Source: Halorubrum halophilum (GTDB lineage Archaea > Halobacteriota > Halobacteria > Halobacteriales > Haloferacaceae). Taken from it: a DNA stretch of 44,587 nucleotides. A program made the position numbers and the translations under genes. Positions 1-44,587 of the stretch are shown here, piece by piece. The stretch covers positions 1 through 44,587 of the forward strand of contig NZ_BBJP01000050.1 of assembly GCF_000739595.1 (NCBI RefSeq), given 5' to 3'. Positions within the stretch are counted from its first letter, which is position 1; every line of letters starts with the position of its first letter. Below the pieces are notes generated by a model. It saw only the letters and a list, made by a program, of their open reading frames with translations. It was not told the origin of the DNA and did not search any database.

Positions 1-1
1 T

Positions 2-397
2 GTGTGGAGTGGGAAGGCGAAGGACTGGGGCAAGCACGGTAATCTTGACCTGCACTCGTGGGCGTTCGACCGGTTCAGCGACCTACTCGAATACAAAGCC
101 GAGATGGAAGGTATCACGGTCGAGCAAGTGTCTGAGCGGGATACCTCGAAATCGTGTTCGTGCTGTGGCCGGAAGCATGAAGCCAACCGTGTTGAACGCG
201 GACTGTCTGTCTGCGATGAGTGCGGTACAGTAGCGAACGCAGATGTGAACGGCGCTGAGAACATTCGGCAGAAAGTATCTCCAAGTCCCGCCACGGATGG
301 CGGTGATAGGAGTAACGGCTGGTTGGCACAGCCATCGACGTTCCTGTTTGACAAGGAAACTGGTGCGTTCGCACCTCAAGAACGGGTTACGTCGTAA
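2..397 (+). CDS. tnpB: TnpB (IS200/IS605, IS1341-type), C-terminal part, cut by window edge
   Basis: The frame is open from the window start, so the N-terminus lies outside. The visible 131 residues are the end of an OrfB/TnpB protein: the stretch with WGKHGN and LHSW, the zinc ribbon with CSCCGRK and CDECG, and the RuvC-III motif DVNGAENI whose Asp is catalytic. TnpB proteins are RNA-guided nucleases encoded by IS200/IS605 elements; whether this copy is complete cannot be judged here. A right-end hairpin follows 34 bases after the stop, as expected for an element end. It is the only tnpB piece in the window that shows no frame damage, so it is the best candidate for a functional nuclease. 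Confidence 0.9.
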   Translation: MWSGKAKDWGKHGNLDLHSWAFDRFSDLLEYKAEMEGITVEQVSERDTSKSCSCCGRKHEANRVERGLSVCDECGTVANADVNGAENIRQKVSPSPATDGGDRSNGWLAQPSTFLFDKETGAFAPQERVTS

Positions 398-430
398 ACC
401 ACACTATCCCAACCCAGCGGTGCGGTGCCG

Positions 431-468
431 TGGGAATCCTCGCGCTTCAGCGCGGGGAGGATGTCAAT
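431..468 (+). mobile_element. Right end of the IS200/605 element (hairpin, ends GTCAAT)
   Basis: An imperfect palindrome CCTCGCGC-TTCA-GCGCGGGGAGG is followed by ATGTCAAT. Comparison with the other right ends in this window (13915, 27088, 37105) shows that identity stops right after GTCAAT, which marks the element boundary. The flanking DNA after it belongs to an interrupted reverse-strand reading frame. Confidence 0.8.
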
Positions 469-564
469 GACGCGATCTACGATTTCTCCGACGCTCACGG
501 CTGCGTTCGGCTCCGCTTCCTCGAGGACCGAGAGGATAGCTGACGTAACAGACGAAGATGTCAT
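469..564 (-). pseudogene. N-terminal stub of a gene truncated by the IS right end
   Basis: A reverse-strand frame starting at ATG 564 encodes MTSSSVTSAILSVLEEAE... for about 33 residues and then runs into the IS hairpin, where translation reads the palindrome as IDILPALKRE. The amphipathic helices resemble the start of a winged-helix regulator, but the family is not recognised. The chromosomal part stops exactly at the IS boundary, so the element inserted in or deleted into this gene. Confidence 0.5.
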
Positions 565-570
565 GCTCAC

Positions 571-998
571 CGAGCAATTAAGCTCATTGTGCTAAAAGCT
601 TGCTGAGCAAATTTGTGAGTGGATCGCTAAACGTGATACTCGACCACCAGTCGTCGACAAAGAGGATGCGACACCAACAATCCAGGTAGCCCGGGGCAGT
701 TGGACAAAGCGGCGGCCACTTTGGGCTACAGCCCTACCGGCTGGTGCCGTCAGAACAACACGTACACCGCTCTCGAACGCTTTGCTCGGCGGCACGACCG
801 CACGTTCGTCGTTCCGCAGCGGGTCTACTCGTCACCCTTTCTCGCTTCGTCCAACTCGAGCAAGCCGATCTCTCCAACGCCGATCTTTCCAGTGCTGACC
901 TCTCTGGCGCTGACCTCGACAGTGCTGATATCTCCGGTGCGCGCCTCCCTTGACATCCGGCTGTCGTTGGCGCGAACTCGCGTGTCAGGGTCATTTAT
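571..998. other. Relic region without an intact gene
   Basis: No full-length gene is supported. Short frames with haloarchaeal codon bias change phase several times. The only recognisable part is a pentapeptide-repeat tail at 849-953, listed separately. It probably represents decayed genes next to the IS element. Confidence 0.4.
849..953 (+). pseudogene. Pentapeptide-repeat protein fragment
   Basis: In frame with a stop at 951-953 the sequence reads LEQADLSNADLSSADLSGA and continues DLDSADISGARLP, that is about six A(D/N)LSx pentapeptide repeats. Pentapeptide-repeat proteins form right-handed quadrilateral helices, but the fragment is too short to assign a role. Upstream residues in the same frame do not show the repeat, so the gene is truncated or frameshifted. 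Confidence 0.45.
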
Positions 999-1041
999 GT
1001 GCCGGAATGGGTGCGGTCGTGTTCCTTCGACCGTGATTTCA

Positions 1042-1301
1042 TGACTGAGCGACCATCTGGTGACGAACCAGCGACGACTGACGAATCGACCGCTCCCACT
1101 CCTGCGGGAGCCGAGCCACCGGACGGCTTTGCCGTCGAGTTCACGCCGGAGCGTGAGCCCCGACGTCGAGTGCGGTATGAACCACGGACGGATGCCGACG
1201 GCTGGTGGCGCATCACTCACGAGTGGACCGGCTGTACGTGGCGGATCATCGGCCGTGAACCGCTCACTGACGCCTGCTGTACTGGGGTGAATCATGCGTA
1301 A
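1042..1301 (+). CDS. Small haloarchaeal protein of unknown function
   Basis: The frame could begin at GTG 999, but the ATG at 1042 is preferred because the protein then starts MTERPSGDEPATT, a typical acidic haloarchaeal N-terminus. The 86-residue product has a disordered acidic/Pro-rich N-terminal third and a conserved-looking C-terminal part with RRRVRYEPRTDADGWWRITH and two Trp-rich beta-strand-like segments. No family was recognised. The stop overlaps the start of the DUF7344 gene by 8 bases (ATGCGTAA), so the two are translationally coupled. Confidence 0.6.
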
Positions 1302-1644
1302 GGAGCCGGACGAGACGCCCCCCAGCGTGGCGGCGTTGTTCGATCTCTTGTCGCACCGACGGCGCCGATTCATCCTCTTGGTCGTCGCCGGCGCTCCCGA
1401 GACGGGGATTCAGCTGCGGACCATCTCGGAGACGCTGTATGCCGTCGAACACGACGTGACGCCGACTAACGCCGCAACTCGGTCGGTGACCGAGGTTCAA
1501 ACAAACATCAAACAGAGCCATCTCGACAGCTTACGTGATACTGGGTGTCTCACACTGGACGCCGCTGATCGGCTCCATCCGGGGCCGATGTTACCGCGTG
1601 CACTTGCGGTGATCGTCGTCGGCATGCTCGGCGTTCAGGACTGA
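1294..1644 (+). CDS. DUF7344-type winged-helix protein
   Basis: The 116-residue protein has the haloarchaeal DUF7344 pattern: LFDLLSHRRRRFILLVVAG, a short linker, TNIKQSHLDSLRDTGCLTLD (recognition helix plus wing) and a hydrophobic C-terminus. This domain is thought to be a small winged-helix DNA-binding fold; targets are unknown. It overlaps the preceding gene by 8 bases and is probably co-transcribed with it. A second DUF7344 protein lies at 13292-13618. Confidence 0.7.
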   Translation: MRKEPDETPPSVAALFDLLSHRRRRFILLVVAGAPETGIQLRTISETLYAVEHDVTPTNAATRSVTEVQTNIKQSHLDSLRDTGCLTLDAADRLHPGPMLPRALAVIVVGMLGVQD

Positions 1645-2307
1645 ATCAGCTTCGGCCGGACGCCTGCTGTCTGGTGTGTGCGCCGTGTGCTTCGTGGCCG
1701 TTCATGAGCTCGGACCCGGTCGCGTCGAGCCATGTGGGCCCGCGTTCGCTCCGGGACGGCTGCTCGATATCGACGACAGATCTAACTGACAGCCCGATCG
1801 GTGATCGGAGGGTGAGACTCGGCGCGTCTCACCCTGATAGCTGTGGGGTTGTATCGTCTCGGAGATGCTGGCCCGTCGACATCGGGGGCTAGATACCGCC
1901 TCAGATCGGTTTCGGTGAGCGTGCGGAGTGTGTGGTGTGGCTGTTTCTTGAAGGACCGATCTGGGTGCCCAGACGGGCCCACCGCAGACGGGAGTCGAGA
2001 CGAACCGGCTACGGCCGTGGGTTGACCCCGAAGTGGTTCACAGCAATTTGGTCCGGTTCGTTCTCGTAATACCCGTATCCCTCAGCATAGCACGGTGACT
2101 CAGCGGGTATACAATCCCGGAGTGATCGAACGTGTCGAAACCGGACTGTCTACCGAAAAAGAGGTATTAATTGCTTGTTAGCAGTATGGTATCGGGGTCC
2201 GTCGCAGTCGCGGGTTGCCGTCGCATTACACGTACTGATGAGGTGTGCTTGGCAGTCGACGCAATCAACTCATAACAATAACACCTGAGTAAAAAGACGG
2301 AGAGGAG
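1645..2307. other. Gene-poor stretch with one strong hairpin
   Basis: No convincing coding region was seen in 663 bases; short frames on both strands lack family signals. It contains the hairpin at 1809-1835. The AT-rich stretch around 2160-2285 probably includes the promoter of the glycosyltransferase unit that begins at 2308 or 2484. Confidence 0.5.
1809..1835. repeat. Perfect 10-bp inverted repeat (hairpin)
   Basis: AGGGTGAGAC and GTCTCACCCT flank a 7-base loop. It lies 165 bases past the DUF7344 stop and has no T-run, so it may be a processed RNA stem, an IS end or a protein-binding site. Confidence 0.6.
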
Positions 2308-2487
2308 ATGGACGATAGTTCGAGAGCACGTATCACCGAGGGCAACCCGTCTCCGCAGATCGGTCTCGAACCGATCTGCCCACTGCTGAGATGGGGCGGT
2401 ACGAACCGCCTCAAACAGGGGTTCCAGTCCGCACCGTCGACCACCCGGCGGCGGGCCCTTCCGAGAACGATCGAGCGTAACCGATGA
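2308..2487 (+). CDS. Small ORF (59 aa) overlapping the GT4 start
   Basis: ATG 2308 follows a GGAG-rich stretch (agaggag) and opens a 59-codon frame without internal stops that ends TGA at 2485-2487, overlapping the ATG of the glycosyltransferase gene in an ATGA arrangement. The product begins MDDSSRARITEGN and is basic at the C-terminus. It resembles no family known to me. The frame contains a 10-bp inverted repeat (GCAGATCGGT...ACCGATCTGC, 2355-2379) and a second shorter one (2392-2411). It may be a coupled small protein, a leader peptide or chance. Confidence 0.35.
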   Translation: MDDSSRARITEGNPSPQIGLEPICPLLRWGGTNRLKQGFQSAPSTTRRRALPRTIERNR

Positions 2488-3458
2488 GGTCAGACGAAGA
2501 GTCGGTTAACGTCTTACAGCTCGTAACAACGCCGCGACCGTTTTTCCGGCAGCAGGTAGAGGTACTTGAGCAGAGCGGCGTGTCGTCGACCGTCGTTCGC
2601 GTTCCGCCTGCGGACGGGCGCCGGTTGGGACACGAGTACGCGGTGTTCTACGGACAGATCCTCTCGAAACTGGCGACCGGAACGTACGATTTAGTCCATG
2701 CGAACTTCGGGCTCACACTCCCGTTTGCACTCGCTCAACCGATTCGACCAGTTGTTGTCTCCCTTTGGGGAACCGATGTCTTCGGCGAGTACGGGTGGGT
2801 CACGGACCGATTCGTCCGGTGGACCGACGCCGTCATCGTCATGTCCGAGGAGATGAACGACGCAGTGGACGTGGAGGCGAACGTTATCCCGCACGGTATC
2901 GACTTTGATCTGTTCGAGCCGATGCCGCGGATGGAGGCCAGACGCGAAGTGGGCTGGGACGCCGATTTGAAACACGTTCTCTTTCCATACGATCCGGACC
3001 GACATGTCAAGAACTTCCCGCGTGCGGAGCGAATCGTCACTGAGGTGGCTGGTCAGGTGGACGAGGACGTAGCGATACAGCCCGTCTACAACATCCCACA
3101 CGAACGAGTTCCACTCTATATCAACGCCGCAGACGCGTTTCTCATGACGTCGAAGTGGGAGGGGTCGCCTAACGCCATCCGCGAGGCGCTCGCGTGTAAC
3201 CTACCCATCGTTTCCACGGATGTCGGCGACGTCGCTGAACGTCTCAACAGTGTCTCTTATTCGCACGTCTGTGAGAGCGATCAGGAGTTGGTGAACGCGC
3301 TTGTTTCGGTTCTTGCCGCCGGCGAACGGTCAGACGGCCGGCAGTCGGGGAACATATCGAGCCTCACCAACATGCGGGAACGCATTCTGGATGTCTATGA
3401 GTCTGCCGGCGTGCAGTGTCCCGATATTGACCAATACGCACGCTCCGAGAACCAATAA
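2484..3458 (+). CDS. GT4-family glycosyltransferase
   Basis: The 324-residue protein has a GT-B fold. The N-terminal half contains LWGTDVFGEYG and the VIPHGIDFDLF linker typical of GT4 enzymes. The C-terminal half holds the sugar-nucleotide site with WEGSPNAIREALACNLPIV, an intact E-x7-E motif, followed by STDVGDVAERL. Such enzymes add a sugar from a nucleotide donor to a growing glycan at the cytoplasmic membrane face. It opens the glycan island and is followed by a large membrane protein. The start overlaps the 59-aa ORF. The exact sugar cannot be inferred. Confidence 0.88.
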   Translation: MRSDEESVNVLQLVTTPRPFFRQQVEVLEQSGVSSTVVRVPPADGRRLGHEYAVFYGQILSKLATGTYDLVHANFGLTLPFALAQPIRPVVVSLWGTDVFGEYGWVTDRFVRWTDAVIVMSEEMNDAVDVEANVIPHGIDFDLFEPMPRMEARREVGWDADLKHVLFPYDPDRHVKNFPRAERIVTEVAGQVDEDVAIQPVYNIPHERVPLYINAADAFLMTSKWEGSPNAIREALACNLPIVSTDVGDVAERLNSVSYSHVCESDQELVNALVSVLAAGERSDGRQSGNISSLTNMRERILDVYESAGVQCPDIDQYARSENQ

Positions 3459-3555
3459 CTAGGGCGTAACAAAGTGTGGGTCCACGGTAGTACCGCAGCA
3501 GAAATGGGTCGAGTCGTATCCGACAGCGACGGTTCCTCAGATGTGATCTATTCGG

Positions 3556-5472
3556 ATGTCCCGTAGGCAACGCCGGCGCGGGGCTCCTCGACCGAAGATC
3601 GTTCTCATACTCGGGTTCGTACTGCTCACGATCGGGCTCCTCGCAGCGTACGTCGAACCGGCCTCGGGGTACGAACTGTCACCGTACGCCTCGACGCCGA
3701 TACCCTTCTGGGCTTGCACGGCGCTGAGTGGTTTCGTCTCGCTGGTCGTCGCGTTCGATCGCGACCGATCGCCGCGCCTGCGGACGATAGCGCTCCTGCT
3801 CGCCGTCGGTGTCTTCGTTGCGGTCATCTCGATACCCGTCATTAGAAACTACCAGTTCTTCGGTCCGGCGGACTCGCTGACCCACCTCGGTTGGATACGC
3901 GACTTCCGTACCGGGGCCTTGCAACCCTTCGACATTCTCTATCCGGCAACGCACGTCATCGCGCTCTTGTTCGGCGAAGTTGGCGGTATAGAACTTCCGC
4001 GGGCGGGAAAGCTGACCGTCGTCGTCTACTTCGTGGTGTACCTCCTGTTTCTCCCGCTTTGTGTCGGTTACCTCTCGGATAGCGACTGGGCGATCCCGTT
4101 CGGTCTCTTCGCCGCGGCCCTCCTCTTGCCTGTCAACAACGTGAGCGTCTTCCGGATGATGCATCCGACGACGCAGGCCATTCTCTTCTTCCCGCTCGTG
4201 CTCTTCGTGACGTTCCGATATCTCAGGGCACCCCCTGACGCCGAGTGGCTCCCCTTCTCCGCCAGCTCGTGGAGCGTGCTCCTGTACGTCGTGATGGCGT
4301 CCCTCCTCTTCGTCCACCCACAGCAGGCCGCGAACCTCCTCGTCGTGTTCGTGACCATTTCGGTCGTACAGACGATATACAGGGCTGCCGGTGATCGGCT
4401 CGGCGACTACGATATCGTCACGGAGCGGCTCGCCTACTTCCCTGCCATCTTCCTCGCTGTCCTCTTCGGACTGTGGGTGCCACAACACGGACGCGCGACC
4501 GGACCGGGAAGTATCATCATCGACCGAGTCATCCAGTTCGTCACCGGAACCAGTGAATCACCGGTCGATGGTGCCGCACAGCGCGGGAGGTCGCTAGGCG
4601 ATATCGGTGGCAGCATCGAGGAACTCTTCGTGAAACTGTTTCTCGTGACGCTTCTGTTCTTCATCGCCGCTGGACTGTTGATGCTACTCAGTTATGTTGG
4701 CCGCATCGACTGGAAAGACGTGGACAAACGAGCCGTCATCAAGTACCTCTCGATATCGTTTTCGGCTCTCACGGCGATATTCGCGGTGTACTTCCTGTCG
4801 AGCGTGACGACGCAGCACTACCGACAGCTCGGACTCCTCGCGATGGTCGCGTCAATACTCGGCGCGGTTATGCTGTCGGACGGCTTGACCGCGCTCGCCG
4901 ATCGGTTCTCCGTCCGGTCGGTCGTCGGGATCGCCGGTCCCCTCCTCGCGGTCATGTTACTTCTATCGGCCGCCTCAGTGTATCAGTCGCCCTATATCTA
5001 TCAGGAGTCGGCCCACATCACGGAGATGGAACTGACGGGGTACGAGACCGCTATCGACCACCGAAGCGACGAGGTAATCTTCACAAAAATCCGCGGCGGG
5101 ACGTCACGCTACTCTGATGCGGTGTACGGCCGCAACGGGAGCGAACAGATGGATATCAACCGAGCTGATGAGCCGATTCCGGAGGGGGTATTCAACCGGG
5201 GAAACATGACGACGTACTACGACGATCCGCACTATCTTGTCGTTCTGCCACGTGATTACGACCGTGAAGTCGTCGTCTACAAAGGGTTCCGGTTTACCAG
5301 TCGTGGATTCGATCAGCTCGACGAGCTATCCGGCGTGAGCAAACTCATCTCCAACAAGGGCTTCCAGCTCTACTACATCGAACCGGCGAACGAAACGGAG
5401 ACGGTAGGCCCCAACGACGCCGTCTCCGGGCCTGAACGGCCGACGTTCTCGGTACCGTCGCCGACTCGATAG
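3556..5472 (+). CDS. Large multi-pass membrane protein, GT-C-like
   Basis: The 638-residue protein has a basic start (MSRRQRRRGAPRPK), about 12-13 hydrophobic segments between residues 14 and 475, and a soluble C-terminal domain of about 160 residues. The loop after the third segment carries ADSLTHLGW (about 105-113), and HPTTQ and HPQQA lie in later loops. This layout fits a GT-C-type glycosyltransferase or polymerase-like glycan membrane protein, acting on lipid-linked sugars. Charged loop residues D/H would be catalytic candidates, but no defined family motif is certain. It lies 97 bases after the GT4 gene on the same strand. Confidence 0.65.
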   Translation: MSRRQRRRGAPRPKIVLILGFVLLTIGLLAAYVEPASGYELSPYASTPIPFWACTALSGFVSLVVAFDRDRSPRLRTIALLLAVGVFVAVISIPVIRNYQFFGPADSLTHLGWIRDFRTGALQPFDILYPATHVIALLFGEVGGIELPRAGKLTVVVYFVVYLLFLPLCVGYLSDSDWAIPFGLFAAALLLPVNNVSVFRMMHPTTQAILFFPLVLFVTFRYLRAPPDAEWLPFSASSWSVLLYVVMASLLFVHPQQAANLLVVFVTISVVQTIYRAAGDRLGDYDIVTERLAYFPAIFLAVLFGLWVPQHGRATGPGSIIIDRVIQFVTGTSESPVDGAAQRGRSLGDIGGSIEELFVKLFLVTLLFFIAAGLLMLLSYVGRIDWKDVDKRAVIKYLSISFSALTAIFAVYFLSSVTTQHYRQLGLLAMVASILGAVMLSDGLTALADRFSVRSVVGIAGPLLAVMLLLSAASVYQSPYIYQESAHITEMELTGYETAIDHRSDEVIFTKIRGGTSRYSDAVYGRNGSEQMDINRADEPIPEGVFNRGNMTTYYDDPHYLVVLPRDYDREVVVYKGFRFTSRGFDQLDELSGVSKLISNKGFQLYYIEPANETETVGPNDAVSGPERPTFSVPSPTR

Positions 5473-5493
5473 CGGGGCGCGGTCGTCGCGACG

Positions 5494-6480
5494 TTATTGC
5501 TCCGTGACGGTCAGCCGGTGGTACACTTCGGCGTCGGCGTTCGACCGTATTGGCGTTTCCGGCGGCTCTCCCTCGTACACGAGGTAGACGACGCGGATTC
5601 GCTCACCGGTAAACGTCGGACTCAGATCGTGTGAACGCTGCCATCGTTGATCCGCCGCGACGGTTCTGTTGAACGTGTCGAGCCGTCGTTCGGCGATCAC
5701 CGTTCCGTCCGAGTTCTGTTGCTGTAACTTCGCGACCACCGTGTAGTCAACGCTCCGGTCGTGATGGTTGTCCACCACGAAGACAAACTCTTCAGTCTGT
5801 TCTAGGGTTATCTCGTTCGGGAGGTTTCCCGCGACGAGCGTGTTGTCGTCGCTCGTTCCGTACAGAGAAGCGGTTGAGTAGGATTCGCCGTCGTTGGGGA
5901 CAGTCAGAACGAACCCAGTGGTGAGGACGGCGACTAGAATGGAGATGCCGAGGGCGGCGTTGAGTATCGATTCCCGCCGCGTTCGTCCGGAGAGACTCTC
6001 TCCAATAGCCGACGCTGCCCCGCCAAACGACGGCGCGTAGCGGTCACTGACGGGCATTCGGAGTCGGCGCACCGTCCCGACGGCGGTGGCGACGCAGACG
6101 AAGAGCGCAACGGTTACCACTCCCGTCTCGGCTGTGATCGTTCCGGCTACGGCCGACGTAAGCAGTCCCAACAGCGGGAGTAGTGCGACGCTGGTGCCTA
6201 CGGAGAGGACGAATCGTATGGTCGGCGAGAGCCGAACCGGATCCTCGCCCATCAGAGATGTGGTCAGATTCCTCGGGACGCGTCGGCTGAGAACGTTCGG
6301 ACCGTTTCCGCCTTCCTCAGGGAATAGGGCGGTCACAAGAGCGTATCCGGGTAGGACTAAGAGCATGGGAAGTGCGATAGCGACTCTGATACCGGATCCC
6401 GGATCGAGGGTGACCGCCGCGGCCAGAACGACGATCGCGGCCAGCGAGGCCCATACGTCGTCGGAAATGTCCCGAATCAT
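5494..6480 (-). CDS. DUF1616-type membrane protein
   Basis: The N-terminal part reads MIRDISDDVWASLAAIVVLA followed by LPMLLVLPGYALVTALFPEE, the DUF1616 signature with the PGY motif. Four hydrophobic segments precede a C-terminal extracytoplasmic beta-rich domain (from about residue 195) with NLPNEITLEQTEEFVFVVDN and WQRSHDLSPTFTGERIRVVY. The open frame extends to 6615, but the extra 45 residues are polar, Lys/His-rich and unlike DUF1616 starts, so ATG 6480 is preferred. It converges with the membrane protein gene (21-base gap). DUF1616 genes often lie in archaeal glycan clusters; the function is unknown. Confidence 0.75.
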   Translation of the reverse strand: MIRDISDDVWASLAAIVVLAAAVTLDPGSGIRVAIALPMLLVLPGYALVTALFPEEGGNGPNVLSRRVPRNLTTSLMGEDPVRLSPTIRFVLSVGTSVALLPLLGLLTSAVAGTITAETGVVTVALFVCVATAVGTVRRLRMPVSDRYAPSFGGAASAIGESLSGRTRRESILNAALGISILVAVLTTGFVLTVPNDGESYSTASLYGTSDDNTLVAGNLPNEITLEQTEEFVFVVDNHHDRSVDYTVVAKLQQQNSDGTVIAERRLDTFNRTVAADQRWQRSHDLSPTFTGERIRVVYLVYEGEPPETPIRSNADAEVYHRLTVTEQ

Positions 6481-6640
6481 CCGCCGATCGTCCGAAGTCG
6501 ACCGTCGCGACGTTTTCCTGATATCGTCATGCCGACCGTGAATGAAACGTATGTGAGTGTTCGCATGTGTGTCGTGTTTTGTTTTCGGTGGGGTCATCCG
6601 CTCGCGTTTTTTCATTCGTTCAAGACGACCGCTGCGAGCT

Positions 6641-6662
6641 TCTACTTCGAGTCTACTTCGAG
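6641..6662. repeat. Tandem 11-bp direct repeat in divergent intergenic region
   Basis: TCTACTTCGAG occurs twice head to tail, 22 bases in total, in the region between the divergent DUF1616 and DUF354 genes. The region also has AT-rich promoter-like stretches at 6675-6690 and 6760-6785. It could be a regulator site; nothing else was recognised in 6481-6901. Confidence 0.5.
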
Positions 6663-6901
6663 TGTAGAACCGATACCGTATAATTAGGAGCTACCTTTTT
6701 CGACGGTACGACCTCCAAAACGGACAATTCACCGCTGTGGATTGCGTCTCGAACCAGACTCATTAATTATCGAATATATAACAATACTCGCCTCTCACAA
6801 CCCGATAGACGGCACGATCGCGAAATGCACACGAGATATCGATCCGGAACCATTCGTGTATACCCTTCTCACAACAGAGTCTCCACGGAGAGTGCTTGAG
6901 C

Positions 6902-7936
6902 ATGCGCGTCGCCTACACGATCCAGCATCCTGCACACGTACACCTGTTCAGGAACTCGATCCGAGAGCTCGTCGAATCGGACGACAGCGTGTTCGTGTTT
7001 GTCAGGGAGAACGATGTCGCGACGGACCTTCTTGACGGTTACGGCATCAAATACAACCGACTGGCGCCGGAAACGGAGTCCTTCGCGGGACTCGCCGTCG
7101 CGCAAACCCTCTACGAGCTGCGTCTCCTCCGCAACTGTCGACAGATCGACCCAGACGTCATCGTCGGGATGGGCGAACCAGGTGTGTCACACGTCTCGAC
7201 GCTGTTGGGGACGAACGGGCTGATATTCACGGATACGGAGGATGCGACGATACAGAACATGCTTGCGTTCCCGCTCGCTGATCGGATCTGTACCCCCGAT
7301 TGCTACCGAGACGACCTCGGGGAGAAGCAGTGGAGGTATCCGGGGTACCACGAGCTGGCGTACCTGCATCCCGACCGGTTTACGCCAGATCCATCGGTGT
7401 TCGACGACACGGACGTCGACCCCAACGAGAAGTACGTGGTGCTTCGCCTCGTCGCTTGGAACGCCCTTCACGACATCGGCAGCGCCGGATTCAATGAGCT
7501 TGAAGCAGTCATCGAGCGGCTCGAATCGACGGGTACCCGCGTCATCATCACGTCCGAAGGTGAGCTCCCGGACCGATTCGATGACTATCTGATGCCGACG
7601 GCGCCAGAAGAGGTCCACCATGTGCTACATTTCGCGGACCTATTTATCGGAGAGAGTGCGACGATGGCGGCCGAATCGGCTGTTCTCGGCACACCGGCAG
7701 TCTTCGTGAGCCAGCTCCGTCGGGGATACATCGACGAGCTGGCCGACGAGTACGGGCTCGTCTTCCAGTTCAATGGCGACGACCGTCAGTCGCGCGGGCT
7801 GTCCAAGGCGGTGTCGATACTCGACGGATACGCGGTCGACACGTGGCGACGCCGACGCGAGGAACTGCTCGCGGACAAGGTCGACACCACGTCCGTCATC
7901 GTCGAACAGATCCGCGAGATGGCGTCTCGTAACTGA
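6902..7936 (+). CDS. DUF354 glycosyltransferase-fold protein
   Basis: The protein starts MRVAYTIQHPAHVHLFRNSI, the DUF354 N-terminus with the HPAHVHLF motif. It continues with VIVGMGEPGVSHVSTLLG, LIFTDTEDA and a C-terminal GESATMAAESAVLGTPAVFV, which resembles the UDP-binding half of UDP-GlcNAc 2-epimerase/MurG-like GT-B proteins. ATG 6902 is preferred over TTG 6896. DUF354 proteins are common in archaeal glycan clusters and probably act on nucleotide sugars, but the reaction is not established. A UDP-sugar dehydrogenase follows. Confidence 0.82.
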   Translation: MRVAYTIQHPAHVHLFRNSIRELVESDDSVFVFVRENDVATDLLDGYGIKYNRLAPETESFAGLAVAQTLYELRLLRNCRQIDPDVIVGMGEPGVSHVSTLLGTNGLIFTDTEDATIQNMLAFPLADRICTPDCYRDDLGEKQWRYPGYHELAYLHPDRFTPDPSVFDDTDVDPNEKYVVLRLVAWNALHDIGSAGFNELEAVIERLESTGTRVIITSEGELPDRFDDYLMPTAPEEVHHVLHFADLFIGESATMAAESAVLGTPAVFVSQLRRGYIDELADEYGLVFQFNGDDRQSRGLSKAVSILDGYAVDTWRRRREELLADKVDTTSVIVEQIREMASRN

Positions 7937-8055
7937 CCGGCATCAGCTGGTTCCTCGGCGTCCGTCGAAAAAGCCGTCTGTTCCCAAATGTGGACCTCTG
8001 ATACCCTAACGAATCTATAACAATACGTCGCCGGTGTCAGTCTTAGTCAATTAAT

Positions 8056-9387
8056 ATGGCTCAAAACGAAGCGAGGGTGTTATCGGAAGTAGATGTCGAA
8101 CGCTCGACCGGGACGATATGCGTGGCGGGTCTCGGGTACGTCGGGCTCTCGGTGGCGGCGGCGTTCGACAGGGCGGGTTGGGACGTGGTGGGATACGACA
8201 TCAGCGAGTCGACCGTCGATCGCCTGCAGCGCGGTAACCCGTCTTCGAACGTCGTCTCCGGACGGGAGCTCTCTGAGCTCGACGTCCACTTCACCACGGA
8301 CCCCGGGTTCGCCTCGGGAGCCGAGTTCGTCATCATCGCCGTGCCGACTCCGACGGACGATCGGGAGAGACCGAACCTCGACTACGTGAAGTCGGCTGGC
8401 GAGACGATCGGCGAGAACCTCTCTCCGGGGACGACGGTCGTCCTCGAGTCGACGGTGTTCCCGGGAGCGACGCGCGAGGTGCTTATTCCGGCGCTCGAAC
8501 GGGCCTCGGGATTCACCGCGGGCGAGGAGTTCGACGTCGGATACTCGCCGGAGCGTATCTCACCGGGCGATCAGAACAGCGGCATCAAGGACGTCGTGAA
8601 GGTCGTTAGCGGGCAGAACGAGGAGGTGCGGGAACGCGTCAGACGGTTGTACAGCGATGTCACCGACGCCGGCGTTCACACCGCGCCCAGCATCGAAGTG
8701 GCCGAGATGACGAAGGTGTTCGAGAACGTCCAGCGCGACGTGAATATCGCCCTCGTAAACGAACTGGCGGTCGCCTGCGACCACCTAGGAATGGAGACCG
8801 ACGACGTACTCGAGGCCGCCGGGACGAAGTGGAACTTCCACGAGTACTCCCCGGGGCTCGTCGGCGGTCACTGCATCCCGGTCGATCCCGCGCATTACGC
8901 TCACAGCTCCGAGGTCGCCGGATTCTCCCCGCAGGTCGTCAACACGGCCCGCGACATGAACGAGTTCATGACGGAGTTCGTCTCGGAACTGACGATTCGC
9001 GGGCTCAACGACTGCGGGAAGGTACCGAAAGAGAGCCGGCTGCTGATACTCGGCCTCTCGTACAAGGCCAACGTGGACGACGTCCGAAACACGAAGGTGG
9101 ACGACCTCATCTCGGAGATGCGACGGTACGACATCTCGATCGCCGGGTACGACCCGCAAGTCGACGACGGAGTGTTGCGATCCGAGTTCGACGTTCCCAT
9201 CTGCGAGGAGCTCTCGTTCGACGGCATCGACGGAGTCATTCTCGCGACGGGTCACGACGAGTTCCGATCCCTGTCCCTCGAAGACGCCCGTTCGGAGATG
9301 AACGAAACACCGCTCTTAGTCGACATCGAGGACATATTCGACGCCGAGGACGCGGAGCGTAACGGATTCGTCTACAAGCAGCTGTGA
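8056..9387 (+). CDS. UDP-sugar 6-dehydrogenase (UDP-Glc/UDP-ManNAc type)
   Basis: The 443-residue protein oxidises a UDP-hexose to a UDP-hexuronic acid with NAD+. It has the Rossmann motif GLGYVGLS (about 25-32), STVFPGATRE, SPERISPGD, the catalytic Cys (about residue 273) in GGHCIPVDP, and the C-terminal LGLSYKANVDDVRNTK. Lengths and motifs are complete. The SPERISPGD form is common in UDP-ManNAc dehydrogenases (WecC) but UDP-glucose dehydrogenase such as AglM of Haloferax cannot be excluded. A TATA-like element (CTATAAC, about 8015) lies about 40 bases upstream of ATG. Confidence 0.92.
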   Translation: MAQNEARVLSEVDVERSTGTICVAGLGYVGLSVAAAFDRAGWDVVGYDISESTVDRLQRGNPSSNVVSGRELSELDVHFTTDPGFASGAEFVIIAVPTPTDDRERPNLDYVKSAGETIGENLSPGTTVVLESTVFPGATREVLIPALERASGFTAGEEFDVGYSPERISPGDQNSGIKDVVKVVSGQNEEVRERVRRLYSDVTDAGVHTAPSIEVAEMTKVFENVQRDVNIALVNELAVACDHLGMETDDVLEAAGTKWNFHEYSPGLVGGHCIPVDPAHYAHSSEVAGFSPQVVNTARDMNEFMTEFVSELTIRGLNDCGKVPKESRLLILGLSYKANVDDVRNTKVDDLISEMRRYDISIAGYDPQVDDGVLRSEFDVPICEELSFDGIDGVILATGHDEFRSLSLEDARSEMNETPLLVDIEDIFDAEDAERNGFVYKQL

Positions 9388-9512
9388 GGTAGTCGCCCCG
9401 ACCCACCGTCGATCTGTGCCGTCGGCTCGCTTCCGTCCCCCGCCGCGGGTGGGTATATCGAGGAACGAGACAGACCTAGCGGCGCGCGTCAGTCGTCAAC
9501 GTGCCGTCGAGC

Positions 9513-11024
9513 TCATGCCGTGAGGTTCCGGTATATCTGTTCGAAGTTGTCCCTGACGGTCCAGTTAGTGACCAGTTCGAGGATCCACGCCAGCGCGACG
9601 AACACGACGACGCCGGCCGGGATGAGGACTACGAGATTCACTAGCGGACTGAACGGGGAGACCGTTCCGAGGTACCAGATGGTGAGGCCCATCGTAACGC
9701 TCGCGATGAACGGGTACACGAACTCGTAGTAGATTTCACCCATCGGGAGGTCGATGGAACGAGACATCACGTAGATGTCGAGCGGCATCATCGGGAAGAC
9801 GTAGATGCCGGTCACGGTGAGCGCCGTTCCGACGATGCCGAGCGTGTTGGTCATCGGGTAGATGAAGATGGCGATCAGAACCACACGGAGCGCGGACAGT
9901 TTCGTAACGTAGTCCGGACGGCCGATGGCTTCCCAGATCGGACCGAACGTCTTGCCGAGCGCGCGGAAAAGCCCGTAGAATGCGAGGACTTGCATGGCTG
10001 GCACGGCGGGCGTCCACTCCTCGCCGAAGACTGCCACGACGAAGTCGGGCGCGATGGCGGCGATGCCGATCGCGGAAGGGAAAGAGACGAGCGCGGTGAC
10101 GCGGAGCGTCTTCAGGAACGCACCTCGGAGGACCTCCTCATCGGTCTGTAGCTTCGAGTACGCCGGAAGCATGACGCGAGTGATCACCTGAGACAGCTCG
10201 GTCGCCGGAGCGTTGGAAAACCGATAGGTGTACTGGTAGTACGCTAGCGCCGTCGGCGTGAGCAACCACCCGACGAAGGCGTCGTCACCCTCGCCATAGA
10301 TAAAAAAGAGGATCGACGAACCCGTGACCCACTTCCCGTAGTTGACGAGGTCCTTGGCGACGTCGAGGTCGAACGACGGGAACGGCCGGTACCCGTGGAT
10401 CACGTACGAGAGGACCAACTTGACGACGTCTGCCGCGAGAAACCCGAAGACGAACGCCCACGCGGTCGGATTGACCAGCGCGTATCCGACGCCGACGAGG
10501 AACTGAGCGGAATCGCCGCCGATCTTGTAGGCGAACTCTTTGTGAAACTCGAGGTTCTTCTGAAAGTAGACGATGCCGGGGTTCCGGAACCCGAGGAGGA
10601 GCGGCGAAAGCCCGATGACACGGATTATTTCGACTGCCCGGGGCTCGTCAAAGAACCATTCTCCCACGGGCGGGGCGATCGCGAAGAGGAGGGAGGCGAT
10701 GAGAACGCCCCGCCCGACCTCCAGCATCCACGTCGTGTTGAGGTGGCTGTCGACGTTCTCCTCGGTCTTCTGGATGAGTGCCTTATTCAACCCGATGTTG
10801 GTGAACTTCTTGGTCGCACTCAGCGTCAACAGCGCGATACCGACGAGGCCGAGCTCGGCCGGGCCGACGAGCCGGGCGAGAACCGCGAGCATCCCCAACT
10901 GGAGCAGTCGGCCGACGATGTTCTGCCCCATCAGCCACCCCGCGCTTTTCACGGTCCGTTCGGCGATCGTCCCCTCCGGTTTCAGCCCCTTGATCCGGAC
11001 GAGAAGGCGTTCGAGTAGACTCAT
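9513..11024 (-). CDS. Oligosaccharide flippase (Wzx/AglR-like, MOP superfamily)
   Basis: The 503-residue protein has 12-14 predicted membrane segments and the polysaccharide-export pattern: an N-terminal SAGWLMGQNIVGRLLQLGML with LARLVGPAELGLVGIA, then GFRNPGIVYFQKNLEFHKEF in the middle and PAVPAMQVLAFYGLFRALGK near two thirds. Members flip lipid-linked oligosaccharides to the outer membrane face. In Haloferax AglR has this role in N-glycosylation. The gene converges with the dehydrogenase gene and is probably read with the GT2 gene upstream (200-base gap). Confidence 0.87.
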   Translation of the reverse strand: MSLLERLLVRIKGLKPEGTIAERTVKSAGWLMGQNIVGRLLQLGMLAVLARLVGPAELGLVGIALLTLSATKKFTNIGLNKALIQKTEENVDSHLNTTWMLEVGRGVLIASLLFAIAPPVGEWFFDEPRAVEIIRVIGLSPLLLGFRNPGIVYFQKNLEFHKEFAYKIGGDSAQFLVGVGYALVNPTAWAFVFGFLAADVVKLVLSYVIHGYRPFPSFDLDVAKDLVNYGKWVTGSSILFFIYGEGDDAFVGWLLTPTALAYYQYTYRFSNAPATELSQVITRVMLPAYSKLQTDEEVLRGAFLKTLRVTALVSFPSAIGIAAIAPDFVVAVFGEEWTPAVPAMQVLAFYGLFRALGKTFGPIWEAIGRPDYVTKLSALRVVLIAIFIYPMTNTLGIVGTALTVTGIYVFPMMPLDIYVMSRSIDLPMGEIYYEFVYPFIASVTMGLTIWYLGTVSPFSPLVNLVVLIPAGVVVFVALAWILELVTNWTVRDNFEQIYRNLTA

Positions 11025-11224
11025 TGGATCCGCTCCGAACGAGATGTCGGACTGTGCAGTGATGCATCGATATTCGACGACCTCGAACGCCCCATTTTAC
11101 CGGAACAAGCGTTGTTCAGCACTATGTAATTGCTCTCCTAATCTCCGATGTCGTCGAAAGAAACTCTCGACCGGCTCGACACCGGTGCGTCCTCTGTCCG
11201 GCCGCGAAGTCCTCTGCGGGGCGA

Positions 11225-12286
11225 TCACTGGTAACTGGGTCCGTCCGTGTGGACAGCACGGTCGAAGGCCAAGACGAGCAGAACCGACACCGCGGCGACG
11301 ATATACATCACTACTGCGCCGACCATGCCCCTCGGTTCGTCAGCATCGCCCAGACGAGTCGAAAACGGAAGGAGTTGGACCGTTCCGGCTGTCGCGGTCG
11401 CGCCAGCGAAGGCAGCCAACAATCCTATTGGGTGACCCTTTGCGGGAGGATACTTGACCCGGAGCCGCCACAGAAAGTTCCGCAGTAGCATCTGCGAGAC
11501 GTTGACGATGTACTCCTCGTACTGGATGTGGCTGTCCTCCTCGTCGTATACAGCCGGAAGCGGAACGTCGGCGATATCCGCTCCGGCGATATTGAGCCTC
11601 ACGAGGAGGTCGTTCAAGTAGCCGTAGTACTCGTACATCTCCTCGACGGAGACGCGTTCGAGAACGTCGGTTCGAACCGCGGTGTACCCGTTCTGCGGAT
11701 CTGTGACCTCCCAGTAGCCGCTCGCCACTCGCGTTAGGAGCGTCAGTATGGAGTTTCCGAACAGTCTGAATTGGGGCATCTCGCGGCTGTGTTCGTCGTT
11801 CGACAGTCTATCTCCTTTCGTGTAGTCGGCTTCCCCGGCGACGATCGGATCGAGGAACCGCGAAAGCTGGGTAGGATCCATCTGCCCGTCGGCGTCTATC
11901 GTCGCGACGATGGCGGTATCATCCTCCAGTGCAAACTGATACCCGGTCTTTATTGCCCCACCGGCACCGAGGTTCTCCTCGTGATGGATCGCGACGGTCC
12001 GCCCGATGGCGTAGAATTCGTCCACATTCTCGGCGAGTTCATCGCTTTCGAGATGCAGCTCGCTGATGCTCGGTAGGCCGTTGTCACGGCGGTCGGCGTC
12101 GGATGACGCGTCTGTTGCTTCGGCTTCCGCCGCAGTGCGGATCGCCTCCGGTGTCTCGTCGTCCGAACAGTCTTCAACGACGTACACGCGATCCACGTAC
12201 TCCGGGATGTCGCGGATGACATCGCCGACGAAGTCCGCCTCGTTGTATGCCGGGATGATAACGCCGACAGGGTGGGATTCGTACAT
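11225..12286 (-). CDS. GT2 glycosyltransferase with C-terminal membrane segments (DPM/AglJ-like)
   Basis: The GT-A domain begins VGVIIPAYNEADFVGDVI and has VVEDCSDDETPEAI, ENLGAGGAIKTGYQFAL and the metal-binding TIDADGQMDP. A PQNGYTAVRTDVLERV acceptor region follows. The last about 70 residues hold two hydrophobic segments (LLAAFAGATATAGTVQLLPF and VGAVVMYIVAAVSVLLVLAF). This layout matches dolichol-phosphate sugar transferases that charge the lipid carrier, as AglJ does in Haloferax. An insertion at about residues 55-80 (DASSDADRRDNG) is acidic and probably a loop. The sugar is unknown. Confidence 0.87.
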   Translation of the reverse strand: MYESHPVGVIIPAYNEADFVGDVIRDIPEYVDRVYVVEDCSDDETPEAIRTAAEAEATDASSDADRRDNGLPSISELHLESDELAENVDEFYAIGRTVAIHHEENLGAGGAIKTGYQFALEDDTAIVATIDADGQMDPTQLSRFLDPIVAGEADYTKGDRLSNDEHSREMPQFRLFGNSILTLLTRVASGYWEVTDPQNGYTAVRTDVLERVSVEEMYEYYGYLNDLLVRLNIAGADIADVPLPAVYDEEDSHIQYEEYIVNVSQMLLRNFLWRLRVKYPPAKGHPIGLLAAFAGATATAGTVQLLPFSTRLGDADEPRGMVGAVVMYIVAAVSVLLVLAFDRAVHTDGPSYQ

Positions 12287-12460
12287 GCTAGGTGCCCGTT
12301 GCAGCTGGTCTGAAGCGCAGATGGCTACGGGGACGGCTAGGCCGAGCCATCGGCCGACGCTAGCCGATCGTAGCGTCGCACTCCGGATCGCTTTCTCTCG
12401 GTCGCCGTCGGCGGACCGCAGTGTATCGATCCGGCCTCACGTATTCCCAGAGCGAGTGGA

Positions 12461-12529
12461 GGACTTTGTTATGAGTATCTTAGCAAATCATCCGGGTGCC
12501 GGACTTCGTTATGGGTATCGTAAACAGCC
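12461..12529. repeat. Two imperfect 29-bp direct repeats, 40-bp period
   Basis: GGACTTTGTTATGAGTATC (12461) and GGACTTCGTTATGGGTATC (12501) start two similar 29-base units. They lie between the GT2 gene and the tnpB remnant, next to the hairpin at 12529, at the right-end side of that IS element. Confidence 0.6.
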
Positions 12530-12548
12530 TCGGGCGCGGTGGCCCGAG
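12529..12548 (-). mobile_element. Right-end hairpin of the tnpB remnant
   Basis: CTCGGGC and GCCCGAG form a perfect 7-bp stem around a 6-base loop, 16 bases beyond the tnpB stop. It is followed on the plus strand by ACTTTTCT, so it could also terminate transcription towards higher coordinates. Placement fits the subterminal palindrome of an IS200/605 right end. Confidence 0.6.
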
Positions 12549-12563
12549 ACTTTTCTAATTTCC

Positions 12564-13290
12564 TCAGCCGTGCGCTAGCACTCCCTGCTCGGCAAGCGAG
12601 CGGGATGAGGGTGGGCGGCTTACACGCCCCGACCCGGACAGACGCACCAACCGAACCTGCGGTTGGGTTTTGTGAGTCCGGTAATTCGTATTGTTACCGT
12701 TGAGTTTCGCCTTCTCGCGCCATGCGATGTTCACCGACGCGTTCCGGTCGGCGTGGTCTTGCACCACGTCGCACTCGTCGTTCGTACACCGGAACCGCCG
12801 GCCCTTGACGACTGCCCCGCTCACCACAGCACGAACACGTCTTCGAGTTGTAGTAACCCTCTACGGTATCCGTCGGAATCCCCCGCCACGTCGCCTTGTA
12901 CGAAACGAACTTCTCGAACTTGTGGAACGGCAGTTTGTGCAATCGGCGGTTCATATACGACCCGTACTTGATTTCGTCGCGGATACCGCTCATATCCTCG
13001 AACACGATAACCGGATTCGAAAACTGTTCTGCGAACTCCACGACAGCACGGGAGAGACGATGCAACACCCACTTGGTGAACCTCTCTTCCTTGTCACCGA
13101 GTTTCCGGTGGATACTCGGCTTCCCGTGTTCCTGACAGCGTTTCGTGATCGTGTGGTAGCGTTGACGTTCCTGTTTGACTCGTCCATAATCGAGGACGAG
13201 CGTACCCTTCGTCCGCATCATCTCGCGGTCGAGAGCGGTGAGCGAGACATTGCGCTCGTTGATGTCCACGCCAACCACAGTATCGGCGGT
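12564..13290 (-). pseudogene. tnpB: TnpB remnant: N-terminally deleted and frameshifted
   Basis: Translation on the minus strand gives RuvC-I (VVGVDINERNVSLTAL, Asp present), RuvC-II (PVIVFEDMSGIRD, Glu present) and the first zinc knuckle CSCCG. The frame then shifts near 12825-12835 and continues as KGRRFRCTNDECD and DHADRNASVNIA (second zinc pair and RuvC-III Asp). The first about 150 residues normally found before RuvC-I are absent. The homology begins at about 13290, directly at the 3' end of the DUF7344 gene. The combination of deletion and frameshift makes it nonfunctional. Confidence 0.85.
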
Positions 13291-13291
13291 A

Positions 13292-13618
13292 TCAGATGCT
13301 TGGACTGTGGGTCTCCGAGATCGGTTCGAGAAGTGCTTCAAGAAGTTCGTCACCGTCGTACCGGACTATCTCGGAACGGGAGTCGAAATTAAACGTATCA
13401 ATTGTACCGAATTTGGGAAGGTGGCTATGGTGTAGGGCGATTGCGAGTTTGTCACGCTCGTCTGGTGTCGGATCCTGCCTTTGGAGGTGACTAACCAAGT
13501 CGCTGATCGATACGTGATCTGTCTCAGTTTCTTGGAGGAAATAGATAATACACCGTCGCTCGTACTGGTCTAATAGTGCGAATCGTTGATTTATTTCTTC
13601 CGTGGTGTATTCACCCAT
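13292..13618 (-). CDS. DUF7344-type winged-helix protein
   Basis: The 108-residue protein starts MGEYTTEEINQRFALLDQYE and shows the DUF7344 pattern: ERRCIIYFLQE, DLVSHLQRQ, then IALHHSHLPKFGTIDTFNFD and RSEIVRYDGDELLEALLEPI. It probably binds DNA as a small winged helix. The last residues (SETHSPSI) lie at the junction with the truncated tnpB, so the natural C-terminus may have been changed by the IS element. The strand and orientation suggest it stands alone with its own promoter. Confidence 0.72.
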   Translation of the reverse strand: MGEYTTEEINQRFALLDQYERRCIIYFLQETETDHVSISDLVSHLQRQDPTPDERDKLAIALHHSHLPKFGTIDTFNFDSRSEIVRYDGDELLEALLEPISETHSPSI

Positions 13619-13914
13619 GCTCTCGCCTCACCTGCGACATTTGCTCCCATTGTCATATAATTATTGGTTGATTGAAGTTTCTGAAGAATAGTCAGGAGTC
13701 GCTCTACTGGCGGGTGAGAGAGTCAAACGCGAGTGATCCCCGACTGAAATGCCGAGAGGTGTTCTCTTTTTGTGAAACGAGGACATTTTGATGCTGACTA
13801 CACGGTCTGTATCTCGCACAGTGTTCTTGATACCTGTTGAGCAGTTCAACCAGCAAAGGGGTACGTGAGTCCCCTGTACTGATCGGAACCATGTCAAAAT
13901 GTATCACTTACCAA
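13619..13914. other. Intergenic stretch, no gene supported
   Basis: The reverse-strand frame 13704-13907 (MIHFDMVPISTGDSRTPLL...) has a transposase-like flavour but no recognisable motif. A 9-bp inverted repeat ACATTTTGA/TCAAAATGT occurs at about 13783 and 13891. It may be IS debris. Confidence 0.3.
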
Positions 13915-13967
13915 ATTGACATCCTCCCCGCGCTGAAGCGCGAGGCTTCCTCCTCGAACTTCCGTAA
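13915..13967 (-). mobile_element. PATE-like mini-element after the GT4 stop
   Basis: Read on the minus strand, a TTAC (13964-13967) is followed by a 49-bp body: GGAAGTTCGAGGAGGAAGCC, the hairpin CGCGC-TGAA/TTCA-GCGCG, and the end GTCAAT. Body length and both borders match the element at 38897 (49 bp) and the interrupted ones at 16477 (51 bp) and 36585 (50 bp). TTAC adjacency fits IS200/605 insertion chemistry. It starts 5 bases after the GT4 stop on the same strand. Confidence 0.75.
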
Positions 13968-13972
13968 TTCCA

Positions 13973-15103
13973 TCATCCGGTATCCTCTGTGCATCGACAC
14001 GTCCCCTCTACATCGAGCGTATACACGTTCCGCGTCCGTTCGGCAACTTGGTCCCAGTCGAACGCTTGGATCATTTCCCGGTTCCGCTGTCCCATCTCTT
14101 GGAGCTGCTCGCGATCATCTATCGCCTTTCGGAGCGCAATCTGGAGTCCTGCAGAGTCTTTCGGATCGTACAGGTGCCCTCCGTCGGAGCCGATCAGTCC
14201 GGGAAGACATCCCAGCATCGGCGCCACGACGGCGCGCTCGAACGTCATCGCCAGTACCGCGCTACCGGAGGTGAGTATCGAGTCGAAGGGAAGTGCCACC
14301 GCATCCGCAGCGTGCATGTACAGCTGAATGTCGTCATTAGGGACGTACTCGAGGACCGTGTGTACTCGATCAGCACCGGTACTAGCCTCTTCAACGCGGT
14401 TTTCCACGTCTTCGTTCAACGGATTCCCGACAACGAGGAGTCGCGCGTCCCCAGAAACGTGCTTGAACGTCTCGATCAGCGTTGGGACGTTCTTGTAGGG
14501 TCGGATCAACCCAAAGAAGGCTACAACGGGCACGTCGGGTGGAAGATCGAGTCGAGCACGGGCTGTCGACTGCGAGATATTATTCTCGTAGACGCCCAAG
14601 AAGTGTCCGTGGGGAACGACGCGAACGCGGTTCGCGACTCGGTCGGGAAGTCGGTACGTCTCTTCGACGGATTCGATCGCCTCCTCACAGTGAACGACGA
14701 TCCTATCGGCGAGACGTGCAACTGCGTGTCTGACCGCGAGTTCGCTACGCGGGGTAGCTCGTTCGTGGTCGAGGAGGTTGTGGACGGTCCAGACAATCCG
14801 GACTCCGAGTGCTCGCAACAGGACGAGTTCGAAAATAAGCCTCACACCGAGCAGTACAGCAATTACAGCAGGAAACCGGCGGTTGGTGGTGACGAAGCGG
14901 TCCAACCAGTGAATGTGGAAGACATCCGGCACCCCATGACGACGAACGCCCACGAGGAGCGGAAACGCCCAACCACCATCCGTCGCCGTGACTTCGACAC
15001 CTCGGTTCTCTAACGCCGCGATCAGTTCGGACTGATACGGGTTCGAACCTCTGTAATCCGGGCACATCAACACCGAGATTCGGTCGTCGTCGGGATCAAT
15101 CAT
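13973..15103 (-). CDS. GT4-type glycosyltransferase
   Basis: The 376-residue GT-B protein has DVFHIHWLDRF and VWTVHNLLDHE in the N-terminal domain, VRVVPHGHFLGVY at the domain linker, VVAFFGLIRPYKNVPTLIE at the start of the donor domain, and SILTSGSAVLAMTFERAVVA in place of the usual E-x7-E; the first Glu is replaced, as in some archaeal GT4 subgroups. It would transfer a sugar to a lipid-linked acceptor. The C-terminus ends CRCTEDTG just before a PATE element. It is divergent from the FG-GAP gene. Confidence 0.85.
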   Translation of the reverse strand: MIDPDDDRISVLMCPDYRGSNPYQSELIAALENRGVEVTATDGGWAFPLLVGVRRHGVPDVFHIHWLDRFVTTNRRFPAVIAVLLGVRLIFELVLLRALGVRIVWTVHNLLDHERATPRSELAVRHAVARLADRIVVHCEEAIESVEETYRLPDRVANRVRVVPHGHFLGVYENNISQSTARARLDLPPDVPVVAFFGLIRPYKNVPTLIETFKHVSGDARLLVVGNPLNEDVENRVEEASTGADRVHTVLEYVPNDDIQLYMHAADAVALPFDSILTSGSAVLAMTFERAVVAPMLGCLPGLIGSDGGHLYDPKDSAGLQIALRKAIDDREQLQEMGQRNREMIQAFDWDQVAERTRNVYTLDVEGTCRCTEDTG

Positions 15104-15322
15104 GCCACCGTCCGGTCGTGCTCTCCAACGTCATACGGCAGACGAGACTGACCACGGATATTGTTATGAAGTTTTGAATAGGCAGCAATCGACGTTTTGC
15201 CCCGGAATCCGCGAAACGAGTTTCGGACTCGTCGGCAGGCCGAGAAATGGGTGGAGCGGATCGGGTGAATACATCTCGTTTAAGATGTGTTTACTCTTGC
15301 CCGGGCGGTCCGGAATTCCTGT

Positions 15323-16456
15323 ATGAAGTTCCAACACGAACGCATCGACGATGACCCTCCCTGCGGTCGGCTCACGTTCTGCCTCACGTCCGATCTTACC
15401 GGAAACGGGCGACCCGACGTGATCGTCGGCGGAATGGGCGCGAAGAAGGAGGTGAACGTACTCGGGAAACGGATCATACTCCGGTATCTGCCGGTCGTCG
15501 GAAGTGCGATTAAGCATCTAGAATCCAATATATTCTGGTACGAGAACCCTGGTTGGGAGCGCCATGAGGTCGCACGGATACCCGAGCTCTCGGTCGGCGG
15601 ATCGATCGGTGACCTCGACGGCGACGGGACGCCCGAACTCGTGGTCGGACAGAACGGTGAGACCGATCTCTACTGGTTCGATATTCCGTCGAACCCGCGA
15701 CACACATGGTCCCGTCACTTGATTACCGACGAGTTCCGGAAGTACCATGACACGGAGATCGCCGACGTCGACGACGATGGCGAGCCGGAAGTCGTCATTC
15801 TCTCACAACAGAGCGAGACAGTCTGCTACTACGACGTTCCGGAAGACCCCACTGTCTCTCCCTGGCCCGACGATCACCGACACATGATCGCCGAGAACCT
15901 GAGCGTCGAAGGCGTTGCGGTGACCGACCTGGACGACGACGGGACTACCGAACTCGTCGCCGGACCGAACGTGTTTCGTCGGAACGGGTCCGCCGACGAC
16001 TGGGACCGCGAACGCCTCGGTGATGACTGGCAGTGGACGCGGGTCGGTATCGCAGACCTCGACGGTGACGGCGACAGAGAGATCGTCTTAACTGAGGGTG
16101 ACTTACCGTACCAAGGCGATCGACGAGGGCGTGTGGGCGTGTTCGACCCGCCGGACTGGTCCCTGACGACGCTCGACGACGACCTGTTCAATCCACACAC
16201 AATCCAGATTGAGGACTTCGACGGCGACGGCCGACCGGACCTGCTCGTCGCCGAGATGGGTCTGGAGGGCACAGAGGACCCGAGGATGTTCGTCTACCGG
16301 AACACCGGCATGGGATTCGAGCGCGTCAAGATCAGTAGGGGGATCGCGACTCACGAGGCAAAGACAGCCGACCTCACTGGTGACGGTTCGCTCGACGTTG
16401 TCGGAAAATCGTACGGGCCCGACTGTCACGTTGATGCTTGGTACCGTCGAGATTGA
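15323..16456 (+). CDS. FG-GAP/VCBS repeat protein (beta-propeller)
   Basis: From ATG 15323 the protein is 377 residues and starts MKFQHERIDDDPPCGRLTF; the frame could begin at GTG 15287 but the downstream start matches the usual N-terminus. It has about seven repeats with calcium-binding D-x-D-x-D-G loops: DLTGNGRPD, DLDGDGTPE, DVDDDGEPE, DLDDDGTTE, DLDGDGDRE, DFDGDGRPD and DLTGDGSLD. The fold is a beta-propeller. No signal peptide is visible, so it may act in the cytoplasm or leave by an unknown route. Such proteins recur in haloarchaeal glycan clusters; the role is unknown. Confidence 0.85.
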   Translation: MKFQHERIDDDPPCGRLTFCLTSDLTGNGRPDVIVGGMGAKKEVNVLGKRIILRYLPVVGSAIKHLESNIFWYENPGWERHEVARIPELSVGGSIGDLDGDGTPELVVGQNGETDLYWFDIPSNPRHTWSRHLITDEFRKYHDTEIADVDDDGEPEVVILSQQSETVCYYDVPEDPTVSPWPDDHRHMIAENLSVEGVAVTDLDDDGTTELVAGPNVFRRNGSADDWDRERLGDDWQWTRVGIADLDGDGDREIVLTEGDLPYQGDRRGRVGVFDPPDWSLTTLDDDLFNPHTIQIEDFDGDGRPDLLVAEMGLEGTEDPRMFVYRNTGMGFERVKISRGIATHEAKTADLTGDGSLDVVGKSYGPDCHVDAWYRRD

Positions 16457-16488
16457 GTATCGAAATCGTCCGGAGATTACGGAAAATT

Positions 16489-17239
16489 GGCTCTGTTGAA
16501 ATCCTATTCTTCAGATATATTCTCGCCTGAAACAGCCGGTCGATGAAAACTGCTTACTTACCACCTGATTCTCTGTAGACGTAGATAGAATCAATGCATA
16601 GGTAGATTTTGACTCCCTCAGAAACGATTATGCTTCTGACCCGAGCGTGGGCGTTCGGTCCATGCGATTGTTCATCCATTCACCAATGAATCCACCAATT
16701 ACTCCAATTACCATAATGACAACCGTCATAATACCTAAGGTGGCCACACCTGCTCCAACTGAGGAGATAACCATCAGCCAAGAGTCTCCGACAGCATCCA
16801 CGAGGATTGAATGTCCCCACCAGTCAACGACTGTTACTCCACTCTGCCAGAGGATAATCGGGATACCCCCAGTTAGCCCGGTTACTACGCCTGCATGGGT
16901 TCCTTTGATTGGCTGTGACTGGTATAGATACCCTGAAATTATGGATGCAATGAACACTGGCGTTGCTGAAACCGGGTCAGGCGTGAGTACCCAATTAATC
17001 CCGAAAGTAAATGGAATCGAAGCGATTCCGAGGAGGACCGCTGTGCGAAACTGTCCGTAATTTATGTTCTTACGGAATCTGCTGAGCGGGGTCATATCTG
17101 TTCATTAATAATTTCATTCTGTATATAAATCTGTTTCCCCCCTTACGGGAAATGTCATCGTGCTAAATGGGGTGTCCTTCACCTGTACTGACCGCGACTG
17201 GGTGAGAATATATCACTTGCTGAGGATTTCAACAGAGCC
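16489..17239. mobile_element. Non-autonomous IS6-like element carrying a DUF5518 gene
   Basis: The 751-bp unit starts GGCTCTGTTGAAATCCT and ends with the exact 17-bp inverted copy. Inside, after 8 unlike bases, a second block GATATATTCTC(G/A)CC is also inverted, so the termini are about 38 bp. It is flanked by a perfect 8-bp duplication GGAAAATT (16481-16488 and 17240-17247). The tip sequence GG-CTGTTG and 8-bp duplication fit the IS6 family. There is no transposase; the only gene is the reverse-strand DUF5518 protein. Confidence 0.85.
16628..17095 (-). CDS. DUF5518 membrane protein, transposon cargo
   Basis: The 155-residue protein has four to five hydrophobic segments: FRTAVLLGIASIPFTFGIN, PVFIASIISGYLYQS, the conserved-looking GTHAGVVTGLTGGIPIILWQ, VSSVGAG-like residues 105-120 and GIMTVVIMVIGVIGGFIGEW. 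This is the DUF5518 layout of small haloarchaeal membrane proteins of unknown function. It lies wholly inside the 751-bp IS6-like element, about 140 bases from each end, and its sequence is less GC-rich than the glycan genes. It is therefore mobile cargo and not part of the glycan pathway. Confidence 0.8.
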   Translation of the reverse strand: MTPLSRFRKNINYGQFRTAVLLGIASIPFTFGINWVLTPDPVSATPVFIASIISGYLYQSQPIKGTHAGVVTGLTGGIPIILWQSGVTVVDWWGHSILVDAVGDSWLMVISSVGAGVATLGIMTVVIMVIGVIGGFIGEWMNNRMDRTPTLGSEA

Positions 17240-17310
17240 GGAAAATTCGAAGCGAAAGCCTCGTCCTTCAGGGCGTGGGGCGAATCCGACAACTCCTACC
17301 CGGTCTACAG

Positions 17311-17355
17311 AGAACAAGGAGAGAGCCCACGACTTCAGTCATGGGAAGGGGTCAA
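17311..17355 (+). mobile_element. IS200/605 right-end-like hairpin, GTCAAT type
   Basis: AACAAGGAGAGAG precedes the hairpin CCCACGAC-TTCA-GTCATGGG (17326-17345; one bulge) and then AAGGGGTCAAT. The order matches other solo right ends here. It is the second of three such units within 175 bp. Confidence 0.6.
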
Positions 17356-17384
17356 TTCCAGCTATCGGTTGACTGTGTCAGCGT

Positions 17385-17430
17385 TGTCAGATTCACTCCC
17401 GGCGTAAACGCCGGGATTCTCTCCTCGTAG
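17385..17430 (-). mobile_element. IS200/605 right-end-like hairpin, GAATCCGAC type
   Basis: On the minus strand: TACGAGGAGAGAATCC, a perfect 7-bp hairpin CCCGGCG-TTTA-CGCCGGG (17398-17415) and the end GAATCTGAC. It faces the two preceding units. Confidence 0.65.
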
Positions 17431-17651
17431 AAAGATAGATTGTCTCGGATCGGTTTCAAGGCGAGTCAGTCGGTCCCGAACAACGGCGTCAGAGCTGTTA
17501 AGACGATATTAACTCATATCCAGAGCCACGGATTCGGCCCAATTGGGACACTATGGGCCGATATAGAACTGTTGATTCAGTCAACTGTATATCTTATTCA
17601 TATGTAATCTTATGATATTCACATAAGATAGAACATTAAATTAACGGCATG

Positions 17652-17657
17652 TTTATC
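17652..17657 (+). promoter_or_regulatory. TATA-like element for a leaderless transcript
   Basis: TTTATC is centred about 29 bases before ATG 17684 in a strongly AT-rich stretch (17570-17683). No ribosome-binding sequence lies next to the ATG, so a leaderless mRNA is likely. The rest of 17431-17651 holds no gene. Confidence 0.5.
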
Positions 17658-17683
17658 ACCGCTAATGTTTTATTAATATCTGC

Positions 17684-20383
17684 ATGGCACGCAAGCTGGT
17701 AAGCGAGGACGGCGATAGCGACAGGTATAGCGATACCGAAGAATCGGGCGGAGAAAACGGTGACCCTGGGGCCACTGGTGGATTGCTGAACAGACGGGAG
17801 TACGTAAAACTTGGCGCGGCGGCGGCGGGTGGAATTTTCGTGTCTTCGGGGTTGGGGTCGGCCTCGGTAGAGCGGCACGGGATACAGTTCGATCGCGTCC
17901 TCAACGCGGTCGACGATCTCGGGCTCGACAACTCCGGTGGGCGAGCGATCGATTCGGCGCTTCTCGACAGTTTAGAGGACGGAACGCTCATCGAGTTCCC
18001 CGACGGTCGATACACGATCGAGGATACACTCATCGGCACGAACCTATCGAACGTCGGCCTCGTGGCCGCTGAAGGAGCTCGGCCGACGCTCGTCCCTGCC
18101 GCTCCCACGAGCGACCTCTTAGATGACGAGTATCTGATCGTCTTCCGGGGGTCGGACATCCTGTTCGGTGGGTTCGATCTGGATTTCACCCGCGGTTCGG
18201 ACTACGGCGGACGCGTCCATCTCATCGCCGAGAGCGGGGATGTCTCCGTGTTCGATGTCACTACGAAGGGGCAGCTGCCCGGGAACGTCGACGGCTACCG
18301 CGTGGAGGCGCGCACGAAGGACGGCGTTGCGACGCTAGACAACGTCAACATGCGTGACGGCGCGGTCGAAGGACGGTCGGCGACCGGAATATTCGTCGGC
18401 CCGCCACATGCGGGCGAGATCCACATTCGCAACTGCGACATCTGGCACTTCCCCAGCAAAGGCATCTACGCGTCCAATCCCGCTCACCCCGATGTCGGAA
18501 AGGGTGGAACCGTCCATGTGGACGGTGGACTATACAAGAACAACAACGACTGTGACATCCGCGTCGGCAGCGCCGGTTCCACGGTCAAAAACATCGTCTC
18601 GGTCAAGCAGGACACTCGTCAGGGCGAGACCGTCACGTGGAAGAATCCGATTCCACGGCGGCACTGGGACGGGCGAACCGACATCGTCCAGACCCGGTCG
18701 ATCCGTCTCAAGTACGGCCAAGACGTCCTCATCGAGGGCTGCGAGTTCGTTCACGACATCGGCCAAGGCGCCGGAGCCATTACGAGCGAAGGCTCGCACG
18801 GAGGCGGAACGACGATTCGCGACTGCCGCATCTCGGTGAACGACGCCGAGGTCTATCCGATTCTGCTGAAGAACGGAAGCGGTGACGGATTCGAGATCGA
18901 GAACGTGTCGATCACGGGGACGAGCGGGCGCGGCGCCGCCATCCGCGTCGAAGACGGCCGCGACGGCACCACCGTCCGGAACAGTTGTATCAATCTCACG
19001 GGGGCGGGCGAATGCGGCGTCGAGATCATCGGCTCGAACGACTGCGTCGTGGCCGACTCGAACATCAAAGTCGACGGCGAAGCCGTCAAGTACAGGAACG
19101 CGAGCGTCGAGACGAGCGGCCTCACCTACACGGACAGCTGTCCACTCCCCGATGCGACGGACTACGATGCACCTCCCAGTGGGGATTCCTCGGAAGACGA
19201 CACGACGGAGAAGACGCTCTCGGACACGTGTACGATCCGCGCAACGGACGGTACCGTGGACTACTCGGTCACCGCGAGCGACAGTATTGTCGACGGATCG
19301 GACGGGAAGACCGTCGATTCCTCGGTCGCGAACACCGTTTCGGGAACCATCACTGACGGCGACGAGCAGTGGTTCTGGTTCGGCGGCGAGATTCAGAGTC
19401 TCGAACTCAGTGCGGACGCCACCTTCTTCATCAACGGTGAGGAGGTCGATCCCGCTCAGTTCGACGACGCGACTGACGGCGGCGATTCCTCGGGAGACGA
19501 CACGACCGACGACGGAGACTCCTCGGGAAACGACACGACGGAGAAGACGCTGTCGAACACGTGTACGCTCCGAGCGACCGACGGTACAGTGGAGTACTCG
19601 ATCACCGCAAGCGATGGCATCGTCGACGGATCGAACGGGAGCACTGTTGACTCTTCGGTCGCGAACACGATCTCTGGAACTCTCGCCGACGGTGCCGGTG
19701 ACTGGTTCTGGTTCGGTGGCGAGATCCAGAGTCTCGAACTCAGCGCGGACGCCACCTTCTTCATCAACGGCGAGGAGGTTGACACCGATCAGTTCGAAGA
19801 CACGGCCGACGACGAGACTGCCTCGGAAGACGGTACGACCAAAGAGGAAGACGGCACGACAGAAAAGACGCTGTCGGACACTTCTACGCTCCGCGCGACC
19901 GGTGGCGCTGTAGACTACACCATCACTGTGAGCGACGGTATCGTCGACGGATCGGACGGAAAAACCGTCGATTCCTCGGTCTCGAACACGATCTCCGGAA
20001 CTCTCGCCGACGGTGCCGGTGACTGGTTCTGGTTCAGTGGTGAGATCCAGAGTCTCGAACTCAGCGCGGACGCCACCTTCTTCATCAACGGCGAGGAGGT
20101 CGACACCGCCCTGTTCGATGGTTCGCTCCCTAACGTTCTCAAGGTCGATGGGAAGGTCGCCGATGGGGGCGCGGAGTACACCATCGAAGTGACCGACGAA
20201 CTCGTTCGCGATGACAACGCCAGTACAGTTCCCGAACAAGGCCACGAGTGGGACGAACGCGAGGACACCGTCAACGGTAGCGAAGTCGTCGGCTCGGTGT
20301 GGGACGGCATCGACGTCTACCAGTTCTCCGGCGATCTGACCCAACTGAACATCGACGGAAACGCACAGGTGAACTTCGAGTAA
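17684..20383 (+). CDS. Tat-secreted right-handed beta-helix protein with repeat tail
   Basis: A Tat signal follows a polar leader: NRREYVKLGAAAAGGIFVSS, twin Arg at 37-38. Residues about 70-490 form a parallel beta-helix (pectate-lyase-like fold) with repeats such as RGSDILFGGFDLDFTRGSDY and IHIRNCDIWHFPSKGIYASN. Then three tandem units of about 88 residues (from about 510, 620 and 727; each with EKTLSDT, WFWFGGEIQSLELSADATFF and INGEEVD) are joined by Asp/Ser/Thr-rich linkers, and a fourth divergent unit ends the protein. Probably a cell-surface glycan-binding or glycan-modifying protein. The beta-helix is nearly identical to that of the lipoprotein at 23683. Confidence 0.85.
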   Translation: MARKLVSEDGDSDRYSDTEESGGENGDPGATGGLLNRREYVKLGAAAAGGIFVSSGLGSASVERHGIQFDRVLNAVDDLGLDNSGGRAIDSALLDSLEDGTLIEFPDGRYTIEDTLIGTNLSNVGLVAAEGARPTLVPAAPTSDLLDDEYLIVFRGSDILFGGFDLDFTRGSDYGGRVHLIAESGDVSVFDVTTKGQLPGNVDGYRVEARTKDGVATLDNVNMRDGAVEGRSATGIFVGPPHAGEIHIRNCDIWHFPSKGIYASNPAHPDVGKGGTVHVDGGLYKNNNDCDIRVGSAGSTVKNIVSVKQDTRQGETVTWKNPIPRRHWDGRTDIVQTRSIRLKYGQDVLIEGCEFVHDIGQGAGAITSEGSHGGGTTIRDCRISVNDAEVYPILLKNGSGDGFEIENVSITGTSGRGAAIRVEDGRDGTTVRNSCINLTGAGECGVEIIGSNDCVVADSNIKVDGEAVKYRNASVETSGLTYTDSCPLPDATDYDAPPSGDSSEDDTTEKTLSDTCTIRATDGTVDYSVTASDSIVDGSDGKTVDSSVANTVSGTITDGDEQWFWFGGEIQSLELSADATFFINGEEVDPAQFDDATDGGDSSGDDTTDDGDSSGNDTTEKTLSNTCTLRATDGTVEYSITASDGIVDGSNGSTVDSSVANTISGTLADGAGDWFWFGGEIQSLELSADATFFINGEEVDTDQFEDTADDETASEDGTTKEEDGTTEKTLSDTSTLRATGGAVDYTITVSDGIVDGSDGKTVDSSVSNTISGTLADGAGDWFWFSGEIQSLELSADATFFINGEEVDTALFDGSLPNVLKVDGKVADGGAEYTIEVTDELVRDDNASTVPEQGHEWDEREDTVNGSEVVGSVWDGIDVYQFSGDLTQLNIDGNAQVNFE
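19204..20130 (+). repeat. Three tandem repeats within the beta-helix gene
   Basis: Units begin at about 19210, 19543 and 19861 and share long identical DNA runs, for example around TTCTTCATCAACGG and CAGAGTCTCGAACTCAG. The close DNA identity points to recent duplication or gene conversion and makes copy-number change likely. Confidence 0.8.
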
Positions 20384-20423
20384 GCGCTGAATAACTATTT
20401 GCGTTCTATTCGACGCGTATCGT

Positions 20424-22196
20424 ATGCCTGGCGTTTGTTTAGACGTGCATCCAGGAGGGAAGGTGCCGCGTCACTCCCTCAATTCACTTTTACATCTCGA
20501 TACCTACGCGCACGAGACGATCAGCGCGGATCGCGAGCGCTTTCTCGGATACACGCACTACCCCGGATACCCCATTGTCACCCTCGAAACGGAGGAGTAT
20601 ATCGTGTACTTCGAAGGGTACTGCTACGACGACGGCGACGTGCGCGAGCGGTTGCGCTCGCTGGCACCTGCGTTGTTCGATCTGACGGCGGACGACGTTG
20701 CCCAGTTCGTTCGGGAAACGGACGGAGAGTTCCTCGTGGTCGGCATCGACCGCCAGAGTGGACGCGTCGCCGTGGTCAACGACGCCTTCGGGCGACTTCC
20801 AGTCTACTGTGACGACCATGCCGACGGGTTCGTCCTCTCGCGAGAACCGCGGTTCGTCATCGGCAACGGAGAGAACAACGAGTTCGACCGTATGGGCCTC
20901 GCACAGAGTCTGCTATTCGGCTACACGCTGGGAGATCGGACGCTGTGGGAGGACATCGAGCGACTCGCCGGCGGAACGCATGTCGTTGTCAACAGCGATG
21001 GCGAATCCGAGCGCACCCGCCATTACGAGTTTGACTTCAGCGAGAAGCGACACACCGACAAATCCGTCGAGGAGAATGCTCGAAATCTCGCGGAGCTCTT
21101 CACCGATGCCTGTGACCGCAGAACCCGCCCGGGAGGGCAAACCCTCCTCTCGCTCAGCGGGGGGCTAGATTCTCGCGCCGTCGCCGGCGGCTTCCGTGCG
21201 CGGGACATCTCGTTCGTCGCAGCGACGTTCATGCACGACGATGGGAGCACGAGCGACGATGTCGAGATCGCTCGTCAGGTCGCGGACGCGGCGGAGTTCG
21301 ACTGGAAGACGTATACGCTGGAACCATTCGGAGAGGCCGAGGTGAACCAACTTCTCCGGATGAAAGAGGGATTGAACCCTGTCCAGATGGGATTCATTCT
21401 CCAGTTCTTCGAGCGTCTGCTCGAGGAACACGGTCACGGCACAACGTACGTAACGGGTGATGGCGGCGACAAGGCGATTCCCGACCTGAGCCCGAGCGCC
21501 GACATCCGTTCGCTCGAGGAGTTCGTCTCGTACGTCTGCTCGAAGAATGCCATCTTCGACCCGGCGACGGTCGAGGAGCTGACCGGCGTCGAGGAGCAGG
21601 CACTCAGGGAGGAGATCGCCGCCGTCACCTCGGCGTATCCCGAGTCGGAGTGGAACAACCTGTACGTTCACTTCCTCGTCGCCGAGCGGGGGCAAAACTG
21701 GCTATTCGAAGGGGAGGACCGCAACCGCGGGTACCTCTGGAGCACGAGCCCGTTCTACGGGCTACGGTTCTTCGAGTACGCGATGAACGTCCCCGCGTCC
21801 CAGAAGTCCGGCTACCGTCTCTACCGGTATTTCCTGGACGAGCTGTGGCCGGCGGCCACCGGCATCGAGCACGCTGACTTCGGGTTCGCGCTCGACTCGC
21901 CGGTGTACTACGCCGTGCAGCAGGGGCTCGATCTGATAGACGGTTATCCACGTCTCGAACGGATCGTCGAAACGATTCACGACGGCGGGAGCTCGCGTTC
22001 CGAGGACGATGTCGCCGGTCATCTCCTCTCGCGCCGACTGTCAGACCGAGCCGTCGAGCGATACTTTTCGCCGACTGTCGTCGAGGATATCGCAAACGAC
22101 CGCGCCGCCTACAACTCGAAGCAGGCGTTCACGCTCCTCACCTTAGCTTCGGAGGTGGCTCGCCTCGGGTCGACCGAACGGGTGGTGGACGCCTGA
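20424..22196 (+). CDS. Asparagine-synthase-like amidotransferase
   Basis: The C-terminal synthase domain is intact in its ATP pyrophosphatase motif SGGLDS (245-250), followed by DDVEIARQVADAAEFDWKTY and a GDGGDKAIPDLS loop. The N-terminal domain keeps class II glutaminase features (ETDGEFLVVGIDRQSGRVAV, NDAFGRLPVYC) but begins MPGVCLDV, so the catalytic Cys expected at position 2 is missing and the only nearby Cys is residue 5. It may use free ammonia or have lost glutaminase activity. In a cluster with a uronic-acid-making dehydrogenase, amidation of a glycan uronic acid is an attractive guess. No proof is visible. Confidence 0.82.
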   Translation: MPGVCLDVHPGGKVPRHSLNSLLHLDTYAHETISADRERFLGYTHYPGYPIVTLETEEYIVYFEGYCYDDGDVRERLRSLAPALFDLTADDVAQFVRETDGEFLVVGIDRQSGRVAVVNDAFGRLPVYCDDHADGFVLSREPRFVIGNGENNEFDRMGLAQSLLFGYTLGDRTLWEDIERLAGGTHVVVNSDGESERTRHYEFDFSEKRHTDKSVEENARNLAELFTDACDRRTRPGGQTLLSLSGGLDSRAVAGGFRARDISFVAATFMHDDGSTSDDVEIARQVADAAEFDWKTYTLEPFGEAEVNQLLRMKEGLNPVQMGFILQFFERLLEEHGHGTTYVTGDGGDKAIPDLSPSADIRSLEEFVSYVCSKNAIFDPATVEELTGVEEQALREEIAAVTSAYPESEWNNLYVHFLVAERGQNWLFEGEDRNRGYLWSTSPFYGLRFFEYAMNVPASQKSGYRLYRYFLDELWPAATGIEHADFGFALDSPVYYAVQQGLDLIDGYPRLERIVETIHDGGSSRSEDDVAGHLLSRRLSDRAVERYFSPTVVEDIANDRAAYNSKQAFTLLTLASEVARLGSTERVVDA

Positions 22197-22311
22197 TGAC
22201 TGTCTCCCACTCCGTTGCTCACGCCGGTCCGGATATCGGCACCCCTAGGACAACACTCACTGCCGGTGAGAGAAACGTACGGCCGTACCCGACGCACGAC
22301 CGAGACAGTAG

Positions 22312-23268
22312 ATGAACGCGGATCGCACCGACGGGCTCGTCAGCGTCGTCCTTCCGACGTACGGCCGTCCGGAGTTCCTTGTCGATGCCGTCGAGTCGGT
22401 CGATAGCCAGAGCTACGGTCCAATCGAAATCGTCGTCGTCGATGATCACTCGCCGGACCCGATCGAACCCCGACTTGAAGACGTCTCAGTCGGGGAGAAT
22501 CGGACGCTACGCTGCATCCGCCACGAGGAAAACCGGGGGGCCAGCGCGGCCCGGAGTACCGGAATCGAGGCGTCGGAAGGCGAGTTTATCGCGTTCCTCG
22601 ACGACGACGACTACTGGCTGCCGAGCAAGGTCGAAAGGCAGGTCAAGGCGTTCGAGCGTGCCGGCTCGGACGTCGGCGTCGTCTACACGGGACAGCAGTT
22701 CGTCGTCGACGGCGAGGTGACGAGCGTCTCCCGCCCGACGCTTGAAGGCGACGTTACCAAGGACATACTCTGTGGGGCGACTATGTCGACCTTCTCCGCG
22801 ATAATGGTGCGGTCGGAGGTGTACGAGACAGTCGGCGGTCCCGACGAGCGGTTCCCCTGCTGGCAGGACCGCGAGTGGCTCCTTCGCCTCTCCACGGAGT
22901 ACGATTTCGCGGTTGTCTCCGAGTCCGTGGTCGTCCGACGATCGACGGATCACGAACAGATCAGCGACGACTTCGAAACCAAGCGCGACACCGCGTACCC
23001 GCTGTTCTTGGAGACGTTTCGACCGTTAGCGGCGACGTACGGCCAGAAGTACGAACGGCGACTCGTCGCTTCCCAGTCGCTAGAACTTGGAAAATCGGCA
23101 GTTAGACACGGCTACGCGCGGGACGCTCGGAAGTACCTGCTTCGGTCAATTCGGTATCATCCGACGGAGGTTTCAGCGTATCTGTACTTCATCGTCGCAC
23201 TCGGCGGTAAATCGACGATTGAACCGGCGCGGGCGGTGTACCGCTCGGTCAACCAGCTCAGAGAGTGA
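22312..23268 (+). CDS. GT2-family glycosyltransferase
   Basis: The protein begins LVSVVLPTYGRPEFLVDAVE, with IVVVDDHSPD, ENRGASAARSTGIEASEGEF and the metal motif AFLDDDDYW, then CWQDREWLLRL as acceptor region with ED-like catalytic base candidates. The GT-A fold is complete over about 230 residues. The remaining 85 residues are helical (KSAVRHGYARDARKYLLRSI) without membrane segments. It follows the amidotransferase gene with a 115-base gap and is probably in the same unit. The sugar is not known. Confidence 0.88.
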   Translation: MNADRTDGLVSVVLPTYGRPEFLVDAVESVDSQSYGPIEIVVVDDHSPDPIEPRLEDVSVGENRTLRCIRHEENRGASAARSTGIEASEGEFIAFLDDDDYWLPSKVERQVKAFERAGSDVGVVYTGQQFVVDGEVTSVSRPTLEGDVTKDILCGATMSTFSAIMVRSEVYETVGGPDERFPCWQDREWLLRLSTEYDFAVVSESVVVRRSTDHEQISDDFETKRDTAYPLFLETFRPLAATYGQKYERRLVASQSLELGKSAVRHGYARDARKYLLRSIRYHPTEVSAYLYFIVALGGKSTIEPARAVYRSVNQLRE

Positions 23269-23682
23269 CTGACCCCTCGGGTTACGGCGCAATTAGCTGT
23301 GTTACCACTTTTGTAACTAAGCTACGACGACTGTTTCGAACAAGTATGGTGGTTCGAACGGGCTCGTTCGGAGACCGTCTGCAGGAGAGCGACACATGTA
23401 CCGGATCTACCACGGTTCCGACCGTGACGGATCAGCACGCGCCTCCTCGGACGGGAGACGACGACCGTGCGAACCGTGTGGGATCGGGAGAGGATCGGAG
23501 AAACGCGCCCCTGAATGGGCCATCGTGTACGCGTGCGACGCCGTGATCGTCGATTGCGATCTCGATGAGGTCAACGATATGGGACGCAAGAGGTGCCTGA
23601 GAATCGGGATCGGGAACGATGACGCGTATCGAGAGCGACGCGCGTCCGCCTCACAGACCATCGGTGACCCGGTGCCAGAGGA
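23269..23682. other. Leader region before the beta-helix lipoprotein gene
   Basis: No gene is supported in 414 bases. A forward frame 23396-23704 of 102 codons overlaps the next start but has Arg-rich, low-signal composition. A hairpin CACGGT-TCCG-ACCGTG lies at about 23410-23425. Confidence 0.4.
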
Positions 23683-25281
23683 ATGGAACGTAGAAACCTG
23701 TTGAAAGCTGCGGGGGCGGTCGGGATCACGAGTTTCCTCGCCGGCTGCTCGCTGTTCGACTCCGGGTCCGACCGAACGGAGACCTCTCAATCAGAGACGA
23801 CACCGTCCCGGCTTTCGGGTTCGGAATTCGAGACGGTCGTCAAACTCGAAGACGTATCCGCCGACATAGAGGGTGACGAACCGATAGATACCGCCATCGA
23901 TTCGCACCTCACGGACGGCACGCTCGTCACCGTGCCGGGGGGCCGACACCGGATCGGATCGATCACAAAACGCGACATGTCGAACGTCGGGCTCGTCGCA
24001 GCGGACGGCGCGACGCCGACATTGGTTCCTGACCGACCCGTCTCCGAGCTCACGGACGACGAACTTCTCGTCAACATCCGAGGGTCGGACATCCTGTTCG
24101 GCGGGTTCGATCTGGACTTCACCCGCGGTTCGGACTACGGCGGACGTGTCCAACTCATCGCCGAGAGCGGCGATGTCTCCGTATTCGATGTCACTACGAA
24201 GGGACAACTGGCCGGGAACGTCGACGGCTACCGCGTGGAAGCACACTCGGTGGATGGCGTTGCGACGGTGGACAACGTCAATATGCGCGACGGAGCCGTC
24301 GAAGGTCAGTCGGCGACCGGGATATTCGTCGGCCCGTCACACGCCGGCGAGATCCACATCCGCAACTGCGACATCTGGCATTTCCCCAGCAAGGGCATCT
24401 ACGCGTCCAATCCCGCCCACCCCGATGTCGGAGAGGGTGGAACCGTCCACGTAGAGGGCGGACTGTACAAGAACAACAACGACTGTGACGTCCGCGTCGG
24501 CAGCGCGGGCTCCACGGTCAAAAACATCGTCTCGGTCAAGCAGGACACTCGTCAGGGCGAGACCGTCACGTGGGAGAACCCGATTCCACGGCGGCACTGG
24601 GACGGGCGAAGCAATGTCATCCAGACTCGATCGATCCGACTCAAACACGGCCAAGACGTCCTCATCGAGGGCTGCGAGTTCGTTCACGACATCGGCCAGG
24701 GCGCCGGAGCCATTACGGGTGAAAGCACTCACGGAGGCGGAACGACGATTCGCGACTGCCGCATCTCGGTGAACGACGCCGAGATTTATCCGATACTGCT
24801 GAAGGACGGAAGCGGTGACGGATTCGAGATCGAGAACGTAACGATCACGGGGACGGGCGGGCGCGGCGCCGCCATCCGCGTCGAAAACGGTCGCGACGCC
24901 ACCACCATTCGGAACTGTCGAATCGAGACGGAATCGGGCGACGGAATCCAGATGGAGCCGGGAAGTGGCATCACGATGGCCGCGACGGAGGTCTCCGTCC
25001 CGGGCGAATGTATCACCATCGACGATGCCGACCGGTCCTTGTCCGAACTTCCATACACCATCGAACTCGAGAGGGTCGACGACGGCCCCGGAGAGCTATC
25101 CCTGTTGGTTACGGGCGACTTGCAGTCGCTCGGAACCCTCTCGAACGTATCGCTTTCACCGAGCAGCGTCGGCACGCAGGTGATCGGAACGATGGACGAC
25201 GCCACCGTGAGATTTGAATTTTCTGGCGATATCAGGCGACTCTCTGCCGATTCCTCTGTGGTCGTCTCGATCGAAACATAA
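23683..25281 (+). CDS. Tat lipoprotein with right-handed beta-helix
   Basis: The start MERRNLLKAAGAVGITSF has twin Arg at 3-4 and a lipobox LAGC with Cys22, so the protein is exported by Tat and lipid-anchored. After an acidic Ser/Thr linker, residues about 50-430 form the same beta-helix as in the protein at 17684; the DNA of 24079-24910 is very similar to 18133-18970. The C-terminal about 75 residues (IELERVDDGPGELSLLVTGD ... VRFEFSGDIRRLSADSSVVV) look like one divergent unit of the repeat that is tandem in the larger paralogue. Probably a cell-surface partner or competitor of that protein. Confidence 0.87.
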   Translation: MERRNLLKAAGAVGITSFLAGCSLFDSGSDRTETSQSETTPSRLSGSEFETVVKLEDVSADIEGDEPIDTAIDSHLTDGTLVTVPGGRHRIGSITKRDMSNVGLVAADGATPTLVPDRPVSELTDDELLVNIRGSDILFGGFDLDFTRGSDYGGRVQLIAESGDVSVFDVTTKGQLAGNVDGYRVEAHSVDGVATVDNVNMRDGAVEGQSATGIFVGPSHAGEIHIRNCDIWHFPSKGIYASNPAHPDVGEGGTVHVEGGLYKNNNDCDVRVGSAGSTVKNIVSVKQDTRQGETVTWENPIPRRHWDGRSNVIQTRSIRLKHGQDVLIEGCEFVHDIGQGAGAITGESTHGGGTTIRDCRISVNDAEIYPILLKDGSGDGFEIENVTITGTGGRGAAIRVENGRDATTIRNCRIETESGDGIQMEPGSGITMAATEVSVPGECITIDDADRSLSELPYTIELERVDDGPGELSLLVTGDLQSLGTLSNVSLSPSSVGTQVIGTMDDATVRFEFSGDIRRLSADSSVVVSIET

Positions 25282-25299
25282 TTGTGCTTTACGTGATCT

Positions 25300-25449
25300 C
25301 GTCGATCAACCCGAACCCGTTTTTGAACCGCACACGGTTCTCGAACCCGTGGGCGTCGAGTGTCGCGACGATCGCCTCGCCAGCGTCGATGTCGCATCAT
25401 CGAAACAGGAAGCCCGATCCTCACCGAGGCAACGCCTGTGGCTGAGTAG
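25300..25449 (+). pseudogene. Relic of a tnpB 3' end
   Basis: In the final frame the sequence reads IETGSPILTEATPVAE then TAG, matching VVETGSPDLKERAAPAASE of the tnpB piece at 34958-35459; the following GGATGGGATAGTTCACA matches the DNA after that stop (GGTCGGGGTAGTTCACA). Upstream similarity continues in another frame (EPVGVECRD region). Only the last 50 codons remain. Confidence 0.65.
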
Positions 25450-25467
25450 GATGGGATAGTTCACAGC

Positions 25468-25578
25468 CAATCCGAGATTGATACGGCCGTCTCGGTAGCA
25501 CAGGCATGGCTCGCGGCACATCTGGAGACTGCGAAACACAGTTCGATCGAGACATCAGAGGGTCTCTCTAGAGTGTCC
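25468..25578 (+). repeat. Coding-like 111-bp repeat, copy 1
   Basis: About 77 percent identical by eye to 36459-36571. One frame gives SQSEIDTAVSVAQAWLAAHL and ETAKHSSIETSEG; many differences from copy 2 are synonymous or conservative, suggesting that both come from a protein-coding sequence. The family was not recognised. Confidence 0.6.
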
Positions 25579-25648
25579 GTTTTTTCTCAACGTCTGCAAG
25601 AGGCACCCGAACACTAATTATGAACGCGATCATATTATCGAATGCATA

Positions 25649-27022
25649 ATGATCAACAGAGAGCGAGAGTTGCAGTGGCTCACGTCACATCTTTCTCGAA
25701 AAGAACGACAGCTACTCGTGCTGTATGGTCGACGTCGAGTCGGAAAAACGACGCTGGTGACGACTGCACTTGAGGAGTTGGAGGTGACTTCGGTATACTA
25801 TCTGTGTGATCAGCGTGGGTCGCATCATAATGCGCGGCGTTTTGCGGCTCAGTGTGCCGAGACGTTCGATGATGTCACGCCGGCTGTCGAGGATTTTGCA
25901 GAGGCGTTTCAGTATCTCACAACCCGTGTTGACGGACCGTGTGTCGTCGCACTGGACGAGTTCTCGTATCTCGTAGCAGATGACGAGACCATTCCTTCGG
26001 TGTTTCAGACAATTATTGACGAAGTCCTCGACGAGACGAAGATCTCTCTCGTGCTGTTGGGGTCATCGATTTCGATGATGGAAGATGGTGTATTGAGCTA
26101 CGAGAGCCCGCTGTACGGTCGCCGCACCGGGCAGTGGGAGCTCGCTCCGCTGTCATTTTCAGATGCTCGCGCATTCTTTCCGAACACAGGTATTGAGACG
26201 CAGATCCAGATATACAGTGTTCTGGGCGGGATTCCAGCCTATCTCGAACAGTTTGATACCGAGCAGAGCCTCTTCGAGAACATCGAACAGGCTATCCTCT
26301 CGAAAGGTGCGTTCCTCTATGAGGAGCCACAGTTCCTGCTCCGGCAAGAGCTTCGCGAGCCCGCGACATACATAGCGATCCTCGAAGCTATCGCCGGTGG
26401 AGCGACTCGTGTCACCGAGATCGCCAACGAGATCGGCCACGATGCAAGCAGCCTCTCTCGATACCTCCAGAACCTCACACAGTTGGCGATCCTTGAGCAA
26501 GAGCATCCAGTCACAGATCCAGACGGTCGTGGGCTGTATCGACTGACAGATGATTTTCTTCGATTCTGGTTCCGGTACGTGGCAACGAATCAGGGAACGC
26601 TCGAGCAGGGACGGACGGAACCAGTCCGGGCGGCGATCGCCGACACACTCCCGAGACACACGAGTCGGACCTTCGAAACTGTCTGCCAGCAGGCGGTTCA
26701 GACATCCGGATTTCCCGTCTCCTGTTCGCGGGTCGGTCGCTGGTGGTACGACGGCGAGGAGATTGACGTCGTTGGGATCGATCAACAGACAGATACCCTG
26801 TTGCTCGGTGAGTGCAAATGGACGTCAGCACCCGTCGGTCGTGCGTTATTCGACGAGCTCACAGCACTCGAGTCAGCGGTCCGGTGGCACGGAGACGACC
26901 GGAACGTGAGGTATGTGCTCTTCTCGCGTGCCGGGTTCACCGACGAGTTACAGTCAATCGCTGATGAGCGTCCTGACTTATCTCTGTACGGGCTGGACGA
27001 TCTCGCTGGCCTGTTTGAGTGA
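25649..27022 (+). CDS. Archaeal ATPase with DUF234 nuclease-like domain
   Basis: The 457-residue protein begins with an AAA/STAND-type ATPase: Walker A GRRRVGKTT (27-35), Walker B VVALDEFSYL and sensor LVLLGSS. A winged helix follows (GGATRVTEIANEIGHDASSL), then the DUF234 C-terminal domain with EIDVVGID and LLLGECKWT, which forms a PD-(D/E)xK pattern with Asp at about 372 and E-x-K at about 388-390. Members are widespread in archaea; a role in DNA cleavage or defence is suspected but not established. It starts with an AT-rich promoter (about 25625-25640). Confidence 0.88.
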   Translation: MINRERELQWLTSHLSRKERQLLVLYGRRRVGKTTLVTTALEELEVTSVYYLCDQRGSHHNARRFAAQCAETFDDVTPAVEDFAEAFQYLTTRVDGPCVVALDEFSYLVADDETIPSVFQTIIDEVLDETKISLVLLGSSISMMEDGVLSYESPLYGRRTGQWELAPLSFSDARAFFPNTGIETQIQIYSVLGGIPAYLEQFDTEQSLFENIEQAILSKGAFLYEEPQFLLRQELREPATYIAILEAIAGGATRVTEIANEIGHDASSLSRYLQNLTQLAILEQEHPVTDPDGRGLYRLTDDFLRFWFRYVATNQGTLEQGRTEPVRAAIADTLPRHTSRTFETVCQQAVQTSGFPVSCSRVGRWWYDGEEIDVVGIDQQTDTLLLGECKWTSAPVGRALFDELTALESAVRWHGDDRNVRYVLFSRAGFTDELQSIADERPDLSLYGLDDLAGLFE

Positions 27023-27087
27023 CACCCTCTCACTCTTCTCATCCTCTTCGCTCGTTCCTTGAGGAAGGGTCTTAGATCCTCAAGTCA

Positions 27088-27120
27088 TTGACATTCTCTC
27101 TGCCCTGAAGAGTCGGTGAG
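27088..27120 (-). mobile_element. Solo IS200/605 right end, degenerate
   Basis: On the minus strand CTCACCGACTCTTCAGGGC and GAGAGAATGTCAAT show the usual hairpin-plus-GTCAAT order with base changes in the stem. It lies 28 bases past the stop of the reverse-strand gene at 27149. Confidence 0.5.
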
Positions 27121-27148
27121 AAATTGGCGCACAGACCTTCCGATCGAG

Positions 27149-27916
27149 CTACGACAAGCCGAGTTCGCGAGCGGCGTCCGCCGAGATAGTCACTGCTCGC
27201 TCGCCGATCGACACGTTGCCCTCGACACATTCGCCGATCAGCGCGTAGAGGTCTTCGAGGTACGACGCCGGGCGTTCCTCTTGGACGCGCGTCGTCGCCT
27301 TCCCTTCGAGGTGTGCGCCACGGTGTGCGACGTACGTCTCCACGAATCGCTGCCGGATCGGCTCGGGACTCTCCCAGACACTCGCCGGGACGGCGTCGAG
27401 AGCCGTCTTCATGCCATGCGGTGCGCCCATGGCGACGAGACACCGGCCGAGGACGGAGGCATCCGTCGCTGGGTATAGTTCGGTCGCGCGTCCGTCACTG
27501 TTGACGTGTCGTTGTTGTGTGTCGACGCCGACCGCCGCGAACGCGTCCTCGATCGTCGCGTGATCGACCCGGCGCCCGGTCGAGATTGCCGGGACGAATC
27601 GCTGGTCGACACTCCCACCTGCGAGGACGTGCGCGAGCAGCTCGACGAGCGCACCGGCCATATCACAGTCGGGATCGAGCCAGCCATTCGCACTCGCCGT
27701 CTCGATCCCGCGCACCGGATCGGGCTTCCCGCCGCTGAGCCACGGTCGAACCCGCCCCGCCGGTAGTTCGAGTGCGGTCCCCACGGCCGTCCGGCCGGCC
27801 TTTGGATGCTCGGCGGCGTACGCTTGCACGCGCTGGTAGTCCTCGACCTTTTCCCACGGGTCGGGGTAGACGCGGTCGGAGTAGGTCCGCGCGATCGAGC
27901 GCGCCGTCGGTTCCAT
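27149..27916 (-). CDS. HTH protein with LAGLIDADG-like C-terminal region (uncertain)
   Basis: The frame is open to 28090, but ATG 27916 is preferred; residues before it are Cys/Trp-rich and unlike coding sequence. The 255-residue protein has a helix-turn-helix-like segment (HPKAGRTAVGTALELPAGRV) followed by GWLDPDCDMAGALVELLAHV and a region LGRCLVAMGAPHGMKTALDA, then SPEPIRQRFVETYVAHRGAH. The last pattern resembles the second half of LAGLIDADG-fold proteins (leader for LGVPxGxK...F), without the canonical LAGLIDADG acid run, so it may be a degenerate or regulatory member. The gene is divergent from the pilin gene. Confidence 0.55.
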   Translation of the reverse strand: MEPTARSIARTYSDRVYPDPWEKVEDYQRVQAYAAEHPKAGRTAVGTALELPAGRVRPWLSGGKPDPVRGIETASANGWLDPDCDMAGALVELLAHVLAGGSVDQRFVPAISTGRRVDHATIEDAFAAVGVDTQQRHVNSDGRATELYPATDASVLGRCLVAMGAPHGMKTALDAVPASVWESPEPIRQRFVETYVAHRGAHLEGKATTRVQEERPASYLEDLYALIGECVEGNVSIGERAVTISADAARELGLS

Positions 27917-28161
27917 ATGCAGTCTGTTGACAGCCTGAGAGATACGTCTTCCGGGCTCGTTCTCAAACCGGAGATTCGGGCCGATGTGTTTATGCCTGTA
28001 CTCGGCGTTAATTGATCCATACCAACAGACAAAGCGAGGATCAGGGTGGCGGGACCACCCGACTCGGCTGCACAGTGCAGGGCGCCTCAATGGGCACCTG
28101 TTTCTCTGCGCCCGAGTATGGTTAATCTTCGTATCTGTCTCGTTGGAGACACAACGAAACT

Positions 28162-28590
28162 ATGAACCCCAAATCAGCATTTCAGGACAGTGAACGGGCC
28201 GTCAGCCCCGTTATAGGCGTTATACTCATGGTCGCAATAACTGTAATTTTAGCGGCTGTGATCGGGACGTTCGTACTTGGGCTCGGTGACCAACTTGGCG
28301 GGTCAGCTACTGCCGGCGTCACTGTTGATGGCGATGGTACAACTAATGTCACCGTCACCCTCACCAACACTGGGACAGCCGAAAGCATAAAAGTCGTTAA
28401 TAATAGCGGTGGTACAGTTACTCCCAGTCGCGGATCTGATTCGCTTAACAGTACTGGAGCTAGTGCTTCATTCGATAGTACCGTTACCACCGACCCTAAC
28501 GATCCAGGAGATTACAACGTGGTTGCGGTTGGACCGGGTGGAGAGCAGTCAGTTCTCCGTTCGTTCACTCTCGCAGCAGAAGCAGAGTAA
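28162..28590 (+). CDS. Archaeal type IV pilin-like protein
   Basis: The start [20 protein letters not shown] is the haloarchaeal pilin signature: a polar leader, a prepilin peptidase site before AVSPVIG, and a hydrophobic helix [20 protein letters not shown]. The remaining about 100 residues are Thr/Gly/Ser-rich with N-glycosylation sequons (NVT, NNS, NST), a typical immunoglobulin-like pilin head. The 142-residue length is usual. It is probably assembled on the cell surface by a PilB/PilC system that is not in this window. A T-run (28612-28617) after the stop may end the transcript. Confidence 0.9.
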
Positions 28591-28927
28591 TCAACCAGCC
28601 TGGTCTGCTGACCATTTTTGAAGCCGACGGCCGAATTCCCGTGTTGCCTCTGCTACTGGATTGGGTGCGACATCCCCGAACCTGAGCGTCGACGAGGAGT
28701 AGGTGAGCACCGATTTTTCTGACGTAGTCGACGGAACAACTCTTTTTCTTGATATATCCCGGAACGATCCCGCGTCAGACACGTTTCTCGGGAGTTTCCT
28801 ATCGGATCGAACGTGCCGACGGCATCGGGGTTGGCGTCCGGCGGCGCGGGCTGTGTGGTCCCATCAATCCGCTCACCGATCACAACGACGCCGATAGCTC
28901 TCCCCCACGAGTGTGTAGCGGGAGAAC
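28591..28927. other. Intergenic stretch, possible decayed reverse-strand gene
   Basis: Reverse-strand frames 28591-28782 and 28653-28991 give pieces such as VAEATREFGRRLQKWSADQA with plausible haloarchaeal composition but in different phases. No family was recognised and no start is convincing. Confidence 0.3.
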
Positions 28928-29368
28928 TCAATCTCCAGTACCTACGTTGAGCGAGCCCAGAGTTGCTCCCTCGACCGCTATTTTGTGCCAACGGGTGATC
29001 ACCGCTCGGGTGATCACCTGAAGTTGGGTTTCTTCGCCGAGAAACGATGGCTCAGCAGCTCCGGCGTCCGGTGGTGGATGGAAGTGCGCGTCGGGTGCGT
29101 TCTCTTTCGGGTGGTTGTCGAATCGAAAATCGATCCCGTCGGGCTCCGTGTAGTGATAGCGGTATGTCCCACTCTTCCACCACGTAATCTCCATTCGGCC
29201 CGGTGTATCCAGCCCGGACGAAAATTCAACGACGAGTTCGGTCGGATTCACCGGATCGTCGACTGCCGCAGAGTCGACAAGTGGTTCCTCGTTCACGAGT
29301 ACGTCCCGAATCTGCTGAAGCACAACGGAATCGACGGGCCCAACAGGGCCGGCGATGTCGCCGGCCAT
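28928..29368 (-). CDS. TumE-like (DUF6516) toxin candidate
   Basis: The 146-residue protein has the pattern MEITWWKSGTYRYHYTEPDG, FRFDNHPK and DAHFHPPPD, which matches the RWDN...PHHKH-like core of TumE/DUF6516 toxin-family proteins. It starts one base inside the stop of the preceding wHTH gene (TGATG), so the two are translated together as antitoxin then toxin. A paralogue with the same HFHPPP core lies at 33006. Toxin function is inferred from the family and gene order only. Confidence 0.6.
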   Translation of the reverse strand: MAGDIAGPVGPVDSVVLQQIRDVLVNEEPLVDSAAVDDPVNPTELVVEFSSGLDTPGRMEITWWKSGTYRYHYTEPDGIDFRFDNHPKENAPDAHFHPPPDAGAAEPSFLGEETQLQVITRAVITRWHKIAVEGATLGSLNVGTGD

Positions 29369-29895
29369 CAGTCCTGTGTCGCCGCGCCAAGGTCGCGGGC
29401 TCGACTGTAGTTGATCGCGGCTTGAGCAATGTGGAGGTTCCGTTCAGTCGTCTGCCACTCAGAGACTGCCTCCCATGCCCCTGTAGAGGGATTGCTCTCC
29501 AGCGAAGTCGCGAGTTCCTCCGGAGACACGGCGTCGTACGTTTCCTCGAAGTCCCGAATTCGCTGTTTCATTGTCTGGACGTTTTCGATCAGGGCCTCTC
29601 TACTGTGGTCTGTCGATAGCTCCCGGAGCCTCTGGTAGAGAAGCGTGTCCTCGTTGCGCGTGTACTTCGTTCCAGTACCGTCTTCTATTGCAGTCGCCGT
29701 TCCAACCTCTACGAGCGAGTTGAGATGTTTTCGCGCAGTCGGCTCGCTCACAAGGGCTTTATCGGCAATGTCGCCCGCGGTTTTCGGCGATGTCGTTTGT
29801 TCAATCGTCTGGTGGACACGCTCTAATGCTGTTGTCGACCGCTTCCACCCGTCACGGGCGCTACTGAGCGTCTCAGGATCGGAGTCGGAACCCAT
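29368..29895 (-). CDS. DUF7342-type wHTH regulator, probable antitoxin
   Basis: From ATG 29895 the protein is 175 residues. It has a winged helix (TSPKTAGDIADKALVSEPTA with RKHLNSLVEVG and the wing), then a helical region QRLRELSTDHSREALIENVQ and RIRDFEETYDAVSPEELATS, and a C-terminal WQTTERNLHIAQAAINYSRA. This matches the C-terminal 178 residues of the fusion at 33449. ATG 29895 is preferred over GTG/ATG at 29919 because a TATA box lies 27 bases upstream, as in leaderless haloarchaeal genes. It overlaps the TumE-like gene by one base. Confidence 0.75.
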   Translation of the reverse strand: MGSDSDPETLSSARDGWKRSTTALERVHQTIEQTTSPKTAGDIADKALVSEPTARKHLNSLVEVGTATAIEDGTGTKYTRNEDTLLYQRLRELSTDHSREALIENVQTMKQRIRDFEETYDAVSPEELATSLESNPSTGAWEAVSEWQTTERNLHIAQAAINYSRARDLGAATQD

Positions 29896-29917
29896 AGGGG
29901 AAAGTCCGTGCTCGATC

Positions 29918-29940
29918 ATAATATATGTTTCTCGGAGAAA
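29918..29940 (-). promoter_or_regulatory. TATA box with adjacent palindromic operator
   Basis: ATATATTAT (29918-29926) is centred 27 bases before ATG 29895. Just upstream is the perfect inverted repeat TTTCTC-G-GAGAAA (29928-29940). A related arrangement, TATA plus TTCTTCGAGGAA, precedes the paralogous regulator at 33982. Autoregulation by the wHTH protein is likely. Confidence 0.65.
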
Positions 29941-30035
29941 TTATTGTTGTGCCAGTAGGTGGCTCCAGTATTCTTGAGACAGCGACAGGGACTACGGACG
30001 CTTCACCGAACAGCAAGGCGGATGCCTGCGACTAG

Positions 30036-30430
30036 TCACGACGGAGTGAGTGCGTCACGGATCGTCTGGGCGTCGATCTGGCCGTCGGTCACCACCTCCG
30101 AACAGCCCGGCGCAGTGAGATCGTACTTTGGAAGCGCTGTGTTCGGGCTGAGCAGGTCCGCTGGGTCAAGTTCGATCCGCGCGCGCCCCGACGCGGGACT
30201 CGCGAGGTGATCGACGACGGTGTGTCCAAGCGGGCGTTTGGTGACGACCCAGATGCTCGCATCGGGGTCACACGCCGCCATCGCATCGGCGTCTTCGAGC
30301 ACGCCCGCGACAGATCGTGTGTGGAGGGTTCGCCCTCGACACAGACGCGTGGCTGGCTGTCGGCATCGAGTCCGGCGATATCGACACTCTTGCAGATACC
30401 GACTCGGCGTAGATATTCTCTGATCCCGGT
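30036..30430 (-). pseudogene. Frameshifted copy of the HerA-like protein C-terminus
   Basis: About 85 percent identical by eye to 38963-39360. The last 88 residues (LEDADAMAACDPDASIWVVT ... LTAPGCSEVVTDGQIDAQTI) are in one frame; the upstream VDIAGLDADSQPRVCV and STHDLSR are in another, because one base is missing relative to the intact gene near STHDLS. Only the C-terminal nuclease-like domain is present, with no ATPase part. Confidence 0.85.
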
Positions 30431-30475
30431 CACCTTGGCTGGCACTTCCAGTGGCAGTGGGCCGAGGGTTTGCCG

Positions 30476-30988
30476 CTAGACGTCCTCAAGTAGTGAGCGT
30501 GCTCGCTGGACGTAGCTGTTCGCGTTCCAACTTCGAGCGATGCTGATGTTCTCGAGGAGAGTGCGTGCCTTCTCAGGCGTCAATTGCTCTGTTCGAACGA
30601 ATACCGAGAGCAGTGTTGGCGTCGTCACGAGTCGCGTATCGACCAGTGAGGCGTGAATGAGACCAAGACGATTGAATTCATCACAGAGGAAGAGCGTGGC
30701 ATCTATTTCGTTTGCAAGTGTAATGGCAGCGTTTTCGCCATCATCGAGTGGGAACTCGGTATCCAGATCTACTGATCGGACTGTGAGCTCAGTAGTTCGA
30801 TCAAGGACTGCGGTTGCCGCTTGCCCATGCTGATCATCGTACGAAGCAATCTCTTGGAGTTCTTCGACGACCGCTGCCGGGATGAACACATCATAGTGGG
30901 TGAAACAGAGTGAGAGTGGAGTTGGGTCGGAGTTCGAAACGATACCCAGACTCACGAGAGCAGATGTGTCTGCGACAAGCGCTACCAT
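30476..30988 (-). CDS. PIN-domain toxin-like nuclease
   Basis: The 170-residue protein starts MVALVADTSALVSLGIV and holds the PIN acid set: D7 in VADTSAL, E in VVEELQEI, DDGENAAITLA and FLCDEFNR. PIN toxins (VapC-like) cleave RNA. Its start directly follows the stop of the RHH gene with no gap (TAG-ATG), a classic antitoxin-toxin operon. The protein is longer than many VapC (about 130 residues) because of a C-terminal helical extension LTPEKARTLLENISIARSWN. Confidence 0.85.
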   Translation of the reverse strand: MVALVADTSALVSLGIVSNSDPTPLSLCFTHYDVFIPAAVVEELQEIASYDDQHGQAATAVLDRTTELTVRSVDLDTEFPLDDGENAAITLANEIDATLFLCDEFNRLGLIHASLVDTRLVTTPTLLSVFVRTEQLTPEKARTLLENISIARSWNANSYVQRARSLLEDV

Positions 30989-31291
30989 CTATGCGTCGGC
31001 GACCTCGTCAATGAAACCGTCGTCCAGCTGCTGTTTCAACACACGGAGATTGGCAGCTTTTTCGGCCCCAACGAGTGCTTTGAGCTGCTCGTAGGCGATC
31101 TCGTCGTCGTAGTACGCAGCAGCGATCTCTTGGATGAGTGTATCGTCGTGCGTCGCGTCTTGGAGATACTCTCGAAGCGCAGTGACGAGGATGTCTGTCC
31201 GATCTTCTCCGAGAACTGCGGCGAGTGCATCAGCCCGATCGATGAGACGATCGGGGGCTCGAAATTGTACGCGCTTTTTCTCGGCGCTCAT
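30989..31291 (-). CDS. Ribbon-helix-helix antitoxin
   Basis: ATG 31291 gives a 100-residue protein starting MSAEKKRVQFRAPDRLIDRA, an RHH/CopG-like beta strand followed by two helices (ADALAAVLGEDRTDILVTAL). The C-terminal half (YYDDEIAYEQLKALVGAEKA) would wrap the PIN toxin. The frame is open upstream to 31411, but those residues overlap the operator repeats and promoter and are not likely translated. It directly precedes the PIN gene. Confidence 0.82.
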   Translation of the reverse strand: MSAEKKRVQFRAPDRLIDRADALAAVLGEDRTDILVTALREYLQDATHDDTLIQEIAAAYYDDEIAYEQLKALVGAEKAANLRVLKQQLDDGFIDEVADA

Positions 31292-31294
31292 TAT

Positions 31295-31348
31295 GTGTAC
31301 AATGTGAGCCAACGTACTTACGTGTTTTCGTGTGTACGATGTGAGCCA
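31295..31348 (-). promoter_or_regulatory. Direct-repeat operator of the RHH/PIN operon
   Basis: GTGTACAATGTGAGCCA (31295-31311) and GTGTACGATGTGAGCCA (31332-31348) are 17-bp direct repeats with one mismatch, spaced 37 bp. They flank the likely TATA region (about 31312-31326) and the nearer one ends 3 bases from the ATG. This fits RHH repressor sites. Confidence 0.7.
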
Positions 31349-31442
31349 CTTTGTGAATAGCAGCGAAGAAGCAGCACGAGACAGTTGTTTCGCCTCAGTT
31401 GCGTGGATCATACCATAGATTGGTCGCCGAAAACGAAAACGG

Positions 31443-32544
31443 CGACTTAGCTACTTCGGCACCTACTATTCAGGCGTTGGCTTTCTCTTCGATCTCGTGT
31501 ACGGTGGTGGCATACAGTCGCCTCGCCGTCTCAACGTGTGCTGGGGTGACCGTTTCGGAGTGTTCGAGTCGCGCACTCGCAATAGCGAGTCGTTCGAGGA
31601 TGTCTGTCGTGGCGGTCCGCATCGATGACCCTGTGTTATCGGCTCCGGTACACCTTGCGGCTTCAGATGCGGTATACTCCCGCTCAAGATGGTCGCGGGC
31701 CTCCGTGGTGAGTGTTGTTGTCAGCTGTCGGGCGTAGTTGAGATACGCGCCGGCGAACGCGGGCTCAACCGGCTCAATCTGATTCGGTGTGGCGCTGTTG
31801 AGCCAGCGATCGGTTGTGAGATCAGCGGTGACCACAACATCAAGTGCCGTCGCTAGTTGTGGGACGATCTCGGCGTAGTTATCATCGCGCTGATGGGGGC
31901 CAGTACACCAGGTCATGGTGATGGCTCCCGGCGCCGAGTGGGTGTCCTCAGCAGTCCATGTCGGGACGTTGCCAGTCCGCATCCCTTGTGAAATTGCTGT
32001 CTGGAGTTCTGGGTCAGCAAATCTGATCGTCGAATACACCGTCAACGCGGTCTGTGGATCTGTGAGGGGGCCGCCAGCGTTTGTGTACATGGCAGCGGTT
32101 CGGTCGGCCGCTTCACAGGGGATGAGACCGACGGCACCATCAGTGACGGTACGCAGTTCGGCAGCTATGGACCTCGATGAGTATCGTCTGTCGAGTCCGA
32201 GACCGAGATGAAGCGGGCGTCTCTCTTGTGTGACAGCTGGTACTGGCGCACTCACGAATTGCAACAAGAGTGCTTCTCCAACTCGTGGAGGGATAGCATT
32301 TGGAGTGAGTGTCAGCGCAAGACGCTGTCGCGTATTCGGATCGGCTGCCAACTCGGTCCCTGTTGTCTCACTAGTTTCCATACGTGTTCAACGTATAGCC
32401 GGGTGTTGTTTGTAGCGTGTACAGTGAGTTCCGGTAGCACACGTGACCGTCTCCATCCAGATACACCATATTGCGGGATCGAGACGAGTGACTCCATTGA
32501 CATCCTCCCACGGCTTCACAGTAGGTGCCGAAGTAGCTGAGTCG
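31443..32544. repeat. 25-bp inverted repeats around the MCM-like gene
   Basis: CGACTTAGCTACTTCGGC (31443) and its inverted partner at 32520-32544 agree in 24 of 25 bases over the whole arm. Both arms run into IS200/605-like right-end sequence pointing inward. The reverse-strand gene 31470-32381 lies between. Confidence 0.65.
31470..32381 (-). CDS. Degenerate MCM-like (AAA+) protein
   Basis: The 303-residue protein has no Walker A or B motif. Its middle part (ELQTAISQGMRTGNVPTWTA, then APGAITMTWCTGPHQRDD and LATALDVVVTADLTTDRW) follows the order of the MCM helicase region around LHEAMEQQ, AAANP and SRFDL. The end (AFAGAYLNYARQLTTTLTTE and TTDILERLAIASARLEHSET with VTPAHVETARRL) matches the MCM AAA+ lid. 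Catalytic residues are replaced (TWCTG for AAANP, TALDVV for SRFDL). It is probably a catalytically dead MCM relative with a structural or inhibitory role; this is inference from pattern, not from a search. Confidence 0.55.
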   Translation of the reverse strand: METSETTGTELAADPNTRQRLALTLTPNAIPPRVGEALLLQFVSAPVPAVTQERRPLHLGLGLDRRYSSRSIAAELRTVTDGAVGLIPCEAADRTAAMYTNAGGPLTDPQTALTVYSTIRFADPELQTAISQGMRTGNVPTWTAEDTHSAPGAITMTWCTGPHQRDDNYAEIVPQLATALDVVVTADLTTDRWLNSATPNQIEPVEPAFAGAYLNYARQLTTTLTTEARDHLEREYTASEAARCTGADNTGSSMRTATTDILERLAIASARLEHSETVTPAHVETARRLYATTVHEIEEKANA

Positions 32545-33005
32545 TTGCTGTGTTGAATAGCGTCCTCTGAGTCGAAACAAAGTGTCCTCCACTTTAGGAT
32601 CACCTACAGCAACCCCTCACACGCTGCTTCTCATTCCGGCATTTGCTGATGGCACCGCTATTCAACAGAGCAATCGGAAGTGCAGTGTGGTGGGCTGTTC
32701 CCTTGTCGAGTGCTGTAGCTGTCGCTGTGCGTTGCTGCATCTCCAACCAGTCCGCTGTGTCGCCGTGGTTACACCCGCTACGGACGGTGGTCGAAGCGCT
32801 GTTTCGGTTGGGCGTCGAGGGCTGTCGAGGCGTCACCAGCGGGGCGCTGGTGGGTTCCCTGTTTGATGGCCCCGCCGCAGATAGTGAACGTGCCGTGGCC
32901 CGCGTGGACGCGTCGTCGACGATCCATTGCCGGTGGCCGTCAACGTGAACGGCGCTCACGCGCGGTTCTTGGCGAGTCCGGAACGTGCCTCGTGGCGGTC
33001 GATGT
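32382..33005. other. IS-derived and unassigned DNA
   Basis: From left to right: the short upstream region of the MCM-like gene, an IS200/605 right-end remnant on the minus strand (GGCTTCA...GGGAGGATGTCAAT, 32495-32516), the 129-bp inverted-repeat element at 32545, and 330 bases (32674-33005) without a recognisable gene. The reverse-strand frame 32600-32959 crosses the element border and is not trusted. Confidence 0.5.
32545..32673. mobile_element. 129-bp element with 18-bp terminal inverted repeats (MITE-like)
   Basis: TTGCTGTGTTGAATAGCG at the left and the inverted TTGCTCTGTTGAATAGCG at the right differ in one base. TCG flanks both sides (32542-32544 and 32674-32676), a possible 3-bp target duplication. 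No coding capacity. Confidence 0.65.
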
Positions 33006-33440
33006 TCATTCGCTCCAGATGGCGACGATCCGCTCTTCGATCTCGTCGAGGACTAGCGTCAGCACGTCGCGATGGTCTGTCGGCCAAGAGGCGTCGTTAC
33101 CGGGCGTCGGGGCAGCGGGCGGGGGGTGGAAGTGGTTTCGTGTGTTGTGGGGATTCGGATGGCGGTCCCACCGGCATTCCCAGGCACTCTCGGGGTGCGT
33201 CTCTCGATACTGAATCTTGAAGTCGTCATTCGTGTACCAGCGGACAGCCAGGACCGCCTCGCTGACGGTCGCTGGATAGTACGATGATACGAATGCAACA
33301 TGAAGTTCGAGGTGGCCACTGGCGTTCGTGATAGTCGCTTGTTCGACTTGCTGTGTCGCTCGGAGACGCGTCTGGAGGAACTCGAGTATCGGCCGATCGA
33401 TGGGAGCAGGGCTCCCGCCATCGCCTGTTGGTGGCACCAT
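33006..33440 (-). CDS. TumE-like (DUF6516) toxin candidate, paralogue
   Basis: The 144-residue protein shares the core with 28928-29368: AVRWYTNDDFKIQYRE, ECRWDRHPN and NHFHPPP. N- and C-terminal regions differ (ending DVLTLVLDEIEERIVAIWSE). It lies 8 bases downstream of the regulator gene at 33449 on the same strand, so it keeps the antitoxin-toxin order. The paralogues have diverged strongly outside the core, which suggests separate modules and not a recent duplication. Confidence 0.6.
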   Translation of the reverse strand: MVPPTGDGGSPAPIDRPILEFLQTRLRATQQVEQATITNASGHLELHVAFVSSYYPATVSEAVLAVRWYTNDDFKIQYRETHPESAWECRWDRHPNPHNTRNHFHPPPAAPTPGNDASWPTDHRDVLTLVLDEIEERIVAIWSE

Positions 33441-33448
33441 CCAGCGAG

Positions 33449-34408
33449 CTACCCCGAGGCCTGTTCGCCGTCGGCGCTGGCACGTTGCTGGCGAGCGCGT
33501 TCGTAACGCTCACGTTCTTCCCGTGCGGTTGCCCAGTCGGCGAGGTCACTGTACACGGCGTCGATCGTTCGTTCGTCACTCGCCTCCGCCATAGCCACGG
33601 CGTCAACCGCAGCCGGTGTTGCGGCATCGTACGTGTCCTCGTACTCAGCAACTCGCGTCGTCAGCTCGTGTACGCGTGCCTGTAGTTCTTCGATAGAGTG
33701 GTCTGCGGCGAGTTGGTTGATGCGTCGCCATTCGAAGTATGCGTCGTTGCGTTCATAGGTGGTTGGATGACCGTCATGGCGTGTCGCGATGCCGAGATCC
33801 GAGAACCAGCTAAGGTACTTTCGGGCGGTTTTCGGGTCACACTCTACTCGCTCGGCGATAGCACTCGCCGTCGATGGTTCCCGAGTCTGGAGGATAGTTC
33901 CATAGATACGCTGTTCGACGTCGTCCCCGCTAAACGGGTCATCGAAAGAGGGGGGCCCGTCTGTGGACGCTGTGTCGGGCATACGCGCTCTTTCGAGGCT
34001 ACAGATATAATTCTTTCTTCGAGGAATAATTTCCTGAGCCGAGTATTGTTCTAGTACCTGCTGGTTGGAACCGAGGCGTGCAGCTACCGCCTGGTCAACA
34101 AGGTCGCTGTCAATACGGCCTTGCCAGAAGTCGATGTCTTCGTGGTCAATCGACTGGATGGCCCATGGAACGATCCGACTTTCATCTGGTGTTCCACCAC
34201 GAACCCAACTCGTCTCTGGAATCTCCATCAGTCCATCCATCCAAGATTTCGATGTCAACGTTAGCGAGATATATTGGTCGCCGTGGAACGGACGGCCTTC
34301 GTGGTTCGAGAGAATGAGCCAGGGCCGAGCGTCCTCCTCACCGTTGAACGGATCATCTCCATAGACGATGTCGCCACGCTCGAAAATTGGAGCCTTTTCG
34401 TCGGTCAC
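33449..34408 (-). CDS. PemK/MazF-like toxin fused in frame to DUF7342 wHTH regulator
   Basis: Residues 1-about 120 are a PemK/MazF-like domain: FERGDIVYGDDPFNGEEDAR, PWLILSNHEG, DQYISLTLTSK and IVPWAIQSIDHEDIDFWQGR. Residues 143-319 form a DUF7342 wHTH regulator starting MPDTASTDGPPSFDDPF, homologous to 29368-29895. The joint (EIIPRRKNYICSLERAR) is encoded by DNA that looks like the TATA box and operator of that regulator, so ATG 33982 is a probable internal leaderless start. Either the toxin lost its stop and became a true fusion, or two proteins are made. The GTG start overlaps the upstream antitoxin stop (GTGA). Confidence 0.75.
   Translation of the reverse strand: MTDEKAPIFERGDIVYGDDPFNGEEDARPWLILSNHEGRPFHGDQYISLTLTSKSWMDGLMEIPETSWVRGGTPDESRIVPWAIQSIDHEDIDFWQGRIDSDLVDQAVAARLGSNQQVLEQYSAQEIIPRRKNYICSLERARMPDTASTDGPPSFDDPFSGDDVEQRIYGTILQTREPSTASAIAERVECDPKTARKYLSWFSDLGIATRHDGHPTTYERNDAYFEWRRINQLAADHSIEELQARVHELTTRVAEYEDTYDAATPAAVDAVAMAEASDERTIDAVYSDLADWATAREERERYERARQQRASADGEQASG
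34003..34028 (-). promoter_or_regulatory. Internal TATA box and operator-like palindrome
   Basis: GAATTATATC (34003-34012) is centred 26 bases before ATG 33982, with the palindrome-like TTCCTCGAAGAA and AATTATT directly upstream. Order and spacing match 29918-29940, although here the DNA is also translated within the fusion frame. Confidence 0.55.
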
Positions 34409-34776
34409 TGTTCGTCCTCGACGCTTGGGTGAGATTCATCAGGTGCATGCTCACGCCACGCCTCCGGGTCTTCCGCACCAAGTTGGTCGTTGAACAGGGC
34501 GGTCGCCCGCTCGTACCCGCTGTATCCTTCGAGGCGCTCTGTGTCGGTAGTCACCGCCCAGTACGTCGCCTTGTGTTCGACCAGACTACGGTCTTTCAAC
34601 CGTGAGAGTGCGGTGCTGACCGCCCCTTCATCGACGCCGATCTGGGAGGCGATTTCGCGGGCCTTGAACGCCCGATCCTCGTTGGCAGCGAGAAACCCGA
34701 GAACCTGATCTGGGACCGAAAGGCCCGCAAGCTCTTCCTTGCTCGTGTTTTCGAAGGTGTCTCGGTCAATCGACAT
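34405..34776 (-). CDS. MarR-like wHTH antitoxin partner of the PemK-like toxin
   Basis: The 123-residue protein has a winged helix: VPDQVLGFLAANEDRAFKAR, EIASQIGVDEGAVSTALSRL and the wing KDRSLVEHKATYWAVTTD. The acidic C-terminus (AEDPEAWREHAPDESHPSVE) could bind the toxin. It overlaps the PemK gene by 4 bases (GTGA), the usual layout of haloarchaeal wHTH/PemK modules. It probably represses its own operon. Confidence 0.75.
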   Translation of the reverse strand: MSIDRDTFENTSKEELAGLSVPDQVLGFLAANEDRAFKAREIASQIGVDEGAVSTALSRLKDRSLVEHKATYWAVTTDTERLEGYSGYERATALFNDQLGAEDPEAWREHAPDESHPSVEDEQ

Positions 34777-34957
34777 TGTTGACTAGGAATACGGCATCGA
34801 CTGTAAAAAGCGTTCGGCGTGAAAGTAATGAAAATGTTGAAAGGGATGACTCATCCACCCCGTTGGATGGGGAGACAATCTCGAATCTGACGGGACCCAA
34901 CTGCTGTCTGGAGAGGGTTTAGCTGAATTGAGGCGCTAAGCCCCCTTCCTCAGCGAG

Positions 34958-35459
34958 CGCCGACCTCCGACGGAAGCGCCGTGACTTCTTACACAAACTC
35001 TCGGCGTACTACGCACGAGAGTACGACCTCGTGGCGGTCGAAGACCTGAACGTGAAGGGGATGATGGAGTCGCCGTCGAACAGCCACAACACGGCGTCGG
35101 CGGCGTGGCGAACGTTCCTCTCGTTGCTCGAATACAAGTGCAAGCGAGAGGGGGCGCACTTCGTGGCGGTCAACCCGAGAGGGACGACCAAGGAGTGCGC
35201 GTCCTGTGGCGTCTCGACGGACAAGCCGTTGTGGGTCCGCGAACACTCTTGTCCTGCCTGCGGGTTTGAGGCGGACAGGGACGCGAACGCGGCGTGGAAC
35301 ATTCTTTCTCGCGGCCTCGAAGATGTAGAAGTGGGATACTCCGAATCAACGCCTGTGGAGACTGCGCTCCCTGTGGATACATCCGTATCTGCAAAGCGCG
35401 TCGTGGAAACAGGAAGCCCCGACCTCAAGGAACGAGCCGCGCCAGCGGCAAGTGAGTAG
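34958..35459 (+). pseudogene. tnpB: TnpB C-terminal fragment
   Basis: Similarity begins at ADLRRKRRDFLHKLSAYYAR (no start codon) and includes RuvC-II YDLVAVEDLNVKGM, the zinc ribbon CASCGVSTDK and CPACGFEADRDANAAWNILS with the RuvC-III Asp. RuvC-I and the N-terminal domain are missing. The stop is followed by GTCGGGGTAGTTCAC, also seen at 25450. A small hairpin CATCCA/TGGATG (34852-34869) lies upstream. It abuts a second tnpB fragment on the other strand. Confidence 0.85.
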
Positions 35460-35515
35460 GTCGGGGTAGTTCACATGAGTCTCCCCGAGCGACAATCCGA
35501 ACTCAGTTCGATTTT

Positions 35516-35690
35516 GTGTCGTCCCCACACCGTGAACACGTTTTCGAGGTGTTCCACACGTTCTCTTTCAGCACCTCAACACCGCGCATCTCACCTTTGT
35601 ATTCGAGGTACTGGTAGAGACGGTCGAACGGCCACGAGTGCAGTCTCTTGTTCCCGGTCTTGCCCCAGTTTGTCCCGGCGGGCGATCATG
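35516..35690 (-). pseudogene. tnpB: TnpB fragment, opposite strand
   Basis: The minus strand reads WGKTGNKRLHSWPFDRLYQY, LEYKGEMRGVEVLKENVW and NTSKTCSRCGDD, equivalent to WGKHGN...TSKSCSCCG of the tnpB at the window start. About 58 codons remain, without start or end. It lies tail to tail with the fragment 34958-35459, so at least two independent elements decayed here. Confidence 0.8.
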
Positions 35691-35756
35691 TCGGTTTCGA
35701 ATCTGAAGAGTCATTTTTGCCCAAACGTAATTACCCAGCGCAACCGTAGGTATTCC

Positions 35757-36047
35757 ATGGCAACCGAAGATATCTCAACTCGACTTGCACAGCTCAAGCC
35801 GAAACTTGAGCAGGAGTATCCGATCAGCGAGCTGGGTATCTTTGGGTCGTATGCGCGTGGTGAACAACAGCCCGACAGCGACCTCGACATACTCGTCGCG
35901 TTCGAAAAACCAGTGACATTGTTCGATCTCGTTCGGTTGGAAAACGAACTGACGGACGAGCTTGGTATCGAGGTCGATCTGGTGACGAAAGATTCGTTGA
36001 AGCCACGGATAGAGACTCGCGTTAGTGACGATCTCGTCTTGGTATGA
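35757..36047 (+). CDS. mntA: MNT-domain nucleotidyltransferase antitoxin (MntA-like)
   Basis: ATG 35757 gives a 96-residue protein starting MATEDISTRLAQLKPKLEQE. It carries the minimal nucleotidyltransferase motif GIFGSYARGEQQPDSDLDIL (GSYARG-x5-SDLD) and a third acidic strand EVDLVTK. In MNT/HEPN modules this enzyme AMPylates a Tyr of the HEPN RNase and so inactivates it. Upstream frame to 35475 is tnpB debris on the other strand. It overlaps the HEPN gene by 4 bases (ATGA). Confidence 0.88.
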   Translation: MATEDISTRLAQLKPKLEQEYPISELGIFGSYARGEQQPDSDLDILVAFEKPVTLFDLVRLENELTDELGIEVDLVTKDSLKPRIETRVSDDLVLV

Positions 36048-36382
36048 CAGCGGTTCTGGACTATCTAGATGATATTCTTGACGGCGTTGCGAAGATCAAG
36101 CGATATACAAGAGGGATGACCTACGAAGAGTTCGTTGACGACCCAAAGACAGTCGACGCAGTACTCCGGAATTTTGAGGTGATCGGCGAGGCAGCGAAGA
36201 ACGTTCCTGATGATATCCGTCAAGAGTATGATGATGTGCCGTGGTCAGAAATGGCTGGAATGCGTGATAAGTTGATCCACGGATACGCAACCGTCGAATT
36301 ACAAATTGTCTGGACAACTATCCAAGAAGAGGTGCCAACCTTAGGAGCACAGATCGAGTCCGTTCGAGACGAAATTGAATGA
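36044..36382 (+). CDS. hepT: HEPN toxin (HepT-like RNase)
   Basis: The 112-residue all-helical protein has the catalytic and modification motif RDKLIHGY (R-x4-H-x-Y), preceded by NFEVIGEAAKNVPDDIRQEY as in HepT. The Arg/His pair cleaves RNA; the Tyr is the AMPylation target of the partner. All motif residues are present, so it looks active. It starts in the ATGA overlap with the MNT gene. Confidence 0.9.
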   Translation: MTAVLDYLDDILDGVAKIKRYTRGMTYEEFVDDPKTVDAVLRNFEVIGEAAKNVPDDIRQEYDDVPWSEMAGMRDKLIHGYATVELQIVWTTIQEEVPTLGAQIESVRDEIE

Positions 36383-36458
36383 CATCGCAACGCACAGTAA
36401 TGTAGTGAGGTCCTCCATGACGTTCGTAGTGAACACTTCAGGACCGACCATGGCTACA

Positions 36459-36571
36459 CAATCCGAGAATGCTACGCCCATCTCGGAAGCGCAGGCATGG
36501 TTTGCGGTACATCCAGAGTCTGCCAAAAACAGCTCGATCGAGACGTCGGAGGGTCCTCCCTAGAGCGCCCC
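36459..36571 (+). repeat. Coding-like 111-bp repeat, copy 2
   Basis: Similar to 25468-25578. The frame reads TQSENATPISEAQAWFAVHP and ESAKNSSIETSEGPP then TAG. It is followed 13 bases later by a PATE-like element, whereas copy 1 lies next to a tnpB relic. Confidence 0.6.
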
Positions 36572-36584
36572 TTCTCGCGGTTGT

Positions 36585-36795
36585 TACGGAAAATCGAGGA
36601 GAAAGCCTCGCGCTTTACAGTGGTTGCCGAATCGGCCCGTATCAGTCACCGATCGGGTGTGAACAACGGTCTTCAGTTATATACGTAATAAAGAGATATA
36701 TAAATAGAATACACCGAGTTTGATGACCAGTATCCTCGATATGAGACGTGTTGTGAGGTTCGGCAACTACTGTTTAGCGCGGGGATGAATCCGAC
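36585..36795 (+). mobile_element. PATE-like mini-element interrupted in its hairpin loop
   Basis: TTAC (36585-36588), then GGAAAATCGAGGAGAAAGCC and TCGCGC-TTTA (36589-36619); after a 153-bp insertion it continues TTTA-GCGCGGGGATGAATCCGAC to 36795. Without the insertion and one TTTA the body is 50 bp, matching the elements at 13915, 16477 and 38897. Confidence 0.75.
36620..36772. mobile_element. 153-bp MITE-like element inside the PATE loop
   Basis: The ends CAGTGGTTGCCGAA and TTCGGCAACTACTG are inverted repeats (13 of 14). TTTA duplicates flank the element (36616-36619 and 36773-36776). The interior is AT-rich with no gene. The insertion point is exactly the hairpin loop of the surrounding mini-element. 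Confidence 0.75.
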
Positions 36796-36894
36796 AACAG
36801 AGACACTAAACACGAGTTTTATAACGCTTGACAGTATATTGTAACGTAAGCACACCAGGCGAAAATTGGAGTTGGATTGGGGTCTCCGTCAACA

Positions 36895-37133
36895 AAAAGC
36901 AACCCTGCGTCGGATGTTCTACTCGCCCTTCGCGGGTGAGTCAGGTCGATGGCACGGCCTGTGAGGTGCAAGCAGATACCCAAGCACACCACGCCTCCAT
37001 TCGGAGGCCTGACGCACTACTCACAAACCACAGCCGAGACCCCGGTGGTCTCGGTCAGGGTGCCTTCGGGGGCACACGACCGGCGTGCTGTCCCACGAAG
37101 GAATCCTCCGCTTCAGCGCGGGGAGGATGTCAA
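36895..37133 (+). mobile_element. Hairpin-rich 3' remnant of an IS1341-type element
   Basis: The stretch has several short hairpins: ACTCGCCC-TTC-GCGGGTGAGT, GCCTCC-ATTC-GGAGGC, CCGAGACC-CCG-GTGGTCTCGG and GTGCC-TTCG-GGGGCAC. It ends in the right-end palindrome CCTCCGC-TTCA-GCGCGGGGAGG (37105-37126) and GTCAAT. Its order resembles the tail of haloarchaeal tnpB genes plus right end, the region that gives the guide RNA scaffold in IS200/605 elements. There is no tnpB open frame. Confidence 0.6.
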
Positions 37134-37224
37134 TTGCTAGGTCTTTCGCCTGAAGCGACTCCGTGACCCGATCCCACTCTTCGGGATACACCACGTCGAC
37201 GCGCCAGCTCTTGATGCCGATCAC
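37134..37224 (-). pseudogene. N-terminal stub truncated by an IS right end
   Basis: From GTG 37224 the minus strand reads VIGIKSWRVDVVYPEEWDRV then TESLQAKDLA, and runs into the IS palindrome at GTCAAT. The family is unknown. It lies just beyond an origin box (37241-37266), on the far side of the orc1/cdc6 gene. Confidence 0.35.
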
Positions 37225-37240
37225 GTTGAGATCCTGCACA

Positions 37241-37266
37241 CCCACCCCACCGCTTCCGCTGTTAGC
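37241..37266 (-). other. Origin recognition box next to orc1 3' end
   Basis: Minus strand GCTAACAGCGGAAGCGGTGG then GGTGGGT matches the boxes at 38577-38846 with one change. It lies 46 bases beyond the orc1 stop, so boxes bracket the gene. Confidence 0.7.
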
Positions 37267-37311
37267 ACGAGCGGACACCACTGTGATCAGGACAACCGAC
37301 GGAACTCCGAT

Positions 37312-38496
37312 TCACGCGGACTCCAATAATGTCGATAATCCACTTCGCACCGCCGAAACGGACTGCTCCAACCGGTGTTCGTTGTACTTCCCACCATCCT
37401 TCCCCCGATTGTGTTCTGTCGAACTCGTGATTCCCAATTGTGCCAACTCGCCTAGGTAGTCACGGACCGACCGTTCTGAAACCGGACTCACCCCTTCTGA
37501 ATGAGCGACTCTCCGATATGTGTCTACGACCTCACGCGTTCGTGCCGGCGTTTCACCACGTTCGTGGAGGAGTGCTAGTGCGTACAACACGAGTTTTCCG
37601 TGCTGGGAGTAGTTCTGTATCCCCTCGACTACTTGATCCATCTGAACACGCTCCCGGGCTTTCTGTACATACGATTCGGTTACAACATCGGAACCACTCT
37701 CGCGTGCGACGTCGCCGGCCTCCAAGAGGAGATCTAAGGCTTTCCGTGCGTCACCGGAGTCTTTCGCCCCGTAGGCTGCACACATCGCGATAACCCCGTC
37801 TTCGAGGACACCGTCTTGAAAGGCGACCCGTTCACGCTGTTCAAGTACGAGCCGGAGTTCGTCTGCATCGTACGCGCTGAAGGAAACTTCCTTTTCACAG
37901 AGTGACGACTGGACCTTCGAAGACAGTTGTGTCCGGAAATCCAAGTCGTTCGAGATACCGATGACACCGAGCTTCGCATCACAGATGTCACCGTTCGAGC
38001 GAGCGCGCGACAGTTTGTAGAGCAGCGAATCGTCTCCGATGTGATCGACTTCGTCAAGCACAATGAGCACCGTCCCCCCGCTCGCATCGAGTTCGTCGAA
38101 AAGGAATTCATACACACTCGCCTGTGGATACCCTGTATTGGATATCTGCCGTCCCGGCTCACGTAGTTCGTTGACTAGCTTCACACCCACTTGGTAGGAT
38201 GTGTTCAGCCCGTCGCAGTTGACTTCGATCGTTGTGAGCTTGAGTTCCGGCACGTTGGTTGCGTCCCTTTTGAGCGTACGGAGAAGATAGCGCGTGGCTG
38301 CAGTCTTTCCGACGCCGCTCTTTCCATAGAGAAAGACGTTCGAGGGAGTCTCGTTGTTGATGACCGGCTGGAGGGCCGCGTGGTACCGGGTGAGCTCTTC
38401 GTCGCGCCCGACGAGACTATCTGGCGTCCACTCTTCGAGAAGCGCCTCCCGATTCTCGAAGATGGAGTTATTCGGTGTGAACGAGAAGTCACCCAT
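37312..38496 (-). CDS. orc1/cdc6: Orc1/Cdc6 replication initiator
   Basis: The 394-residue protein has an AAA+ domain: PDSLVGRDEELTRYHAALQP, Walker A LYGKSGVGKTA, Walker B VLIVLDEVDHI, sensor 1 LGVIGISNDL and sensor 2 region GDARKALDLLLEAG. The C-terminal winged helix covers about 300-394 (SVRDYLGELAQLGITSSTEH). It binds origin boxes and recruits MCM. The length is typical. Boxes of one type lie both upstream (38577-38846) and downstream (37241) of it, so this is an autonomous initiator-origin pair. Confidence 0.93.
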   Translation of the reverse strand: MGDFSFTPNNSIFENREALLEEWTPDSLVGRDEELTRYHAALQPVINNETPSNVFLYGKSGVGKTAATRYLLRTLKRDATNVPELKLTTIEVNCDGLNTSYQVGVKLVNELREPGRQISNTGYPQASVYEFLFDELDASGGTVLIVLDEVDHIGDDSLLYKLSRARSNGDICDAKLGVIGISNDLDFRTQLSSKVQSSLCEKEVSFSAYDADELRLVLEQRERVAFQDGVLEDGVIAMCAAYGAKDSGDARKALDLLLEAGDVARESGSDVVTESYVQKARERVQMDQVVEGIQNYSQHGKLVLYALALLHERGETPARTREVVDTYRRVAHSEGVSPVSERSVRDYLGELAQLGITSSTEHNRGKDGGKYNEHRLEQSVSAVRSGLSTLLESA

Positions 38497-38510
38497 ATGA
38501 ACAGTATCTA

Positions 38511-38846
38511 GTTAGTAGTGTATAAAACCATAACTTCTTTTGTTTCCGTTGTTACGCTTATTTATGTACTCTTGATCCCCACTGGTTCCGCTGTTAGCGT
38601 CACCGTGTCTCGTATCCATCTGTATCCCTGGTGTACTTCACTCGGTTCGTGGATGGATCTGTCTCTCTATACTAACAGCGGAAGCAGTGGGGTTGTGTGC
38701 GCGAGCGCACCGCCCAAAGAGATTCACGTTAACAGCGGAAGCAGTGGGGTGAGTATGAGTATCACAGACTACCGTTTTGGGGACACACACGCTCTGTTTT
38801 CACTCCCCGTTTTTCCACCGTAACAGCGGAACCAGTGGGGTGGGGG
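38511..38846. other. oriC: Replication origin with repeated boxes
   Basis: Four boxes with the core AACAGCGGAAG/CCAGTGGGG: one inverted at 38577-38598 and three direct at 38672-38693, 38728-38750 and 38819-38846, the last followed by a G-run. Between the gene and the first box is an AT-rich stretch (38511-38575), a candidate unwinding element. This is the standard layout of haloarchaeal Orc1-dependent origins. Confidence 0.85.
38519..38527 (-). promoter_or_regulatory. TATA box of orc1/cdc6
   Basis: GGTTTTATA on the minus strand is centred 27 bases from ATG 38496 and fits a leaderless transcript. It lies inside the AT-rich part of the origin. Confidence 0.55.
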
Positions 38847-38896
38847 TATTCCACGAAGTCTCTGGGTTCGTCCTCAAACCTAGAAACATGTGATGA

Positions 38897-38949
38897 CTTG
38901 ATATCCTCTCTGCGCTGAAGCGCGAGGATTTCTCCCCGGCTTTCCGTGA
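38897..38949 (-). mobile_element. PATE-like mini-element after the HerA-like gene
   Basis: On the minus strand TCAC (for TTAC) then GGAAAGCCGGGGAGAAATCC, the hairpin TCGCGC-TTCA-GCGCAGA and the end ATCAAG. The body is 49 bp (38897-38945). It begins 13 bases past the stop of the gene at 38963, same strand. Confidence 0.7.
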
Positions 38950-38962
38950 TTTCTGCGGCCTG

Positions 38963-41428
38963 TCACGACGGAGTGAATGCGTCACGGATCGTCTGGACGT
39001 TGAGCTGGCCGTAGGTCATCACCGCCGAACAGCCCGGCGCAGTAAGATCGTATTTCGCAAGGGCCGTGCTCGGACTGAGCAGATCCGCCGGATCAAGGTC
39101 GATCCGCGGGCGCCCCGATGCGGGGCTCGCGAGATGATCGACGACGGTGTGTCCAAGCGAGCGGTTCGTGACGACCCAGATACTCGCATCGGGGTCACAC
39201 GCTGCCATCGCATCGGCGTCTTCGAGGACACCGGTCGACAGATCGTGAGTGGAGCGTTCGACTTCGACGCAGACACGTGGCTGGCCGTCGGCATCGAGTC
39301 CGACGACGTCGATCCGGGCTTCCGATTCAGGGGGCACCCAGTAGCGTTCCACTTCCTCGATCGGGAGGTCCGGGTCTTCACAGCCTGTTTCTAGCGCCTG
39401 TGCCGCCAACTCGACGCCTTTGATGTGGAGGACGGACTCGGCGGGGTCGCCGCGTTTGGGCTCGGGTGGATCCCCGCCATTTCGCAGCCGTTCGAGGAGG
39501 GTTCGTGCTTTGGATGTGAGGTTATAATAATCGCCTTGGAGATCCGACTGGAGCGTGATATAGCCCGCCTCAACGAGGGCTTCTTTCGGTTCGGCACCCG
39601 TGAGACCGACCGCCGCACGGAGCGGGTACATCGATTGATCGCGGACATCCCACGCTCGGTGATCGATCGCCCGGCGGCGGGCCCGCTCGACAAGCCGCAG
39701 AAACATGACTTCGGTGATCGAGAGCGGGCACAACTCGATCGCCTCAGTCGTGACTGTCTCGAGGCCGATCTCGGTGATCGGGAGATCACACGTCGAGAGA
39801 TCGATATCGGGCTCACAGTGCCGAATCGCCGCACGCAGTTTTGGGAAGCTTACGAGGAACTCCTCGCCACAGTCAGCACACCGCAGTGTGTCTGTGGCGT
39901 CGTCGTAGGTGGCGCCCGGTGGAATATCGACGGCTGGGAGCCAAAGTGTGTGCGTGAGTCCGCGGGTGATTTTTTCGGTGTCAGTCGTTGACGGCGTCTC
40001 CGTCGATGCCGTGACGACCCGGGTGTCGTTACGACTCCGCGTGCGACAGGCATCGATCGCGTCCGCACACGCCTCACGGCGAGCCGGCGAAAGCGCGTCG
40101 TGTTCTGGGTGTTCGGGGTGGCTCTGTGGGAGTGCTCCCGCACTGATGACAAACGGATCCGGAACGGCGTGCCCGCGGTGTGGCCGGAACCGGACGAGCC
40201 AGTCACCTGCCGGGATGCGGCCAACGAGATGTTCGGCTTGTCGGGCGCTGTAGGGTCCTCTGGCGATTGCGTGTGCCATCGCGGTATCGGATTGTGCCGT
40301 GAGGACTGTCCCAACGTTGGTTTCGATGTGCGATTGGGCTTCCTCACCAAACTGTGCCAACTCTTGGCTCATCAGATACAGCGAGATGCCGAAGGCGCGC
40401 CCCTCGGAGAGCAGATCTAACAACACGTCACTATCTCCGAGGACGTGCGCTTCATCGAGGTAGATGTTTGCGAGCGGCTGGTCGTCGCGTCCCTGATCGA
40501 GTTGCCGCAAGCGCCCGGCAGCGAAGACGCGGGCGGTGATCGTCCGAATGATTAGTTCCCGGTGGGGCGCATCAAGCCCGGCCGTATCGATGATGATGAC
40601 CGCATCGCGGTCGAGCGCGTCGACGACATCGAACTGGTGGGTGGGGTCATCAGGCGGCGTGCCAACGGCGTTCGCCAGCAGCTCATCACGAATCAACGGC
40701 GCAAGTCGGCGGCGAGCCCCACCGACGATCGCCCGACGCGTCCGTGCATCGGCGCTTGTCTCTGCCTCGAGATACGCTGCGAACAGTGGGTCGGAGACTG
40801 ATAGTGAGAGCGCCCTGTTTTCGACATCACCGAGCCGTTCGAGTAGGTCCTGAAGCGAGACGGTATCAGCACCAGCCCTGAACGATGCCGTCAGTAACGT
40901 TTGGATCAGTTCCAGTGATTGCCCGGCACTCTCGAAGGACTCCGGAGAGTCGGCTGCACTCTTCAGCACCTCCATGCCGGCGTTGACGACGATCTCGATC
41001 AGCCGCGAGCGCCCGATATCGAGGTCAGCGTCGAGAAACGGCCGCAAATCCCATAAGGGAAGTCGCAGCATCTCGGTCGACGCTGTGATCACCGTGACGT
41101 CTTCAAGTGTCCCCGTCTCGTGATACGCCATCGGCAAGAACCCATCAGCAAAGCCACCCTTCGGGTCGACGACGATGTCGATCCCGTCGGTCGCTTGCAT
41201 ATTCGAGAGGACTGCCCGCTGGGCGGTGATGGTTTTGCCGGTGCCCGCAGCAGCGATGTGGGCGATATGCCGGCGTTGGCGGTCGAGCGGGACGCCGATT
41301 GAAACAGGAGACCCGCTGTCTGCAGTGTACACCTCACCGATCTGTAACGGAGCGTCTAAATACGGCGCTAACGTGTCAGGTGAGGGAGTCTGATGGCGTA
41401 GTGAATCAACCGTCACGTTATCAGTCAT
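38963..41428 (-). CDS. HerA/TraG-like ATPase fused to nuclease-like domain
   Basis: From ATG 41428 (frame open to 41473) the protein is 821 residues. Walker A is IAAAGTGKTITAQ, with VVDPKGGFADGF after it; Walker B is ANIYLDEAHVLGD; LYLMSQELAQFGEE is the conserved Q-containing strand. A zinc-like CADCGEEF and winged-helix part (about 530-680) follow. The last about 140 residues (ARIDVVGLDADGQPRVCVEV, then ERSTHDLSTG) show a D...E-x-E arrangement of a PD-(D/E)xK-like fold. It may pump or process DNA of the element. It is the last gene of a three-gene operon. Confidence 0.8.
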   Translation of the reverse strand: MTDNVTVDSLRHQTPSPDTLAPYLDAPLQIGEVYTADSGSPVSIGVPLDRQRRHIAHIAAAGTGKTITAQRAVLSNMQATDGIDIVVDPKGGFADGFLPMAYHETGTLEDVTVITASTEMLRLPLWDLRPFLDADLDIGRSRLIEIVVNAGMEVLKSAADSPESFESAGQSLELIQTLLTASFRAGADTVSLQDLLERLGDVENRALSLSVSDPLFAAYLEAETSADARTRRAIVGGARRRLAPLIRDELLANAVGTPPDDPTHQFDVVDALDRDAVIIIDTAGLDAPHRELIIRTITARVFAAGRLRQLDQGRDDQPLANIYLDEAHVLGDSDVLLDLLSEGRAFGISLYLMSQELAQFGEEAQSHIETNVGTVLTAQSDTAMAHAIARGPYSARQAEHLVGRIPAGDWLVRFRPHRGHAVPDPFVISAGALPQSHPEHPEHDALSPARREACADAIDACRTRSRNDTRVVTASTETPSTTDTEKITRGLTHTLWLPAVDIPPGATYDDATDTLRCADCGEEFLVSFPKLRAAIRHCEPDIDLSTCDLPITEIGLETVTTEAIELCPLSITEVMFLRLVERARRRAIDHRAWDVRDQSMYPLRAAVGLTGAEPKEALVEAGYITLQSDLQGDYYNLTSKARTLLERLRNGGDPPEPKRGDPAESVLHIKGVELAAQALETGCEDPDLPIEEVERYWVPPESEARIDVVGLDADGQPRVCVEVERSTHDLSTGVLEDADAMAACDPDASIWVVTNRSLGHTVVDHLASPASGRPRIDLDPADLLSPSTALAKYDLTAPGCSAVMTYGQLNVQTIRDAFTPS

Positions 41429-41432
41429 GTAT

Positions 41433-42404
41433 CTATCTTGCTCCACCGATGAACCAGCCCAGATCTGACTCACAGACGCGTGGCATTCCCGGTCTTCCTG
41501 ACAGCGAAAAATACCGTTGGAGCATCTCTGTTGGAGCGATTTTGGATGCCTGTATCACGCTCCACATTCCAGTTCCGAACGCTCTCGTATCCGGGTTCTC
41601 CAGCCGTTCACGAACATGTGCTGGTTCGCGCGCAACCGTAATGAAGCCGGTTTCCGACCGTTTAGTCCCAAACGGAGCAAGCACGTTTGCTGCCGTGCGA
41701 TCCGGGGACAGACGGGCTTGCCGTGCCGATTGCGTGGTTGGTTGGCCGACTGCGGCTGTGACGCCAACACCGTAGATACGTTCTTCTGTGGTGCGGACAC
41801 GGTCACCGTCCTCGTCAATGGACTGCTCGTGTGTCGGTGTTGGGCCGTGCTCTTCCGTAGCGTGGTTTGTCTCCCGTACCGGGACATCTGTGGTGCCCAG
41901 TGATACGATCAGCACCTGTAGATAGATGTCATGCGGACTGGTACGCATTCGCGAGACGGCCTCACCGATTGTGCCCGCGGCGGAATCAATGTGTGTCTCG
42001 AGTGATTCGGAGCCGCCGGGAATAGGGATGCGTGACGGCGGTGACTGGGTTGTTTTGACTGTCAGTGTTCTGGCAGCGATAATGTCACCGAGTGACTTTT
42101 GCAGCGAGACTGGATGAGTGATGTCTTGACGCTGAGCAGTGTCGATGAGCGGTGACTCCGCGGTGATCGACTGGTGGGCTGCGGTGTCACTCTGTTCGGG
42201 GATGACCTGTGCGACTCCCGTCGTTGTTTGGCCGGGGGTCGGACCAGCTCCCGGCGGTGCGTGAAACCCGAGTGTAACGGCCAAATTCCCCGGCAGGTTA
42301 CAACTCCCTTGCTTGAATATCAAGTCGTGTAGCGAGTAGTCAGCGAGCTTCTCCGGCTTGAGCTGTACGACCGGTGGGTTGAGAGATGTGGGGGAGTTAC
42401 TCAT
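41433..42404 (-). CDS. Unknown protein encoded before the HerA-like ATPase
   Basis: ATG 42404 gives 323 residues starting MSNSPTSLNPPVVQLKPEKL; upstream residues of the open frame overlap the membrane gene and are excluded. It has an N-terminal DYSLHDLIFKQGSCNLPGNL region with beta-strand character, a Thr/Ser-rich middle, and VIQASKIAPTEMLQRYFSLS near the end. No family was recognised. It overlaps the upstream membrane protein gene by 8 bases and lies 4 bases before the ATPase start, so the three are one operon and may form a complex at the membrane. Confidence 0.65.
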   Translation of the reverse strand: MSNSPTSLNPPVVQLKPEKLADYSLHDLIFKQGSCNLPGNLAVTLGFHAPPGAGPTPGQTTTGVAQVIPEQSDTAAHQSITAESPLIDTAQRQDITHPVSLQKSLGDIIAARTLTVKTTQSPPSRIPIPGGSESLETHIDSAAGTIGEAVSRMRTSPHDIYLQVLIVSLGTTDVPVRETNHATEEHGPTPTHEQSIDEDGDRVRTTEERIYGVGVTAAVGQPTTQSARQARLSPDRTAANVLAPFGTKRSETGFITVAREPAHVRERLENPDTRAFGTGMWSVIQASKIAPTEMLQRYFSLSGRPGMPRVCESDLGWFIGGAR

Positions 42405-42804
42405 CGTTTGGAGTGATCCGACGCCGAGTCTTCGTCCACACGGCGTTGGTTCTGTCTCGGATGTGACGTGCCCACGAGACACCCCGGCTGACGCATGCGT
42501 CCAAGAGTGACGGCTGGTTAGGATTTTTGCGCCGGTGGGCCAGATTCTTGCGCTTTGCGTGCCCAATCAAGGTGATAAATCCGACACCCCGCCACAGAAT
42601 GAGCTCAGCATAGACGTACACCACGGATGCTAGGAGAATACTCAGCCCCAGCACCACGATAATGAGAGCCTTTTTGGACAGGATCCACAGGCCAGTGCTG
42701 GGTATCACCATCCACAAGATCAGGAGTTCTAGTCCCAGCAGAACCACCTCTGGTGGGATGTTTTTTAACCAGTGGGGCAGTCCGCTTTCATCCGTGCTAC
42801 TCAT
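42397..42804 (-). CDS. Small membrane protein, first gene of the HerA-like operon
   Basis: The 135-residue protein has two to three membrane segments (PEVVLLGLELLILWMVIPST, LWILSKKALIIVVLGLSILL, ASVVYVYAELILW) and a basic C-terminal tail (KRKNLAHRRKNPNQ ... KTRRRITPNDE) on the likely cytoplasmic side. It resembles no family I know; basic tails may contact DNA or the ATPase. It overlaps the next gene by 8 bases. The upstream 42805-43074 is the divergent promoter region and holds no gene. Confidence 0.65.
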   Translation of the reverse strand: MSSTDESGLPHWLKNIPPEVVLLGLELLILWMVIPSTGLWILSKKALIIVVLGLSILLASVVYVYAELILWRGVGFITLIGHAKRKNLAHRRKNPNQPSLLDACVSRGVSWARHIRDRTNAVWTKTRRRITPNDE

Positions 42805-43158
42805 CTGACTCTCCCTGATTGCACCAGATCCGAGTGGACTGATGAGGATTGATTACTGTCGGATTGCTCCTCGTGGTTGTTTGATCCGGATCTGTGAGAG
42901 ACCCAGAGCTGACTGTACATCCAGTGTCGACTGACGCATTATGCTCCTGTTGCATTCTTGCAGTAGATGCGTACTACAGTATGGCTTATAGTTCTTTTGC
43001 AGGGGAATGATACAGAAATAGTATTAAAATCACCTTTCTCGTTCGGAATTGTACTTGATTTTATGCTATAAAATATGTATTTATATCTGGGGCTTCTTCT
43101 TGTTGTACTCAACCACCGTACCGTCGATATTTTTGGAGGTGGAAAAGAAGATGAGAGT

Positions 43159-44133
43159 ATGAATGTAAATCATCCAATTGACGAAGAGACACTCATGAAT
43201 ACGCTTCGTCAACACATCACAGACATCACCGAAGATCCAGATCTGGGTATTAAAACGGAATTAAACAACGAATCACAGGTGGTCAACAGTGATTTGAAAG
43301 ATACTCAAAAGACACTCCAAAAAAATCTGAAGTATATTCTCGGGTGTACGATGACTGGCAGTGATGATATTCACCTTCTCTGGCAGTCATCGAGTTATGT
43401 TATTTTTGACGATCGTGATGGAATACTCACTGAAGGGCTCAGTGACAACATTAATTTTGAATGTGATCTCTCACTTATTCACAAGCTCCATTCTAGAATG
43501 GCAAATAAGATTTTCAGGAGCTTCACTGAGAAACCCCCCCGAGAGGGAGATACATGGATAATCAACGTACCACAACACTGGGCTCATGCGACCCAGTCCA
43601 TGGAGACACTACTAACTGAATTGATCAAAAAAGGAATTTCCCCAACACAGGCGCTTGATTATTGGATGGTCGAAATTCAAAACAAGACCATTCCAAACTG
43701 GGCGACAGAACGAGAGAAATCAACACAGACGATTCGGAAGAACATCGAAAAAGCCACAGAACGTATCAACAGAGATAGTAGCAGCCTTGAATTTGACGCC
43801 GATCACTATTTCAAATCGGTGTATGACGGCCGATATACAACAGAAAACCGGCGCATAGTTTCAGTGAATGGTCACCACTTAGATCCACGGACTGACCTGT
43901 ATGATTATTCATCATCCGGCAGTCTAAGTTGGGGGTATCGTGGTGCAGGCCCAACGCAATTGGCAGCAGCGATGCTCTCTGATGTAATTGGTGCGAATCA
44001 GGTTAATCACGACATGATTATAAGCTTTAGAAAGTTTTGTAACAAAAAGATGGGAGAGAGTGATCAATGGCGCATCGTCGAAGATGAGATTTTAGAGTGG
44101 TACAATGAATATTCCGAAGAAGACCCTCCTTAA
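43159..44133 (+). CDS. DUF6166-like domain protein, AT-rich
   Basis: ATG 43159 gives 324 residues starting MNVNHPIDEETLMNTLRQHI. The frame reaches ATG 43075, but that lies within the TATA-like ATGCTATAAAATATG. The C-terminal part DGRYTTENRRIVSVNGHHLD with SGSLSWGYRGAGPTQLAAAM is the DUF6166 pattern (WGYxGxGPxQLA). The N-terminal 200 residues are helical and unrecognised. Base composition is clearly more AT-rich than all neighbours (many AAA/AAT/ATT codons), a sign of recent transfer. The role is unknown. Confidence 0.7.
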   Translation: MNVNHPIDEETLMNTLRQHITDITEDPDLGIKTELNNESQVVNSDLKDTQKTLQKNLKYILGCTMTGSDDIHLLWQSSSYVIFDDRDGILTEGLSDNINFECDLSLIHKLHSRMANKIFRSFTEKPPREGDTWIINVPQHWAHATQSMETLLTELIKKGISPTQALDYWMVEIQNKTIPNWATEREKSTQTIRKNIEKATERINRDSSSLEFDADHYFKSVYDGRYTTENRRIVSVNGHHLDPRTDLYDYSSSGSLSWGYRGAGPTQLAAAMLSDVIGANQVNHDMIISFRKFCNKKMGESDQWRIVEDEILEWYNEYSEEDPP

Positions 44134-44199
44134 GTGATGTTCTTTCTGCTGTGGTCAGCTGTCCAGGTGTTGTAGTTTGTCATCGGTTGCTGTCACAAC

Positions 44200-44391
44200 T
44201 CAGAGATTGACAAGCCGGCAGAGATGATCCCGTGCCGTATTCGGGGAAACGGCAGCCTGCTCCGCGATCCACGATGCGGATTGCGGCTCCGAGAGCATCA
44301 TCGTCACTGACTTCACTCGATCAAACGCCGATGTGTGTTCTTTCCAGGTCTCCATCCAGTCCGGGTCGTCGGGTGGGTTCGCAGGTGACAT
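44200..44391 (-). pseudogene. Truncated DUF7342-type wHTH regulator
   Basis: The 63-residue frame begins MSPANPPDDPDWMETWKEHT and shows the N-terminal half of the regulator family: AFDRVKSVTMMLSEPQSASW, IAEQAAVSPNTARDHLCRLV. It stops where the wing and helical region should follow. It is a third member of the family found at 29368 and 33449, without a partner toxin gene. Confidence 0.6.
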
Positions 44392-44450
44392 ACGCTATGG
44401 TACTAGATCGACAGAAATAGTTCTACTCCCACGCAAATTATAGAGGGCAA

Positions 44451-44491
44451 GGAGAATACCCGCGCCTCTAGGCGCGGGATGAATCCGACAT
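44451..44491 (+). mobile_element. Solo IS200/605 right end, GAATCCGAC type
   Basis: GGAGAATA precedes a perfect 8-bp hairpin CCCGCGCC-TCTA-GGCGCGGG (44459-44478), then ATGAATCCGACA. Identity with the ends at 17290 and 36795 stops after GACA. No tnpB lies next to it. Confidence 0.7.
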
Positions 44492-44587
44492 TTTGACCGA
44501 CAATCCACCGGCGACATTCCAGTCGGATATGCCACGCGGTCGTTAGTCTTAATCAGGACTTTCTCATAATCGCTAGTTGTCCACTCT

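Follow-up and report, generated by a model that had tools for sequence, protein, structure and literature searches.

The MIC231 elements of Bacillus cereus are mobile insertion cassettes (MICs): they lack a transposase, share the ends of the resident insertion sequence (IS) IS231 and hold passengers of many kinds (PMC2266710). According to a 2008 review, no modularity of this kind had been observed beyond the IS231 group (PMC2266710). Transporter ISs (tIS) that combine passenger genes with a transposase of their own have also been described, and both MICs and passenger-bearing ISs are already known kinds of element (PMC3129680, PMC2266710). In haloarchaea, the ISH2-type MITE of Haloquadratum and Halobacterium is transposase-free, and its form of about 520 bp has a non-transposase ORF (PMC3119063). 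Here we describe an element in a 44,587-nucleotide stretch of Halorubrum halophilum DNA (the window, which denotes the whole stretch analysed); judged by its sequence, the system to which it belongs is an archaeal equivalent of the modular IS231/MIC231 elements found in Bacillus. In both systems the transposase-bearing relatives also carry passengers (PMC2266710). IS231 and MIC231 are bacterial, belong to the IS4 family and have additional DNA separating the left repeat from the transposase, whereas the present system is archaeal, belongs to the IS5 family, has the passenger between the transposase and the right end, makes 8-bp duplications and holds a different passenger in nearly every copy. 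By description, the ISH2-type MITE is one element type with one kind of ORF, whereas here the ends enclose dozens of unrelated genes. ISHla2 and ISHxa2 have the same terminal 17 bp and 8-bp duplications as the window unit and differ from it in encoding a transposase, which would be expected to act on the unit.

The element proper is 751 bp long (16489-17239), the length also stated by an earlier sequence-only reading, whose 767-bp interval (16481-17247) counts both flanking octamers. That reading had described exact 17-bp terminal inverted repeats, a perfect 8-bp target duplication and a DUF5518 protein as the only gene, with no transposase, and each of these observations was borne out (Table 1). 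The cargo ORF matches its Pfam family with an E value of 9e-20 (71.4 bits, cut-off 27), its product has about three hydrophobic segments, and there is no transposase gene or other credible ORF inside the element. The 'second inverted block' of the same reading reflects arms that are 79% complementary over 39 bp. An apparent 9-base match between the flanks, CGGAAAATT, consists of the octamer and, on the right, the last C of the element itself. The terminal 17-mer matched twice in the window (up to three mismatches) against 0.06 matches expected in shuffles. The element has a GC content of 0.47 and one end of each type, with no internal family end. The whole unit was found only once in this genome, and there was no above-threshold match in Rfam. 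Neighbouring genes (13973-15103, 15287-16456 and 17684-20383) encode a glycosyltransferase, an FG-GAP repeat protein and a beta-helix protein, and look like a surface or polysaccharide cluster.

Table 1 Coordinates of the element and its target duplication in the window
Feature	Positions	Strand	Remarks
Target duplication GGAAAATT, left copy	16481-16488		Present once in L152:4850-4899, the paralogous repeat without an insertion
Left 17-bp terminal inverted repeat GGCTCTGTTGAAATCCT	16489-16505	+	Perfect
Left end, type A, ~65 nt	16489-16553	+	Equals the end opposite the transposase in complete ISHla2-type transposons
Cargo gene, 155-aa DUF5518 membrane protein	16628-17095	-	Pfam PF17647
Right end, type B, ~64 nt	17176-17239	-	Transposase-side terminus with the tail immediately adjoining; arrangement that results if the transposase gene is missing
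GGTCAGTACAG motif, 47-57 nt from the right end	17183-17193	-	In complete copies, tail that follows the stop codon of the transposase
Right 17-bp terminal inverted repeat GGCTCTGTTGAAATCCT	17223-17239	-	Perfect
Target duplication GGAAAATT, right copy	17240-17247		Perfect match to the left copy

The search of haloarchaeal genomes that the sequence-only reading had proposed showed that the ends recur in many of them with other genes in between. With up to two mismatches, the 17-mer had 54 matches in this 3.68-Mb genome and its reversed pattern had none. Exact copies occurred in 51 of 52 Halorubrum genomes (control matches, 0) and in 58 of the 393 genomes of a phylum-wide draw, nearly all 58 from the same order. 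Plasmid searches with the whole element returned the same two ends, 83-98% identical and enclosing other genes, in Haloferax, Halorubrum, Haloarcula, Halobacterium and Halolamina, and four of these differing elements were flanked by perfect duplications. Both 64-nt ends were 98.4% identical to those of an element of Haloferax gibbonsii pHG2 that has another gene inside and is flanked by the duplication TTCCAAGT, and the type A end shared 95.4% identity over 65 nt with the right end of a transposase-bearing element of H. trapanicum (NZ_AP017571; L164). Phage sequences matched neither the transposase described below nor the element. In IMG/VR the exact 17-mer was found in seven contigs, about chance level by our own estimate, and the longer type A end in none.

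Other pairs of family ends enclose a 273-aa transposase of the IS5 family (NF033579, 209.8 bits, cut-off 140; also PF01609), close homologues of which are named ISHla2 and ISHxa2 by PGAP on annotated plasmids. The genome under study holds an intact copy of the gene on contig C96 (G000:C96:56590-57408) that is 93% identical to the query and in which the D-D-E motifs are visible by eye. The end GGCTTTGTTGAAATCCT, one base off the end of the window element, lies 52 bp upstream of its ATG, a position at which a family end was present in 78 of 80 GTDB loci. This copy reaches the edge of its contig, which is the sole cause of its incompleteness, the right end lying beyond the contig. From sequence, the cognate transposase is assigned to the ISHla2/ISHxa2 group of the IS5 family. 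The IS1595 family (PF12762), which also makes 8-bp duplications, was tried and rejected as a source: there were four matches in three places; three were short, split or stop-interrupted, and none lay within family ends.

We then catalogued end pairs over all fetched sequence (n = 249), accepting an element if its 8-bp duplication had at most one mismatch. Duplications flanked 81 pairs (75 of them exact), whereas shifting the octamer by 1-8 bases gave 0-1 of 249. A transposase was present in 42 of the 81 elements and absent from 39. The transposase-bearing copies measured 1071-5124 bp and the transposase module needs only about 900 bp, so all of them hold extra DNA, nearly always with an ORF. 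Longest passenger ORFs, 111 in all, a set that surely includes some spurious short ORFs and a few transposase fragments, fell into 96 clusters, and nearly every copy has a different gene. Hydrophobic segments were predicted in 44 of 80 passengers. Recognisable products included an acetyltransferase, a methyltransferase, a histidine kinase, a CNNM/CorC transporter, an SBF-type transporter and two enzymes of core metabolism, a type 2 isopentenyl-diphosphate isomerase and a dihydroxy-acid dehydratase (elements L155:2822-4847 and L221:4949-7987). On our own reading of the sequences, a PIN-like and HTH pair and an AbrB/VapC-like pair are also among them. The dN/dS between passenger copies, from small counts, was 0.11-0.72, which is compatible with maintained function. 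Defence was not supported as a general passenger role: PADLOC matched only a few of 74 passengers, and mostly weakly. Family members of 119-125 bp resemble MITEs. PGAP annotates the transposase only and leaves the passengers as hypothetical proteins.

A passenger with a PGF-CTERM-like C-terminus adjoins the transposase in an H. lacusprofundi element (L169:1449-3252); from its C-terminus and position it is probably Hlac_3088. Expression of Hlac_3088, a transposon passenger of that species, is reported to rise during virus infection (PMC10544981), and an H. lacusprofundi transposon passenger has been proposed to hinder virus attachment (PMC10544981).

How a transposon may become a cassette was most apparent on contig C92 of the same genome. 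A 442-bp transposase-free unit there aligned end to end with a 1272-bp transposase-bearing element of a sister species (L182). Both have the same termini and an 83-aa passenger (98.5% identical over 327 nt), and the only large difference is the transposase gene, absent from the C92 unit. On its transposase side the C92 unit has a fused terminus and GGTCAGTACAG tail, the tail that comes after the transposase stop in L182. Among the 39 transposase-free elements, 19 have such a tail 45-47 nt from one end, and none has it at both. The window element has this tail at its right end, and its left end corresponds to the one that lies away from the transposase in complete transposons; by analogy, the simplest reading is that it would be a DUF5518-carrying transposon minus its transposase. 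We found no transposase-bearing transposon with DUF5518, which is why transposase loss from the window unit is argued through the C92 unit.

The window element interrupts a repeat that adjoins an IS200/IS605-type end. An uninterrupted copy of this repeat with a single octamer (90% identical) precedes a TnpA-like ORF by about 100 bp, and many partial copies cross the junction. Conservation elsewhere is limited to the upstream gene (at most 84%, up to the gene end); the empty site of the window element is therefore a paralogous one only. For the H. gibbonsii element, too, only the neighbouring gene matched elsewhere. The site of the C92 element is empty at the orthologous position in sister species, where the sequence runs on unbroken for 412 nt (84-88% identity). 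Empty sites, which the sequence-only reading had suggested comparing, thus exist for both the window and the C92 element, a paralogous one for the first and an orthologous one, in another species, for the second. Two orthologous toxin-antitoxin-like elements, one here and one in a sister species, occupy an identical point in repeats of this type. The one on contig C65 (L064, flanks of 6083-7430) and the window element (repeat sequence at 17248-17440) share an insertion point in the IS200/IS605-type repeat, GGAAAATT or GAAAAATT, just before the hairpin CGAGGCGAAAGCCTCG; this point is possibly an insertion hot spot. Family members were also seen nested inside the ends or bodies of other members (L064:9775-10353 and L069:8532-9190).

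The shared ends, the 8-bp duplications, the C92/L182 pair that differs by the transposase gene alone and the empty sites lead us to conclude that the window element is very probably a MIC, a non-autonomous derivative of an IS5-family transposon of the ISHla2/ISHxa2 group that belongs to a passenger-laden system. Its inverted repeats are common to a known IS (the ISHla2 group, with one mismatch in its own genome), the transposase gene is absent, the DUF5518 passenger is unrelated to transposition, and the target duplication is as long as the one that the parent makes, with 8 bp both here and in the 42 transposase-bearing relatives. These relatives, with their own transposase and a passenger, fit the definition of tIS (PMC3129680), which the transposase-free window unit does not. 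Nor is it a MITE, a short non-coding element consisting of ends only, as it holds an intact gene of 155 aa. In the sequence of events that we propose, an original transposon would have kept both ends and the DUF5518 passenger and lost its transposase gene; an intact ISHla2-type copy elsewhere in the genome would make transposase, which would recognise the ~35-bp ends of the unit in trans and move it, duplicating 8 bp of target. The cargo would be useful to its carrier. The suggestion that a full element elsewhere could move the unit thus stood in part: an intact transposase is present and its action in trans is probable, but it belongs to IS5, not IS6.

Units of this family do combine, and it is conceivable, if unlikely, that the window unit never had a transposase and that two family ends came to flank DUF5518 through nearby insertions or end exchange, the outer ends then moving together. 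The full C92 element (1279 bp, L065:6483-7761) is built of two passenger modules, one with the 83-aa gene and one with a second gene; an internal end is retained, and the target duplication flanks the outermost ends only. Its modules match transposase-bearing elements of two genera, one of the sister Halorubrum and the other of Halopiger, where the passenger of ISHxa2 resembles the second C92 gene (88% in protein, 92.7% in DNA over 768 nt); elements also nest, as on contig C52. Against such a capture, the ends of the window element are of type A on one side and type B on the other, as simple transposase loss predicts, and there is no internal end.

We consider it improbable that the element is a dead relic, two ends that flank a resident gene by chance and have lost their mobility. 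The whole unit is present once in this genome, and a DUF5518 gene 97% identical to the cargo occurs in one sister-species genome (L270:1402-2070, G004), the one other genome of the family in which the gene was found at high identity, with no recognisable ends around it, which on this view it has lost. This copy indicates that the gene can also sit outside an intact cassette, and it tempers the view that the insertion is recent, for which the perfect duplication speaks. The terminal repeats of the window element are likewise perfect, its 64-nt ends are 98% conserved, the DUF5518 ORF is intact and so is the transposase in the same genome, all of which argue against a relic. The sister-species copy lies a few hundred bases from a CRISPR-like array with the repeat GCTTCAACCCCACGAGGGTACGTCTGAAAC.

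The origin favoured by the sequence-only reading, an IS6-family derivative moved by an IS6 transposase, is hardly credible: 8-bp duplications and GG-starting tips with an inner TGTT also fit IS6 (PMC7986276) and the genome has three IS6-type transposases (PF13610), but these end in GTGTTCAGATAAG, ~690 bp apart, and none forms a full IS6 element with the ends of the window element; dozens of complete elements hold an IS5-family transposase within ends of the latter type, the only IS6-type ORF among 74 passengers is an extra gene in an element that also has the IS5 transposase (L225), and a review of IS6 knew of a single member with a passenger gene (PMC7986276).

As far as the literature shows (ISfinder and most subscription papers lay outside the search), what is new is an archaeal, genus-spanning IS5 system with another gene in nearly every copy. 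We tentatively suggest, as a reading that may well prove wrong, that one IS5 group underlies an open-ended gene-cassette system in haloarchaea, with a conserved transposase module and a conserved pair of ends; passengers would be continually exchanged between these ends, and transposase-free cassettes would be the spreading form of the system; its passengers would be mostly small membrane or secreted proteins, along with toxin-antitoxin-like pairs and metabolic enzymes. If true, this system would work like integron cassettes, with transposition ends replacing the site-specific recombinase. Haloarchaea swap genes heavily, and single-gene vehicles are poorly described. Knowing the ends turns many orphan genes, here DUF5518, into cargo of one mobile system, and the transposase-free units hold additional single genes, which annotation shows as hypothetical proteins standing alone. 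With the ends recognised, capture and exchange can be tested in Haloferax, and passengers implicated in the virus response of H. lacusprofundi (PMC10544981) may find an explanation. The IS5 group spans dozens of haloarchaeal genera and shows how salt-loving archaea can trade single genes.
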